A program made the translations under genes and the position numbers. The notes beneath the pieces are model-generated. The model was not told where the DNA came from and did no database searches. It saw only the letters and a program-made list of their open reading frames with translations. From Bradyrhizobium betae (lineage in GTDB: Bacteria; Pseudomonadota; Alphaproteobacteria; Rhizobiales; Xanthobacteraceae), in NCBI RefSeq assembly GCF_008932115.1, contig NZ_CP044543.1, forward strand, positions 6,082,501 through 6,146,500: DNA of 64,000 nt. The letters run 5' to 3'. Positions 1-64,000 of the stretch are shown in pieces. Position 1 is the stretch's first letter. Every line of letters starts with the position of its first letter.

Positions 1-38
1 CACGGCGCCAGTCTCGTTTGAACCGAAGGTGGTCACCC

Positions 39-431
39 ATGAAACGCGAAGCGCTCCGCGTCGAACCGATCTCGTCCTTCCTCGACCGCGCGAAGGCGCC
101 GACCTCGCCGGTGACGCGCGCCGGCAACATGATCTTCGTCGCAGGCCTGCCGCCATTCGATCCGGAGACGGGCGAGATCGGCGGGATGCCGATCGAGCGG
201 CAGAGCGAGATCGTCATGGAGCAGATGAAGCTGTGCCTTGAGACGGCCGGCGCCTCCCTCGACAATGTCATGAAGTGCAACGTCTACTGCACCTCGACCA
301 GGCACTTTGCCGCCTTCAACGCGGTCTATGCGCGCTACTTCCCGGATCATCCGCCGGCGCGCATCTTCGTCTGCACACCGGAATGGTTCGGCCCCTTCGA
401 CGTCGAGATCGACTGCATCGCGATGGCCTGA
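39..431 (+). CDS. RidA family (YjgF/YER057c/UK114) protein
   Basis: A 130-residue RidA-family protein, the usual length. Members of this family hydrolyse reactive enamine/imine intermediates, such as 2-aminoacrylate, in the cytoplasm as trimers; several subfamilies have other or unknown substrates. The family core reads NMIFVAGLPPFDPETGEI at residues 30-47. Near the C-terminus, PPARIFV places an arginine at 108, matching the substrate-binding Arg of RidA, followed by DVEID (121-125) where RidA carries its conserved acidic residue. The ATG at 39 is preceded by AAGGTGG at good spacing, so the in-frame TTG at 18 was not used. The promoter side is outside the window. Substrate cannot be assigned; this sequence may belong to a divergent Rid group rather than canonical RidA. 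Confidence 0.85.
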   Translation: MKREALRVEPISSFLDRAKAPTSPVTRAGNMIFVAGLPPFDPETGEIGGMPIERQSEIVMEQMKLCLETAGASLDNVMKCNVYCTSTRHFAAFNAVYARYFPDHPPARIFVCTPEWFGPFDVEIDCIAMA

Positions 432-580
432 GGCGAGGCGTATTGCAGATTGGCAACACTGCGCAGCAAGACGGGCTGTGTCATTCGAGCGAATGACGCG
501 GACAGCGCGGGCTCCCCTTAAGCCTGATCCATCGGTGACCGACTCGCAAACTGTGCGGTCGACGGATGGAAGGGCCGCAG

Positions 581-1444
581 ATGTCTTGTCGGATTGTCCT
601 GAAAGAGCTTGCCGGGGCTGCTGCAGCGGCAGGCATGCTTTGCCTCGGCCTCGCCGGTGCGCACGCGGCGGATATCGCTCCGCGTTATGTCAAGGCCCCG
701 GCAGCGGCCGCGGTCTGGGACTGGACGGGCTTCTATGCCGGCGCCGACATCGGCGGAGTCAAAGCCACGACAGGCGGGCGTTCGAACTTCTTTCAGGACG
801 ACGACACCCCCGAATTTGTCAACAACCCACAGCCGTCACCGGCATCGTCGACGTCGTCGGCCATCGGCGGCGTTCATCTCGGCTACAACTGGCAGATCTC
901 GCATCTGGTGCTGGGCCTGGAAGGCGACTGGCAATGGGCGTCGGCCAGGCACTCGTTCTGTCGCCAGACCGATATCGGGAGCGACCCATGCAGTGACGAC
1001 AGCGGCAGAGGCTTCCTCACGCTGCAGGGCGAGACGAGAGGGATCGGAACCGTGCGTGGGCGTCTCGGCTATGCCTTCGACCGCGTCCTGGTCTACGGCA
1101 CCGGCGGTGTCGCGTTCGTGGATGCGCGCGATTCGATCACCGCCGATTGCCGGGTCGCCGGATGCGCCAACTCTGGCACCAGGAATCTGACCACGGCGAC
1201 TTTCTCCAGCGTCAAGACCGGCTGGGTGGCCGGCGTCGGCGCGGAGTTGATGCTGTCGCCGAACTGGATCGTGCGGTCCGAATATCTGCACGTCGATGTC
1301 GGAACGGCTTCCGATACGTTCAATCTGGCTCCTGCGAATTGTCAGGGAGGGCCGTGCGGCGCATCCTGGTCGCGCAGCCAGCATTACGACATCGGCCGGG
1401 TCGGCTTCAGCTACAAATTCGGCGGCGCCACGCGGATCGACTGA
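581..1444 (+). CDS. Outer-membrane beta-barrel protein, Omp25/Omp31 (OmpA-like barrel) family
   Basis: A 287-residue small porin-like barrel of the Omp25/31 type that is abundant in rhizobial outer membranes. Residues 1-29 form a signal peptide with a hydrophobic Ala/Gly/Leu core, cleaved around AGAHA-A. The mature start has the family's WTGFYAG motif (about residues 48-54), followed by alternating barrel strands and a C-terminal strand containing GFSYKF. Unusually, the protein ends in GGATRID after that strand rather than on an aromatic residue. The ATG at 581 has GGAAGGG upstream, which favours it over the ATG at 566. A strong rho-independent terminator follows at once. The role is probably envelope structure; no specific transport function is visible. 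Confidence 0.85.
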   Translation: MSCRIVLKELAGAAAAAGMLCLGLAGAHAADIAPRYVKAPAAAAVWDWTGFYAGADIGGVKATTGGRSNFFQDDDTPEFVNNPQPSPASSTSSAIGGVHLGYNWQISHLVLGLEGDWQWASARHSFCRQTDIGSDPCSDDSGRGFLTLQGETRGIGTVRGRLGYAFDRVLVYGTGGVAFVDARDSITADCRVAGCANSGTRNLTTATFSSVKTGWVAGVGAELMLSPNWIVRSEYLHVDVGTASDTFNLAPANCQGGPCGASWSRSQHYDIGRVGFSYKFGGATRID

Positions 1445-1468
1445 TCTCGCCGATCGCTCAAGCCAACT

Positions 1469-1497
1469 CAACCCGGCCTTCGGCCGGGTTGTTTTTT
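1469..1497 (+). terminator. Rho-independent terminator after the Omp25/31-like gene
   Basis: AACCCGGCC and GGCCGGGTT form a 9-bp GC-rich stem around a TTC loop, followed by GTTTTTT. It lies between convergent genes, so it could also act on the TetR gene from the other strand, although the U-tract favours the plus strand. Confidence 0.9.
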
Positions 1498-1515
1498 GAT
1501 GCCGTGGCGGTCGCG

Positions 1516-2178
1516 CTAGCGCGCAGCGAGCCGTGACGGTGCCTTCGTCTCGACCCGTCCGGCCGTCAGCGCCATCGTCGCCACGCTGACGACGCGCGCG
1601 ATGACGTCCTCGACATCGTCGAGGTCGCATTTGCCTTCCGACAGTTTTATCAGCCGCTCGCTCTCGCGGATGGTGTGGTGCGCCATGGCGAGCGCGAAGT
1701 TGAGGCCCCAGTAGATATCGACGTCGCTGCGGTCGGGCAGGGCCCGCCGCATCGCGCCGGCGAACTTCCGCAAATGGTCGATCTCGCGGTTCTTGATGCG
1801 TCGGATCGGCGGCACGGATTCGATCGAGGCGCGGATCATGAAGCGCGCCGCGGTCGAGCGCTGGTTCTCAGGGCCGAGACAGCCGCGCAGGGTCGGCCCG
1901 ACCAGCGCGTGCAGGATCACCTCGATCGGGGCGCGACCACCGCCTTGCTCTTCCGCCGCCTTCAACTCGCGCAGGCGCTCGCGGTTGGTCGCGATCGAGC
2001 GGGTGACAAACAATTCCGCGATCAGCTCGTCCTTCGAGCCGAAATGATAGTTCACCGCAGCCAGGTTGACATTGGCCTCCGCGACGATGTCGCGCAGCGT
2101 CACGTCGCCGAAGCCGCGATCGGCATAGAGCCGTTCGGCGGCGGCGAGAATGGCAGACCTCGTATGATCGCTGGCCAT
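1516..2178 (-). CDS. TetR/AcrR family transcriptional regulator
   Basis: A 220-residue TetR-type repressor. The N-terminal helix-turn-helix domain is clear at about residues 8-55: AERLYADRGFGDVTLRDI, then VNLAAVNYHFGSKDEL, with the canonical YHFGSK recognition-helix end. The C-terminal half is a variable ligand-binding domain with no recognisable ligand signature. The start at 2178 was chosen because the helix-turn-helix begins soon after; the open frame extends to 2214 but adds only a non-family sequence. It is transcribed divergently from the acyl-CoA dehydrogenase at 2401. The shared intergenic region contains a PsrA-like palindrome, so the simplest reading is a local repressor of the dehydrogenase/kinase genes and of itself, relieved by an acyl-CoA-type ligand. 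That regulatory role is inference from layout. Confidence 0.85.
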   Translation of the reverse strand: MASDHTRSAILAAAERLYADRGFGDVTLRDIVAEANVNLAAVNYHFGSKDELIAELFVTRSIATNRERLRELKAAEEQGGGRAPIEVILHALVGPTLRGCLGPENQRSTAARFMIRASIESVPPIRRIKNREIDHLRKFAGAMRRALPDRSDVDIYWGLNFALAMAHHTIRESERLIKLSEGKCDLDDVEDVIARVVSVATMALTAGRVETKAPSRLAAR

Positions 2179-2205
2179 CGATGCCCTCAGGGAGGGGAGT
2201 TGCAA

Positions 2206-2236
2206 TTCAAACACTTGTATGAAACTATCGTTTGAA
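2206..2236. promoter_or_regulatory. Candidate TetR (PsrA-like) operator in the divergent tetR / acyl-CoA dehydrogenase region
   Basis: TTCAAAC (2206-2212) and GTTTGAA (2230-2236) are exact inverted repeats. Inside them, 2221-2234 reads GAAAC-TATC-GTTTG, which fits the G/CAAAC-N2-4-GTTTG/C motif known for the TetR-family fatty-acid regulator PsrA. Positions 2206-2223 form a second imperfect palindrome, TTCA-ACA--TGT-TGAA. Its location just upstream of the tetR start and about 165 bp before the dehydrogenase start is typical of an autoregulated divergent pair. No binding data exist here. Confidence 0.45.
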
Positions 2237-2400
2237 GGCCGGAGAAGTCAATCCGCAATCGAGACTCGTTCGCAACGCGCGAACCGGTTCCGAAGCGTCC
2301 GCAAGGCTTGCGCATCGAGGCATTCGCGCTTGCGGGCCGCGCGCGGCGGGAGGACAGTCCGGTCAAAACAGCTTTGCAAAGAGAGACCGAGGAGCGTCCC

Positions 2401-3636
2401 ATGGATTTCGATCTGTCCACCAAGCAGAAGGAATGGCTCGACCGCGTGCAGTCGTTCATGACCAAGCACGTGCGTCCGGCGGTGCCGATCTACAACGAGC
2501 AGGACAAGGCCGGCGAGCGCTGGAAGGTCATCCCGGTGCTGGAAGACCTCAAGAAGAAGGCGAAGGCCGAAGGCCTCTGGAACATGTTCATGCCGCCGAA
2601 CGAGCATGAAGACGATGAATTCCGCGGCGCGGGATTGACCAATCTCGAATACGCGCTGCTGTCGGAGCAGATGGGCCACATCTCCTGGGCCTCGGAAGTG
2701 TTCAACTGCTCCGCGCCCGACACCGGCAACATGGAAGTGTTCATGCGCTACGGCTCCAAGGAGCAGAAGCGCAAATGGCTGCGTCCGCTGATGGACGGCG
2801 AGATCCGCTCGGCGTTCCTGATGACGGAACCCGCGGTCGCTTCGTCGGATGCGACCAACATCGAGACCAGCATCACGCGCGACGGCGATCATTACGTCAT
2901 CAACGGCCGCAAATGGTGGTCGTCCGGCGTCGGCGATCCCCGCTGCAAGATCGCGATCCTGATGGGCAAGACCGATTTCAAGGCGGCCAAGCACCAGCAG
3001 CAGTCGCAGATCCTGGTTCCGCTCGACACCCCCGGCATCAAGGTCGAGAAGATGCTGCCGGTGTTCGGCTTCGACGACGCGCCGCACGGCCACGCCCAGG
3101 TGCTGCTCGAGAACGTGCGCGTGCCCAAGGAGAACATCCTGCTCGGCGAGGGCCGCGGCTTCGAGATCGCGCAGGGCCGTCTCGGTCCCGGCCGCATCCA
3201 TCACTGCATGCGCACCATCGGCAAGGCCGAGGAAGCGCTCGAGAAGATGGTGAAGCGTCTGATGTCGCGCACCGCCTTCGGCAAGAAGATCGTCGAGCAC
3301 TCTGTGTGGGAGCAGCGCATCGGCGAGGCCCGCACCAACATCGAAATGACGCGTCTGCTGTGTCTGAAGGCCGCCGACATGATGGACAAGGTCGGCAACA
3401 AGACGGCGCAGGCCGAGATCGCCATGATCAAGGTCGCAGCACCCAACATGGCGCTGAAGATCATCGACGAGGCGATCCAGGCTTTCGGCGGCGCCGGCGT
3501 CTCGGACGAAGCGGGTCTGGCCAAGGACTACGCCGGCATCCGCACGCTGCGGCTCGCCGATGGTCCGGACGAGGTGCACAATCGCGCCATTGCCAGGCTC
3601 GAGGTTCGGAAGTATGCCAACTCTCCCAAGCATTAA
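2401..3636 (+). CDS. Acyl-CoA dehydrogenase family protein, ACAD10/11- and LvaC-like
   Basis: A 411-residue flavoprotein of the acyl-CoA dehydrogenase fold: helical N-terminal domain, a central beta domain containing [16 protein letters not shown], and a C-terminal helical domain. Near the C-terminus it reads ADGPDEVH (386-393), where ordinary dehydrogenases have the catalytic EGT; the base position is therefore Asp, not Glu. This signature is shared with ACAD10/ACAD11 and LvaC-type enzymes. Those enzymes act with an APH-like kinase on 4-hydroxyacyl-CoAs, converting the 4-phospho intermediate so that the chain can enter beta-oxidation. The next gene encodes just such a kinase. The ATG at 2401 has GAGGAG upstream; the frame is open to 2308 but without family sequence. 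A 4-hydroxyacid role is inference; plain acyl-CoA oxidation remains possible. Confidence 0.85.
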
Positions 3637-3679
3637 GCGGGAGAGTCATACGACGTTCCCGACTTGAAGAAACGACAGG

Positions 3680-3744
3680 GCATGATCCCATTCGGAATGA
3701 CCGCTTGACGCAAGTGCGCCAGCGGTTACCGATTAGGATCATGC
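3680..3744. repeat. Palindromic repeat with GCATGATCC / GGATCATGC ends
   Basis: Inverted arms GCATGATCC (3680-3688) and GGATCATGC (3736-3744) enclose a GC-rich core with CATTCGG and CCGATTA as a second, imperfect pair. It resembles the dispersed GAGCATGATCC...GATCATGCTC repeat common in Bradyrhizobium and relatives (remembered, not searched). It fills most of the 147-bp gap between the dehydrogenase and kinase genes, and could affect mRNA stability between them. Confidence 0.65.
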
Positions 3745-3783
3745 TCGACCTGAAATGGTCAGGACTGAAGAGGGAGCGTCACC

Positions 3784-4842
3784 GTGGCTGACGGCGTCAG
3801 GAAAGACGAAGAGTTCTCGGGCACCAAGCCGGTCGAGGAGCGTCATCGCTTCGACGAGCTGCGCCTGGAAGCCTGGATGCGCGACAACGTCGAAGGCTAT
3901 GAGGGCCCGCTGGTCGTGCTCCAGTTCAAGGGCGGCCAGTCCAACCCGACCTATCGGCTGAACACGCCGAAGCGTTCCTACGTGATGCGCCGCAAGCCGT
4001 TCGGCAAGTTGCTGCCCTCGGCGCATGCGGTCGATCGCGAATATCGCGTCATCGCAGCCCTCGGAAAGCAGGGCTTTCCGGTCGCGCGCGCCTATGCGCT
4101 GTGCCAGGATGACGCCGTCATCGGCGCCGCCTTCTACATCATGTCGATGGAAGAGGGCCGCGTGTTCTGGGATCCGACGCTGCCCAGCCAGACGCCGGAA
4201 GATCGCCGCAAGATCTTCACCAGCAAGATCGAGACGCTGGCGAAACTCCACATGTACGATCCCGTCGCGATCGGGCTCGGCGAGTTCGGCAAGCCCGGCA
4301 ATTATTTCGCGCGGCAGATCGACCGCTGGACCAAGCAGTACCGTGCGTCCGAGACCCAGCACATTCCGGAGTTCGAGAAGGTCGCCGAATGGCTGCCGAA
4401 GACGGTGCCGGAACAGGCGCGCGTCTCGATCGTCCACGGCGACTATCGCCTCGACAACATGATTTTCCATCCGACGGAACCGCGCGTGCTGGCCGTGCTG
4501 GACTGGGAGCTGTCGACGCTCGGCGATCCCATGGCCGACTTCACCTATCTGCTGATGCAGTGGATCATGCCGGGCCTTGATGGTGCCGACCTCAAGGCGC
4601 TCAACATCCCGAGCGTGGAAGAGGCCGCGCAGATCTATTGCAACGTCACCAAGATGACGGTGCCTGATCTCAACTGGTATTTTGCTTACAACCTGTTCCG
4701 CCTCGCGGGCATCACGCAAGGCATCGCTGGCCGCGTCCGCGACGGCACCGCTGCCAACGCCAAGGCGCTGGAGTCCGCCAAGCGCACCGTGCCGCTGTCG
4801 AAGGCGTCGTGGGACTACGCGCAGAAGGCGGGCGCGGTGTAG
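3784..4842 (+). CDS. Phosphotransferase family protein (APH/choline-kinase fold), LvaA/ACAD11-kinase-like
   Basis: A 352-residue kinase-fold protein of the APH family. The nucleotide-binding loop region is GGQSNPTY (50-57), the catalytic Brenner motif is HGDYRLDN (218-225), and the metal-binding LDWE lies at 239-242, so all catalytic residues are present. Such proteins beside ACAD10/11-like dehydrogenases are the kinases of 4-hydroxyacid catabolism (LvaA in pseudomonads; the kinase domain of ACAD10/11 in animals) rather than antibiotic-resistance enzymes. GTG at 3784 is the likely start, with GAGGGAG nearby. It lies in the same orientation as the dehydrogenase, 147 bp downstream, with a palindromic repeat between. 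Pathway assignment is inferred from the pairing. Confidence 0.85.
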   Translation: MADGVRKDEEFSGTKPVEERHRFDELRLEAWMRDNVEGYEGPLVVLQFKGGQSNPTYRLNTPKRSYVMRRKPFGKLLPSAHAVDREYRVIAALGKQGFPVARAYALCQDDAVIGAAFYIMSMEEGRVFWDPTLPSQTPEDRRKIFTSKIETLAKLHMYDPVAIGLGEFGKPGNYFARQIDRWTKQYRASETQHIPEFEKVAEWLPKTVPEQARVSIVHGDYRLDNMIFHPTEPRVLAVLDWELSTLGDPMADFTYLLMQWIMPGLDGADLKALNIPSVEEAAQIYCNVTKMTVPDLNWYFAYNLFRLAGITQGIAGRVRDGTAANAKALESAKRTVPLSKASWDYAQKAGAV

Positions 4843-4848
4843 CGTCGT

Positions 4849-5015
4849 AGCCCGGGGGAGCGCAGCGACACCTGGGACAGCGGTCCCGCATATCGCGCTG
4901 CTCATGCGGGTTACGCCAGCTCTCGTAGGGCGGGCAAAAGCGCGTAGCGCTGTGCCCACCATCTCTCCGCGATCATGGTAACAATGGTGGCACGCGTCGC
5001 TTTGCCCACCCTACG
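4849..5015. repeat. Dispersed palindromic repeats between convergent genes
   Basis: Two repeat units. The first (about 4849-4916) begins TAGCCCGGGGGAGCGCAGCG, a motif remembered as a dispersed rhizobial repeat. The second has CGTAGGGCGGGCAAA (4924-4938) matched by TTTGCCCACCCTACG (5001-5015) in inverted orientation, allowing a long hairpin. They lie between the ends of the kinase gene and argE, and may terminate transcription from both sides. Confidence 0.65.
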
Positions 5016-5025
5016 GCACCACCGA

Positions 5026-6210
5026 TTACCCCTTCACGCAATGCGCGATCAGCCTCTCCACGAAGCCTGCGCATTTCTCCAGCTCAGCCATCGCCACGAA
5101 CTCATCCGGCGTATGCGCCTGCGCGATCGAGCCCGGTCCGATCACCACCGACGGCACATCGGCCATGCTGGCAAACAGGCTCGCCTCGGTGCCGAAGGCG
5201 ACCTTGGCGTGGTCGTTGCGGCCAGCAAGGCTCTTGGCGAGCGTGACGATCGCGGCGTCGGCGGCGGTGTCGAGCGCGGGATAGTCGAGGATCTCCTCGA
5301 AATCGATGCCGCACTCCAGATGCTGCGCCTTCATCGCAGGCTCGAGCTCGGCCTTGGCCCAGGCCACGATCGCATCCGTGACCTCGCGCGACTCGGTGAT
5401 GCCGATGCCGCGGCATTCGAAATCCACCGTGCAGGTGTCGGGCACGATGTTCAGCGCCGCGCCGCCATGCACGATGCTGGTGAGCAGTGTCGAGTGCGGA
5501 ACGTCATAGAGGCTGTTGCGCTCGGCTTCGCTGGCAAGCTTCACGGCGCGGCGGCGGATCTCGACGATCAGCTCGGCGGCGTATTCGATCGCGTTGACGC
5601 CGTCGGGGGCGATCGAGGAATGTTTGGCGAGGCCATGGAATGTCGCGCGCACGCCGTGCTTGCCCTTGTGGCCGATGATGACCTTCATCTCGGTCGGTTC
5701 GCCGATGAAGGCGCCGAGTGGTTTTACGCGTTTCTTGGCGACCTCGCGCAGCATCGGGCGCACGCCGACGCAACCGATTTCCTCGTCATAGGAGATGGCG
5801 AGATGGATCGGCGTTGCCAGCTTTGCCTCCAGCATCTCCGGCACCATGGCAAGGCACACCGCGACAAAACCCTTCATGTCGGTGGTGCCGCGGCCATAGA
5901 GCTTGCCGTCGCGCTCGACGAGCTTGAACGGATCGTGGCTCCAGTCCTGGCCCACGACCGGGACGACGTCGGTATGGCCGGACAATACGAGCCCGGGACG
6001 ATCCTCGGGGCCGATCGTGGCCCACAGCGAGGCCTTCTGTCCGGTCTCGTCGACGATGCGCTCGCTCTTGACGCCGAGCGCGGTGAGATAGGTTTCGATA
6101 TGGGCGATCAAAGGCAGGTTGGTGCGGTCGCTGATGGTGTCGAAGCCGACGAGGTCGGCGAGCAGTTTGCGAATCCGGTCGGGTCTTGAGGCTGGCATTC
6201 TCAACATCAT
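5026..6210 (-). CDS. argE: Acetylornithine deacetylase (M20 family peptidase)
   Basis: A 394-residue M20-family metallohydrolase, slightly longer than E. coli ArgE (383). Metal and catalytic motifs are intact: LSGHTDVVPV with the first metal-binding His, GRGTTDMKGF with the bridging Asp, and SYDEEIGCVG with the catalytic and metal Glu pair. The GHKGKHG and NIVPD segments match ArgE rather than DapE. It would remove the acetyl group from N2-acetylornithine in arginine synthesis, with zinc or cobalt, in the cytoplasm. The ATG at 6210 begins a run M-M-L-R-M; starts at 6207 or 6197 are equally possible because no strong ribosome-binding site is visible. It stands alone, not in an arginine operon, which is usual. 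Related amidohydrolase specificities cannot be fully excluded. Confidence 0.85.
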   Translation of the reverse strand: MMLRMPASRPDRIRKLLADLVGFDTISDRTNLPLIAHIETYLTALGVKSERIVDETGQKASLWATIGPEDRPGLVLSGHTDVVPVVGQDWSHDPFKLVERDGKLYGRGTTDMKGFVAVCLAMVPEMLEAKLATPIHLAISYDEEIGCVGVRPMLREVAKKRVKPLGAFIGEPTEMKVIIGHKGKHGVRATFHGLAKHSSIAPDGVNAIEYAAELIVEIRRRAVKLASEAERNSLYDVPHSTLLTSIVHGGAALNIVPDTCTVDFECRGIGITESREVTDAIVAWAKAELEPAMKAQHLECGIDFEEILDYPALDTAADAAIVTLAKSLAGRNDHAKVAFGTEASLFASMADVPSVVIGPGSIAQAHTPDEFVAMAELEKCAGFVERLIAHCVKG

Positions 6211-6332
6211 GTCATGGGAGGGGGGTGGTCGGCTCTGCCGCGCGCACGAACCATACCAACGGAACGGCATGAGGTGCAAACCCGCCGGGCGGGGGGCTCG
6301 GGCAAGGCCGGTCACGCGCCGCTCGAATGCGC

Positions 6333-6920
6333 TCAATTCTTCTGGGCGGCGCTCTTTTTCGCCGGGGCGGGGGCGGGTGCCACAGCGGTTTCCGCCGGCG
6401 CCTGCGGCGTTGCGACCGAAATGCCGAACGGCCGCCACTGGTTGCCGACGTTCTGGAACGTCAGGTCGAAATTGATCTGCAGCGGGCGGGTGGGGAAGAA
6501 TCCCGTCAGCCGCAACATCTTGTTCGGATCGAGATAAGGCGGCGTCGAGAGCTGCGGTGCGGCCAGCGCCACCGAGAACAGGTCGAAGTTGCGCCGGCGC
6601 AGGTCGGTGAAACCCAGCGCGAGATCGGCGGCGGTGTTCTTGGCCTGAAACTCGGGCGCCGCGAGATCGCGCAGCACGGAATAGTTTCCGGAGCGGTTGG
6701 CGTCGTTCAGCGTCAGCAATGTCGAGCGGATCAGATACAGCGCCTGCTCGGCGCTGACGGGCAGTTGCGGTTGCTGCGGCCTGGCCGCGGCCTTGTCGTC
6801 CTCGGCCAGGGCCTGGCGCGATACGGACGGCGACAAGGCGACGGCTACGGCCAGAGCGAAGCCGAAGCGCTTGAAACCAAGGCGTTTGCCGATGCGCGCG
6901 GCCAAATCCCGCCTTACCAT
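6333..6920 (-). CDS. Secreted/periplasmic protein of unknown function
   Basis: A 195-residue protein that I do not recognise. It has an arginine-rich N-terminus, a hydrophobic stretch GFALAVAVALSP (20-31) and a likely cleavage site after QALA (36-39), so it is probably exported. The middle (56-165) is helical and then mixed, with the segments RSGNYSVLRDLAAPEF and FQNVGNQWRPFGISV. This suggests a compact NTF2-like or cystatin-like fold, although no family was identified. The last 25 residues are a Pro/Ala/Lys-rich tail. AGGGG sits upstream of the ATG at 6920. It precedes argE on the same strand by 122 bp; whether they share a transcript is unclear. No catalytic motif is visible. Confidence 0.7.
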   Translation of the reverse strand: MVRRDLAARIGKRLGFKRFGFALAVAVALSPSVSRQALAEDDKAAARPQQPQLPVSAEQALYLIRSTLLTLNDANRSGNYSVLRDLAAPEFQAKNTAADLALGFTDLRRRNFDLFSVALAAPQLSTPPYLDPNKMLRLTGFFPTRPLQINFDLTFQNVGNQWRPFGISVATPQAPAETAVAPAPAPAKKSAAQKN

Positions 6921-7057
6921 TCGAGTCTGCCCCTGACACGCGAGCCGAACCGCACGCGCATCATCATGACCCCACCTGACAACAGGGATGCGAGACTAGC
7001 CGCCGGATCGTGACGATGCTGTAACCGTAGAGCAACATATCGAAACTCAGCCTTGCT

Positions 7058-8902
7058 TCAATTCAACGTCCATGACGCGCCGGCCCGCACGCCGACGGCG
7101 CCCTGCTGCGCGGCGGTGAACGCGGCATTGAAGCGCATGGCGTCGGAGTAGGAATAGCCGACGCCGACCGCGAGGCCGGACTGCCCCTGGAAATTGCCGA
7201 AGCCGCCGGCGACCGACAGTTTGCCGGGGCGGGGATCGAATTGCAGGCCGGACGCCGCGAGCGCCAGCGCGACGCCACCGCGCGCTTCCCGCGTCAGGCT
7301 GTCGACACGGTTGCTCAGCGTCGCCAATTGGGCGTTGATCCCGTTGATGTCCGCTGTCGATGCAAGCCCGAGGCCGGCCAGCGTCGTCGTCGCGAGGTTG
7401 CCGGACGCGTCCGAGGTCACGAGCTGGGTCGGCCCGGACTGCGCGGCCTTGCTCGCGGCCGAGGTGATGCCGCTCATCGTGTAGGTGCTGCCGGCGGTGC
7501 CGACGCTGACCTGGTTGGCGCGCGTGGTGGTCGCGCCGCTTCCGATCGCGACCGAGTTGTCGAAATTGGCGCTGGTGCCGTTGCCCATCGCGATCGCGTT
7601 GACGCCGGCCACGGCCGTACCGTTGCCGACCGCGATGGCGGACGCGCCGGAGACGGTGCTGTTGTTGCCCACGACGATCGCGTTGGTCGCGTTGACGGTG
7701 TTGCCGCTACCGAACACCGAGGAGCCGGCGGCGCTCGACGTGCTCGCGACATTGTTGTTCGATCCGACGAGCTGGATGTTATCGCCGTTGCCCGCGACGT
7801 TGGCCCCGTTCACCGTGTTGTTGTTACCCGCCACGAAGCTGCCATTGCCGTTGACGATGTTGGGGTCGCCGATGGAGAACGTGCCGTTGCCGTTGACGGT
7901 CTGCCCGGTGCCGAACGCGCCGCTGTTGTTGCCGGTGACGGTGTTGTTGGAGCCGACCGCACTGGTGTTGCCTCCGTTGGCGGTATTGTTCACGCCGACG
8001 GCGGTGCTCTGGCTGCCGAGCGCCTGGGCGCCACCGCCGAATGCGGCCGAATTCGAGCCCGTCGCCGTCGCGCCGCTTCCGACCGCCGTGTTCGACGTGT
8101 TGTCGCCGCTCGCATTGGCGTTGTTGCCGAAGGCGACGTTGGCGCTGCCGTTGCCGTTCGCATTGGCGCCCGTTCCCATGGCGCTGTTGTACGCGCCATT
8201 GCCGTTGGCGCTCGCGTTGAGGCCGATGGCCGCATTGCCGGTCGGTACGAATCCGCCGGTGGACCCAAAGCTGCCATTGCCGGTTGCGGATGAGCCGCTT
8301 CCGAGTGCGATGTTGGATGCGATCGTTCCTGACGCGTTCGCAGCGCCCGCCAGCAAGCCGGCTCCGCCGATGGCGACGTTCTGACCGAACGCGGAGGCGG
8401 CTGCCTGTGCGCCGAAGCCGAGGGCCACGTTCGCCGAGACATTGCCGGCCGCGCTGCTGCCCGATCCCACCGCGAGATTGTTGCCGCCGCTGCCGCTTGC
8501 GTTCGCGGCGGCGGCCACCCCCGTGGCATCCGCGCCCCCGATCGCGATGTTGTGGAGGACGCCCACGCCGAACGTGGCGAAGCCGGTGGCGTTCGCCCCG
8601 TTTCCGATCGCCATGTTCGCAGCGTCGGAGAACGAATTGGCGTTGGCGTTGACGCCGCACGCCATGTTGCCGCTTGCGCCGCCAGCGGAAGCACCGTCCC
8701 CGGTCCCGCCGGTGCTCTGGCAGACGAATTGCGCCGCCGCGGTTCGGCTGCCGGATAGAAGAAGGGGCATCGACAGCAGGAGGGTCGCTGCCAGACATAA
8801 CCACGGGCGGCCCAGGCTCAATCGTCCTCGGGTGGCACGAAGCGGCAGCCGGCGCGCTTCACGCAAACAATTTGTTTCGGGGCCTGCCCACTCCAACATC
8901 AT
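7058..8902 (-). CDS. Trimeric autotransporter adhesin (YadA-like)
   Basis: A 614-residue trimeric autotransporter. An extended basic N-terminus leads to a hydrophobic signal segment (35-50) cleaved around TAAAQ (54-58). Residues of about 70-500 consist of degenerate YadA-head repeats, short units such as NxAxGxxAxATG rich in Asn, Gly, Ala and Ser, predicted to form a left-handed beta roll. A short stalk follows, with NGINAQLATLSNRVDSLTRE as coiled coil (about 520-540), and the last 74 residues are a YadA anchor barrel. The passenger is almost all head and very little stalk. The final residues are SWTLN, so the usual terminal aromatic is four residues from the end. It is divergent from an AraC regulator. 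The expected role is surface adhesion or biofilm; the target is unknown. Confidence 0.88.
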   Translation of the reverse strand: MMLEWAGPETNCLREARRLPLRATRGRLSLGRPWLCLAATLLLSMPLLLSGSRTAAAQFVCQSTGGTGDGASAGGASGNMACGVNANANSFSDAANMAIGNGANATGFATFGVGVLHNIAIGGADATGVAAAANASGSGGNNLAVGSGSSAAGNVSANVALGFGAQAAASAFGQNVAIGGAGLLAGAANASGTIASNIALGSGSSATGNGSFGSTGGFVPTGNAAIGLNASANGNGAYNSAMGTGANANGNGSANVAFGNNANASGDNTSNTAVGSGATATGSNSAAFGGGAQALGSQSTAVGVNNTANGGNTSAVGSNNTVTGNNSGAFGTGQTVNGNGTFSIGDPNIVNGNGSFVAGNNNTVNGANVAGNGDNIQLVGSNNNVASTSSAAGSSVFGSGNTVNATNAIVVGNNSTVSGASAIAVGNGTAVAGVNAIAMGNGTSANFDNSVAIGSGATTTRANQVSVGTAGSTYTMSGITSAASKAAQSGPTQLVTSDASGNLATTTLAGLGLASTADINGINAQLATLSNRVDSLTREARGGVALALAASGLQFDPRPGKLSVAGGFGNFQGQSGLAVGVGYSYSDAMRFNAAFTAAQQGAVGVRAGASWTLN

Positions 8903-9141
8903 ATCGCTTCAGCCTGTGCCCGCAGGAGAGGCATTTCGTCCCGCTGCATCGTGTTGAGATTCCTCCGCGTCGGGCCGAAGCCTCCGCAGCGCATCGATTT
9001 GTTGCGAGCGACTCTATTGTTCCTGCCGGGCTGCCTCTACCGCTTGGCACGCAATCCAATTGCGTCTATTGCAAATCGTTGCCGAAAACCGATCGTGGCG
9101 TCGTCTGAGAGACTTTTTGAATTGCAATTTCGAGGCGCTGG
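8903..9141. promoter_or_regulatory. Divergent intergenic region between the YadA-like adhesin and AraC regulator
   Basis: A 239-bp region that must hold promoters for both genes. It contains AT-richer stretches, for example around 9095-9130 (CTTTTTGAATTGCAATTTCG), just before the AraC start. No clear -35/-10 pair or AraC half-site repeat could be assigned with confidence. Confidence 0.35.
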
Positions 9142-10140
9142 ATGTCGGTCTTTCAAAGCCTGGTGTTCGATACGACCATGCTCGACGGCATCGCCGACCC
9201 GGAAGCCCGGGCCAGGCTCTGGGCCGAATGTTTCGAGCAGATCGTCACCGGTATCGACATGGGGTTCGCCGAGGGCGACGCCCGCATCATCGGGACGCAC
9301 AAATTTCTTGTGAACGAGACCATCGCGCTCGGGGAGATGTTCAGCTCGTCCTTCGTCGGCATTCGCACCAGGAAGCACATCAACCGCGATGACGAAGATC
9401 ACGTCTATCTGAGCTTCAACATCGGCCAGACCGCTCAGATCGGCCGGCAACTGGGGCGCGAGATCGATATTCAGCCGGGGCAGGCCGGGCTTGCCGTGAT
9501 GGACGCCAGCACGGAGGCCATTGCGCCGAGCAACGGGCATTGCATCAGCTTGAAACTGCCGAGCCCCATCTTCGGGGAGTGGGGCCTGTCTCCGGTCGAC
9601 CTCGCCTGTCGTCCGCTCGACTGTAGCGGGGCCGACTATCAGCTCCTCACCGGCTATGCCCGCCTGTTGATCGCGAACGGGGCGGGGCTCGAAGCGGACA
9701 GCGCTGCCGAGGCGACGCAGCACCTGATCAAGCTCACAGGCCGCTGGCTCGGCGCTCGGGACGGCGTTCAGGGCGCGGAGGGCGAGGAGGCCGTGTATCG
9801 GGCCCGGCTCGCCTTCGTCAGGCAGACCATCAGCAAGCAGGCGTGCGATACCCAGGTCAGCCTCGAGCGCGTCGCGCGGCGGCTCGGCATGCCGTCCCGC
9901 ACGGTCCAGCACATGCTGGCGAAGGCCGGCGAGAGCTTTTCGCAGATCGTGATGGCTGCGCGGCTGCGGCGCGCGCGCGTCTATCTGCTCGATCCCACTC
10001 ACGCCGATCTGTCGGTTGCCGACATCGCGTTTCGCTGCGGCTTCCTCGATGTCTCGAGCTTCTACCGGGCCTTTCGCGCCGCCTACGACGTCACGCCGAA
10101 ATCGCTCCGGGAGCAGGCGGGGACCCTTCCGCCGGAGTGA
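9142..10140 (+). CDS. AraC family transcriptional regulator
   Basis: A 332-residue AraC/XylS-type activator. The N-terminal 210 residues resemble the AraC-binding-like (cupin-type, NitR/FeaR-like) sensory domain. The C-terminal 100 residues contain both helix-turn-helix units: VSLERVARRLGMPSRTVQHML, then LSVADIAFRCGFLDVSSFYRAF followed by the family's closing YDVTPKSLR. GAGG lies upstream of the ATG at 9142. It is divergent from the trimeric autotransporter gene and has no other close neighbour, so it probably controls that adhesin. The inducer is unknown; related sensory domains in this group often respond to small aromatic or nitrile compounds, but nothing here shows that. Confidence 0.88.
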   Translation: MSVFQSLVFDTTMLDGIADPEARARLWAECFEQIVTGIDMGFAEGDARIIGTHKFLVNETIALGEMFSSSFVGIRTRKHINRDDEDHVYLSFNIGQTAQIGRQLGREIDIQPGQAGLAVMDASTEAIAPSNGHCISLKLPSPIFGEWGLSPVDLACRPLDCSGADYQLLTGYARLLIANGAGLEADSAAEATQHLIKLTGRWLGARDGVQGAEGEEAVYRARLAFVRQTISKQACDTQVSLERVARRLGMPSRTVQHMLAKAGESFSQIVMAARLRRARVYLLDPTHADLSVADIAFRCGFLDVSSFYRAFRAAYDVTPKSLREQAGTLPPE

Positions 10141-10147
10141 GGTCTGG

Positions 10148-10680
10148 CCACAAGCTGTTGTGTTGCCCGACGGGCAAAACACCCAAGCGATCGGTCAACG
10201 CGCGTCGGCAAAAATATTCCACTTTACCGAAATTCGGAAACGGCGTATCCATCGCCTCGACCCGGCCCAAGGAAGAGGGGCGTATCGCGATCGTCACGAA
10301 CGCGGGCCGGACGGCGGTGGACGTGGGCCACATCGGTGCGACGGTGATCGCAGGGCGGGCAACCGTGAGCGAGGCACATCGCACGCACGACCGGTGTGAT
10401 CTGCGTACGGCAAAATCGTGTGGTCCTGGCGCCCGCAGGCTGGCGTCAAGCGTTGCGGTGATGTGGCGGCCCGACCGGGCGCGCGCATCGTCAGTCGCAA
10501 GGCGACGGGGGCAAGAGTGCATCGCTCCCCGGGGAGAGCGCGACATAAGCCGTAAAGCCACTGCGCAGGGAAGGCCGGATGTTTTGGCTACACCTGTATG
10601 CCGCTGTGCAGATTCTTGTTGCCACCTTTCGCACAGTGGACCGTGGGTGCCCGGCCGGCACCCGGTCTTCCCTGCGCCCT
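10148..10680. repeat. Large dispersed repeat, non-coding
   Basis: About 530 bp after the AraC gene with no convincing gene on either strand. It opens with a hairpin TTGCCCG-A-CGGGCAA (10163-10177) that may terminate araC transcription. It closes with arms GCGCAGGGAAGGCCGG (10563-10578) and CCGGTCTTCCCTGCGC (10662-10677), inverted with one mismatch, around a smaller GGGTGCC/GGCACCC hairpin. From memory, very similar blocks recur in Bradyrhizobium genomes and give spurious hypothetical proteins (in reverse frame, beginning like KEGAGKTGCRPGTHG). I therefore call it a repeat and not a gene. Confidence 0.6.
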
Positions 10681-10798
10681 CTTTCATTTGAGGGTGACGC
10701 GAGATGTAAAGCTCGGGCGAAACACGCCGCGAGGATGCGAAGCTGTGTCTGTGATCGAAAACCAGATGGCGAACATTGTCGCGAGCACCAATCCGTCA

Positions 10799-10940
10799 CC
10801 GTCATCCTGAGGTGCTCGACCTGCGGCGTGCCGCAGGGCGAGCCTCGAAGGGCGACGGCCCGGCTGCATCTCGGCCGTTCATCCTTCGAGGCTCCCGGCG
10901 CGATGCTTGGCATCGCGCCACTCGCACCTCAGGATGACGG
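10799..10940. repeat. Palindromic intergenic repeat (CCGTCATCCTGAGGTGC ends)
   Basis: The 17-bp ends CCGTCATCCTGAGGTGC (10799-10815) and GCACCTCAGGATGACGG (10924-10940) are perfect inverted repeats. Nested inside are AGCCTCGAAGG (10841-10851) and CCTTCGAGGCT (10883-10893), also perfect. Two nested stems and small size fit a MITE- or REP-like element. Confidence 0.75.
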
Positions 10941-11020
10941 AATGGACATTGTCGCCGCGGCGAGATTCTGATGACGCTCGCAATGACGAGGATGACGCAA
11001 TTGTGCGCGAAAACTCCGGC

Positions 11021-11160
11021 CTCGTGCCCCGGACGCAGCGCAGCGTCCCTTCGACGGTGCGCTGCAGAGCCGGGGCCCATGTTGCAGCGAGCGCTGCGGC
11101 CTGCTGGGTCCCGGCTCTGCGCAGCAGCGTAAGAACGCTGCGGCGCGTCCGGGACACGAG
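11021..11160. repeat. Palindromic intergenic repeat (CTCGTGCCCCGGACGC ends)
   Basis: CTCGTGCCCCGGACGC (11021-11036) pairs with GCGTCCGGGACACGAG (11145-11160) with one mismatch. An inner pair GCAGAGCCGGGGCCCA / TGGGTCCCGGCTCTGC lies within. It ends 8 bp before the stop codon of the minus-strand SDR gene. Confidence 0.75.
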
Positions 11161-11168
11161 AGCAAATG

Positions 11169-11954
11169 CTAAACCGGCTTGCCCGCATACGGCATCGACG
11201 CCGTCAGGCCGCCGTCCACCGGGAACGCCTGGCCGTTGACATAGGAGGCTTCGTCGCTGGCCAGAAACAATCCCATCGCGGCGAGCTCGTGCGGCTGGCC
11301 GGCGCGCTTCAGCGGGTTGAGCTGGCCGATCTTGTCGGAAGTGCCGCGCTCTTTCGCGCGGTCGAACACCGGCTTGGTCATGCCGGTCTCGATCAGGCCC
11401 GGGCATACCGCGTTGATGCGCACGCCGGTGCCGGAGAGCGAATAGGCCGTGGTCTGCACCAGGCTGATCACGCCGGCCTTGCTCGCCGCATAGGGATGAC
11501 CGCTGGCGCCGGCCTTGAGGCCCGCGACGGACGCGGTCAGCACGATCGCGCCGGACTGCTGCTTCACCATGTGCGGCATCGCGTGCTTCACGGCCAGGAA
11601 CGGTCCGATCAGATTGACGCGCAGCACCTCCTGCCACTGCTCCACGGTTTGCTCGCCGAGCGGCACCAGCCCGCCGGAGACGCCGGCATTGGCCCAGATC
11701 ACGTCGAGCCGGCCGTGCGTCTTCACCGCCTTGTCGATGACGGCGATGACGTCCTGCTCGGAACCTGCATCCGCGATCATGGCTTCGGCGACGCCGCCGG
11801 CCTTCTTCACCTCGTCGACGGTCTCCTTCACCGCCTCGGTGCGATCCACCGCGATCAGTTTTGCACCTTCCCTTGTGAACAGCAGCGCAGCCGCACGGCC
11901 GATGCCGCTGCCGGCGCCGGTGATGATGACGGATTTGCCTTGCAGGCGGCCCAT
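11169..11954 (-). CDS. SDR family NAD(P)-dependent oxidoreductase
   Basis: A 261-residue classical short-chain dehydrogenase. The cofactor motif TGAGSGIG is at 12-19, NAG-type WANAG at 87-91, and the catalytic set is Ser142, Tyr155 and Lys159 in YAASK. The C-terminal SYVNGQAFPVDGG is typical of 3-oxoacyl reductase-like enzymes. Asp37 after the second strand favours NAD over NADP. The start at 11954 has GAGGGAG upstream. It is divergent from the histidine phosphatase gene, with TTTCAAAC repeats in between. Given the dehydrogenase, kinase and second SDR nearby, oxidation of a hydroxyacyl-CoA or secondary alcohol is plausible; the substrate cannot be read from sequence. Confidence 0.85.
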   Translation of the reverse strand: MGRLQGKSVIITGAGSGIGRAAALLFTREGAKLIAVDRTEAVKETVDEVKKAGGVAEAMIADAGSEQDVIAVIDKAVKTHGRLDVIWANAGVSGGLVPLGEQTVEQWQEVLRVNLIGPFLAVKHAMPHMVKQQSGAIVLTASVAGLKAGASGHPYAASKAGVISLVQTTAYSLSGTGVRINAVCPGLIETGMTKPVFDRAKERGTSDKIGQLNPLKRAGQPHELAAMGLFLASDEASYVNGQAFPVDGGLTASMPYAGKPV

Positions 11955-12001
11955 GCGTTTCTCCCTCTGGTGTGCCGCACGACGCTTGCCGCGCGACGGA
12001 A

Positions 12002-12021
12002 TTTCAAACAAGATTTCAAAC
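12002..12021. promoter_or_regulatory. Direct repeat TTTCAAAC x2 between divergent SDR and histidine phosphatase genes
   Basis: TTTCAAAC occurs at 12002-12009 and again at 12014-12021, a 12-bp period, inside the 134-bp divergent spacer. The same TTCAAAC word forms the operator-like palindrome at 2206-2236. It could be a second site of the same regulator, but direct rather than inverted orientation and the shortness of the word make this weak. Confidence 0.25.
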
Positions 12022-12088
12022 GGTAAAGTGTCTTGAGACAGGTTCGCTACTCACGTACAGCGACATCAAACGGGATGGAAGAGTTTCG

Positions 12089-12787
12089 ATGGCAGGCGCA
12101 GACAAGCCCAATGTGGTCACGACACGGTGGTGGTGGGTCCGTCACGCGCCGGTGCGCAATGACGGCGGCAACATCTACGGACAGTCCGACATCGCCTGCG
12201 ACACCAGCGACACCTATGTGTTCAATGCTGTTGCCAAGGTGCTGCCACGCAAGGCGGTCTGGTATTCGAGCAATCTGATGCGCACGCACCAGACCGCCGA
12301 AGCGATCTGGGCGGCCGGATTCCCAAGGCCCGCATCCATGACATGGGAAGCGGATCTCGCCGAGCAGAACCTCGGCCGTTGGCAAGGCATGAACCGCGCG
12401 CAGTTCATCGCCAGCCGCCCCGTGGGGTCGAGCTGGTTCGCCGACATCAACGAGCCTGCACCTGGCGGCGAAAGCTTCATGGACCTCTATAACCGCACGC
12501 GCCGCACCATCGAGCGGATCAACGCAGAGGCGGCCGGGCAGGATGTGATCGCGGTCGCCCATGGCGGCACCATCAAGGCGGCGCTCGGACTTGCGCTCGA
12601 GGGGCAGTTGGAGAAGGCGCTGTCGTTCGACATCGACAATTGCTCGATCACGCGTATCGATCATTTTGCAAGCCCCGAACGCACGGTCTGGCGATTGCCG
12701 ATGGTGAACCAGCAGCCATGGATCGCTGATGACGCGCATGCGGCGATGCACCAGCCGGCGGGACCGGAAGTCAAGAAGCTCGCCTGA
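12089..12787 (+). CDS. Histidine phosphatase family protein
   Basis: A 232-residue protein of the histidine phosphatase (phosphoglycerate mutase-like) superfamily. The catalytic RH motif is in WWWVRHAPV (Arg18, His19). The acid/base region is LAEQNLGRWQGM, and the second catalytic His is His158 in VAHGG. SSNLMRTHQTAEAIW matches the family's conserved arginine region. The ATG at 12089 is preceded by GGAAGAG. The substrate is unknown. Its position between two SDR genes, in a neighbourhood with an LvaA-like kinase and LvaC-like dehydrogenase, raises the possibility that it acts on a phosphorylated intermediate of that pathway; this is speculation from context. A CobC-like role is less likely because no cobalamin genes are near. 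Confidence 0.82.
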   Translation: MAGADKPNVVTTRWWWVRHAPVRNDGGNIYGQSDIACDTSDTYVFNAVAKVLPRKAVWYSSNLMRTHQTAEAIWAAGFPRPASMTWEADLAEQNLGRWQGMNRAQFIASRPVGSSWFADINEPAPGGESFMDLYNRTRRTIERINAEAAGQDVIAVAHGGTIKAALGLALEGQLEKALSFDIDNCSITRIDHFASPERTVWRLPMVNQQPWIADDAHAAMHQPAGPEVKKLA

Positions 12788-12856
12788 TCCATTGTCCGCT
12801 CGCGCGACCACGGCGTAAGCTTCAGGCCAATTCAAATCATACTCTGGGAGAGAAAC

Positions 12857-13624
12857 ATGACCTTGTTCGACATGAAGGGCAAAGTTGCCGTCATCACGGG
12901 ATCGACGCGCGGCATTGGGCTTGCGATCGCCGAGCGCATGGCCGAGCACGGTGCCAAGGTGGTGATCTCCTCGCGCAAGGCCGACGTCTGCGACCAGGTG
13001 GCGAAGGGGATCAACGACAAGTTCGGCAAGGGTACCGCGGTCGCGATCGCCGCCAACATCTCGTCGAAGGAAAATCTGCAGAACCTGATCGACGAGAGCA
13101 ACCGCGCCTTCGGCAAGATCGACGTGCTGGTCTGCAACGCGGCCTCGAACCCGTATTACGGCCCGCTCGCCGGCATCTCCGACGATCAGTTCAGGAAGAT
13201 TCTCGACAACAACATCGTCGCCAACAACTGGCTGATCTCGATGGTGGTGCCGCAGATGATCGAGCGCAAGGACGGCTCGATCATCATCGTCTCCTCGATC
13301 GGCGGTCTCAAGGGCTCGACCATCCTCGGCGCCTACGCGATCTCGAAAGCGGCCGACATGCAGCTGGCGCGCAACCTCGCCTGCGAATACGGCAAGGACA
13401 ACATCCGCGTGAATTGCATCGCGCCCGGCCTGATCAAGACCGATTTCGCGAAGGCGCTGTGGGACAATCCGGAGAACCTGAAAGCCTCGACCTCGCGTTC
13501 GCCGCTGCTGCGCATCGGCATCCCCGACGAGATCGCGGGCGCGGCGGTGTTCCTGGGCTCGAAGGCCGGCGACTTCATGACCGGCCAGACCATGGTGATC
13601 GACGGCGGCGCGACGATCAGCTGA
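12857..13624 (+). CDS. SDR family oxidoreductase
   Basis: A 255-residue classical SDR. The cofactor motif TGSTRGIG is at 14-21, a NAG-variant CNAAS at 93-97, with Ser147 and Tyr160-x3-Lys164 in the active site. The end, FMTGQTMVIDGGATIS, is typical of the family. SSRKA after the second strand, with Arg40 and Lys41, favours NADP(H). The start at 12857 follows GGGAGAG. It lies 69 bp after the histidine phosphatase gene and is probably co-transcribed with it. Related enzymes include dehydrogenase/reductase SDR member 4-like carbonyl reductases and 3-oxoacyl reductases; the substrate is not determined. Confidence 0.86.
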   Translation: MTLFDMKGKVAVITGSTRGIGLAIAERMAEHGAKVVISSRKADVCDQVAKGINDKFGKGTAVAIAANISSKENLQNLIDESNRAFGKIDVLVCNAASNPYYGPLAGISDDQFRKILDNNIVANNWLISMVVPQMIERKDGSIIIVSSIGGLKGSTILGAYAISKAADMQLARNLACEYGKDNIRVNCIAPGLIKTDFAKALWDNPENLKASTSRSPLLRIGIPDEIAGAAVFLGSKAGDFMTGQTMVIDGGATIS

Positions 13625-13673
13625 GGCGGTCGGGCGGGAGGGGAACGGGCAACTACGCCGTCCCAAAATAGGT

Positions 13674-13773
13674 GTCATCGCCCGCGAAGGCGGGCGATCC
13701 AGTACGCTGCGGCGGTTCGATTCTAGCCGCACTGCCGCGGAGTACTGGATGCCCCGCCTTCGCGGGGCATGAC
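13674..13773. repeat. Palindromic intergenic repeat between convergent genes
   Basis: GTCATCGCCCGCGAAGGCGG at the left and CCGCCTTCGCGGGGCATGAC at the right are imperfect inverted ends, with GATCCAGTAC / GTACTGGAT inside. The element sits between the SDR gene and the serine hydrolase gene, which point toward each other. This form (TCATCGCCCGCGAAGGCGGG) is a familiar Bradyrhizobium repeat from memory. Confidence 0.75.
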
Positions 13774-13798
13774 AGTGAGAGTGAGGATACGGCGTCGG

Positions 13799-15022
13799 CT
13801 AATCCACCGCCGCGTAGACGAGGTCCCGCACCAGTGTCCGCGTAAAATCGCGCTGGCCCGGGCCCTGGCTCATGAACACCGTGAACAGATCTTCCTTCGG
13901 ATCGATCCAGAAGAACGTCCCCGCGATCCCGCTCCAGAAGTAATTGCCGACACTTCCGGGGAAGGGCGCGATGCCGGCCTCGCGGCGGACGGCGAAGCCG
14001 AGACCAAAGCCATGGCCGGGCGACAGCAGCGTGCCGTTGGTCACGACGTCAGGCCCGAGGTGATCGGACGCCATCAGCTCCAGCGTCTTGCGGCCGATGA
14101 TCCTGTTGCCGTCGAGCGTGCCGCCATTGCGCAGCATCAGCGCGAAGCGGGCATAGTCCATCGTGGTCGAGACGAGACCGCCGCCGCCGGACTCCATGAT
14201 CGGTTGTTCCAGTGCACTGAACAGCGCGACCTTGTCGCCGGTCCACGGATCGGCCGCGAACGGCTCGGCGAGCCGGCCGGCATTCGCCTCGGAGGTCGAG
14301 AAACCGGTCTCGGCCATCTGGAGCGGGTCGAGGATGCGCTCGGTGAGGAAGCTGCCAAGCGATTGGCCGCTGACCACCTCGATGATGCGGCCGAGGATGT
14401 CGGTGGAGCGGCTGTAGTTGAACTCGTCACCGGGATGGCAGACCAGCGGGAAGCTCGCCACCAGCGCGGCATGCTCGGCATTGGTGATCTTGCGGCTGCG
14501 CACCCGCGAGTCCTGGTAGATCTTGTGCACGGGGCCGTCGCCCTGGTGCTCGTAGGTCAGACCGGAGGTATGGCGGAGCAGGTCCTGCACCGTCATCGGC
14601 CGCTTGGGCGGAACCAGTTCCAGCTTGCCGCCGCTGACGACACCGACCTTCTGGCCTGCGAACTCCGGGATGAACTTGGCGACGGGATCGCCGAGCAGCA
14701 GGTGGCCGTCCTCCAGCAGCGCCATGATGCCGACCGACACGATCGGCTTGGTCATCGAGAAGATGCGGAAGATCGAATCGAGCGCCATGGGGGCGGACCC
14801 GGTCGGGCTCTGCTTGCCGAGGGCTTCGAACCAGCCGATCTGGCCGCGGCGGGCCACCAGCACGGTCACGCCGGGGATGGTTCCCTTGTCGATCTCGCGC
14901 TTGAAGGCATCCGACATCGCCTGGAGGCGCGGGCGCGACAGACCCAGCGTCTCGGGCTTGGCCTCGGGCAAAGGCGGGGTTTTCGGCGCGATCGCGGCGT
15001 GAGGGGCGGCTGTGGCGGTCAT
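13799..15022 (-). CDS. Serine hydrolase, beta-lactamase (class C)/esterase EstB-like family
   Basis: A 407-residue serine hydrolase of the class C beta-lactamase fold. The nucleophile motif SMTK is at 89-92. The second motif, NYSRSTDILG, provides the conserved Tyr; the third, HGFGLGF, replaces the KTG box and fits esterase-type members better than true beta-lactamases. No signal peptide is visible, and the N-terminal 25 residues are Ala/Pro-rich and unordered, so a cytoplasmic esterase is more likely than a periplasmic lactamase. The start at 15022 (MTATAAP) has GGGAGTG upstream and is preferred to 15040. It converges on the SDR gene. Resistance function should not be assumed. Confidence 0.83.
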   Translation of the reverse strand: MTATAAPHAAIAPKTPPLPEAKPETLGLSRPRLQAMSDAFKREIDKGTIPGVTVLVARRGQIGWFEALGKQSPTGSAPMALDSIFRIFSMTKPIVSVGIMALLEDGHLLLGDPVAKFIPEFAGQKVGVVSGGKLELVPPKRPMTVQDLLRHTSGLTYEHQGDGPVHKIYQDSRVRSRKITNAEHAALVASFPLVCHPGDEFNYSRSTDILGRIIEVVSGQSLGSFLTERILDPLQMAETGFSTSEANAGRLAEPFAADPWTGDKVALFSALEQPIMESGGGGLVSTTMDYARFALMLRNGGTLDGNRIIGRKTLELMASDHLGPDVVTNGTLLSPGHGFGLGFAVRREAGIAPFPGSVGNYFWSGIAGTFFWIDPKEDLFTVFMSQGPGQRDFTRTLVRDLVYAAVD

Positions 15023-15187
15023 GTTCACTCCCGGGGACACATTATTGTCGGGGATGAAGTGTGGCCCAGAAGGCGCGGCACAAACAAGCGAAGCCAGCGC
15101 GCTTCACCCTTGCAATCCGGCCTTGCAAACCAGCTGCCCCCTGTGCTTGAAAGCGGCCCTGATCCGCGCGGCGACGTGAGGGTCCGT

Positions 15188-15263
15188 AGGAGTGTAGCTC
15201 AATTGGTAGAGCACCGGTCTCCAAAACCGGGGGTCGCAGGTTCGAGCCCTGCCACTCCTGCCA
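15188..15263 (+). tRNA. trnW: tRNA-Trp (anticodon CCA)
   Basis: A complete cloverleaf. The acceptor stem AGGAGTG (15188-15194) pairs with CACTCCT (15253-15259). The D arm contains AGCTCAATTGGTAGAGC. The anticodon stem CCGGT/ACCGG encloses loop CTCCAAA with CCA at 15221-15223. The T arm GCAGG-TTCGAGC-CCTGC is intact, and the 3' CCA is encoded. It is followed by secE-nusG, as in many proteobacteria. Confidence 0.97.
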
Positions 15264-15589
15264 GCTCATCCGCAACAATCAGGATCGACAGGCAGGACAG
15301 CGGCGGGCCGAAAGCTCGGACCGTGGGTGATGGGGACCGGGTAAGCCCTTGATCCGGATCAGGTCCGCGGAAGGTCGCCACGGGCATTCCGGCCGGCCCA
15401 CACCTTGACCTTTGGCCCCATCCGCAGTATCTACGCCGCACTCGCAGCCGGCCCGTTAGACGCGGATCTCCGGCGCGGCTTTGAAATCCCCGAACAATCG
15501 AGCCCGGTTTCCGGCTCATCCTTCGAGACAGAGGGCTGGGCCAACGGCGGCTGTTCGGATCCCTGAAATTCTTATTGGCGTCTCAAACG
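15264..15589. other. Intergenic region between tRNA-Trp and secE
   Basis: 326 bp without a convincing gene on either strand; the open frames here lack family features and good ribosome-binding sites. It should hold the secE-nusG promoter, but I could not single out a -35/-10 pair. Confidence 0.5.
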
Positions 15590-15781
15590 ATGGCAGTCAG
15601 CCCGTTCAAGTTCTTGCAGGAAGTGCGCTCGGAGACCGCCAAGGTCACCTGGCCGACCCGTCGTGAGACCACGATCACCACCATCATGGTGTTCGTGATG
15701 GTCGCCGTGGCCTCGATCTTCTTCTTCGCCGCCGACCAGATCATCCGCTACCTCATCACCTTCCTTTTGGGCATTCACTGA
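15590..15781 (+). CDS. secE: Preprotein translocase subunit SecE
   Basis: A 63-residue single-span SecE of the short alphaproteobacterial type. The conserved amphipathic segment FLQEVRSETAKVTWPTRRE comes first, with the invariant K-V-x-W-P, and then a hydrophobic membrane helix covers about residues 28-58. SecE clamps SecY in the inner-membrane translocon. The ATG at 15590 was chosen by homologous length; the in-frame TTG at 15575 would add five residues. The stop overlaps the nusG start (TGATG), so translation is probably coupled. The secE-nusG-rplK order is conserved across bacteria. Confidence 0.95.
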   Translation: MAVSPFKFLQEVRSETAKVTWPTRRETTITTIMVFVMVAVASIFFFAADQIIRYLITFLLGIH

Positions 15782-16338
15782 TGGCTACAGCCGCTGCAAC
15801 CCAATCGTCCGACAAGCGCTGGTACATCGTCCACGCCTATTCGAACTTCGAGAAGAAGGTCGCCGAATCGATCCGCGAGCAGGCCAAGCAGCGCGGGCTC
15901 GAGGAGCTGTTCGAGCTGGTGCTGGTTCCGACCGAGAAGGTCACCGAAGTCCGCCGCGGCCGCAAGATCGACGCCGAGCGCAAGTTCTTCCCGGGCTACG
16001 TGCTGGTGAAGATGAAGCTGACCGACGAGGCGTTTCATCTGATCAAGAACACGCCGAAGGTCACGGGCTTCCTCGGCGCCGAGAACAAGCCGATGCCGAT
16101 TTCCGAATCGGAAGCCATGCGCATCCTGCACCAGGTGCAGGAGGGCGTTGAGCGGCCGAAGGCGTCGGTGTCGTTCGAGATCGGCGAGAACGTGCGCGTG
16201 GCCGACGGCCCGTTCGCCTCGTTCTCGGGAGTGGTCGAGGAAATCGACGAGGCGCGCTCGCGCGTGAAGGTCGCGGTGTCGATCTTCGGCCGCGCCACGC
16301 CGGTCGAGTTGGAATTCGGTCAGGTCGAGAAGGTCTGA
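15781..16338 (+). CDS. nusG: Transcription termination/antitermination factor NusG
   Basis: A 185-residue NusG. The N-terminal NGN domain opens with RWYIVHAYSNFEKKVAESI, binds RNA polymerase, and includes the PGYVLVKMKL strand. The C-terminal KOW domain (about 128-185) contains VRVADGPFASFSGVVEEID and ends VELEFGQVEKV. It links elongating polymerase to Rho, and to the ribosome through S10. It overlaps secE by one base. Behind it, a GCGTGAG/CTCACGC hairpin (16348-16369) separates it from rplK by 130 bp. Confidence 0.97.
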   Translation: MATAAATQSSDKRWYIVHAYSNFEKKVAESIREQAKQRGLEELFELVLVPTEKVTEVRRGRKIDAERKFFPGYVLVKMKLTDEAFHLIKNTPKVTGFLGAENKPMPISESEAMRILHQVQEGVERPKASVSFEIGENVRVADGPFASFSGVVEEIDEARSRVKVAVSIFGRATPVELEFGQVEKV

Positions 16339-16347
16339 TCGTTTGAG

Positions 16348-16369
16348 GCGTGAGGCTTAGGTCTCACGC
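16348..16369 (+). other. Intercistronic hairpin between nusG and rplK
   Basis: GCGTGAG and CTCACGC form a 7-bp perfect stem around an 8-base loop. There is no U-tract, so full termination is unlikely; mRNA processing or a stability role is possible. Confidence 0.45.
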
Positions 16370-16468
16370 TAACAAGAGGCCGTGGGAGGGAGAGGGCGGT
16401 TGCCAGCCGCATCCGACCCAGACCACGAACCTGAAACCGCCGGCTAGCCGGCACAACAGGAGTGATAC

Positions 16469-16897
16469 ATGGCAAAGAAAGTGACCGGATACCTGAAGCT
16501 TCAGGTCCCGGCCGGTGCGGCGAATCCCTCGCCCCCGATCGGTCCCGCGCTTGGTCAGCGCGGTCTCAACATCATGGAGTTCTGCAAGGCGTTCAACGCC
16601 CAGACCCAGAAGGAAGAGAAGAACACCCCGATTCCCGTCGTGATCACGATCTACGCCGATCGTTCGTTCACGTTCGAGATGAAGACCCCTCCGATGTCCT
16701 TCTTCCTCAAGCAGGCTGCCAAGATCCAGTCCGGTTCGAAAGCTCCGGGCCGTGACAAGGCTGGCGCGGTGACCAAAGCGCAGGTGCGCGAGATCGCCGA
16801 GAAGAAGATGAAGGACCTGAATTGCGACTCGATCGAGTCGGCCATGAAGATGGTCGAGGGCTCTGCCCGTTCGATGGGTCTGGAAGTGGCGGGGTAA
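16469..16897 (+). CDS. rplK: 50S ribosomal protein L11
   Basis: L11, 142 residues, the standard length. The N-terminal domain carries the proline-rich thiostrepton-region motif [20 protein letters not shown], and the C-terminal domain binds the GTPase-associated centre of 23S rRNA. Together with L10/L12 it forms the factor-binding stalk base. CAGGAG precedes the ATG. The gene lies 6 bp before rplA, which forms the L11 operon. In E. coli L1 represses this mRNA; whether it does here is not shown. Confidence 0.98.
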
Positions 16898-16903
16898 GCG
16901 GCT

Positions 16904-17596
16904 ATGGCAATCGGAAAGCGTTTGAACAAAGCTCGCGAAGGTGTTGATCGCGAAAAGCTTTACCCGCTCGCGGACGCCATCAAGATGGTCAAGGAACGCG
17001 CGAAAGCGAAGTTCGACGAGACCATCGAGGTCGCGATCAATCTCGGCGTCGATCCGCGTCACGCCGACCAGATGGTCCGCGGCGTCGTGACCCTGCCGAA
17101 CGGCACCGGCCGTACGCTCCGCGTCGGCGTGTTCGCCCGCGGCGCCAAGGCCGACGAGGCCAAGGCTGCAGGTGCCGACGTCGTCGGTGCCGAGGACCTG
17201 GTCGAGAAGGTGCAGAACGGCACGATCGATTTCGACCGTTGTATTGCGACCCCCGACATGATGCCGCTGGTCGGCCGTCTCGGTAAGGTGCTCGGCCCGC
17301 GCGGCCTGATGCCGAACCCGAAGATCGGTACCGTGACCATGGACGTCACCGGTGCGGTGAAGGGTGCCAAGGGCGGCTCGGTCGAGTTCCGCGTCGAGAA
17401 GGCCGGCATCCTGCAGGCCGGCGTCGGCAAGGCCTCGTTCACCGAGGAGAAGCTGGTCGAGAACATCAAGGCGCTCGCGGACGCGGTCTCCAAGGCCAAG
17501 CCCGCCGGCTCCAAGGGCACCTACATCCAGCGCGTTGCGGTGTCCTCGACGATGGGCCCGGGCGTGAAGGTCGAGCCGGGCACCATCCTGGGCTAA
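16904..17596 (+). CDS. rplA: 50S ribosomal protein L1
   Basis: L1, 230 residues, the usual length. It carries the signature [15 protein letters not shown] and the two-domain order typical of L1, with [19 protein letters not shown] near the end. L1 forms the mobile stalk that guides tRNA out of the E site. It is the second gene of the L11 operon and is followed by a strong terminator-like hairpin at 17619-17650, so the operon probably ends here. Confidence 0.98.
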
Positions 17597-17618
17597 GGTT
17601 CGAGAATTGCATGAGGCG

Positions 17619-17650
17619 AGGGGCGGAATCGGGTGACCGATTCCGTCCCT
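17619..17650 (+). terminator. Rho-independent terminator after rplA
   Basis: GGGGCGGAATCGG and CCGATTCCGTCCCT form a stem of about 13 bp around GTGA, followed by TTCCATTTT. It separates the L11 operon from the D-2-hydroxyacid dehydrogenase gene and argues against that gene's longer upstream start, which would lie inside the stem. Confidence 0.8.
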
Positions 17651-17686
17651 TTCCATTTTAGACTGGACTCACCGGAAACAAGAACA

Positions 17687-18640
17687 ATGGCTGACAAGGT
17701 CCTGATCTACTCGCGCTTTCCCAAGACGATGATGGCGCGTTTCGCCGAGCGGTTCGAACTGCTCGACACCGCCGGCAAACCGGCGCGAGAGGTGTTTCCG
17801 TCGGAAGACCTTGGCAGTATCCGCGCGATCCTGACCGGCGGCGGCCAGCCGCTCGGCGCGGAAGCGATGGACCTGTTTCCGAAGCTCGGCGCCATCATCT
17901 GCTACGGGACCGGTTATGACGGTGTCGATCTGAAGGCGGCCTCCGCCCGCAACATCGCGGTCGGCCACAGCCCCGGTGCCAATGCGGCCTCGGTCGCCGA
18001 TATCGCGATGACCCTGATGCTGGCGACGACGCGGCGGATCCTGGTCGCCGACCAATATGTCCGCAGCGGCGACTGGGCGGCGTCGAAGCCGTCGCCGATG
18101 ATGCGGCCCCAGGCCGGCATGCCCGGCCGCCGCATCGGCGTCTACGGCATGGGCGAGATCGGCCGCAAGATCGCGGCGCGCAGCGCCGCCTTCGAAAGCG
18201 AAATCGGCTATTTCAGCCGCACCAAATACGATCTGCCCTATCAATATTTCCCGACGCTGGAGGCGCTGGCCGACTGGTGCAGCGTGCTGATGATCGCGGT
18301 CCGGGCAGGGGCCGACACCCAGCATGTCGTCAATGCCGATATCCTGAAGCGGCTCGGGGCGGACGGTTATGTCGTCAACATCTCCCGCGGCTCTGTGATC
18401 GACGAGAAGGCCCTGGTCGCGGCGCTGACCGACAAGACCATCGCGGGCGCCGGTCTCGACGTCTTCGAGAAGGAGCCGCACGCCCCGGACGCGCTGACCA
18501 CGCTCCCCAACGTGGTGTTCGCCCCGCATATCGGCGGCCACACCCTCGAATCGCACGTCGCCATGCAGAACTGCGTGCTGGCGAACCTGGCCGCGTTTTT
18601 CGCGGGCAAGCCGCTGCCTTATGCGGTCAAATCGGCCTGA
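17687..18640 (+). CDS. D-2-hydroxyacid dehydrogenase (NAD(P)-dependent)
   Basis: A 317-residue member of the D-isomer 2-hydroxyacid dehydrogenase family, full length. The Rossmann motif is IGVYGMGEIGRKIA. The catalytic Arg is in IAVRAGADTQ, the Glu in AGLDVFEKEPHAP and the His in PHIGGHT, all in the usual order. It probably reduces a 2-keto acid such as glyoxylate or hydroxypyruvate with NAD(P)H. The start at 17687 (MADKVLIYS) is chosen because the rplA terminator lies upstream. It sits between the L11 and L10 operons in the same direction, an unusual place for a metabolic gene. No partner gene is near, so the substrate is unknown. Confidence 0.87.
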   Translation: MADKVLIYSRFPKTMMARFAERFELLDTAGKPAREVFPSEDLGSIRAILTGGGQPLGAEAMDLFPKLGAIICYGTGYDGVDLKAASARNIAVGHSPGANAASVADIAMTLMLATTRRILVADQYVRSGDWAASKPSPMMRPQAGMPGRRIGVYGMGEIGRKIAARSAAFESEIGYFSRTKYDLPYQYFPTLEALADWCSVLMIAVRAGADTQHVVNADILKRLGADGYVVNISRGSVIDEKALVAALTDKTIAGAGLDVFEKEPHAPDALTTLPNVVFAPHIGGHTLESHVAMQNCVLANLAAFFAGKPLPYAVKSA

Positions 18641-19218
18641 ATCGGCACCTATGGGCTCGGGTCAAGCCCCGCCGGCAACGGATTGGAACTGGTGTGAATT
18701 TTGCTCTTGGCAAGCGGGCAGAGAGCGGTTAAAGAACCGCTTCCGGACGTGCCGGCTTCGGCTGGCGCGTTCGTGCACGCATTCCGAAAACCCGACAAGA
18801 CAGGAGATCATTCCTTTTCAGGACGTCCGCGAGGATTTGCCGGAAAAGGAAGGAAAACCCGTCGGTTGGTGGAATGCGGGCAGAGGTCGGGCGGTTCGCC
18901 GGCTGACCTTGTCCTGTCCAAGACTGCAGGCGCCCGCGGGGAATTTCGATTTCTCAACGGCTTAATCGCATGGCCTGCATAGACGGGTGAAGACCGGATT
19001 TCACGTCGCAGCTCGCCTGAGGGCAGGTTGCGGAATGGGTTTGGTTCGGACCTCGACACCCCGTGGGCCCAAAAGGCTCCGGGAGGGCAGGCTTTAATCG
19101 TTGTCTCGCCCCGGCGTGTCCAAAGGGTTTTGACCCAGAGGTTCAGGTTTGGGTGGGACGATGGGTGCAACCCGGCGGTCCCGCTTTCGCGATGGCCGCC
19201 AACCGGAAAGAGCTTGCT
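18641..19218 (+). promoter_or_regulatory. Long leader region upstream of rplJ
   Basis: 578 bp without a gene. AGCGGTT-AAAG-AACCGCT (18724-18741) is a perfect 7-bp hairpin soon after the dehydrogenase stop. The rest should contain the rplJL promoter and the untranslated leader that in many bacteria binds L10-L12 for feedback control. Frames here can be read on into rplJ but show no family sequence before the GTG at 19219. No specific promoter was identified. Confidence 0.45.
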
Positions 19219-19737
19219 GTGGAACGAGCGGCAAAAAAGGAAGCGGTCGAACAGCTCAACGGGGTCTTCAAGACCACGAGCGTCGCGGTCGTTGCCCAAT
19301 ATTCCGGCCTGACCGTTGTCCAGATGCAGAAGCTGCGTACGCAGATGAAGCAGGCTGGCGCCTCGGTGAAGGTCTCGAAGAACCGTCTCGCCAAAATTGC
19401 TCTTGAAGGCACTGACGTCGTTGCCATCGGTCCCATGCTGAAGGGGCCGACCGTGATCGCCACTTCGAACGATCCGGTAGCGGCGCCGAAGGTCGCCGTC
19501 GAATTCGCCAAGACGAACGAAAAGTTCGTCATCGTCGGCGGCTCGATGGGAACGACCGTCCTGAATGTCGACGGCGTGAAGGCGCTTGCCTCGCTGCCGT
19601 CGCTTGACGAACTGCGCGCAAAGATCGTCGGCCTGCTTGTGGCCCCGGCGACCAAGATCGCTCAACTCGCCAATGCGCCCGCGGGCAAGCTCGCGCGCGT
19701 CATCCAGGCTCATGCCTCAAAGGGCGAAGCGGCCTGA
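19219..19737 (+). CDS. rplJ: 50S ribosomal protein L10
   Basis: L10, 172 residues from a GTG start at 19219, giving [13 protein letters not shown] as the first residues after Met, as in remembered Bradyrhizobium L10. GGAAAGAG precedes the GTG at good spacing. The frame is open upstream to 19063 and would give 224 residues, but the extra part is not L10-like. The N-terminal domain binds 23S rRNA; the C-terminal helix holds the L12 dimers. It is followed by rplL after 54 bp. In many bacteria L10-L12 represses this mRNA through the leader. Confidence 0.97.
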
Positions 19738-19791
19738 CGCCCTTCGCAAAACTCAAACCCGAACCAGACTTACATTCAAGGAAACTGAACA

Positions 19792-20169
19792 ATGGCTGAC
19801 CTGCAGAAGATCGTTGACGACCTCTCGAGCCTCACCGTGCTCGAAGCTGCCGAACTCGCGAAGCTCCTCGAAGAGAAGTGGGGCGTTTCGGCTGCCGCGG
19901 CTGTCGCCGTGGCTGGCCCGGCTGGCGGTGGCGCTGCCGCTGCTCCGGCGGAAGAGAAGACCGAGTTCACGGTCGTTCTGGCCGCTGCCGGCGACAAGAA
20001 GATCGAGGTCATCAAGGAAGTCCGCGCCATCACCGGCCTGGGCCTGAAGGAAGCAAAGGACCTCGTCGAGGGCGCGCCGAAGCCTGTCAAGGAAGGCGTG
20101 AACAAGGACGAAGCCGAGAAGATCAAGGTCCAGCTCGAGAAGGCTGGCGCGAAGGTCGAGCTCAAGTAA
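19792..20169 (+). CDS. rplL: 50S ribosomal protein L7/L12
   Basis: L7/L12, 125 residues. It has the N-terminal dimerisation helices ([20 protein letters not shown]), an Ala/Gly-rich hinge at about 38-55, and a C-terminal factor-binding domain with [20 protein letters not shown] and a Lys-rich end. It is present in several copies on the stalk and recruits elongation factors. It is separated from rpoB by 480 bp with several hairpins, which suggests that rpoB expression is partly uncoupled. Confidence 0.98.
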
Positions 20170-20649
20170 GCAACGCTTACTGGCGAAAGATCCCGGCAAG
20201 CGTCAGCGAAACCGGGGTCTCGGTCCATCTCGAAAGGGTGGGCCAGATGCAAAAGGCGTGCGACGGAACGTCCCGACGCAGGCTGAACACGAAAAAGTGT
20301 GGGGATTTGAGGGTTTACCCCTCGAATCTCCACTATTGTCGCCCCATATCGGTTCGGCAGCACGAAAGCGCGGTGGGCAGGGATGCCGGATTTCCCTGTA
20401 AGCCGTTGGGAGAGCAGGCTATTTCGGGCTTTTGCAGTCCGTGAAGACGATCGTTGTGACGGGCGGGCGTGCCTATGCGCCCCGCGCGTCGTTTTGCGTT
20501 TTGAAGGTCTGAAGAACAGATTCAGGACATGACGGCCTGAAACTGGATTTTTGGTCCCCAAGACGGGTTCGAAAAATTCAACCCGGGGAGCGGTGGCAGC
20601 CGCGTCCTGGACGACGCGCCCCGAGCGGGCGACGAAATGAGAGGCCACG
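20170..20649 (+). promoter_or_regulatory. rplL-rpoB intergenic region with three stem-loops
   Basis: 480 bp with no gene. Structures seen: AGATCCCGG/CCGGGGTCT (20188-20220, one G-U pair); a longer imperfect hairpin from AGTGTGGGGATTTGAGGG to CCCTCGAATCTCCACT (20296-20334); and GGGCG/CGCCC at 20465-20482, followed shortly by GTTTTGCGTTTT. The last is terminator-like but has a short stem. In E. coli the matching spacer holds an attenuator and an RNase III site; a similar role here is inference. Confidence 0.5.
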
Positions 20650-24774
<4,125 letters not shown>

Positions 24775-24785
24775 CACGACCTTTC

Positions 24786-24845
24786 ATGCCCGGCCTTCAC
24801 GGCCGGGCATTGGCGCCCCTCCCGAGGCCTTGAGGGCAGGGCGCC
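24786..24845 (+). other. Two hairpins in the rpoB-rpoC spacer
   Basis: ATGCCCGGCC-TTCAC-GGCCGGGCAT (24786-24810) is a perfect 10-bp stem, and GGCGCCC/GGGCGCC (24812-24845) a second. Neither has a U-tract, so they may mark RNA processing or slow the polymerase rather than terminate. Confidence 0.5.
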
Positions 24846-24903
24846 CCGATTGAGTGATTTTCGAATTTGCGGCCGTAGGCGACCGGCACGCGAGGAGAAG
24901 ACG

Positions 24904-29100
<4,197 letters not shown>

Positions 29101-29130
29101 TGGTTCATCCGTAGGAATACGAGGATAACG

Positions 29131-29158
29131 AAAAGGCCGGCGCAAGCCGGCCTTTTTG
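29131..29158 (+). terminator. Rho-independent terminator after rpoC
   Basis: AAAAGGCCGGC-GCAA-GCCGGCCTTTTTG: a 7-bp perfect GC stem (GGCCGGC/GCCGGCC) extended by A-T pairs and followed by a T-run. It closes the rpoBC transcription unit. Confidence 0.95.
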
Positions 29159-29290
29159 CTGCTTTGTTTCCCTGTTGCGGTGCAGGATCAACCTTTGTTC
29201 ATCTTTCCTTCAGGCGCAAAAGCGCTTCTGCTAGGGGAGCTTAGACGGCGGTCCCGTGACGGGGGCAGGGCCGGAGACCACGGAACGCAC

Positions 29291-31351
29291 ATGCTTGATC
29301 TCGCAATCGTAGGCGGCGGCCCCGGCGGGCTGATGAGCGCCTGGTACCTGAAGCGTAAGCTCGGCGACCTCTGCCGCGTCACCATCTACGAGGCCTCGGA
29401 CCGGCTCGGCGGCAAGATCGTCACGCGCAAATTCGATTCCGCACCCGCGATGTACGAAGCCGGCGTTGCCGAGATCTACGACTACTCGATGACCGGCCCC
29501 GATCCGCTGCGCGAGCTGATTCAGCATTTCGGACTTCAGACCATTCCGATGGACGCCGAGCAGGTCCAGTTCGGCGGTGAACTCCTCAACGACGTCGCAG
29601 GCATGCGCCGCAAATACGGCGCCAAGACCGCGGCGGCGATCGAGGCGTTCCGCAAGCGCTGCGCCGAGGCGCTGTCGCCGATCGAGTATTACGAGGGCGT
29701 CGGCGCGCACGACAACGAGAACCCCTGGGCCTACAAGACCGCCGAGCAGGTGCTCGACGAGGAGGTCGAGGACGAAACCGCAAAGCGCTTCTTCAAGGTG
29801 ATGGCGCGCTCGGACATCGCGACCGAAAGCCACAACACCAACGGCCTCAACGCGCTGAAGAACTATCTGATGGATGTCGACGGCTATATCGGCCTCTACT
29901 CCATCCAGAACGGCAATGAGCAGCTGATCGAATGCCTGCAGTCGGAGGTCAACGCCGACATCCAGCTCAATCATCGCGTGCTCGCCGTCGGCAAGGCGCC
30001 GACCGGCCGCTACCAGCTCAAGATGATGAACGGCAAGGGCCCTGAGACGCGTGACTTCGACCTCGTGCTGGTCTGCCTGCCGCATTCCTGGCTCGCTACC
30101 GTCGGCTGGGAAGGCGAGCAGCTGCGCAAGTCGATGGTCAAGCACGTCTCGTACTTCGATCGTCCGGCACACTACCTGCGCGTCTCGATCCTGTTCGACA
30201 CGCCGTTCTGGGGCGAGAAGATTCCCGGCGCCTGGTTCATGTCGGAGGCCTTCGGCGGCTGCTGCGTCTACAATGAAGGCGCGCGCCACGATGTCGGCAA
30301 GCATGGCGTCCTGAATTGGCTCATTCCCGGCTCGGATGCGCTGGCGTTCGCGAATCTCTCGGACCAGGAACTGATCGACGCTGCGCTGAAATCGCTGCCG
30401 GCCTCGTTCGGCGATGCGCGGGCGCATTTCATGGAAGGCAAGATCCATCGCTGGCTGTCGTCGGTGAACGCGATTCCAGGCGGTATGCCCGTGCGCGACG
30501 TCATGACCAATCACCGGCCCGAGCCGAAGGAACATCCCGGCATCGTGGTGGTCGGCGACTATCTGTTCGACTCGACCCTGAACGGGCTGCTCGATTCGTC
30601 GGACGCGGCAACCGACATCATCCTGACCGAGATGATGCGGCTGCGCCGCGAGCGTGCGCAGGACGGCAAGCCGCTGTCGGACAAGATCGATCGCGAGTAT
30701 TTCGAGAACTATCGCGGCCTCGGCCCCTATAGCGAGGCGTGGCGGCATTTCACGGATCCCGACTATCTCACAAAGCTGATCGGCATCGTCTGGGGCAAGG
30801 CCAAGGGCGCCAAGCTGTTGATCGCGGGCTCGGCCAGCGGCGAGCTGGTCGGCGCACTGCGCGAGCGCGGCATCGATGCCTGGGGCATCGAGAATAACCG
30901 TGCCATTCATGCCAAGACGCCGAAGGCGCTGAAGAAGTACAACAAGCTCGGCTCGATCACCGACATGCCGTTCAAGGACGGCGCGTTCGACTTCGTGTTC
31001 GAGACCAGCCTCTGCCATGTTTCCCCGAAGCAGGTGGTCCGCGCGATCCGCGAGCTCAACCGCGTGGTCAGGACCGGTCTCGTGTTCGGCTCGATCACCT
31101 CGGACATGGCCTCGGCCGTGATCGACCGCTACGACCTGCTGCGCGGGGTCAAGAAGCTCGGCACCTGGTGGGAATGGTCCGAACTGTTCTTCGGCAACGG
31201 CTTCGACCTGTCGATGCACCGCAAGGACTGCGCCGACGCGCTCTGGGAGACGACGCTCGCCGCCAACAAGGGCCCGGGCCAGTGGTACGCCGACGCCGAC
31301 AGCTTGCGCTATTCGTTCTTCGACAAGGTCGAGGAGGAGGACGACGACTAG
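29291..31351 (+). CDS. FAD-dependent oxidoreductase fused to a class I methyltransferase-like domain
   Basis: A 686-residue two-domain protein. The N-terminal part (1 to about 455) is a flavin amine oxidase/phytoene desaturase-type oxidoreductase: dinucleotide-binding LAIVGGGPGGLMSAWYL (4-20), DRLGGKIVTRKF as the second FAD motif, and VVVGDYLFDSTLNGLLDSS as the C-terminal FAD motif. The C-terminal part (about 505-640) resembles a SAM-dependent methyltransferase: LLIAGSASGEL as motif I, then AWGIENN, ITDMPFKDGAFDFVFETS and the later strand TGLVFGSI. Motif I has GSASG rather than GxGxG, so activity is uncertain. The tail is acidic (VEEEDDD). The ATG at 29291 starts just before the FAD motif; the frame runs back to 29156. 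The substrate is unknown. It is followed by an ABC exporter. Confidence 0.8.
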   Translation: MLDLAIVGGGPGGLMSAWYLKRKLGDLCRVTIYEASDRLGGKIVTRKFDSAPAMYEAGVAEIYDYSMTGPDPLRELIQHFGLQTIPMDAEQVQFGGELLNDVAGMRRKYGAKTAAAIEAFRKRCAEALSPIEYYEGVGAHDNENPWAYKTAEQVLDEEVEDETAKRFFKVMARSDIATESHNTNGLNALKNYLMDVDGYIGLYSIQNGNEQLIECLQSEVNADIQLNHRVLAVGKAPTGRYQLKMMNGKGPETRDFDLVLVCLPHSWLATVGWEGEQLRKSMVKHVSYFDRPAHYLRVSILFDTPFWGEKIPGAWFMSEAFGGCCVYNEGARHDVGKHGVLNWLIPGSDALAFANLSDQELIDAALKSLPASFGDARAHFMEGKIHRWLSSVNAIPGGMPVRDVMTNHRPEPKEHPGIVVVGDYLFDSTLNGLLDSSDAATDIILTEMMRLRRERAQDGKPLSDKIDREYFENYRGLGPYSEAWRHFTDPDYLTKLIGIVWGKAKGAKLLIAGSASGELVGALRERGIDAWGIENNRAIHAKTPKALKKYNKLGSITDMPFKDGAFDFVFETSLCHVSPKQVVRAIRELNRVVRTGLVFGSITSDMASAVIDRYDLLRGVKKLGTWWEWSELFFGNGFDLSMHRKDCADALWETTLAANKGPGQWYADADSLRYSFFDKVEEEDDD

Positions 31352-31483
31352 CCTTTCGGGCGCACCGGATTTGCCAATTGCTTTGCCGAATTCATCCTGA
31401 TCGCATAGAATCGGTGCAATAGCGGTTGCCGCTATGTCCTGCTTTCTCTGCGGTCATGCCGGCCGTCAGCATCGGTTGGTTTC

Positions 31484-33520
31484 ATGGCGTCCAAGCCTCC
31501 CACTTCCAAGCCTCCCTCTCCCGACAAACAGAAGCTCGCTGCGGAAGAGGCGGCCGGGTCCGACGACAAGCTCGCCTCCGCCAAGCCCGACCTCGAGGAC
31601 GACGAGGACGACGAAGACGAGGAGGATGACGAGCTGGAGCTCGATGACGACGATGAGGACGAGGACCTCGTCGTCTTCACCGCGCGCGAGGCCGCCGGAG
31701 CGCTCGCGACCATCCTCGGTTTCGTCAAACCATTTCTGACCAACTACAAGCGGATACTGTCATTCGTGGCGTTCGGCGTCTTCGTCGAGACGCTGTTCAA
31801 CGTCATCATGCCGCTCAGCCTGAAGTACCTGATCGACGACGCGCTCGGCGAGGAGGATTTCCAGGCGCTGTACAAGATTCTGGGCGTGCTCGCGGTCGCC
31901 GGCATCTTCACCTCCATCGTCGCGGTCTGGTACGAGCGCTGGGACGCGCGGCTGGCCGCCTGCATCATCTCCGACGTCCGCAAGCGCCTGTTCGAGCACG
32001 TCCAGGATTTGCCGGCGGCCTATTTCGGCCGCACCAGGCGCGGTGAGATTCTGTCGCGCTTCTCCGTCGACCAGGCTGCCTTCGAAGGCTCGGTCAAGAC
32101 GTTCGCCAACAGCGCGGCGCTGCCGTTCCTCGAGTTGATCGCCGGCATCATCCTGATGGTGTTCCTGAACTGGCAGCTCGCTGCGGTCGCGCTGCTGGTG
32201 TTCCCGGTCACGCTGATCGGCCCGCGCATCCTCACGCCGAAGGCGGTGCAGGCCAATTACGAGCAGAAGCAGAACGAAAGCGCGCTGCTGGGCATGGTGC
32301 AGGAGAACGTGGCGGCGCAGGCCGTGATCAAGGCGTTCAGCCTGCAGCGCAAGATGTTCGGCTTCTTCCGCTTCCGAAACGACGAGACCCGCAACAAGAT
32401 CGCCTCGGCCACGTTCCTGTCGACCATGGTGGAGCGTACAGTCACCATCTCGGTGCTGATGCTGCACCTCGTCGTGCTCGCGATCGGCGCGTATCTGGCG
32501 ACCAAGGGCCAGATCACGATCGGCACCTTCGTCACCTTCGAGAGCGCGTTCTGGGAAGTCTCCTACAACATCGCCCACGTGATGCATTTCATCCCGGTGT
32601 CGATCTCCTCTGCCGCCGCGATCCGTCATATGCAGGAGCTGCTCGACGAGCCGACCCGCGGGGCCGATCGTCCCGGCGCGCCCGATCTGCCGCGCGTCAC
32701 CCACGACATCACCTTCGACCGCGTCACCTTCCAGTACGAAGGCAGCCAGACGCCGGTGCTGGACAATCTCAGCCTCAAGCTCGATGTCGGCAAGCGTATC
32801 GCCATCGTCGGCCCCTCGGGCTCCGGCAAGAGCACGCTGCTCAACCTGATCCTGCGGCTCTACGTGCCCGATGAGGGCCGCGTCACCATCGACGGCGTCG
32901 ATGTCCGCAAGGTGACGCTGGATTCGCTGCGCCGGAGCATGGCGGTGGTGTTCCAGGAGAACATGCTGTTCAACATGTCGATCCGCGAGAACATCCGGCT
33001 CGGCAAGGAAGGCGCGACCGACGAGGAGGTGGAGGAGGCCGCCAGGAAGGCCGAGATCCACCGCTACATCATGAGTCTGCCGCAGCGTTACGACACGCCG
33101 GTCGGCGAGCGCGGCGACACTCTGTCGGGCGGCCAGCGCCAGCGCATCGCGATCGCACGTGCGGTCATCCGCAATCCGTCCGTGCTGCTGCTCGACGAGG
33201 CGACCTCGGCGCTCGACCAGACCACGGAGGCCGCGATCAACCGCACGCTGCTCAAGGTCGCCAAGGGCCGCACCATGATCTGGTCGACCCATCGCCTGAG
33301 CTCGGTGGTCGAGATGGACGAGATCATCGTGATTTCAGGGGGCAGGGCGATCGAGCGCGGCTCCCATGCCGAGCTGCTCGCCAGGAACGGAACCTACCGC
33401 AAATTGTGGAACGACCAGACCCACCAGCCGCACGACGCGGCGGCTCAGGCCGATGACGACAGCGACGATGACGACGACGACCTCGAGGATGATGAGGACG
33501 AGGACGACGAGGAGGAGTGA
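31484..33520 (+). CDS. ABC transporter, permease/ATP-binding half-transporter with acidic ends
   Basis: A 678-residue exporter-type ABC protein with fused domains. Residues 37-61 are almost all Asp/Glu. The transmembrane domain follows (about 80-375), then the nucleotide-binding domain: Walker A GPSGSGKST at 443-451, Q-loop VVFQENMLF, signature LSGGQRQR near 547, Walker B VLLLDEATSALD near 567, and H-loop in STHRLSS. All ATPase residues are intact. The last 25 residues are again Asp/Glu with one Ser and one Leu. It probably works as a homodimer exporting a lipid, peptide or small product. It lies 132 bp after the FAD-methyltransferase fusion and converges on an FAD monooxygenase gene, overlapping it by 76 bp. 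Confidence 0.88.
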   Translation: MASKPPTSKPPSPDKQKLAAEEAAGSDDKLASAKPDLEDDEDDEDEEDDELELDDDDEDEDLVVFTAREAAGALATILGFVKPFLTNYKRILSFVAFGVFVETLFNVIMPLSLKYLIDDALGEEDFQALYKILGVLAVAGIFTSIVAVWYERWDARLAACIISDVRKRLFEHVQDLPAAYFGRTRRGEILSRFSVDQAAFEGSVKTFANSAALPFLELIAGIILMVFLNWQLAAVALLVFPVTLIGPRILTPKAVQANYEQKQNESALLGMVQENVAAQAVIKAFSLQRKMFGFFRFRNDETRNKIASATFLSTMVERTVTISVLMLHLVVLAIGAYLATKGQITIGTFVTFESAFWEVSYNIAHVMHFIPVSISSAAAIRHMQELLDEPTRGADRPGAPDLPRVTHDITFDRVTFQYEGSQTPVLDNLSLKLDVGKRIAIVGPSGSGKSTLLNLILRLYVPDEGRVTIDGVDVRKVTLDSLRRSMAVVFQENMLFNMSIRENIRLGKEGATDEEVEEAARKAEIHRYIMSLPQRYDTPVGERGDTLSGGQRQRIAIARAVIRNPSVLLLDEATSALDQTTEAAINRTLLKVAKGRTMIWSTHRLSSVVEMDEIIVISGGRAIERGSHAELLARNGTYRKLWNDQTHQPHDAAAQADDDSDDDDDDLEDDEDEDDEEE

Positions 33521-34686
33521 CCGAGGAAGTTCGGCTCGAGATCGAAGGCGCCTCCGAGCGGCCGTACGAGCCCCTGAACCGACCATGCGATGAAGCGCGC
33601 CCAGCGCTGCGCCGTCCAGTAGGGGCTGGTGCCGATCGAAACCGAGCGGAAGTCGAAAGCCTTCGCGGCCGCCCAGTCGTCGCAATCCCGCTTGACCGGA
33701 TCGGCGTAGAACGCCGCGATCTTGTCCGCGTCCATCCCGTCGGTCGCGAGCCATTGCGGGATGTAGACGCTGCAGAGCCGCTCGACGTCGGTGAAGACCT
33801 TGTCGCAGCCGGTGCCGGCGACGGGGCATGAGGTCGAGAACGCATCCCCGACCAGCACGAGGCCAGGCTGGCCGCTTGCGTCGTTCACGTAGAGATCGAC
33901 CGGGCGAATCTTCAGCTCGCCGGGGATATCGAATGCGCCGGTGATGCGCTTGAGCCGGGGCAGGGCGGCGTCCAGCGTCTCGGCGGGGGCACTGCGCAGC
34001 TCGCGCAGCCAGGGATCGTCGAAGTCGCGATAGACGAACAGATTGGCCCGCATCCGCGTGCCGATCGGAAACAGCGTGATGTAGGGGATACGGTCGCTCG
34101 GCCGCTCCGAGAAGTAGGTCAGGGCCGGGAAATCGAACGAACTCCGCCCGGCCGGGGCGATGTCGAATCCAATTGAGATCGAGTGGCAGGCGCTGATGAC
34201 GTCCCGCGCGATACCGAGCTGGTGGCGCAGGCCGACATTGAGGCCGTTGGCGAGCACGACCAGGCGGGCCGAGATGGTCTCGTCATTGGAGAGCGTGACC
34301 CTTTGCCGCTCCGGTCTTGTCTCGATCGATATCGCCTTGGCGCAGATTCGCTCGACCGTGGCAGGGATCTCGTCGCGGACCGCATTAACGAGGGAATCGT
34401 AGAGGATGTTGAACTGACGGCTCGGCGCCTTGTCGAGCAGGCGGCCGAATCGCGCGATCCAGTTCTCGCCGGCGAAGGTTGCCCGGCGCAGCACCGATTC
34501 TCCGATTCCGGTCTTCAGGAATCGCTCGACCTGGGCTTGGCCGCTGAGTTTTTCGACTCGAAAGTCCGCCGGATAGCTCTCATGCGGATCAATCAGCACC
34601 GCCGAAATGCCGGCGCGGCCGAGCATTGCGGCGGCGGTGGAACCGGACAATCCTCCGCCGATGATGGCAATGTCGGTATAGCGCAT
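33445..34686 (-). CDS. FAD-dependent monooxygenase/oxidoreductase with C-terminal poly-Ser tail
   Basis: A 413-residue flavoprotein of the PHBH/geranylgeranyl-reductase/halogenase fold. The dinucleotide motif DIAIIGGGLSGSTAAAML is at about 4-21, and the later FAD motif GLVLVGDAFSTSCPVAGTG follows the family's GD pattern. FRVEKLSGQAQVERF occupies the region after the second strand. The C-terminus after EPNFLGH is a run of Ser broken by Arg and Leu, ending SSSA. These codons are the complement of the Asp/Glu codons ending the ABC transporter gene. The natural core may end near residue 380, the rest being readthrough past a lost stop. The start at 34686 was chosen by homology; 34725 is also open. 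Substrate unknown. Confidence 0.75.
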   Translation of the reverse strand: MRYTDIAIIGGGLSGSTAAAMLGRAGISAVLIDPHESYPADFRVEKLSGQAQVERFLKTGIGESVLRRATFAGENWIARFGRLLDKAPSRQFNILYDSLVNAVRDEIPATVERICAKAISIETRPERQRVTLSNDETISARLVVLANGLNVGLRHQLGIARDVISACHSISIGFDIAPAGRSSFDFPALTYFSERPSDRIPYITLFPIGTRMRANLFVYRDFDDPWLRELRSAPAETLDAALPRLKRITGAFDIPGELKIRPVDLYVNDASGQPGLVLVGDAFSTSCPVAGTGCDKVFTDVERLCSVYIPQWLATDGMDADKIAAFYADPVKRDCDDWAAAKAFDFRSVSIGTSPYWTAQRWARFIAWSVQGLVRPLGGAFDLEPNFLGHSSSSSSSSSSSRSSSSSSLSSSA

Positions 34687-35339
34687 GGCGTGAATCTCTG
34701 CCGGAGGCGGCAGATTGCGCATCAACAGACAAGAAAGCCTTAGCGAGGGTTATAAAAGTATATTTCATCCGGGTTAAAATGAAGCGAGGTGGCGGAACTG
34801 GCGTACCGTTCCCATATACGGGGAGGCGTGATCAGTGCGGCGAACGGGCAAATTCCATAGGCGCGAGAAGCGCTTTGTGACTGTCGTTTCGCCTTGACTT
34901 GATCGATTCCCACTTATAGAAAGCGCCTCACTTAACGACAGGCGGTGAGCATCGCCAACGTCGGAACGGGCCACCTGTTGATCCCCCGGGATCGGATCCC
35001 AAGGGATCGCTGAAGACAGGCACCAACCTCGACGAATGCCGCTCAAACGCTGTCGATCATAGCTAGGCAATGCCAGTGCGATTTTAGTTCTCATGAGCTC
35101 GCTCTCTTGAGATCAAACTCGGATGCATGACCTCGGTGCGCAGGCCACGGCTCTCTGCCGATTGGCCTGAAAACTGCGGTCCTCTGTGGCGTCGTAACGC
35201 TTTCCGCTCAGTGATGGAGTGGTTGGCGCAATTTCGCTTTGTGCGGTTTGTTCCGCACGGGGCGGCCTCGTCGGGCAGGGAGCTCGAAAGAATTTGCGGG
35301 CCCGAAAGGGGCCGCGGCAGAAAAAGGGTGAAGGCCAGA
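34687..35339 (+). other. Intergenic region upstream of rpsL (str operon leader)
   Basis: 653 bp between the divergent FAD monooxygenase and rpsL genes with no convincing gene. An open frame on the minus strand (34774-35094) has no family features. The first 60 bp are AT-rich (TATAAAAGTATATTTCATCC, 34750-34769) and probably hold the monooxygenase promoter. A candidate str promoter is listed separately. Confidence 0.5.
34893..34920 (+). promoter_or_regulatory. Candidate sigma-70-type promoter for the str operon
   Basis: CTTGAC (34893-34898), 16 bp, then TATAGA (34915-34920) resembles an alphaproteobacterial housekeeping promoter, with an AT-rich spacer end. It lies about 420 bp before rpsL, so the leader would be long. 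Other promoters nearer rpsL cannot be excluded. Confidence 0.35.
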
Positions 35340-35711
35340 ATGCCGACGATCAACCAGCTGATCGCTCAACCGCGGGAAGTGCAGAAGTCGCGCAAGAAGG
35401 TGCCGGCGCTGCAGCAGTCGCCGCAGAAGCGTGGTGTTTGCACGCGCGTCTACACCACGACCCCGAAGAAGCCGAACTCGGCGCTTCGTAAGGTTGCCAA
35501 GGTGCGCCTGACCAACGGCTTCGAGGTGATCGGTTACATCCCCGGCGAGGGCCATAACCTCCAGGAGCACTCGGTGGTCATGATCCGCGGCGGCCGCGTC
35601 AAGGATTTGCCCGGCGTGCGCTACCACATCCTCCGCGGCGTTCTGGATACCCAGGGCGTCAAGAACCGTAAGCAGCGTCGTTCGAAGTACGGCGCCAAGC
35701 GTCCGAAGTAA
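35340..35711 (+). CDS. rpsL: 30S ribosomal protein S12
   Basis: S12, 123 residues. The decoding-site loop [14 protein letters not shown] contains Lys43, and [10 protein letters not shown] contains Lys88 and Asp89, the wild-type residues at the streptomycin-resistance positions. The ATG at 35340 starts MPTINQL as in all S12; the frame is open back to 35127 but without family sequence. GGGTGAAGG provides a ribosome-binding site. It is the first gene of the str operon, 15 bp before rpsG. Confidence 0.98.
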
Positions 35712-36197
<486 letters not shown>

Positions 36198-36230
36198 CGG
36201 CGACACACTCGGACTCGCAAGGAACGACCC

Positions 36231-38303
<2,073 letters not shown>

Positions 38304-38343
38304 TTGTCGTCGGTCTAGAGCTGACGATTGAACGGAGAGTCAA

Positions 38344-39534
<1,191 letters not shown>

Positions 39535-39550
39535 TCACGCGACAGGGAAT

Positions 39551-39600
39551 GGCGAGTGGCGAATGGATGAAATCCATTCGCTGTTCGCTACTCGCCACTC
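39551..39600 (+). repeat. Nested hairpin between tuf and rpsJ
   Basis: CGAATGGAT-GAA-ATCCATTCG (39560-39580) is a perfect 9-bp inner stem. GAGTGGCG (39554-39561) and CGCCACTC (39593-39600) form an outer pair, with an imperfect echo (TTCGCTACTCG) between. It fills most of the tuf-rpsJ spacer. It may be a short dispersed palindrome or a regulator of S10 operon expression. Confidence 0.6.
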
Positions 39601-39618
39601 ACTAAGAAAGACACGGCA

Positions 39619-39927
39619 ATGAACGGCCAAAACATTCGTATCCGTCTCAAGGCGTTCGACCATCGTATCCTCGATACGTCGACCCGCGAGATCGTGAACA
39701 CGGCGAAGCGCACCGGCGCGCAGGTCCGCGGACCCATTCCGCTGCCCACCCGCATCGAGAAGTTCACCGTCAACCGTTCGCCTCACGTCGACAAGAAGAG
39801 CCGCGAGCAGTTCGAGATGCGCACCCACAAGCGCCTGCTCGATATCGTCGATCCGACCCCGCAGACTGTCGATGCTTTGATGAAGCTCGACCTGGCCGCC
39901 GGTGTCGACGTCGAGATCAAGCTCTAA
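39619..39927 (+). CDS. rpsJ: 30S ribosomal protein S10 (NusE)
   Basis: S10, 102 residues. It opens [19 protein letters not shown] and carries the signature [20 protein letters not shown]. It has a structural role in the 30S head and is NusE, the partner of NusB and NusG. It is the first gene of the S10 operon, here directly downstream of tuf as in alphaproteobacteria, 54 bp before rplC. Confidence 0.98.
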
Positions 39928-39981
39928 GATTTTTGGATCACGTTCGCGACTTTGCGGACAGAAAGAACAGGAAGCACGCCG

Positions 39982-40695
39982 ATGCGCTCCGGAGTGATCG
40001 CACAAAAGGTCGGGATGACGCGGGTCTTTACGGAGGCCGGCGAACATATCCCAGTGACCGTGCTGAAGCTCGGCAATTGCCAGGTCGTAGGCCACCGCAC
40101 TGAAGAGAAGAACGGTTACGTCGCGCTCCAGCTTGGTTCTGGCAGCCGCAAGACCGTTTACCTGCCCAAGGCCGAGCGCGGTCAGTTCGCGGTCGCCAAA
40201 GTCGAGCCGAAGCGGCAGGTCGAGGAATTCCGCGTCTCCGCGGATGCCATGATCCCCGTTGGCGCCGAGATCCTCGCCGATCACTTCGTCGTCGGCCAGT
40301 TCGTCGACGTCACCGGCACCTCGGTTGGTAAGGGCTTCGCCGGCGGCATGAAGCGCTGGAACTTCGGCGGTCTTCGCGCCACGCACGGTGTGTCGGTGTC
40401 GCACCGTTCGATCGGTTCGACCGGTGGTCGTCAGGACCCCGGCAAGACCTGGAAGAACAAGAAGATGCCCGGCCACATGGGTGTCGACCGCATCACCACG
40501 CTCAACCTTCGAGTCGTTCAGCTCGATGTCGAGCGCGGCCTGATCCTCGTCGAAGGCGCCGTTCCCGGCTCCAAGGGCGGCTGGATCCGTGTGCGCGACG
40601 CCGTCAAGAAGCCGCTGCCGAAGGAAGCTCCGAAGCCCGGCAAGTTCAAGGTTGCTGGCGACGCGGAAGCCGCCCCGGCTGCGCAGGAGGCGTGA
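39982..40695 (+). CDS. rplC: 50S ribosomal protein L3
   Basis: L3, 237 residues. The start [16 protein letters not shown] is at 39982 with AGGAAG upstream; the frame extends to 39952 without family sequence. The conserved central loop that reaches toward the peptidyl transferase centre contains KRWNFGG and [18 protein letters not shown]. The C-terminus is an Ala/Pro-rich extension of about 20 residues, common in rhizobia. It is one base from rplD. Confidence 0.98.
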
Positions 40696-40696
40696 G

Positions 40697-41317
40697 ATGG
40701 AATTGAAGGTCACGACCCTCGAAGGTAAGGAAGCCGGCTCCGTCCAGCTTTCCGACGCCATTTTCGGCCTCGAGCCGCGCCAGGACATCATTGCGCGTTG
40801 CGTGCAGTGGCAGCTCAACAAGCGTCAGGCCGGCACCCACAAGGCCAAGGGCCGCGCCGAGATCTGGCGTACCGGCAAGAAGATGTACAAGCAGAAGGGC
40901 ACCGGCGGTGCTCGTCACGGCTCGGCCCGCGTGCCGCAGTTCCGCGGCGGCGGTCGTGCCTTCGGACCGGTGGTGCGTTCGCACGCCACCGACCTGCCGA
41001 AGAAGGTCCGCGCGCTTGCTCTCAAGCATGCGCTGTCGGCCAAGGCCAAGGACGGCGATCTGCTGGTGATCGACAAGGCCGCGCTGGAAGCTGCCAAGAC
41101 CAAGGCGCTGCTCGGTCATTTCTCGGGCCTCGGCTTGACCAACGCGCTGATCATCGATGGTGCCGAGCTCAACAACGGCTTTGCCGCTGCGGCCCGCAAC
41201 ATCCCGAACATGGACGTGCTGCCGATCCAGGGCATCAACGTCTATGACATCCTGCGCCGTCGGAAGCTTGTTCTGACCAAGGCCGCCATCGATGCGCTGG
41301 AGGCGCGCTTCAAATGA
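40697..41317 (+). CDS. rplD: 50S ribosomal protein L4
   Basis: L4, 206 residues. The start [16 protein letters not shown] at 40697 lies one base after the rplC stop, with GCAGGAGG as ribosome-binding site. The extended loop with [18 protein letters not shown] lines the exit tunnel. In E. coli L4 represses the S10 operon by attenuation; no such leader could be identified here. It overlaps rplW by 4 bp. Confidence 0.98.
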
Positions 41318-41616
41318 CGAAGAACATCGAGCCTCGCCATTACGACGTGATCGTCGCTCCTGTCGTCACCGAAAAGGCGACGCTGGCGTCCGAGCACAAC
41401 AAGGTCCTGTTCAAGGTGGCCGCGAAGGCGACCAAGCCGCAGATCAAGGAAGCGATCGAGAAGCTCTTCGACGTCAAGGTCAAGAGCGTCAACACGCTGG
41501 TCCGCAAGGGCAAGACCAAGGTCTTCCGCGGCAATCTCGGCTCGCAGTCGAACACCAAGCGCGCGATCGTGACCCTCGAAGAGGGCCACAGGATCGACGT
41601 CACCACCGGTCTGTAA
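41314..41616 (+). CDS. rplW: 50S ribosomal protein L23
   Basis: L23, 100 residues. It lies at the exit-tunnel opening and docks trigger factor and SRP. It carries the family's [18 protein letters not shown] start and [10 protein letters not shown] loop. ATGA overlap with rplD implies translational coupling. It is followed by rplB after 12 bp. Confidence 0.97.
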
Positions 41617-41628
41617 GGTCGTACGACG

Positions 41629-42462
41629 ATGGCACTGAAGACATTCAATCCCACGACGCCGGGCCAGCGCCAGCTGGTCATGGTCGATCGTTCGGCCCTG
41701 TACAAGGGCAAGCCGGTCAAGGCGCTCACCGAAGGCAAGCACTCTTCGGGCGGTCGCAACAACACCGGTCGCATCACCGTGCGCTTCCGCGGCGGCGGTC
41801 ACAAGCGGACGCTGCGTATCGTCGACTTCAAGCGCGACAAGGTCGATGCGCCCGCGACGGTCGAGCGGCTGGAATACGATCCGAACCGGACTGCGTTCAT
41901 CGCGCTGGTGAAGTACGAGGACGGCACCCAGGCCTATATCCTGGCGCCGCAGCGCCTGGCCGTCGGTGACTCCGTCGTCGCCGGCAACTATGTCGACGTG
42001 AAGCCGGGCAACGTCATGCCGCTCGGCAACATGCCGGTCGGCACGATCATCCACAACATCGAGGTCAAGATCGGGAAGGGCGGCCAGCTCGCCCGTTCCG
42101 CAGGCACCTACGCCCAGCTCGTCGGCCGCGACCACGACTACGTCATCATCCGTTTGAACTCGGGCGAGCAGCGCCTGGTGCACGGACGTTGCCGCGGCAC
42201 GATCGGCGCGGTGTCGAACCCGGATCACATGAACACCTCGATCGGCAAGGCCGGTCGCGCCCGTTGGCTGGGTCGCAAACCGCATAACCGCGGCGTCTCG
42301 ATGAACCCGATCGACCATCCGCACGGCGGTGGTGAAGGTCGTACCTCGGGCGGTCGCCACCCGGTCACTCCGTGGGGCAAGCCGACCAAGGGCAAGAAGA
42401 CCCGCAGCAACAAGTCGACCAACAAATTCATTCTCCTAAGCCGCCACAAGCGGAAGAAGTAA
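41629..42462 (+). CDS. rplB: 50S ribosomal protein L2
   Basis: L2, 277 residues. The C-terminal signature [16 protein letters not shown] includes the conserved His near the peptidyl transferase centre. The N-terminus [16 protein letters not shown] is standard. It is essential for subunit joining. It lies between rplW and rpsS with 12-bp spacers on both sides. Confidence 0.98.
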
Positions 42463-42474
42463 GGAACGACGGAC

Positions 42475-42753
42475 ATGGTTCGTTCAGTCTGGAAAGGCCC
42501 GTTCGTCGAGGGTTCTCTGCTCAAGAAGGCAGATGCCGCCCGCGCGTCCGGCCGTCACGACGTCATCAAGATCTGGAGCCGTCGTTCGACGATCCTGCCG
42601 CAGTTCGTCGGTCTGACCTTCGGTGTCTACAATGGTCAGAAGCACGTCCCGGTGGCCGTCAACGAGGAAATGGTCGGTCACAAGTTCGGCGAGTTCTCGC
42701 CGACCCGGACCTTCCATGGCCACTCCGGGGACAAGAAAGCCAAGAAGGCTTGA
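42475..42753 (+). CDS. rpsS: 30S ribosomal protein S19
   Basis: S19, 92 residues. It begins [16 protein letters not shown] and contains the signature [19 protein letters not shown] and, near the end, [12 protein letters not shown]. It sits in the 30S head next to S13. It is in the S10 operon, 10 bp before rplV. Confidence 0.98.
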
Positions 42754-42763
42754 GGATTAAACG

Positions 42764-43150
42764 ATGAGCAAACCTAAGCGCGAACGGAGCCTCGCCGAGA
42801 ACGAGGCCAAGGCGGTCGCCCGGATGCTGCGGGTGAGCCCGCAGAAGCTCAATCTGGTCGCCCAGCTCATTCGCGGCCGGAAGGCAGCTGCTGCGCTCGC
42901 CGACCTGCAGTTTTCGCGCAAGCGGATCGCGGTCGACGTGAAGAAGTGCCTGGAATCGGCTATCGCCAACGCCGAGAACAACCACGACCTCGACGTCGAC
43001 GATCTCGTCGTGGCGCAGGCCTTCGTCGGCAACGGTCTCGTGATGAAGCGCTTTGCCGCCCGTGGCCGTGGCCGTTCGGGTCGCGTCTACAAACCATTTT
43101 CGCAGCTGACGATCATCGTTCGTCAGGTCGAAGCCGAAGCAGCGGCCTAA
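42764..43150 (+). CDS. rplV: 50S ribosomal protein L22
   Basis: L22, 128 residues. The conserved start region has [20 protein letters not shown], and the beta-hairpin that reaches into the exit tunnel is [20 protein letters not shown]. Macrolide-resistance changes occur in that loop; nothing unusual is seen. It is 18 bp before rpsC. Confidence 0.97.
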
Positions 43151-43168
43151 GGGACGCAGGAGCACACG

Positions 43169-43894
<726 letters not shown>

Positions 43895-43924
43895 GCTGCA
43901 CCAAGAATTTGAGGGCTTAAAGCC

Positions 43925-44338
43925 ATGATGCAACCTAAGAAAACGAAGTTCCGGAAGGCGCATAAGGGCCGTATCCACGGCGTTGCGTCCTCGGGCGCGA
44001 CGTTGGCGTTCGGCCAGTTCGGCCTGAAGGCGACCGAGCCTGAGCGCGTCACTGCGCGCCAGATCGAAGCCGCTCGCCGCGCGCTGACCCGTCACATGAA
44101 GCGCGCCGGCCGCGTCTGGATCCGCGTGTTCCCCGACGTTCCGGTGTCGAAGAAGCCCGCCGAAGTCCGCATGGGCTCCGGCAAGGGTTCGCCGGAACTG
44201 TGGGTCGCGCGCGTCAAGCCGGGCCGGGTGCTGTTCGAGATCGACGGTGTCAACACCCAGACGGCGCGTGAAGCTCTGACCCTGGCGGCCGCCAAGCTGC
44301 CGATCAAGACGCGCTTCGTCGAGCGCATTGCGGAGTAA
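43925..44338 (+). CDS. rplP: 50S ribosomal protein L16
   Basis: L16, 137 residues. It carries [16 protein letters not shown] and the signature [20 protein letters not shown], followed by [15 protein letters not shown]. The next ATG (43928) is an equally possible start. L16 helps position tRNA at the A site. It is 5 bp before rpmC. Confidence 0.98.
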
Positions 44339-44343
44339 TGGCC

Positions 44344-44550
44344 ATGGCCCAGATGAAGATCGAAGACATCCGCGCGATGAGCCCCGACCAGCAGGATGAC
44401 GCCATCCTGAACCTGAAGAAGGAGCGCTTCAACCTGCGCTTCCAGCGCGCCACCGGGCAGCTCGAGAACACCTCGCGCCTGCGCGAGGCTCGCCGCGACA
44501 TCGCCCGCATCAAGACCATCGCCGCGCAGAAGCGCGCGAAAGAGAAGTAA
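44344..44550 (+). CDS. rpmC: 50S ribosomal protein L29
   Basis: L29, 68 residues. GGAG lies 8 bases before the ATG at 44344, so this start is preferred over 44338, which overlaps the rplP stop. [21 protein letters not shown] is the family core. It sits near the exit tunnel beside L23. It is 13 bp before rpsQ. Confidence 0.96.
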
Positions 44551-44563
44551 GGGGCTCACGAAT

Positions 44564-44812
44564 ATGCCGAAACGTACTTTGCAAGGCGTGGTCGTCAGCG
44601 ACAAGCAGGCCAAGACCATCGTGGTGCGCGTCGATCGCCGCTTCACGCATCCGATCTACAAGAAGACGATCCGCCGTTCGAAGAACTATCACGCGCACGA
44701 CGAGAGCAACGAGTTCAAGCCGGGCGACGTGGTGTGGATCGAGGAATCGAAGCCGATTTCGAAGTTGAAGCGCTGGGTCGTGATCCGGGGCGAACACAAG
44801 AAAAGCGCCTGA
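44564..44812 (+). CDS. rpsQ: 30S ribosomal protein S17
   Basis: S17, 82 residues. It starts [21 protein letters not shown] and contains the family's [18 protein letters not shown]. It is a primary 16S rRNA-binding protein and the last gene of the S10 group; the 84-bp spacer with hairpins before rplN marks the old S10/spc boundary. Confidence 0.97.
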
Positions 44813-44815
44813 TCT

Positions 44816-44870
44816 GTTGGCTTTAGCCGACTGACTTCAGGGAAATGTTGAGCGCCGGCTGGGCTGGCGC
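44816..44870 (+). other. Two hairpins at the S10/spc junction
   Basis: GTTGGC-TTTA-GCCGAC (44816-44831, one G-U) and a GCGCCGGC/GCTGGCGC stem (44852-44870) lie in the 84-bp rpsQ-rplN spacer. No U-tract follows, so read-through is likely; differential mRNA processing is possible. Confidence 0.45.
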
Positions 44871-44896
44871 AAGAGAGAAGAGGACGAGGTGCATCA

Positions 44897-45265
44897 ATGA
44901 TTCAGATGCAGACCAACCTCGACGTGGCCGACAATTCTGGCGCACGCCGTGTCATGTGTATCAAGGTGCTCGGAGGCTCCAAGCGCCGCTACGCCACGAT
45001 CGGCGACATCATCGTCGTCTCGATCAAGGAAGCGATTCCGCGTGGCAAGGTGAAGAAGGGCGACGTGATGAAGGCCGTCGTGGTGCGCGTCCGCAAGGAC
45101 ATCCGCCGCGCCGACGGTTCGGTCATCCGCTTCGACCGCAACGCCGCCGTCCTGATCAACAATCAGTCCGAGCCGGTCGGCACCCGTATCTTCGGGCCCG
45201 TGCCGCGCGAGCTGCGCGCCAAGAACCACATGAAGATCATTTCGCTCGCGCCGGAGGTGCTGTGA
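44897..45265 (+). CDS. rplN: 50S ribosomal protein L14
   Basis: L14, 122 residues. It begins [20 protein letters not shown] and contains [22 protein letters not shown]. It lies at the subunit interface (bridges B5 and B8). It is the first gene of the spc group; the stop overlaps the rplX ATG by one base. Confidence 0.98.
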
Positions 45266-45579
45266 TGGCCGCGAAGATCCGCAAGGGCGACAAGGTCGTC
45301 GTGCTGACCGGTCGCGACAAGGGTCGCACCGGCGAGGTGTTCGAAGTGCGTCCCGACGCCGGCACGGCGCTGGTGCGCGGCATCAACGTGGTCAAGCGTC
45401 ACCAGAAGCAGACGCAGGCCCAGGAGGGCGGCATCATCTCGAAAGAGGCGCCGATCCAACTGTCCAACATCGCGTATGTCGGCAAGGATGGAAAGCCGAC
45501 CCGCGTCGGATTCAAGATTCTGGCGGACGGCAAGAAGGTCCGCATCGCCAAGAGCTCGGGAGCTGAGATCGATGGCTGA
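45265..45579 (+). CDS. rplX: 50S ribosomal protein L24
   Basis: L24, 104 residues. The KOW motif is [20 protein letters not shown], and [17 protein letters not shown] is conserved. It is an assembly initiator of the 50S subunit. It overlaps rplN by one base and rplE by eight, so translation is tightly coupled. Confidence 0.97.
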
Positions 45580-46129
45580 GGCCGCTTACACGCCGCGCCT
45601 GCGCGCGGAATACGACGCGAAGATCCGCACGGAGATGACCGAGAAGTTCGGTTATGAGAACGTGATGCAGGTTCCGCGCCTGGACAAGGTCGTGCTGAAC
45701 ATGGGCGTTGGCGATTCCGTCAACGACCGCAAGAAGGCCGAGACCGCCGCCACCGAGCTGACCCAGATCGCCGGCCAGAAGGCGCTCGTGACCTATTCGC
45801 GCATCGCGATCGCGACCTTCAAGCTGCGTGAAAACCAGCCGATCGGCTGCAAGGTCACGCTGCGCAAGGCCCGCATGTACGAGTTCATCGATCGCCTGGT
45901 GACGGTCGCGCTGCCGCGCGTCCGCGACTTCCGCGGCCTGAACCCGAAGAGCTTCGACGGCCGCGGCAACTATTCGCTCGGCATCAAGGAGCACATCATT
46001 TTCCCCGAAATCGACTTCGACAAGGTCACGGAAGCCCGCGGTATGGACATCACCGTCTGCACCACGGCCAAGACCGACGAAGAGGCGAGGGCCTTGTTGA
46101 CCGCTTTCAATTTCCCGTTCCGGCAGTGA
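45572..46129 (+). CDS. rplE: 50S ribosomal protein L5
   Basis: L5, 185 residues, starting inside the end of rplX at 45572. The motifs are [17 protein letters not shown] and [20 protein letters not shown]. It binds 5S rRNA and the P-site tRNA. The open frame runs back to 45476 but the earlier part is rplX in another frame. Confidence 0.98.
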
Positions 46130-46175
46130 GACGCTGAGCTAAAGCCTCTCAAACGCGGATACCCAGGAGCCAAGC

Positions 46176-46481
46176 ATGGCAAAGAAGAGTTCAATCGAGA
46201 AGAACAACCGGCGCAAGCGGATGACGAAGAACGCCGCTCCGAAGCGCGCGCGGTTGAAGGCGATCATCGCCGACAAGACGCTGCCGATGGAGGAGCGGTT
46301 CGCCGCCACCCTGAAGCTTGCGGAAATGCCGCGCAACTCGTCGGCCACCCGCATCCGTCTGCGTTGCGAGCTGTCGGGCCGTTCGCGCTCGAACTACCGC
46401 AAGACCAAACTGTCCCGCATCGCGATGCGCGAGCTTGGCTCCAAGGGCATGGTCCCGGGCCTCGTGAAGTCCAGCTGGTAA
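46176..46481 (+). CDS. rpsN: 30S ribosomal protein S14 (zinc-independent)
   Basis: S14, 101 residues, the long zinc-independent form: only one Cys is present ([10 protein letters not shown]), and there is no CxxC pair. The C-terminal [20 protein letters not shown] matches the family. It sits in the 30S head. It is 14 bp before rpsH. Confidence 0.97.
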
Positions 46482-46495
46482 GGAGGGTCGTTTAG

Positions 46496-46894
46496 ATGTC
46501 TACGCACGATCCAATCAGCGATCTGATCACCCGTATCCGCAACGCGCAGATGCGCTCCAAGAACAAGGTCTCCACGCCTGGTTCGAAGATGCGCGAGAAC
46601 GTCCTCGAAGTGCTGAAGTCCGAGGGCTACATCCGCGGTTACGCCACGCTCGAGCATTCCTCGGGCCGCAGCGAGATCGAGATCGAGCTGAAGTATTTCG
46701 ACGGCGAGCCCGTCATCCGCGAGATCGAACGTGTTTCCAAGCCCGGGCGTCGCGTTTACGCCTCGGTGAAGAACCTGCCGCGGGTCAACAACGGACTCGG
46801 CATTTCGGTGTTGTCGACGCCGAAGGGAATCATGGCCGACCACAGTGCGCGTGAAGCGAACGTGGGCGGTGAAGTTCTCTTCACGGTGTTCTGA
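46496..46894 (+). CDS. rpsH: 30S ribosomal protein S8
   Basis: S8, 132 residues. It opens [17 protein letters not shown] and ends with the conserved [20 protein letters not shown]. In E. coli it represses the spc operon at the rplE site. AAGGAGGG precedes the ATG, an unusually strong ribosome-binding site. It is 16 bp before rplF. Confidence 0.98.
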
Positions 46895-46910
46895 GAAGGA
46901 TTTTTGATCC

Positions 46911-47444
46911 ATGTCACGAGTTGGCAAAAGGCCTGTTCCGGTTCCGTCGGGTGTGACCGCGACCGTCGATGGGCAGACCGTCAAGATGAAGGGGCCGAAG
47001 GGCCAGCTTCAGTTCGTCGTCCATGACGACGTCGAGGTGAAGCTCGAGAACGGCCAGGTGAAGGTGAACCCGCGGGTCGAGACCAACCGCGCGCGCGCGC
47101 TGTACGGTACCGCTCGCGCCCAGGTCGCGAATCTGGTCGAAGGCGTTACCAAGGGCTTCGAGAAGAAGCTCGAAATCACCGGCGTCGGTTACCGCGCCGC
47201 GATGCAGGGCAAGAACCTGCAGCTCGCGCTCGGTTACAGCCACGACGTGGTCTATGCGATCCCGGAAGGGATCACGATCACCGTGCCGAAGCCGACCGAG
47301 ATCACGGTGACCGGCAGCGACATCCAGCGCGTCGGCCAGGTCGCCGCCGAGATTCGCTCCTATCGTCCGCCGGAGCCCTACAAGGGCAAGGGCGTGAAGT
47401 ATGTTGGCGAATTCATCTTCCGCAAGGAAGGCAAGAAGAAGTAA
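46911..47444 (+). CDS. rplF: 50S ribosomal protein L6
   Basis: L6, 177 residues, with two similar domains. It starts [19 protein letters not shown], and near the C-terminus has the signature [16 protein letters not shown]. It lies near the factor-binding site and the sarcin-ricin loop. It is 11 bp before rplR. Confidence 0.98.
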
Positions 47445-47455
47445 CGGAGCCGGTC

Positions 47456-47818
47456 ATGTCGAAAGCCAAGGTTACGAATGCCCGGCGCAAGCGGAGTGTG
47501 CGGCTGAAGCTGCGCCGCTCCGGTGGTGGCCGTCCGCGTCTGTCGGTGTTCCGCTCGTCCAAGCACATCTACGCCCAGGTCATCGACGACCTGAAGGGCG
47601 AGACGCTGGCCTCTGCCTCCTCGCTCGAGAAGTCGATGCGCGACGGCGGCAAGACCGGCGCCGACATCGATGCTGCGAAGGCGGTCGGCAAGCTGCTGGC
47701 CGAGCGCGCCGCCGAGAAGGGCGTCAAGGAAGTCGTGTTCGATCGCGGCAGCTACCTCTATCACGGGCGCGTCAAGGCTCTTGCCGACGCGGCGCGTGAG
47801 AGCGGGCTGAGCTTCTAA
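47456..47818 (+). CDS. rplR: 50S ribosomal protein L18
   Basis: L18, 120 residues. The Arg/Lys-rich N-terminus ([16 protein letters not shown]) binds 5S r[20 protein letters not shown] and the C-terminal [20 protein letters not shown] are family features. It is 44 bp before rpsE. Confidence 0.98.
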
Positions 47819-47862
47819 CAGAATTTGAGGATTGAGGCGTAAGCCTCTGAAGGATTGGAAAA

Positions 47863-48453
47863 ATGGCAGAACGCGAACAACGTGGTGGACGCGATCAACG
47901 CGGCGGACGTGACCGCCAGCAGCGGGAGGAGCGCGACAGCGAGTTCGTCGACAAGCTCGTCCACATCAACCGCGTGGCCAAGGTCGTCAAGGGCGGCAAG
48001 CGCTTCGGTTTCGCCGCGCTGGTCGTGATCGGCGACCAGAAGGGCCGCGCCGGCTTCGGTCACGGCAAGGCGCGCGAAGTGCCTGAAGCGATCCGCAAGG
48101 CCACCGAGTCCGCCAAGCGCAACCTGACCCGCGTGTCGCTGCGCGAGGGCCGCACGCTCCATCACGACATCGCCGGCCGTCATGGCGCGGGTCGTGTCTA
48201 CCTGCGTGCAGCTCCGGCCGGTACCGGCATCATCGCGGGCGGCCCGATGCGCGCCGTGTTCGAGACGCTCGGCGTCCAGGACGTGGTGGCGAAGTCGATC
48301 GGCTCGTCGAACCCGTACAACATGGTTCGCGCCACCTTCGACGCGCTGAAGCATCAGGATTCGCCGCGTTCGGTCGCAGCCCGCCGCAACATCAAGGTGT
48401 CCACCCTCCAGTCCCGTCGCATCGGCGGTGACGCCGAGGCGGCTGCCGACTAA
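47863..48453 (+). CDS. rpsE: 30S ribosomal protein S5
   Basis: S5, 196 residues, about 30 longer than E. coli. The N-terminal extension (1-28) is Arg/Gly/Gln-rich with a repeated GGRDQ/GGRDR unit. The double-stranded RNA-binding domain follows with [17 protein letters not shown], and the core ends at [12 protein letters not shown]. Residues of the spectinomycin loop (VVKGGKRF) look wild type. It is 21 bp before rpmD. Confidence 0.98.
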
Positions 48454-48474
48454 CGGAAGCTTTCGGAGTAGACC

Positions 48475-48672
48475 ATGATGGCCAAGGCCGCAAAGACGAT
48501 CAAGCTCGAGCAGACCGGCAGCGCGATCCGCCGCCATCACTCGCAGCGTTCGACGCTGATCGGGCTCAAGCTCAACAAGATCGGTCGCACCAGCGAACTG
48601 CCGGACACCCCGGCTGTCCGCGGCATGATCGAGAAGGTTCACCATCTCGTTCGCATCGTCGACGAGAAGTAG
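48475..48672 (+). CDS. rpmD: 50S ribosomal protein L30
   Basis: L30, 65 residues (64 if the second ATG at 48478 is used). The core [20 protein letters not shown] and [20 protein letters not shown] match the family. CGGAGTAG lies upstream. L30 is present in alphaproteobacteria but missing in some bacteria. It is 75 bp before rplO. Confidence 0.96.
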
Positions 48673-48747
48673 GCAAGGGCGCAGGATCCCGAACAGCGGA
48701 CACCCGTATTCGGTGAAGATCGTGCGCAAGAAACAAGGAGAAGGGCG

Positions 48748-49233
48748 ATGAAGCTCAGCGATATCGCCGACAATGCCGGCTCGCGCAAGAAGCGTATGCG
48801 TGTCGGCCGCGGCATCGGTTCGGGCAAGGGCAAGCAGTCCGGCCGCGGCGGCAAGGGCCAGACCGCGCGTTCGGGCGTGCGCATCAAGGGTTTCGAAGGC
48901 GGCCAGATGCCCTTGCATCGCCGTCTGCCCAAGCGCGGCTTCACCAACATCTTCCGCGTCGAGTTCGCCGAGATCAACCTCGACCGGCTCCAGGATGCGG
49001 TCGATGCCAAGAAGATCGACACCGGCAGCGTCGTGAACGTCGAGGCCCTGGTGAAGGGCGGCGTGCTGCGCCGCGCCAAGGGCGGCCTGCGGCTGCTCGG
49101 CCGAGGCGAGCTCAAGTCCAAGCTCAACATCGAAGTCCACGGTGCCACCAAGGCCGCGATCGAAGCGGTCGAGAAGGCTGGCGGCTCGGTGAAGATCCTC
49201 GCCCCTGCCAAGGAAGAAGGCGAGGCGGCGTAA
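48748..49233 (+). CDS. rplO: 50S ribosomal protein L15
   Basis: L15, 161 residues. The extended Gly/Lys/Arg-rich N-terminal tail ([20 protein letters not shown]) penetrates the rRNA core, and the C-terminal signature [16 protein letters not shown] region reads [20 protein letters not shown]. It is the last ribosomal gene before secY. Confidence 0.97.
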
Positions 49234-49246
49234 CAACTGCGTCATT

Positions 49247-49265
49247 GGCCCGCGGCTCGCGGGCC
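49247..49265 (+). terminator. Terminator-like hairpin between rplO and secY
   Basis: GGCCCGCG-GCT-CGCGGGCC is a perfect 8-bp stem followed by TTTACG. The U-tract is only three bases, so it probably attenuates rather than stops transcription into secY. Confidence 0.5.
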
Positions 49266-49282
49266 TTTACGCATGCGGGACG

Positions 49283-49312
49283 TGGACTTATCGAAGCCGA
49301 GCCCCAGATAAT
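49283..49312 (+). promoter_or_regulatory. Candidate internal promoter before secY
   Basis: TGGACT (49283-49288) and GATAAT (49307-49312) are separated by 18 bp, close to sigma-70 spacing. Together with the preceding hairpin this suggests that secY and downstream genes may have their own promoter. The -35 match is weak. Confidence 0.3.
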
Positions 49313-49381
49313 GTCCGGCGTCCGCTACACTAGCCCGGCCGCGGGCATGACGGCGCAATAGGCGGCGGGAGAAAGTCCAAG

Positions 49382-50713
49382 ATGGCCTCTGCAGCGGAAC
49401 AACTTGCAGCAAATCTCAATTTCGGTGCGTTTGCCAAGGCCGACGAACTGAAGAAGCGCATCTGGTTCACCCTGGGTGCGCTGCTGGTTTATCGGCTCGG
49501 GACCTACATTCCGCTACCCGGCATCGATCCCAACATCTGGGAGCAGGTGTTCCGCTCCCAGGCGGGCGGCATCCTCGGCATGTTCAACATGTTCGCCGGC
49601 GGCGGCATCCACCGCATGGCGATCTTCGCGCTGAACATCATGCCGTACATCTCGGCCTCGATCATCATCCAGCTCCTGACCACCGTCTCGCCGCAGCTCG
49701 AGGCGCTGAAGAAGGAAGGCGAGGCCGGCCGCAAGCTGCTGAACCAGTACACCCGCTATCTGACGGTCATCCTGGCCGCGTTCCAGTCCTACGGCATCGC
49801 GGTGGGCCTCGAGGGCGCCGGCAACGTCGTCAGCGACCCCGGCATGTTCTTCCGTCTCTCGACCGCGATCACGCTGACCGGCGGCACCATGTTCCTGATG
49901 TGGCTGGGCGAGCAGATCACCTCGCGCGGCATCGGCAACGGCATCTCGCTGATCATTCTTTCCGGCATCGTCGCCGAGCTGCCCGCGGCGCTCGCCAACA
50001 TGCTGGAGCTCGGCCGTCAGGGCGCGATGTCGACCGGCCTGATCCTGGTCGTCATCATCATGGCGGTCGCCGTGATCGCCTTCATCGTGTTCGTGGAGCG
50101 CGCCCAGCGCCGGCTGCTGATCCAGTATCCGAAGCGCCAGGTCGGCAACAAGATGTTCGAGGGCCAGTCCTCGCATCTGCCGCTCAAGCTCAACACCTCG
50201 GGCGTGATCCCGCCGATCTTCGCGTCCTCGCTGTTGCTGCTGCCGACCACGGTGGCCAACTTCAACGCGGGCAGCGGACCGGAATGGTTCCAGTGGATCA
50301 CGACGCAGCTCGGCCACGGCCGTCCGCTGTTCCTGATCATGTATCTCGCGCTGATCGTGTTCTTCGCGTTCTTCTACACCGCGATCGTGTTCAACCCGAC
50401 CGAGACCGCGGACAATCTGAAGAAGCACGGCGGCTTCATTCCGGGCATCCGCCCGGGTGAGCGCACCGCGGAATATATCGACTACGTGCTGTCGCGCATC
50501 ACGGTGCTCGGCGCGATTTATCTCGCGATCGTCTGCTTGATCCCTGAGATCCTGATCTCCTACGCTTCGGTGCCGTTCTACTTCGGCGGCACCTCGCTGC
50601 TGATCGTCGTCAGCGTCACCATGGACACGGTGGCACAGGTGCAGGGCTATCTGCTGGCCCATCAGTACGAAGGCCTGATCCGCAAGTCGAAGCTGCGGGG
50701 CCGTCGCCGCTAA
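49382..50713 (+). CDS. secY: Preprotein translocase subunit SecY
   Basis: SecY, 443 residues, with ten membrane helices. The plug and helix 2 region contains FNMFAGGGIHRMAIFALNIM. The conserved cytoplasmic loops PKRQVGNKMFEGQSSHLPLK and FIPGIRPGERTAEYID are intact. It forms the inner-membrane protein-conducting channel with SecE (encoded at 15590) and SecG. GGGAGA precedes the ATG. adk follows after 276 bp. Confidence 0.98.
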   Translation: MASAAEQLAANLNFGAFAKADELKKRIWFTLGALLVYRLGTYIPLPGIDPNIWEQVFRSQAGGILGMFNMFAGGGIHRMAIFALNIMPYISASIIIQLLTTVSPQLEALKKEGEAGRKLLNQYTRYLTVILAAFQSYGIAVGLEGAGNVVSDPGMFFRLSTAITLTGGTMFLMWLGEQITSRGIGNGISLIILSGIVAELPAALANMLELGRQGAMSTGLILVVIIMAVAVIAFIVFVERAQRRLLIQYPKRQVGNKMFEGQSSHLPLKLNTSGVIPPIFASSLLLLPTTVANFNAGSGPEWFQWITTQLGHGRPLFLIMYLALIVFFAFFYTAIVFNPTETADNLKKHGGFIPGIRPGERTAEYIDYVLSRITVLGAIYLAIVCLIPEILISYASVPFYFGGTSLLIVVSVTMDTVAQVQGYLLAHQYEGLIRKSKLRGRRR

Positions 50714-50989
50714 GCGCGGCGTCCTGTCCGGCTTCCGACTCACATCGCCGATTCGCCGCGCACATAGCTGCGCGGCTTCCGCGAGGTGCATGGACCTACC
50801 GTTCGGTCGCATCGGCAGAACTGCTCTGACTGCGACGCAATCACTGATTTCAAAGGGGTTCTTGGCGGCAGGGCATTTGCTCCCCTATGATATGGGTGGC
50901 AGTGCGGAGCCGATTGTGATTTGCACTGTTGTCGAACTTCAAACACAGGTGCGCGACGTATCGCTCACCAATCCGGGGGGCGTACGCCG
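50714..50989 (+). other. secY-adk intergenic region
   Basis: 276 bp with no convincing gene. Its own promoter for adk is possible; the longer frame into adk from 50921 has no family sequence. I see no strong hairpin. Confidence 0.4.
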
Positions 50990-51895
50990 ATGAGAATTAT
51001 ACTTCTGGGACCGCCGGGGTCAGGCAAGGGGACCCAGGCGCAGCTGATGGTGCAGCGCTATGGTATCGTCCAGCTGTCGACCGGCGAGATGTTGCGCGCG
51101 GCCGTCGCGGCGGGAACGCCGGTCGGCCTCAAGGCCAAGGAAGTCATGGCCAGCGGTGGCCTCGTGCCCGACGACGTCGTCGTCGGAATCATCTCCGACC
51201 GCATCGACCAGCCGGATGCCAGAAACGGTTTCATTCTCGATGGCTTTCCGCGCACCGTGCCGCAGGCCGAAGCGCTGGATGCGCTGCTCAAGCAGAAGCA
51301 TCTCAAGCTCGACGCCGTGATTGAGCTTCGCGTCAACGAGAGTGCGCTGCTGAGCCGCGTCGAGACTCGCGTGGCCCAGATGCGGGAGCGCGGGGAGGAG
51401 GTCCGGGCCGACGATACCCCGGAGGTCCTGACCAAGCGTTTGGCCAGCTACCGCAACCAGACCGAACCGCTGATTCACTACTATTCGGAACGGCGGAAGC
51501 TCTCGACCATCGACGGCATGATGGCGATCGACGAGGTCACCGGCGCCATCCACCGCCAGCTCGTGGCGCTCGGGGCGACCGAATCCAAGGCGCGTGCCAA
51601 GAGCACGTCCAACAGCACTTCCAAGAGCGCTTCCAAGAGCGCTGCCAGGGCGGCCCCCGCCAAGAAGGGAGCGGCGAAGGCCAAAATGGCCAAGAAATCG
51701 GCGAAAACAGCCAAAAAGCCTGCCAAATCCGCTAAGAAAGCCGCCAAGAAGGCTGTGAAGGGTACGAAAAAGGCGGCCAAGAAGACCGTCAAGAAAGCCG
51801 CGAAAAAGGCTGCCCGGAAGTCCGCGAAGAAGTCCGTCAAAAAGGGTGCCAAAAAGGCCGCAAAAAAGGTCACGAAAAAGCGAGCTAAGCGCTAG
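50990..51895 (+). CDS. adk: Adenylate kinase with histone H1-like Lys/Ala-rich C-terminal tail
   Basis: A 301-residue protein. Residues 1-195 are a complete short-lid adenylate kinase: P-loop [10 protein letters not shown] (7-16), LSTGEMLR (29-36), the AMP-binding region, DGFPRT (84-89), and a short lid with no zinc cysteines. The enzyme makes 2 ADP from ATP and AMP. Residues 198-301 are an extra tail with about 39 Lys, mostly Ala between, Ser/Thr and no acidic residue beyond Glu198; AKKAAKK-type units repeat as in histone H1 or AlgP/HC1 proteins. Normal adenylate kinases of this type end near 185-220. The ATG at 50990 has GGGGGG upstream. The tail could bind nucleic acid or rRNA. It lies between secY and rpsM as is usual. 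Confidence 0.9.
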
Positions 51896-52082
51896 CAGCG
51901 GTTGACGAAAGCCCCCTGAATCCCCTAATAAGCCCCGCATCCAAGTCGGATAGTTTCAAACGATGCCGGGCCCCAGGAAGACTAGGGGTGGGCGTCGTGT
52001 TCGCGTTTGTGAACACCTGCCCGAGAAACAAAGCACTTAAAGACCGGTTCCTGACGAGGGATCGGCAACAGGAGAGAGAGCC
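51896..52082 (+). other. adk-rpsM intergenic region
   Basis: 187 bp without a gene. A GTGTTC-N8-GAACAC hairpin lies at 51997-52016. It may contain a promoter for the alpha group of genes, but none was assigned. Confidence 0.4.
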
Positions 52083-52451
52083 GTGGCCCGTATTGCCGGC
52101 GTGAACATTCCGACCAACAAGCGCGTGCTCATCGCGCTCCAGTACATCCATGGCATCGGCCAGAAGATTGCCGGTGAGATCCTCGAGAAGGTGAAAATTC
52201 CCGAGGATCGTCGCGTCAATCAGCTCAGCGACGCCGAAGTGCTCCAGATCCGCGAAGTGATCGACCGCGACTATCTCGTCGAGGGCGATCTGCGTCGTGA
52301 GGTCGGCATCAACATCAAGCGTCTGATGGACCTCGGCTGCTATCGCGGTCTGCGCCATCGTCGCGGCCTGCCGGTGCGCGGTCAGCGCACCCACACCAAT
52401 GCGCGCACGCGCAAGGGTCCGGCCAAGGCCATCGCCGGCAAGAAGAAGTAA
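52083..52451 (+). CDS. rpsM: 30S ribosomal protein S13
   Basis: S13, 122 residues, from GTG at 52083 with CAGGAGAGAG upstream. [20 protein letters not shown] and the C-terminal [20 protein letters not shown] are typical. It contacts tRNA and S19 in the 30S head. It is the first gene of the alpha group, followed by rpsK after 123 bp. Confidence 0.98.
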
Positions 52452-52574
52452 GTTTTCGAATCAAGATAGCGGCGTGTGGCGAACCGGGGATGACCCGTCG
52501 CCACGCGCCTTTCGTTCCACAGGTGTAGCCGCTGGCATTACGGCGGCGTTCGAGATCTCCAGGAAAGGTACTCA

Positions 52575-52964
52575 ATGGGTAAGGAAGCCACCCGCGTTCG
52601 CCGTCGTGAACGCAAGAACATCGCCTCCGGCGTTGCTCACGTGAACTCCTCGTTCAACAACACGACCATCACCATCACCGACGCGCAGGGCAACACGATT
52701 GCCTGGTCTTCCGCCGGCACGATGGGCTTCAAGGGCTCGCGCAAGTCGACCCCGTACGCCGCGCAGGTTGCCGCCGAGGACGTGTCGAAGAAGGCGCAAG
52801 AGCACGGCATGCGTACGCTCGAAGTCGAAGTCGCCGGTCCCGGTTCGGGCCGCGAGTCGGCGCTCCGCGCGCTGCAGGCCGCGGGCTTCACCGTCACATC
52901 GATCCGCGACGTGACCACGATCCCGCACAACGGTTGCCGTCCCCGCAAGCGTCGGCGCGTTTGA
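52575..52964 (+). CDS. rpsK: 30S ribosomal protein S11
   Basis: S11, 129 residues. The family regions are [16 protein letters not shown] and [20 protein letters not shown] at the end. It forms part of the platform and mRNA path. There is no rpsD between rpsK and rpoA, the alphaproteobacterial order. A pair of hairpins separates it from rpoA. Confidence 0.98.
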
Positions 52965-52973
52965 TACCGAGTT

Positions 52974-53031
52974 GCGGGCGCATCGGCGCCCGCGATGACT
53001 TTTGCAAGAAGCCGCAGGTGCGACCTGCGGC
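52974..53031 (+). other. Double hairpin between rpsK and rpoA
   Basis: GCGGGCGC-ATCG-GCGCCCGC (52974-52993) and GCCGCAGGT-GCG-ACCTGCGGC (53011-53031), the second followed by CTTTCTCC. Both stems are perfect. The second is terminator-like with a short U-tract, so partial attenuation before rpoA is plausible. Confidence 0.55.
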
Positions 53032-53076
53032 CTTTCTCCAACGCCAGTGTCTGCAACGGCAGTTCGACTGGCCTGT

Positions 53077-54108
53077 ATGGGTGAAACAGTGACGATCCAG
53101 AAAAATTGGCAAGAACTGATTCGGCCGAACAAGCTCCAGGTTCAGCCCGGCAGCGATCCAGCTCGGTTCGCGACGATTGTCGCCGAGCCGCTCGAGCGCG
53201 GCTTCGGCCAGACCCTCGGTAACGCGCTGCGCCGCATCCTGCTCTCCTCGCTCCAGGGCGCGGCGGTGCAGTCGGTGCACATCGACGGCGTGCTGCACGA
53301 GTTCTCCTCGATCGCGGGCGTCCGTGAGGACGTCACCGACATCGTGCTCAACATCAAGGACATCTCGATCAAGATGCAGGGCGAAGGCCCCAAGCGCATG
53401 GTCGTGAAGAAGTCCGGCCCGGGCGTCGTCACCGCTGGTGACATCCAGACTGTCGGCGACGTGGTGGTGCTCAACCCGGACCTGCAGATCTGCACGCTCG
53501 ACGAGGGCGCCGAGATCCGCATGGAGTTCACGGTCGCCACCGGCAAGGGCTATGTGCCCGCCGAGCGCAACCGTCCCGAGGACGCGCCGATCGGCCTGAT
53601 TCCGGTCGACAGCCTATACTCGCCGGTCCGCAAGGTCTCCTACAAGGTCGAGAACACCCGCGAGGGCCAGATCCTCGACTACGACAAGCTGACCATGACG
53701 ATCGAAACCAACGGCGCACTGACGCCGGATGATTCGGTGGCTTACGCCGCCCGCATCCTGCAGGATCAGCTCAACGTGTTCGTCAACTTCGAAGAGCCGC
53801 GCAAGGAAGTCGCCCAGGAGATCATCCCGGACCTCGCCTTCAACCCGGCCTTCCTCAAGAAGGTGGACGAGCTCGAGCTGTCGGTGCGTTCGGCCAACTG
53901 CTTGAAGAACGACAACATCGTCTACATCGGCGACCTCGTGCAGAAGTCGGAAGCCGAAATGCTCCGCACCCCGAACTTCGGCCGCAAGTCGCTGAACGAA
54001 ATCAAGGAAGTGCTGGCCCAGATGGGTCTGCATCTCGGCATGGAAGTGCCGGGCTGGCCGCCGGAGAACATCGACGAGCTCGCCAAGCGCTTCGAGGATC
54101 ACTACTGA
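53077..54108 (+). CDS. rpoA: DNA-directed RNA polymerase subunit alpha
   Basis: RpoA, 343 residues. The start [20 protein letters not shown] is at 53077; the open frame from 53002 has no family sequence. The N-terminal assembly domain contains [20 protein letters not shown], and the C-terminal domain has [17 protein letters not shown] and [17 protein letters not shown] for UP-element and activator contacts. It is followed by rplQ after 121 bp. Confidence 0.99.
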
Positions 54109-54229
54109 TCTGAACTCACAACAGGCGAAGGCGCGAATTCATCGCGCTTTCGCGGGCGAACGCAGGCAGCCCACCTGAGCAACAAGTCCGACGAACCGTC
54201 GCGACGAAAGCAATCTAGGGAATACCAAA

Positions 54230-54646
54230 ATGCGTCACGGCAAGGTTCATCGTAAGCTCAACCGCACCGCCGAGCATCGCCGCGCGATGTTCGCCAACAT
54301 GTGCGCGGCGCTGATCAAGCACGAGCAGATCGTCACCACGCTCCCAAAGGCGAAGGAATTACGCCCGATCGTCGAGAAGCTGGTCACCCTCGGCAAGAAG
54401 GGCGGGCTGGCCATGCGCCGCCAGGCCATCTCCGAGATGCGCGACAAGGATCAGGTCAAGAAGCTGTTTGACACGCTCGCGCCCCGCTACAAGGACCGTC
54501 AGGGCGGCTACACCCGCATCATCAAGGCCGGCTTCCGCTACGGCGACAATGCCGCGATGGCCGTGATCGAGTTCGTCGATCGCGACGTCGATGCCAAGGG
54601 CCAGGACTCGGGTCCAGTGCAGGAGAAGGAAGCCGAGGCGGCGTAA
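54230..54646 (+). CDS. rplQ: 50S ribosomal protein L17
   Basis: L17, 138 residues. It starts [20 protein letters not shown], and the core ends at about 120; the last 15 residues are a variable Gln/Glu/Ala-rich tail. It is the last gene of the ribosomal superoperon, followed by a strong terminator at 54671. Confidence 0.98.
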
Positions 54647-54670
54647 GCCGGCCGGTCTCTCAGATTTCAG

Positions 54671-54701
54671 AAAGCGGCGCCCCCTGGGCGCCGCTTTTTT
54701 G
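54671..54701 (+). terminator. Rho-independent terminator after rplQ
   Basis: AAGCGGCGCCC-CCT-GGGCGCCGCTTTTTT: an 11-bp stem (AAGCGGCGCCC with GGGCGCCGCTT) directly followed by a T-run. It closes the 19-kb ribosomal cluster. Confidence 0.95.
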
Positions 54702-54767
54702 TATGGCGCGGCGATATCTCATGCCGCGCATCGTCTGGTGAACGCGATTGTGGCTGGGGGGCCGTCG

Positions 54768-55607
54768 ATGCGGCTTGTGTTTGGGATTGCGCTGGCGCTG
54801 CTGACGTCACCGGCTTTTGCCGAGACCCTGGTCGAGCGCGGCGCCTATCTCGTCAACAGCGTGATGGTCTGCCACAACTGCCATACACCGCGCGGCCCTC
54901 AAGGCCTCGATCTCTCGCGCGCGCTATCGGGCGGCAGCCAGGTATTCGACGAGCCCGCCTTCAAGGTCTCCGGCTCCAACATCACGCCGGACAAGGACAC
55001 CGGCATCGGCAACTGGAGCGATGCCGAGCTGAAGCGGTTTCTCGTCAGCGGCATCAGGCCTGATGGCCGCAGGGTCGCGCCGATCATGCCGACCGCGTTC
55101 TACACCGTGCTCACCACCCGCGATCTCGACGCGCTCACGGCCTATTTGCGTTCCGTGCCATCTGTGCGCCACGAGACGCCGGCGCCGGAATACCGGATCG
55201 CGCTGAAGCCGGAGGTGCCGACCTATGCCGGCAAGCAGGCCGCCGAGGCCGAGCTGTCCGACAAGCTCGCGCGAGGCCGATATCTCCTGACCCTCTCTCA
55301 CTGCCTGGAATGTCACACGCCGGAGGGCCCGTCCGCCGTGCATGATTTCACCGCGGCGAGCGGCAAGGGCGGCCGGACGTTCCGGGGCCCGTGGGGCGAA
55401 TCCGTCTCCGCCAACATCACCGCGGATCCCGCGGCGGGCCTTGGCGACTGGAGCGATGACGAAATCAAACGTGCGATTACGCAAGGCATCGCGCGCGACG
55501 GCCACAAGCTTAAGCCGCCGATGGCCTATGCTGCCTACGCCACCATGACGGCTCAGGATCTCGATGCCATCGTCGCATTTATCCGGACGTTGCCGCCACG
55601 CCACTAG
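54768..55607 (+). CDS. Di-haem cytochrome c family protein
   Basis: A 279-residue periplasmic c-type cytochrome. The signal peptide is 1-18, cleaved after PAFA. Two haem sites are present, CHNCH at 35-39 and CLECH at 179-183, each in a separate domain of about 100-130 residues containing SNITPDKDTGIGNWSD and SANITADPAAGLGDWSD, so the protein looks like an internal duplication. Such subunits often serve as electron acceptors for membrane-bound dehydrogenases (alcohol, aldehyde or gluconate type), but no dehydrogenase gene is adjacent. The ATG at 54768 follows GGGGGG. It is the first gene after the ribosomal cluster. The partner is unknown. Confidence 0.85.
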   Translation: MRLVFGIALALLTSPAFAETLVERGAYLVNSVMVCHNCHTPRGPQGLDLSRALSGGSQVFDEPAFKVSGSNITPDKDTGIGNWSDAELKRFLVSGIRPDGRRVAPIMPTAFYTVLTTRDLDALTAYLRSVPSVRHETPAPEYRIALKPEVPTYAGKQAAEAELSDKLARGRYLLTLSHCLECHTPEGPSAVHDFTAASGKGGRTFRGPWGESVSANITADPAAGLGDWSDDEIKRAITQGIARDGHKLKPPMAYAAYATMTAQDLDAIVAFIRTLPPRH

Positions 55608-55687
55608 TTGCTCACGCGTCGGTGAGGGGCGATTGCAGCCGCGTGTGCAGCGCACGATATCTGCGTCAGCATCAATGGAGACGACGT

Positions 55688-56476
55688 ATGAACCTCGACC
55701 TTTCCGGAAAGACCGCGCTCGTGACTGGTTCGACCGCCGGCATTGGCCACGCCATCGCCAAGGGACTTGCGGGCTCGGGCGCCAGCGTGGTGATCAACGG
55801 GCGTAGCCAGGACAAGGTCGATGCGGCCGTGCGCAAGCTGGAAGGCGCGGGCGCCAAGGTCCGCGGTATCGCCGCCGACGTCTCGACCGCTTCGGGCTGC
55901 AAGGCGCTGGTGGCGGCGCTACCTGAGGTCGACATCCTCATCAACAATGCCGGCATCTTCGAGCCGAAGGACTTCTTCGACATCCCGGACGAGGACTGGA
56001 CGCGCTTCTTCGAGGTCAACGTGATGAGCGGCGTGCGGCTGTCGCGCGCGTACATGCAGGGCATGCTCAAGCGCAACTGGGGCCGCATCGTCTTCATCTC
56101 CTCGGAGTCCGGGCTCAACATTCCCGTCGAGATGATCCACTACGGCATGAGCAAGACAGCCCAGCTCTCGGTCGCGCGCGGCCTCGCGCAGCTGACCCGT
56201 GGCACCGGCGTCACCGTCAATTCGGTGCTGCCGGGACCGACCATGTCGGAGGGGGTCGAGACCTTCGTGAAGGAAATCGCCAGGCAGAACGGCCAGTCGG
56301 TGGACGAGGCTGCGGCCAATTTCGTCAAGCAGCATCGCCCGAGCTCGCTGATCCAGCGATTTGCCAGCGTCGATGAGATCGCCAACATGGTGGTCTATGT
56401 CGCGTCCAAGGAAGCATCCGCCACCAACGGCGCGGCGCTGCGGGCCGAGGGCGGTATCGTCAATACGATTGCTTGA
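55688..56476 (+). CDS. SDR family oxidoreductase
   Basis: A 262-residue classical SDR. The cofactor motif TGSTAGIG is at 13-20, NNAG at about 90, the Ser in ISSESG and the Tyr/Lys in YGMSK. NGRSQ after the second strand carries an Arg, favouring NADP(H). The ATG at 55688 has GGAG upstream. Close relatives are described as 3-oxoacyl reductase-like or short-chain oxidoreductases of stress response. It lies 80 bp after the cytochrome gene and converges on the MDR reductase, with repeats between. Substrate unknown. Confidence 0.85.
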   Translation: MNLDLSGKTALVTGSTAGIGHAIAKGLAGSGASVVINGRSQDKVDAAVRKLEGAGAKVRGIAADVSTASGCKALVAALPEVDILINNAGIFEPKDFFDIPDEDWTRFFEVNVMSGVRLSRAYMQGMLKRNWGRIVFISSESGLNIPVEMIHYGMSKTAQLSVARGLAQLTRGTGVTVNSVLPGPTMSEGVETFVKEIARQNGQSVDEAAANFVKQHRPSSLIQRFASVDEIANMVVYVASKEASATNGAALRAEGGIVNTIA

Positions 56477-56480
56477 TTAC

Positions 56481-56618
56481 GTGGTCGTAGGGTGGGTTAG
56501 CCGAAGGCGTAACCCACCAACTTCGTTCCGCATTCGATGAAGCATGGTGGGTTACGCCGAGCAGATGCGCTGTGCGCATCTGCAGGGCTAACCCACCATG
56601 CTTACCGACGTCGCAGCC
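56481..56618. repeat. Palindromic intergenic repeat (GTAGGGTGGGTTAGC type)
   Basis: GTAGGGTGGGTTAGC near 56487 is echoed by GCGTAACCCACC (56508-56519), GGTGGGTTACGCC (about 56547-56559) and GGCTAACCCACC (56586-56597), giving nested hairpins. It is the GTAGGGTGGGTTAGC repeat widespread in Bradyrhizobium (from memory) and reaches to the stop of the minus-strand MDR gene. Confidence 0.7.
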
Positions 56619-57632
56619 CTACCACCCCTCCAGCACGATCTTGCCGCGCGACTTGCCGCTCTCGAGCAGCGCGTGCGCGCGCTTGAGATTGGCTGCGTTG
56701 ATCGTGCCAAAGGTCTGGTCGAGCGTGGTGCGCAGCACGCCCTTGTCGATGAGGTCGGCGACGTCATTGAGCAGATGATGCTGCGCGATCATGTCGGGTG
56801 TCTGGAACGAGGAGCGCGTGAACATCGACTCCCAGTGCACCGAGATCGCCTTGCCCTTGAAGGTGCTCATCGTGAACTCCGGCGGATCGTCGATCAGGCC
56901 GAACCGGCCCTGCGGCGCCATGAGTTCGGCGATCGCCTTGTAGTGCTGGTCGGTGAAGGTGAGGCTCGCCACCAGCGCGACCGGCGGCAGCTTGAGCTTC
57001 TCGATCTGCTCCTTCATCGGCTTGCCGTGGTCGATCACCGCATGCGCGCCGAGATCAAGGCACCATTTCTGCGACTCCGGCCGCGTCGCGGTCGCGACCA
57101 CGGTGAGACCGGTGAGGCGGCGGGCGAGCTGGATCAGGATCGAACCGACGCCTCCGGCGCCGCCCGTGATCAGCAGCGTGCGCGGATCGACGCTCTTGCC
57201 GGGCACCGCGCCGAGCCGGTCGAACAGCAATTCCCATGCGGTGATGGAGGTGAGGGGAAGGGCTGCGGCCTGCGCGAACGAGAGCGACTTCGGCTTGTTG
57301 CCGACGATGCGTTCATCGACGAGATGGAGTTCGGCGTTGGTGCCCTGACGCAGGATCGAGCCGGCGTAAAACACCTCGTCGCCGGGCTTGAACAGCGTCA
57401 CGTCGGGCCCGACCGCATCGACCACGCCGGCGGCGTCATAGCCAAGGATCTTGGTCTCGCCCTCGGGCGGGGCGGCGCGCTTGCGCACCTTGTAATCGAC
57501 CGGATTGGCCGAGATCGCCTTCACGGCGACGCGGATGTCGCGTCCCTTGGGCTCGGGTTTCGCGGTTTCGAAATCGATCAGCGCGTCCTGATCCTCGATC
57601 GGAAGCGACTTCTTGTAGCCGACGGCCTTCAT
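56619..57632 (-). CDS. Zinc-type alcohol dehydrogenase-like / quinone oxidoreductase (MDR family)
   Basis: A 337-residue medium-chain reductase. The N-terminal GroES-like domain (1 to about 125) contains NPVDYKVRKR and GYDAAGVVDAVG, and a Rossmann domain with LLITGGAGGVGSILIQLA follows. No structural zinc cysteine quartet is present, so it fits the zinc-free QOR/ZADH group. The WELLFDRL and GTNAELHLVDE segments agree. It would reduce quinones or enals with NADPH. It is divergent from an HxlR regulator, a pairing common for reductases induced by electrophiles. Substrate unconfirmed. Confidence 0.87.
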   Translation of the reverse strand: MKAVGYKKSLPIEDQDALIDFETAKPEPKGRDIRVAVKAISANPVDYKVRKRAAPPEGETKILGYDAAGVVDAVGPDVTLFKPGDEVFYAGSILRQGTNAELHLVDERIVGNKPKSLSFAQAAALPLTSITAWELLFDRLGAVPGKSVDPRTLLITGGAGGVGSILIQLARRLTGLTVVATATRPESQKWCLDLGAHAVIDHGKPMKEQIEKLKLPPVALVASLTFTDQHYKAIAELMAPQGRFGLIDDPPEFTMSTFKGKAISVHWESMFTRSSFQTPDMIAQHHLLNDVADLIDKGVLRTTLDQTFGTINAANLKRAHALLESGKSRGKIVLEGW

Positions 57633-57766
57633 GGCTTGTCTCCATCAGATGGCGCGATAGCGTGTGACGTGCGCCTGCCATTGTAACTGTCCCGCTAGGC
57701 GCCATTTGGCAAGTACTGTAAATTCGGGGATATAGTCCCTGTTTGGATACTATTGGGAAAACACGC
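57633..57766. promoter_or_regulatory. Divergent control region between MDR reductase and HxlR regulator
   Basis: 134 bp. GGGGATATAGTCCC (57727-57740) is an imperfect palindrome, flanked by AAGTACTGT and GATACTATTG words about 40 bp apart that resemble each other, a possible HxlR operator. No binding site is established. Confidence 0.35.
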
Positions 57767-58141
57767 ATGAAACGGCGGGATTTTGCCCGGCGTCCCGGCT
57801 GCTCGGTCGAGGCGACGCTGGATCTGATCGACGGCAAGTGGAAGGGCGTGATCCTCTACCACCTCCAGGACGGCACCCAGCGCTTCGGCGAGTTGCGCCG
57901 CCGGATGCCCGGCATCACCCAGCGCATGCTGACAAAGCAGCTTCGCGCGCTGGAGGAGGACAAGCTCGTCATCCGCAAGGTCTATGCCGAGGTGCCGCCG
58001 CGGGTGGAGTATTGCCTCTCCGAGCTCGGCGAGAGCCTGCGGCCGGTGATCGACATCCTCAAGGCCTGGGGCGAGAGCCACCAGCAGCGGCTGTCCTGCG
58101 CGCCGCCGCCGGTGGTCGTGAGGAAGAAGCGCGCGGCGTGA
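57767..58141 (+). CDS. HxlR family winged-helix transcriptional regulator
   Basis: A 124-residue HxlR/MarR-like winged helix protein. Characteristic sequences are CSVEATLDLIDGKWKGVILY, RFGELRRRMPGITQRMLTKQ and LEEDKLVIRKVYAEVPPRVE, with Cys13 near the start at the position of a redox-sensing Cys in several HxlR regulators. PVIDILKAWGE is the dimerisation helix. The ATG at 57767 is preferred to the TTG at 57743. It is divergent from the MDR reductase and is likely to control it. The signal is unknown. Confidence 0.88.
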   Translation: MKRRDFARRPGCSVEATLDLIDGKWKGVILYHLQDGTQRFGELRRRMPGITQRMLTKQLRALEEDKLVIRKVYAEVPPRVEYCLSELGESLRPVIDILKAWGESHQQRLSCAPPPVVVRKKRAA

Positions 58142-58166
58142 ATTATCCATGCCGCCGCACTCTCGG

Positions 58167-58303
58167 TGTCATCCCCGCGAACGCGGGGATCCATAACCAC
58201 AGAGAGGAGTTATAGTTTGAGCTGGAAACTCCGATCTTCGCCAAACGACTGCCTGTGGCTATGGGTCCCGGGTTCGCGCGTTCGCGCGCCCCGGGACGAC
58301 GAG
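58167..58303. repeat. Palindromic intergenic repeat between hxlR-like and porin genes
   Basis: ATCCCCGCGAACGCGGGGAT is a hairpin in itself. GGGATCCATAACCACAG on the left matches CTGTGGCTATGGGTCCC on the right as an inverted pair with two mismatches, and a GTCCCGGG...CCCGGGAC hairpin closes the element. It lies between convergent genes. Confidence 0.7.
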
Positions 58304-58308
58304 AGAAG

Positions 58309-59910
58309 TCAGAACGCGAACTGCGTGCGCATCGCCACCGCGTCGAACTTCGCGCCGACATCGGCGGTCGAGACCGGCGAGGCCTGCTTCGATACCGTGC
58401 CATGCAGGTAGTCGAGCATGAAGCGGACGTTGCCATTGACGTACCAGTTCAGCGCCGCCGTGTAGACGGTCTGTCGGCCGCCGGCGATGCCGGTCGCCGT
58501 TCCCAACTGGTTGTTGAGGTCGATCGTCGAGAAGCGTCCCGCAATTTCCCACGCGCCCCAGCCACCGCCGTCGAGCGAGAACGGATGCGCCGGCTTGACG
58601 CCGTTGTAGGCCGCGTTCGCCGCATTGTAGGTCCGGCCCTCGCCGGTCAGCACGTAACCGGCCTGCGCATAGCCGCCCTGGAATTTCAGGCTGGGTGCGC
58701 CGATCGGCGCGAGGCCGGTGTTGGCGGTGCGATCGATGTTGTACCAGAAGTACTCGCCCTGGAGGATCAGCGAGCCGTAGGTGGCGGCGGCTTCGACGCT
58801 GTAGACCTGAGCGCCCGAGGCATTCGCGATCGCGCCCGTCGAGATCAGCGAGGTCGGGTCGAGACGCAATTCCGGCCGGTCGCTGAGCGTGACCGTCTGC
58901 GTGTTGGCGATCAGATTGCGCGGCGGCTGGATCAGCCATTCCGCGTCGGCGCCGATATGTACCGAGTAGTCCTTGCCGCTGATCGGGTTGCCGGCAATAC
59001 GCGCCACCGCGCCGTATTGCTCGCTCGTGCCCGCGGGCGCCGCGCTCGAGGCGGAGTGGATCGCGCCGGTCGACGGTCCCGTGACATAGCCGCCGATCCA
59101 GAGCTGGTCGTTGAACCAGCGTGCGCCGGCTGCGGAGCGGAAGTCGCCGGCGGCGATGCTGGTCGCGATCACGCCGGCTGAGGCGCGCTCCATGAACATG
59201 GTGTCGTTGGAGCTCGTGGCCTCGTCCATGGTGTAGGGCAGGTCCATGATGCCGGCCTCGATCGCCATCCGGCCGCCGAACGGTTTCAGGCCGGTGTAGC
59301 TGAGATAGGCATTCTCGACGCCGGACACGCCGCCGCCGGGCAGGGAGCCCGGCGCTGCGCCGCCAAAGCCGTCGGAGGAGCCGCCGAAATCGTAGACCAG
59401 CGCGAAATTCCAGTCGTTGAAGAATTTGCCGGCGACGCCGATGCGGGCGCGGCGGACGTTCTCGCCGCTGTCGAGCTTCTGCGGCACGGTCGCCGCGGTG
59501 TTGGGACGATAATCATAGCCGCCGACATCCCAATGGACGCGGCTGGTGATGGCAACGCAGTTTGCCCCGTCGGCGGTGCAGATGGTCGGCCGGTTGTTCG
59601 GCATCGTCACCACGACGCCGGACGCCGGTGCCGGTCCCTTGAGCGGGATTGCCGCGTTGGCATTGGCGACGACGGCCTTTGCCTCCGAGCGCGCTTCCGC
59701 CTTTGCTTCGGCTTTGGCCTTCGCCGTGGCTGCCGTGTTCGCCGCGGTCTGGTTCTGCAGCTTGTCGAGCTTCTGCTCCAGCATCTTCAGTTGCTGCTTC
59801 AGCAGGGCGATCTCCTGCTCGCTGCTGCTTGCCGTTTGGGCCTGGGCCTGGGCGGCCGCCAGCGCACCGGCAAGACCAATCGCCGTGGCTGCAAGTCTTG
59901 TCCTGATCAC
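58309..59910 (-). CDS. Outer-membrane porin, phosphate-selective porin O/P-like
   Basis: A 533-residue OprO/P-type porin. A hydrophobic signal peptide (about 5-25, LAATAIGLAGALAAAQAQA) is followed by a coiled-coil segment EQEIALLKQQLKMLEQKLDK (about 31-50), then an Ala/Lys-rich linker of about 40 residues and a barrel that ends VAMRTQFAF with the terminal Phe expected of outer-membrane proteins. RRARIGVAGKFFNDWNFALVY is the OprP family start of the barrel. GTG at 59910 has GGAG 8 bases upstream; GTG at 59919 is the alternative. The coiled coil suggests trimer assembly or peptidoglycan contact. No Pho box was identified. Confidence 0.82.
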   Translation of the reverse strand: MIRTRLAATAIGLAGALAAAQAQAQTASSSEQEIALLKQQLKMLEQKLDKLQNQTAANTAATAKAKAEAKAEARSEAKAVVANANAAIPLKGPAPASGVVVTMPNNRPTICTADGANCVAITSRVHWDVGGYDYRPNTAATVPQKLDSGENVRRARIGVAGKFFNDWNFALVYDFGGSSDGFGGAAPGSLPGGGVSGVENAYLSYTGLKPFGGRMAIEAGIMDLPYTMDEATSSNDTMFMERASAGVIATSIAAGDFRSAAGARWFNDQLWIGGYVTGPSTGAIHSASSAAPAGTSEQYGAVARIAGNPISGKDYSVHIGADAEWLIQPPRNLIANTQTVTLSDRPELRLDPTSLISTGAIANASGAQVYSVEAAATYGSLILQGEYFWYNIDRTANTGLAPIGAPSLKFQGGYAQAGYVLTGEGRTYNAANAAYNGVKPAHPFSLDGGGWGAWEIAGRFSTIDLNNQLGTATGIAGGRQTVYTAALNWYVNGNVRFMLDYLHGTVSKQASPVSTADVGAKFDAVAMRTQFAF

Positions 59911-60227
59911 GTCATCCACTCCATGGTTTGACCAACTTCCCCAAGTCGCAAACGCAGAGCCTAGGAACGATCGATGACTGCCCTGCGACGGCGCGTCCCG
60001 GTGTGCGGGTTCCCACTGATGTAGATTCGCCGCAACCGAATCGGCCCTCCGCGACAATGCAAGATGACGGGCCTCATGCCAATCCGTAGCAACACCGCAA
60101 AATGCCCGTGATGCGCACAGGCCTTGCTGGCCGGGAGCTGGCGGGAGGGGCTGAATATTGCCGCCCGGCGCCCTTCTATTGGCCGGCGAACGCGCCTATA
60201 TTCCGGCGTCTTTTCCGAGAGGTAGGA

Positions 60228-61630
<1,403 letters not shown>

Positions 61631-61634
<4 letters not shown>

Positions 61635-62965
61635 GTCCGAAGCGACCACAGGAGACGCCAACTCTCTTTGCCGCGGCGGGGCTCGACCACGAGGCTCCGC
61701 ATCCGCTGCCGGACCGGCTGCGTCCGCGCGTGCTGTCGGAGGTCGTCGGGCAGGATCACATCCTCGGTCCCGACGGCGCGCTGACGCGCATGCTGGAGAC
61801 GCGCACGCTGGGATCGCTGGTGTTCTGGGGCCCGCCCGGCACCGGCAAGACCACCGTGGCGCGGCTGCTGGCGGATGCCACCGATCTGCATTTCGAGCAG
61901 ATCTCCGCGGTGTTCTCCGGCGTCGCCGACCTCAAGAAGGCCTTTGACGCCGCGCGCGCCCGCCGCGAGATGGGCAAGGGCACGCTGCTGTTCGTCGACG
62001 AGGTGCATCGCTTCAACCGCGCCCAGCAGGATTCGTTTCTCCCCGTGATGGAAGACGGCACCGTCGTCATGGTCGGCGCCACCACCGAGAACCCGTCTTT
62101 CGAGCTCAACGCGGCGCTTCTGTCCCGCGCGCGCGTATTGGTGTTTCGCTCGCTTGATGCGGCCGCGATCGAAAAGCTTTTCGCGCATGCCGAGGAGGTC
62201 GAGGGCAAGAAGCTACCGCTCGATGACGAGGCGCGCGCCGTGCTGGTGCGCATGGCCGACGGCGATGGACGGGCGTCGCTGACGCTTGCCGAAGAGGTCT
62301 GGCGTTCGGCGCGGGCGGATGAGATTTTCAACGCCGCGCAATTGCAGGACATCCTGCAGCGCCGCGCGCCGATCTACGACAAGTCGGCCGACGGCCATTA
62401 CAACCTGATCTCGGCCCTGCATAAATCGGTGCGCGGCTCCGATCCCGATGCCGCGCTGTATTATCTCTGCCGCATGCTCGATGCTGGCGAGGACCCGCTG
62501 TTCCTGGCCCGCCGCGTCGTGCGCATGGCGGTGGAGGACATCGGCCTTGCCGATCCGCAAGGACTCGTCATCGCCAATGCGGCCAAGGACGCCTTCGATT
62601 TCCTCGGCCACCCCGAAGGCGAGCTCGCCATCGCGCAGGCGGTCGTCTATCTCGCCACCGCGCCGAAATCGAACGCGGTCTACACCGCTTTCAAGGCGGC
62701 GATGCAGGTCGCCAAACAGGCCGGCTCGCTGCTGCCGCCCAAGCACATCCTCAATTCCCCGACCAAGCTGATGAAGTCGGAAGGCTACGGCGCAGCCTAC
62801 GAATACGACCACGACACCCCCGACGCCTTCTCGGGGCAGGACTATTTTCCAGATGCCCTCGGGCGTCAGACCTTCTACGATCCGCCGGAGCGCGGTTTCG
62901 AGCGGGAGATCCGCAAGCGTCTGGATTACTGGGCCAAGCTGCGCAAGGAGCGGGGCGGGAAGTAG
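61631..62965 (+). CDS. rarA: Replication-associated recombination protein RarA (MgsA), AAA ATPase
   Basis: A 444-residue MgsA/WRNIP1-type AAA protein. Walker A GPPGTGKTT is at 67-75, Walker B is LLFVDEVHRF, and sensor 1 is GATTENPSFE. C-terminal tetramerisation sequences YDKSADGHYNLISALHKS and AAKDAFDFLGHPEGELA follow. It acts at stalled replication forks and in recombination. It overlaps the Deg protease gene by 4 bp. Confidence 0.95.
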
Positions 62966-62985
62966 GCCTTTGGAGCTTGCGGTAG

Positions 62986-63032
62986 GGTCGGATTTACGGT
63001 TTACGTAACGCGTAATTCGCGCTAGTCCGACC
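62986..63032. promoter_or_regulatory. Inverted repeat before the HigA-type gene
   Basis: GGTCGGA (62986-62992) and TCCGACC (63026-63032) are exact inverted arms; TTTACG and CGTAA with a TTACGTAA palindrome lie between. It sits 12 bp upstream of the ATG at 63044. It may be an antitoxin operator or a short version of the GTAGGGTCGG-type repeat. Confidence 0.4.
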
Positions 63033-63043
63033 AAGAAAACACC

Positions 63044-63358
63044 ATGCCCCGCATACCTACCCATCCCGGCGAACATCTCGCTGAAGAGCTGCGAGAACTC
63101 GGCATATCCGCCGCAGAGCTCGCGCGTCAGATCGACGTCCCCGTAAATCGCGTGACTGGCATCATCAACGGGCAGCGCGGCATCACCGCTGACACTGCGC
63201 TGCGCCTTGGTCATTGGTTTGGCTCCAGTCCGCAATTCTGGATGAACCTGCAACAGCAATATGAACTGCGGCTGGCGGAGAAAGAGGTTGGTGCGCAGGT
63301 TGCGACGCTGCCCCGTCGCGCCGCGCAGTCGACACGAAAGCTTGGAAAAACCGCATGA
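63044..63358 (+). CDS. HigA-type antitoxin / XRE family regulator without toxin
   Basis: A 104-residue helix-turn-helix protein of the HigA/VapI type. It begins MPRIPTHPGEHLAEELRELG with the typical HPGE start, and carries the HTH ISAAELARQIDVPVNRVTGI, then NGQRGITADTALRLGHWFG and the family's SPQFWMNLQQQYEL. A higB toxin gene would be expected just upstream, but rarA is there and the 78-bp gap holds no ORF. It overlaps the RluA-family gene (ATGA), which is unusual. It could be an orphan regulator or cover a distant toxin. Confidence 0.88.
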   Translation: MPRIPTHPGEHLAEELRELGISAAELARQIDVPVNRVTGIINGQRGITADTALRLGHWFGSSPQFWMNLQQQYELRLAEKEVGAQVATLPRRAAQSTRKLGKTA

Positions 63359-64000
63359 GCCGCCGCATCAAGAGAATGAACCCGAAACCTCGCGAGCCCG
63401 ACGAGCGCAAGGAGGCACGTCCGTTCAAAGCGCGCGGTGCGTCAAAGGCCGGCCCGCGTCCGGGCGGCAAGCCGGGCATGAAGCCGCCGCCGCGCTTTGC
63501 GGGCGAGCGCGCCGAGCGGCGTCCGCCCAAGGTGGCCGCGCCGGAAACGCCTGCGCCGGCAAAGCCCGTCGAGGCGCTGCTGCCGACCAAGGTGCAGACC
63601 GTCAAGGTGACGGCCGACGAGAACAACATGCGGGTCGACCGCTTCCTCGAAGCGCGCTTTCCGGGCCTGTCGTTCTCTCACATCCAGCGTGTCGTCCGTA
63701 AGGGCGAGCTGCGCGTCGATGGCAAGCGCGTCGACAGCAAGGATCGGCTGGAGGAGGGGCAGAGCGTCCGTATTCCGCCGCTGAAACTCGACACGCCGAA
63801 GCCGGTCGACGAACTGTCGGAGGCCGCGCAGAAGACGCTCAAGGCGCTGAAGGAGATGACCATTTACGAGGACGACGACGTTCTCGTGCTGAACAAGCCG
63901 TTCGGGCTTGCGGTGCAGGGCGGCTCCGGCACGACGCGGCACATCGATCAGATGCTGGAGGTGATGCGCGACTCCAAGGGGCAGAAGCCGCGGCTCGTGC
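63355..64000 (+). CDS. RluA-family pseudouridine synthase (partial, 3' end outside window)
   Basis: The first 215 residues of a pseudouridine synthase. Residues 1-80 are a basic, Pro/Arg/Lys-rich, probably disordered extension with no catalytic role seen. An S4 RNA-binding domain follows (about 92-140): MRVDRFLEARFPGLSFSHIQ, VVRKGELRVDGKRVDSKD, EEGQSVRIPP. The start of the catalytic domain reads IYEDDDVLVLNKPFGLAVQG. The catalytic HRLD motif would lie beyond position 64000, so the type (RluC or RluD-like) cannot be set. The ATG overlaps the stop of the HigA-type gene. Confidence 0.9.
   Translation, partial: MSRRIKRMNPKPREPDERKEARPFKARGASKAGPRPGGKPGMKPPPRFAGERAERRPPKVAAPETPAPAKPVEALLPTKVQTVKVTADENNMRVDRFLEARFPGLSFSHIQRVVRKGELRVDGKRVDSKDRLEEGQSVRIPPLKLDTPKPVDELSEAAQKTLKALKEMTIYEDDDVLVLNKPFGLAVQGGSGTTRHIDQMLEVMRDSKGQKPRLV

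Follow-up and report, generated by a model that had tools for sequence, protein, structure and literature searches.

A lysine/alanine-rich tail on the adenylate kinase of Bradyrhizobium betae, with a coding end that meets a promoter-like element before rpsM

The adk locus and its Lys/Ala-rich tail

We analyzed a window of 64,000 nucleotides from Bradyrhizobium betae (contig NZ_CP044543.1), in which the adenylate kinase gene (adk) lies between the genes for SecY and ribosomal protein S13 (rpsM). See Table 1 for the coordinates of the features described here. The secY–rpsM interval is an ordinary place for adk, and the initial annotation's view of this position as notable holds only in another sense, as the 3′ end of adk meets a conserved promoter-like element before rpsM. 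The open reading frame runs uninterrupted from an ATG at 50990 to a TAG at 51893–51895 and encodes 301 residues.

Up to residue ~191, Adk is a short-lid adenylate kinase of the ordinary type. Pfam ADK (PF00406) matches at 187.2 bits against a gathering score of 26.8, with the match stopping at residue 168, and the short-Adk model NF001381 stops at residue 191. A comparison with the sequences of solved structures gave 96 matches at E ≤ 0.001, including the 181-residue 1p4s_A, which spans residues 1–187. The P-loop GPPGSGKGT (residues 7–15) fits the GxPGxGKGT motif of adenylate kinases. From family membership, the protein is predicted to catalyze ATP + AMP = 2 ADP. A structure prediction, built with 16 close sequences, was too poor for use (mean pLDDT 44), and the core failed too.

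Past the enzyme core, Adk carries a genuine polycationic extension, with the frame open to residue 301 as the initial annotation had read it. That annotation gave the tail 104 residues and about 39 Lys; there are indeed 39 Lys codons (13 AAA and 26 AAG), but the length is 105 residues (197–301), with one acidic residue. Counted from residue 192 to the end, the 110 residues include 39 K, 5 R, 32 A, 2 Pro, and a single D/E. The tail is thus histone H1-like in composition, as had been proposed, being Lys/Ala-rich and nearly without acidic residues over ~100 residues. The AKKAAKK-like units described earlier are likewise present, and the tandem KPAA repeats of the AlgP/PhaF C-terminal domain are absent.

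Tailed Adk is already known to annotators, because the full-length NCBIfam model NF010381 (PRK13808.1; 335 positions) covers residues 1–299 at 491.9 bits, above its cut-off of 426. This model describes the same protein family, tail included; its name, "adenylate kinase," covers the enzyme alone, and we found no tail function attached to it. NF010381 scores above its cut-off in 4 genomes among 150 from the order, and these 4 belong to the same genus as B. betae, the tailed relatives in other genera lying outside the scored set. One deposited protein (P0066) bears the depositor's name "Adenylate kinase EC 2743 histone protein." Literature searches aimed at an adenylate kinase tail, judged at the level of title listings, found none naming such a tail. 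We also looked in the B. betae genome for a paralog from which the tail might derive; among the 150 of 330 candidates scored, only adk itself was found at E ≤ 1e-3.

Table 1. Features at the adk–rpsM junction, in window coordinates
Feature	Position	Strand	Basis
secY (SecY), upstream neighbor of adk	49382..50713		
adk catalytic core, short-lid adenylate kinase, residues 1–196	50990..51577	+	P-loop GPPGSGKGT, profile matches
Lys/Ala-rich tail, Adk residues 197–301 (stop codon 51893–51895)	51578..51892	+	
Conserved DNA AAAAAGGTCACGAAAAAGCGAGC, encoding KKVTKKR plus the first bases of the following Ala codon	51863..51885	+	Silent-site constraint, retention in tailless genomes
Promoter-like element TTGACG-N17-CTAATA before rpsM	51902..51930	+	Conservation across genera
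Conserved hairpin ACGAUGCC...GGGCGUCGU in the rpsM leader, past the promoter-like element	51960..51998	+	
rpsM (ribosomal protein S13), first gene past the promoter-like element	52083..52451	+	

Distribution of the tail among relatives

Comparison with relatives confirmed the tail and excluded a local error. All of the best 80 of 156 related records have a tail of 78–112 residues with the same frame open. Among the window's own protein and its best 120 matches (P0001–P0121), 118 of 121 end in a tail that is ≥ 60 residues long and ≥ 25% Lys, the exceptions being P0007, P0036, and P0042. We then read the end of adk in all genomes of an even sample of the family (75 genomes from 41 genera, completeness ≥ 90%), calling a tail at ≥ 40 residues and ≥ 20% K+R. 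The tail is present in 42 of the 75 genomes and absent from 33. By genus, it is always present in 24, never in 16, and mixed in 1, so that 25 of 41 genera carry it. These tails span 69–177 residues with net charges of +24 to +58, and the untailed proteins end 3–23 residues beyond the core. The initial annotation had pointed to a stop or frameshift at residues 195–205 in relatives as evidence against the tail; such an end occurs in the 33 untailed genomes and not in the other 42. Further sampling would turn more genera mixed, since the genus designated g20 scores "never" in the even sample yet has a tailed locus.

Outside the family, none of 45 loci of the order has the tail, out of 145 non-family genomes in the order sample. 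These loci comprise 25 from a first reading of 26 (L134 proved to belong to the family itself) and 20 chosen among full-length matches whose open frames were long; matches ending near position 128, which are those of long-lid adenylate kinases, were left out.

On a tree of 87 cores, the tail trait needs at least 11 changes, whereas shuffled labels need 29 on average. Well-supported branches alone require just 2 of these changes, and gain is not separable from loss there. The tree was built quickly from a single gene (191 columns), with 77 cores from the family and 10 from outside, and its outgroup did not fall on one side of a branch. It omits L150, which nearly duplicates L149, as well as two second copies (L213 and L214).

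Tailless Nitrobacter-type genomes and broken tails

We call g20 Nitrobacter-type because the named proteins nearest to its locus L145 are from Nitrobacter. Six of the seven loci read in this group are untailed and one (L021) is tailed; the tail is therefore dispensable. Most Nitrobacter-type Adk proteins have ~206 residues and the C-terminus RRSGVPMSKFG(V/I)RRW, and other untailed ends are found in P0172–P0174. P0168, P0213 (named Nitrobacter sp.), and P0215 are tailed proteins of 298–301 residues that are 90–93% identical to tailless L145, providing closely related tailed and tailless pairs. The untailed g20 loci retain DNA for KKVTKK and RLTK 3′ of their adk stop, which favors tail loss in this genus.

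Several deposited tails appear broken. In L215, a same-genus genome, the frame changes where the Adk core ends, and the next frame contains the intact Lys/Ala run. The tails of the Bradyrhizobium-type proteins P0007, P0036, and P0042 are scrambled or cut short, with the look of frameshifts or truncations (two carry the strain names LM4.3 and LB7.1), and P0036 continues in another frame across the promoter-like region. All four may be sequencing errors.

Selection on the charge of the tail

Tail length and residue order drift among relatives, and positive charge is maintained. Over ten independent close pairs, dN/dS is 0.295 in the tail (last 12 codons left out) versus 0.063 in the core, and a tail value near 0.3 points to moderate constraint only. 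The same pairs contain 8 K/R differences versus 1 K/E, each a single A-to-G change, although the counts are small. Across 181 unique Bradyrhizobium-type tails, 16,260 residues past the linker include K 6308, R 920, E 38, and D 14, or 920 Arg versus 52 acidic residues. When 13 flagged rows were removed (3 broken tails and the rest with unusual ends), 169 unique tails remained with R 848, E 27, and D 4; four loci without the anchor motif were uncounted. By column the contrast is weaker than in the totals, with Arg in 36 and Glu in 17 of the 39 Lys-majority columns (34 and 12 without the flagged rows). Selection thus looks to act on the positive charge of the tail and not on its sequence.

A rival reading is a neutral low-complexity expansion, in which units duplicate in a tolerant C-terminus and have no function. 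The range of lengths, the drifting residue order, the 11 or more trait changes on the tree, the loss inside the Nitrobacter-type genus, and the broken tails of P0007, P0036, P0042, and L215 are all consistent with such an origin. However, dN/dS is 0.295 and not 1, Arg far outnumbers acidic residues, and positive tails occur across 25 genera. Because the positive charge is kept by selection, a purely neutral expansion is unlikely. The initial annotation had offered two options, tethering to nucleoid or ribosome and a variable expansion of low complexity, and each describes part of the data: length and order vary, but charge is kept.

The 3′ end of adk and a promoter-like element

The codons AAA AAG GTC ACG AAA AAG CGA occupy positions −10 to −4 of adk and encode KKVTKKR. 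In 83 unique Bradyrhizobium sequences, these 581 codons show 2 silent and 9 amino-acid changes, the latter being one substitution of GTC and eight K-to-R substitutions of the second AAG. Silent divergence is 0.045 (4 changes) in the last 12 codons versus 0.186 in the remaining tail. Furthermore, the six untailed Nitrobacter-type genomes retain AAAGTCACGAAAAAGCGAGC or close variants upstream of TTGACG, outside the adk frame. Because silent sites hardly change and the DNA largely survives in tailless genomes, the conserved C-terminal peptide is, at least in part, a DNA signal before rpsM. AAAAAGGTCACGAAAAAGCGAGC is likely an upstream promoter element or protein-binding site, and we regard it as a candidate for either. 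A protein C-terminus that overlaps promoter-like sequence is a warning that a conserved peptide end need not imply a conserved peptide function.

The promoter-like element lies just downstream. In several genera, its TTGACG supplies the LT codons of a C-terminal RLTKRR, with the TGA of the element serving as the adk stop; among tailed loci, the stop mostly sits inside the element or just before it. The element, mostly TTGAC..GAATCC.YTAATA, lies at or past the adk end in 158 of 221 loci, a TTGAC-anchored count that includes many close relatives. In the even sample, searched from the adk end as far as rpsM or to 400 bases beyond the stop codon, TTGAC..TAATA occurs in 31 of 42 tailed versus 9 of 33 untailed genomes, with no match in the other 11 tailed genomes. 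TTGACG-N17-CTAATA occurs once in the window and never in 100 shuffles. A sigma-70 consensus scan (TTGACA-like −35 and TATAAT-like −10, 16–18 nt apart) did not list the element at 51902, which fails the −10 rule. Judged from its sequence, the element is a putative promoter.

The heptamer A-AAA-AAG at codons −11 to −9 is present in 83 of 83 Bradyrhizobium sequences. We considered programmed −1 frameshifting at this site, and two observations speak against it: the stops in the −1 frame differ between the few loci read, and the DNA mostly persists in tailless Nitrobacter-type genomes.

A possible electrostatic tether

We consider it about an even chance that the tail is a dispensable, non-specific electrostatic tether to polyanions, on a gene whose end overlaps upstream promoter sequence. 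If expressed, ~40 Lys with one acidic residue would hold Adk on rRNA or mRNA, polysomes, nucleoid DNA, or polyphosphate. Tethering would raise Adk activity at sites of ATP turnover with the chemistry unaltered. Such a tail would be beneficial yet dispensable and hence lost several times, and we infer that loss, over repeated gain, would also apply outside Nitrobacter. Codons among the last ~10 would serve a second time, as sequence upstream of the promoter-like element, making KKVTKKR(AK..RLTKRR) at least partly a DNA signal. If the tail does tether Adk, charge alone would position an essential energy enzyme in this bacterium, a natural case that the repeated absence of the tail among relatives makes easy to test.

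Comparable polycationic extensions have been described. AlgP and PhaF of Pseudomonas likewise have Lys/Ala-rich, strongly positive C-terminal extensions, AlgP having a net charge of +55, and the H1-like C-terminus of AlgP is required for the spacing of polyphosphate granules (PMC9239181). Those extensions consist of KPAA repeats on granule- or DNA-associated proteins, whereas Adk has AKKAAKK units on a metabolic enzyme. Actinobacterial topoisomerase I is a housekeeping enzyme with a Lys-repeat C-terminus that holds the enzyme to its polyanion, as reported for Streptomyces, where the lysine repeats keep it on DNA (PMC7398561). The substrate of topoisomerase I is DNA and that of Adk is nucleotides, so the benefit of the Adk tail would be location and not processivity. 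Lys-rich extensions are also carried by eukaryotic aminoacyl-tRNA synthetases. There, too, a terminal polycation sits on an AMP-producing enzyme; unlike these synthetases, Adk has no RNA substrate.

The methionyl-tRNA synthetase (MetRS) of the same genome has an extension of this kind. The KKAAKKA pattern occurs at six places in the B. betae genome, in three genes: adk, an H1-like protein, and MetRS, which has a 144-residue Lys/Ala-rich N-terminal extension (L233:1456-1887, at ~6.85 Mb). The H1-like protein is a stand-alone histone H1-like Lys/Ala protein starting MAKAKKKKSKKAKK (L229, at ~2.175 Mb). We surveyed MetRS by searching 75 genomes and reading 30 loci, with the tailed groups g26, g40, and g46 left out. 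The extension is present in 10 of the 30 loci (3 in the same genus as B. betae, 2 in g17, 2 in g25, and 3 in g20). No coupling of Adk tail and MetRS extension was found among these 30 loci: g6, g28, g43, and g45 are tailed yet lack the MetRS extension, which tailless Nitrobacter-type genomes do have. A shared function of the two is thereby made less likely. A family-wide scheme, in which polycation tags on AMP-cycling enzymes of the translation economy (C-terminal on Adk, N-terminal on MetRS) would build a local energy-recycling zone on RNA or polyphosphate, and in which the 3′ end of the adk tag DNA would be the upstream element of the rpsM promoter, tag and promoter having co-evolved in each other's frame, is a rather improbable extension of the tether. 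Against the tether itself count the 33 of 75 tailless family genomes, the deposited broken tails, and the failure of the MetRS extension to track the Adk tail.

A more specific destination would be the polyphosphate granule, where Adk would be placed at the conversion of polyphosphate to ADP and ATP. AlgP, with its similar Lys/Ala-rich C-terminus, is found at polyphosphate granules (PMC9239181), and Adk cooperates in vitro with polyphosphate:AMP phosphotransferase, according to the title of a reference cited in PMC8776046. However, the Adk tail is without the KPAA repeats of AlgP, and PhaF, with a homologous tail, is reported as abundant yet not enriched in the granule fraction (PMC9239181). 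A word search of the main text of the HP-body preprint PMC11839049 found adenylate kinase unmentioned. We consider specific targeting to these granules very unlikely.

A-rich DNA and lysine codons

Another reading inverts the causality: A-rich DNA upstream of the rpsM promoter would be the selected feature and the Lys/Ala tail its mere translation. Codon usage gives this some footing. The AAA share of Lys codons is 0.36 in Bradyrhizobium tails (last 14 codons taken separately: 0.43) versus 0.03 in cores. AAA-AAG accounts for 552 of the 1091 Lys-Lys pairs in tails of Bradyrhizobium, for 144 of 299 in a middle group, and for 33 of 97 in far relatives; the corresponding counts are 30 of 138 for MetRS extensions, 2 of 20 for an H1-like protein, and 0 of 23 for eleven genes of the window. 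Moving away from the stop, A+T and the share of AAA-AAG drop overall, if unevenly, in the Bradyrhizobium and middle groups. The last codons are constrained at the DNA level. The codon trends hint that the tail was shaped by A-rich DNA close to the promoter-like element, or that its units descend from such DNA.

As the sole cause of the tail, however, A-rich DNA is highly improbable. K-to-R and K-to-E changes disturb A-runs equally, yet R is far commoner, and untailed L161 and L163 have the same promoter-like element without any A-rich stretch. High AAA among Lys codons is also not unique to adk, as other K-rich proteins of the genome raise it too: AAA makes up 12 of 45 Lys codons in the B. betae MetRS extension, 1 of 15 in a portion of the MetRS core, and 9 of 42 in an H1-like protein. 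Over ten MetRS loci, the contrast is weaker (133 of 420 in extensions versus 23 of 114 in cores). Phased A-tracts bending the DNA were considered and rejected, since the spacing peaks at 12, 24, 36, and 48 are codon-locked and not at the helical 10–11.

A sequencing, frameshift, or assembly artefact that hides a real stop near residue 200 has four broken records in its favor and nothing further, and is as good as excluded by the frame that stays open in the best 80 of 156 records and in the tailed family genomes, with protein-level selection.

The leader of rpsM

Between the promoter-like element and rpsM lies the hairpin listed in Table 1. The Rfam family Alpha_RBS matches over the rpsM start (52040–52115) at 31.8 bits, under its gathering score of 38, and weak, below-gathering matches are found in 3 of 7 related loci. 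In a scan of the window, no Rfam family matches 51960–51998 at E ≤ 1, and the hairpin is possibly an undescribed ribosomal leader. In 34 aligned loci (of 35, with L148 omitted), 3 of 14 predicted pairs have changed on both sides with pairing kept, although the covariation term is small (−0.29).
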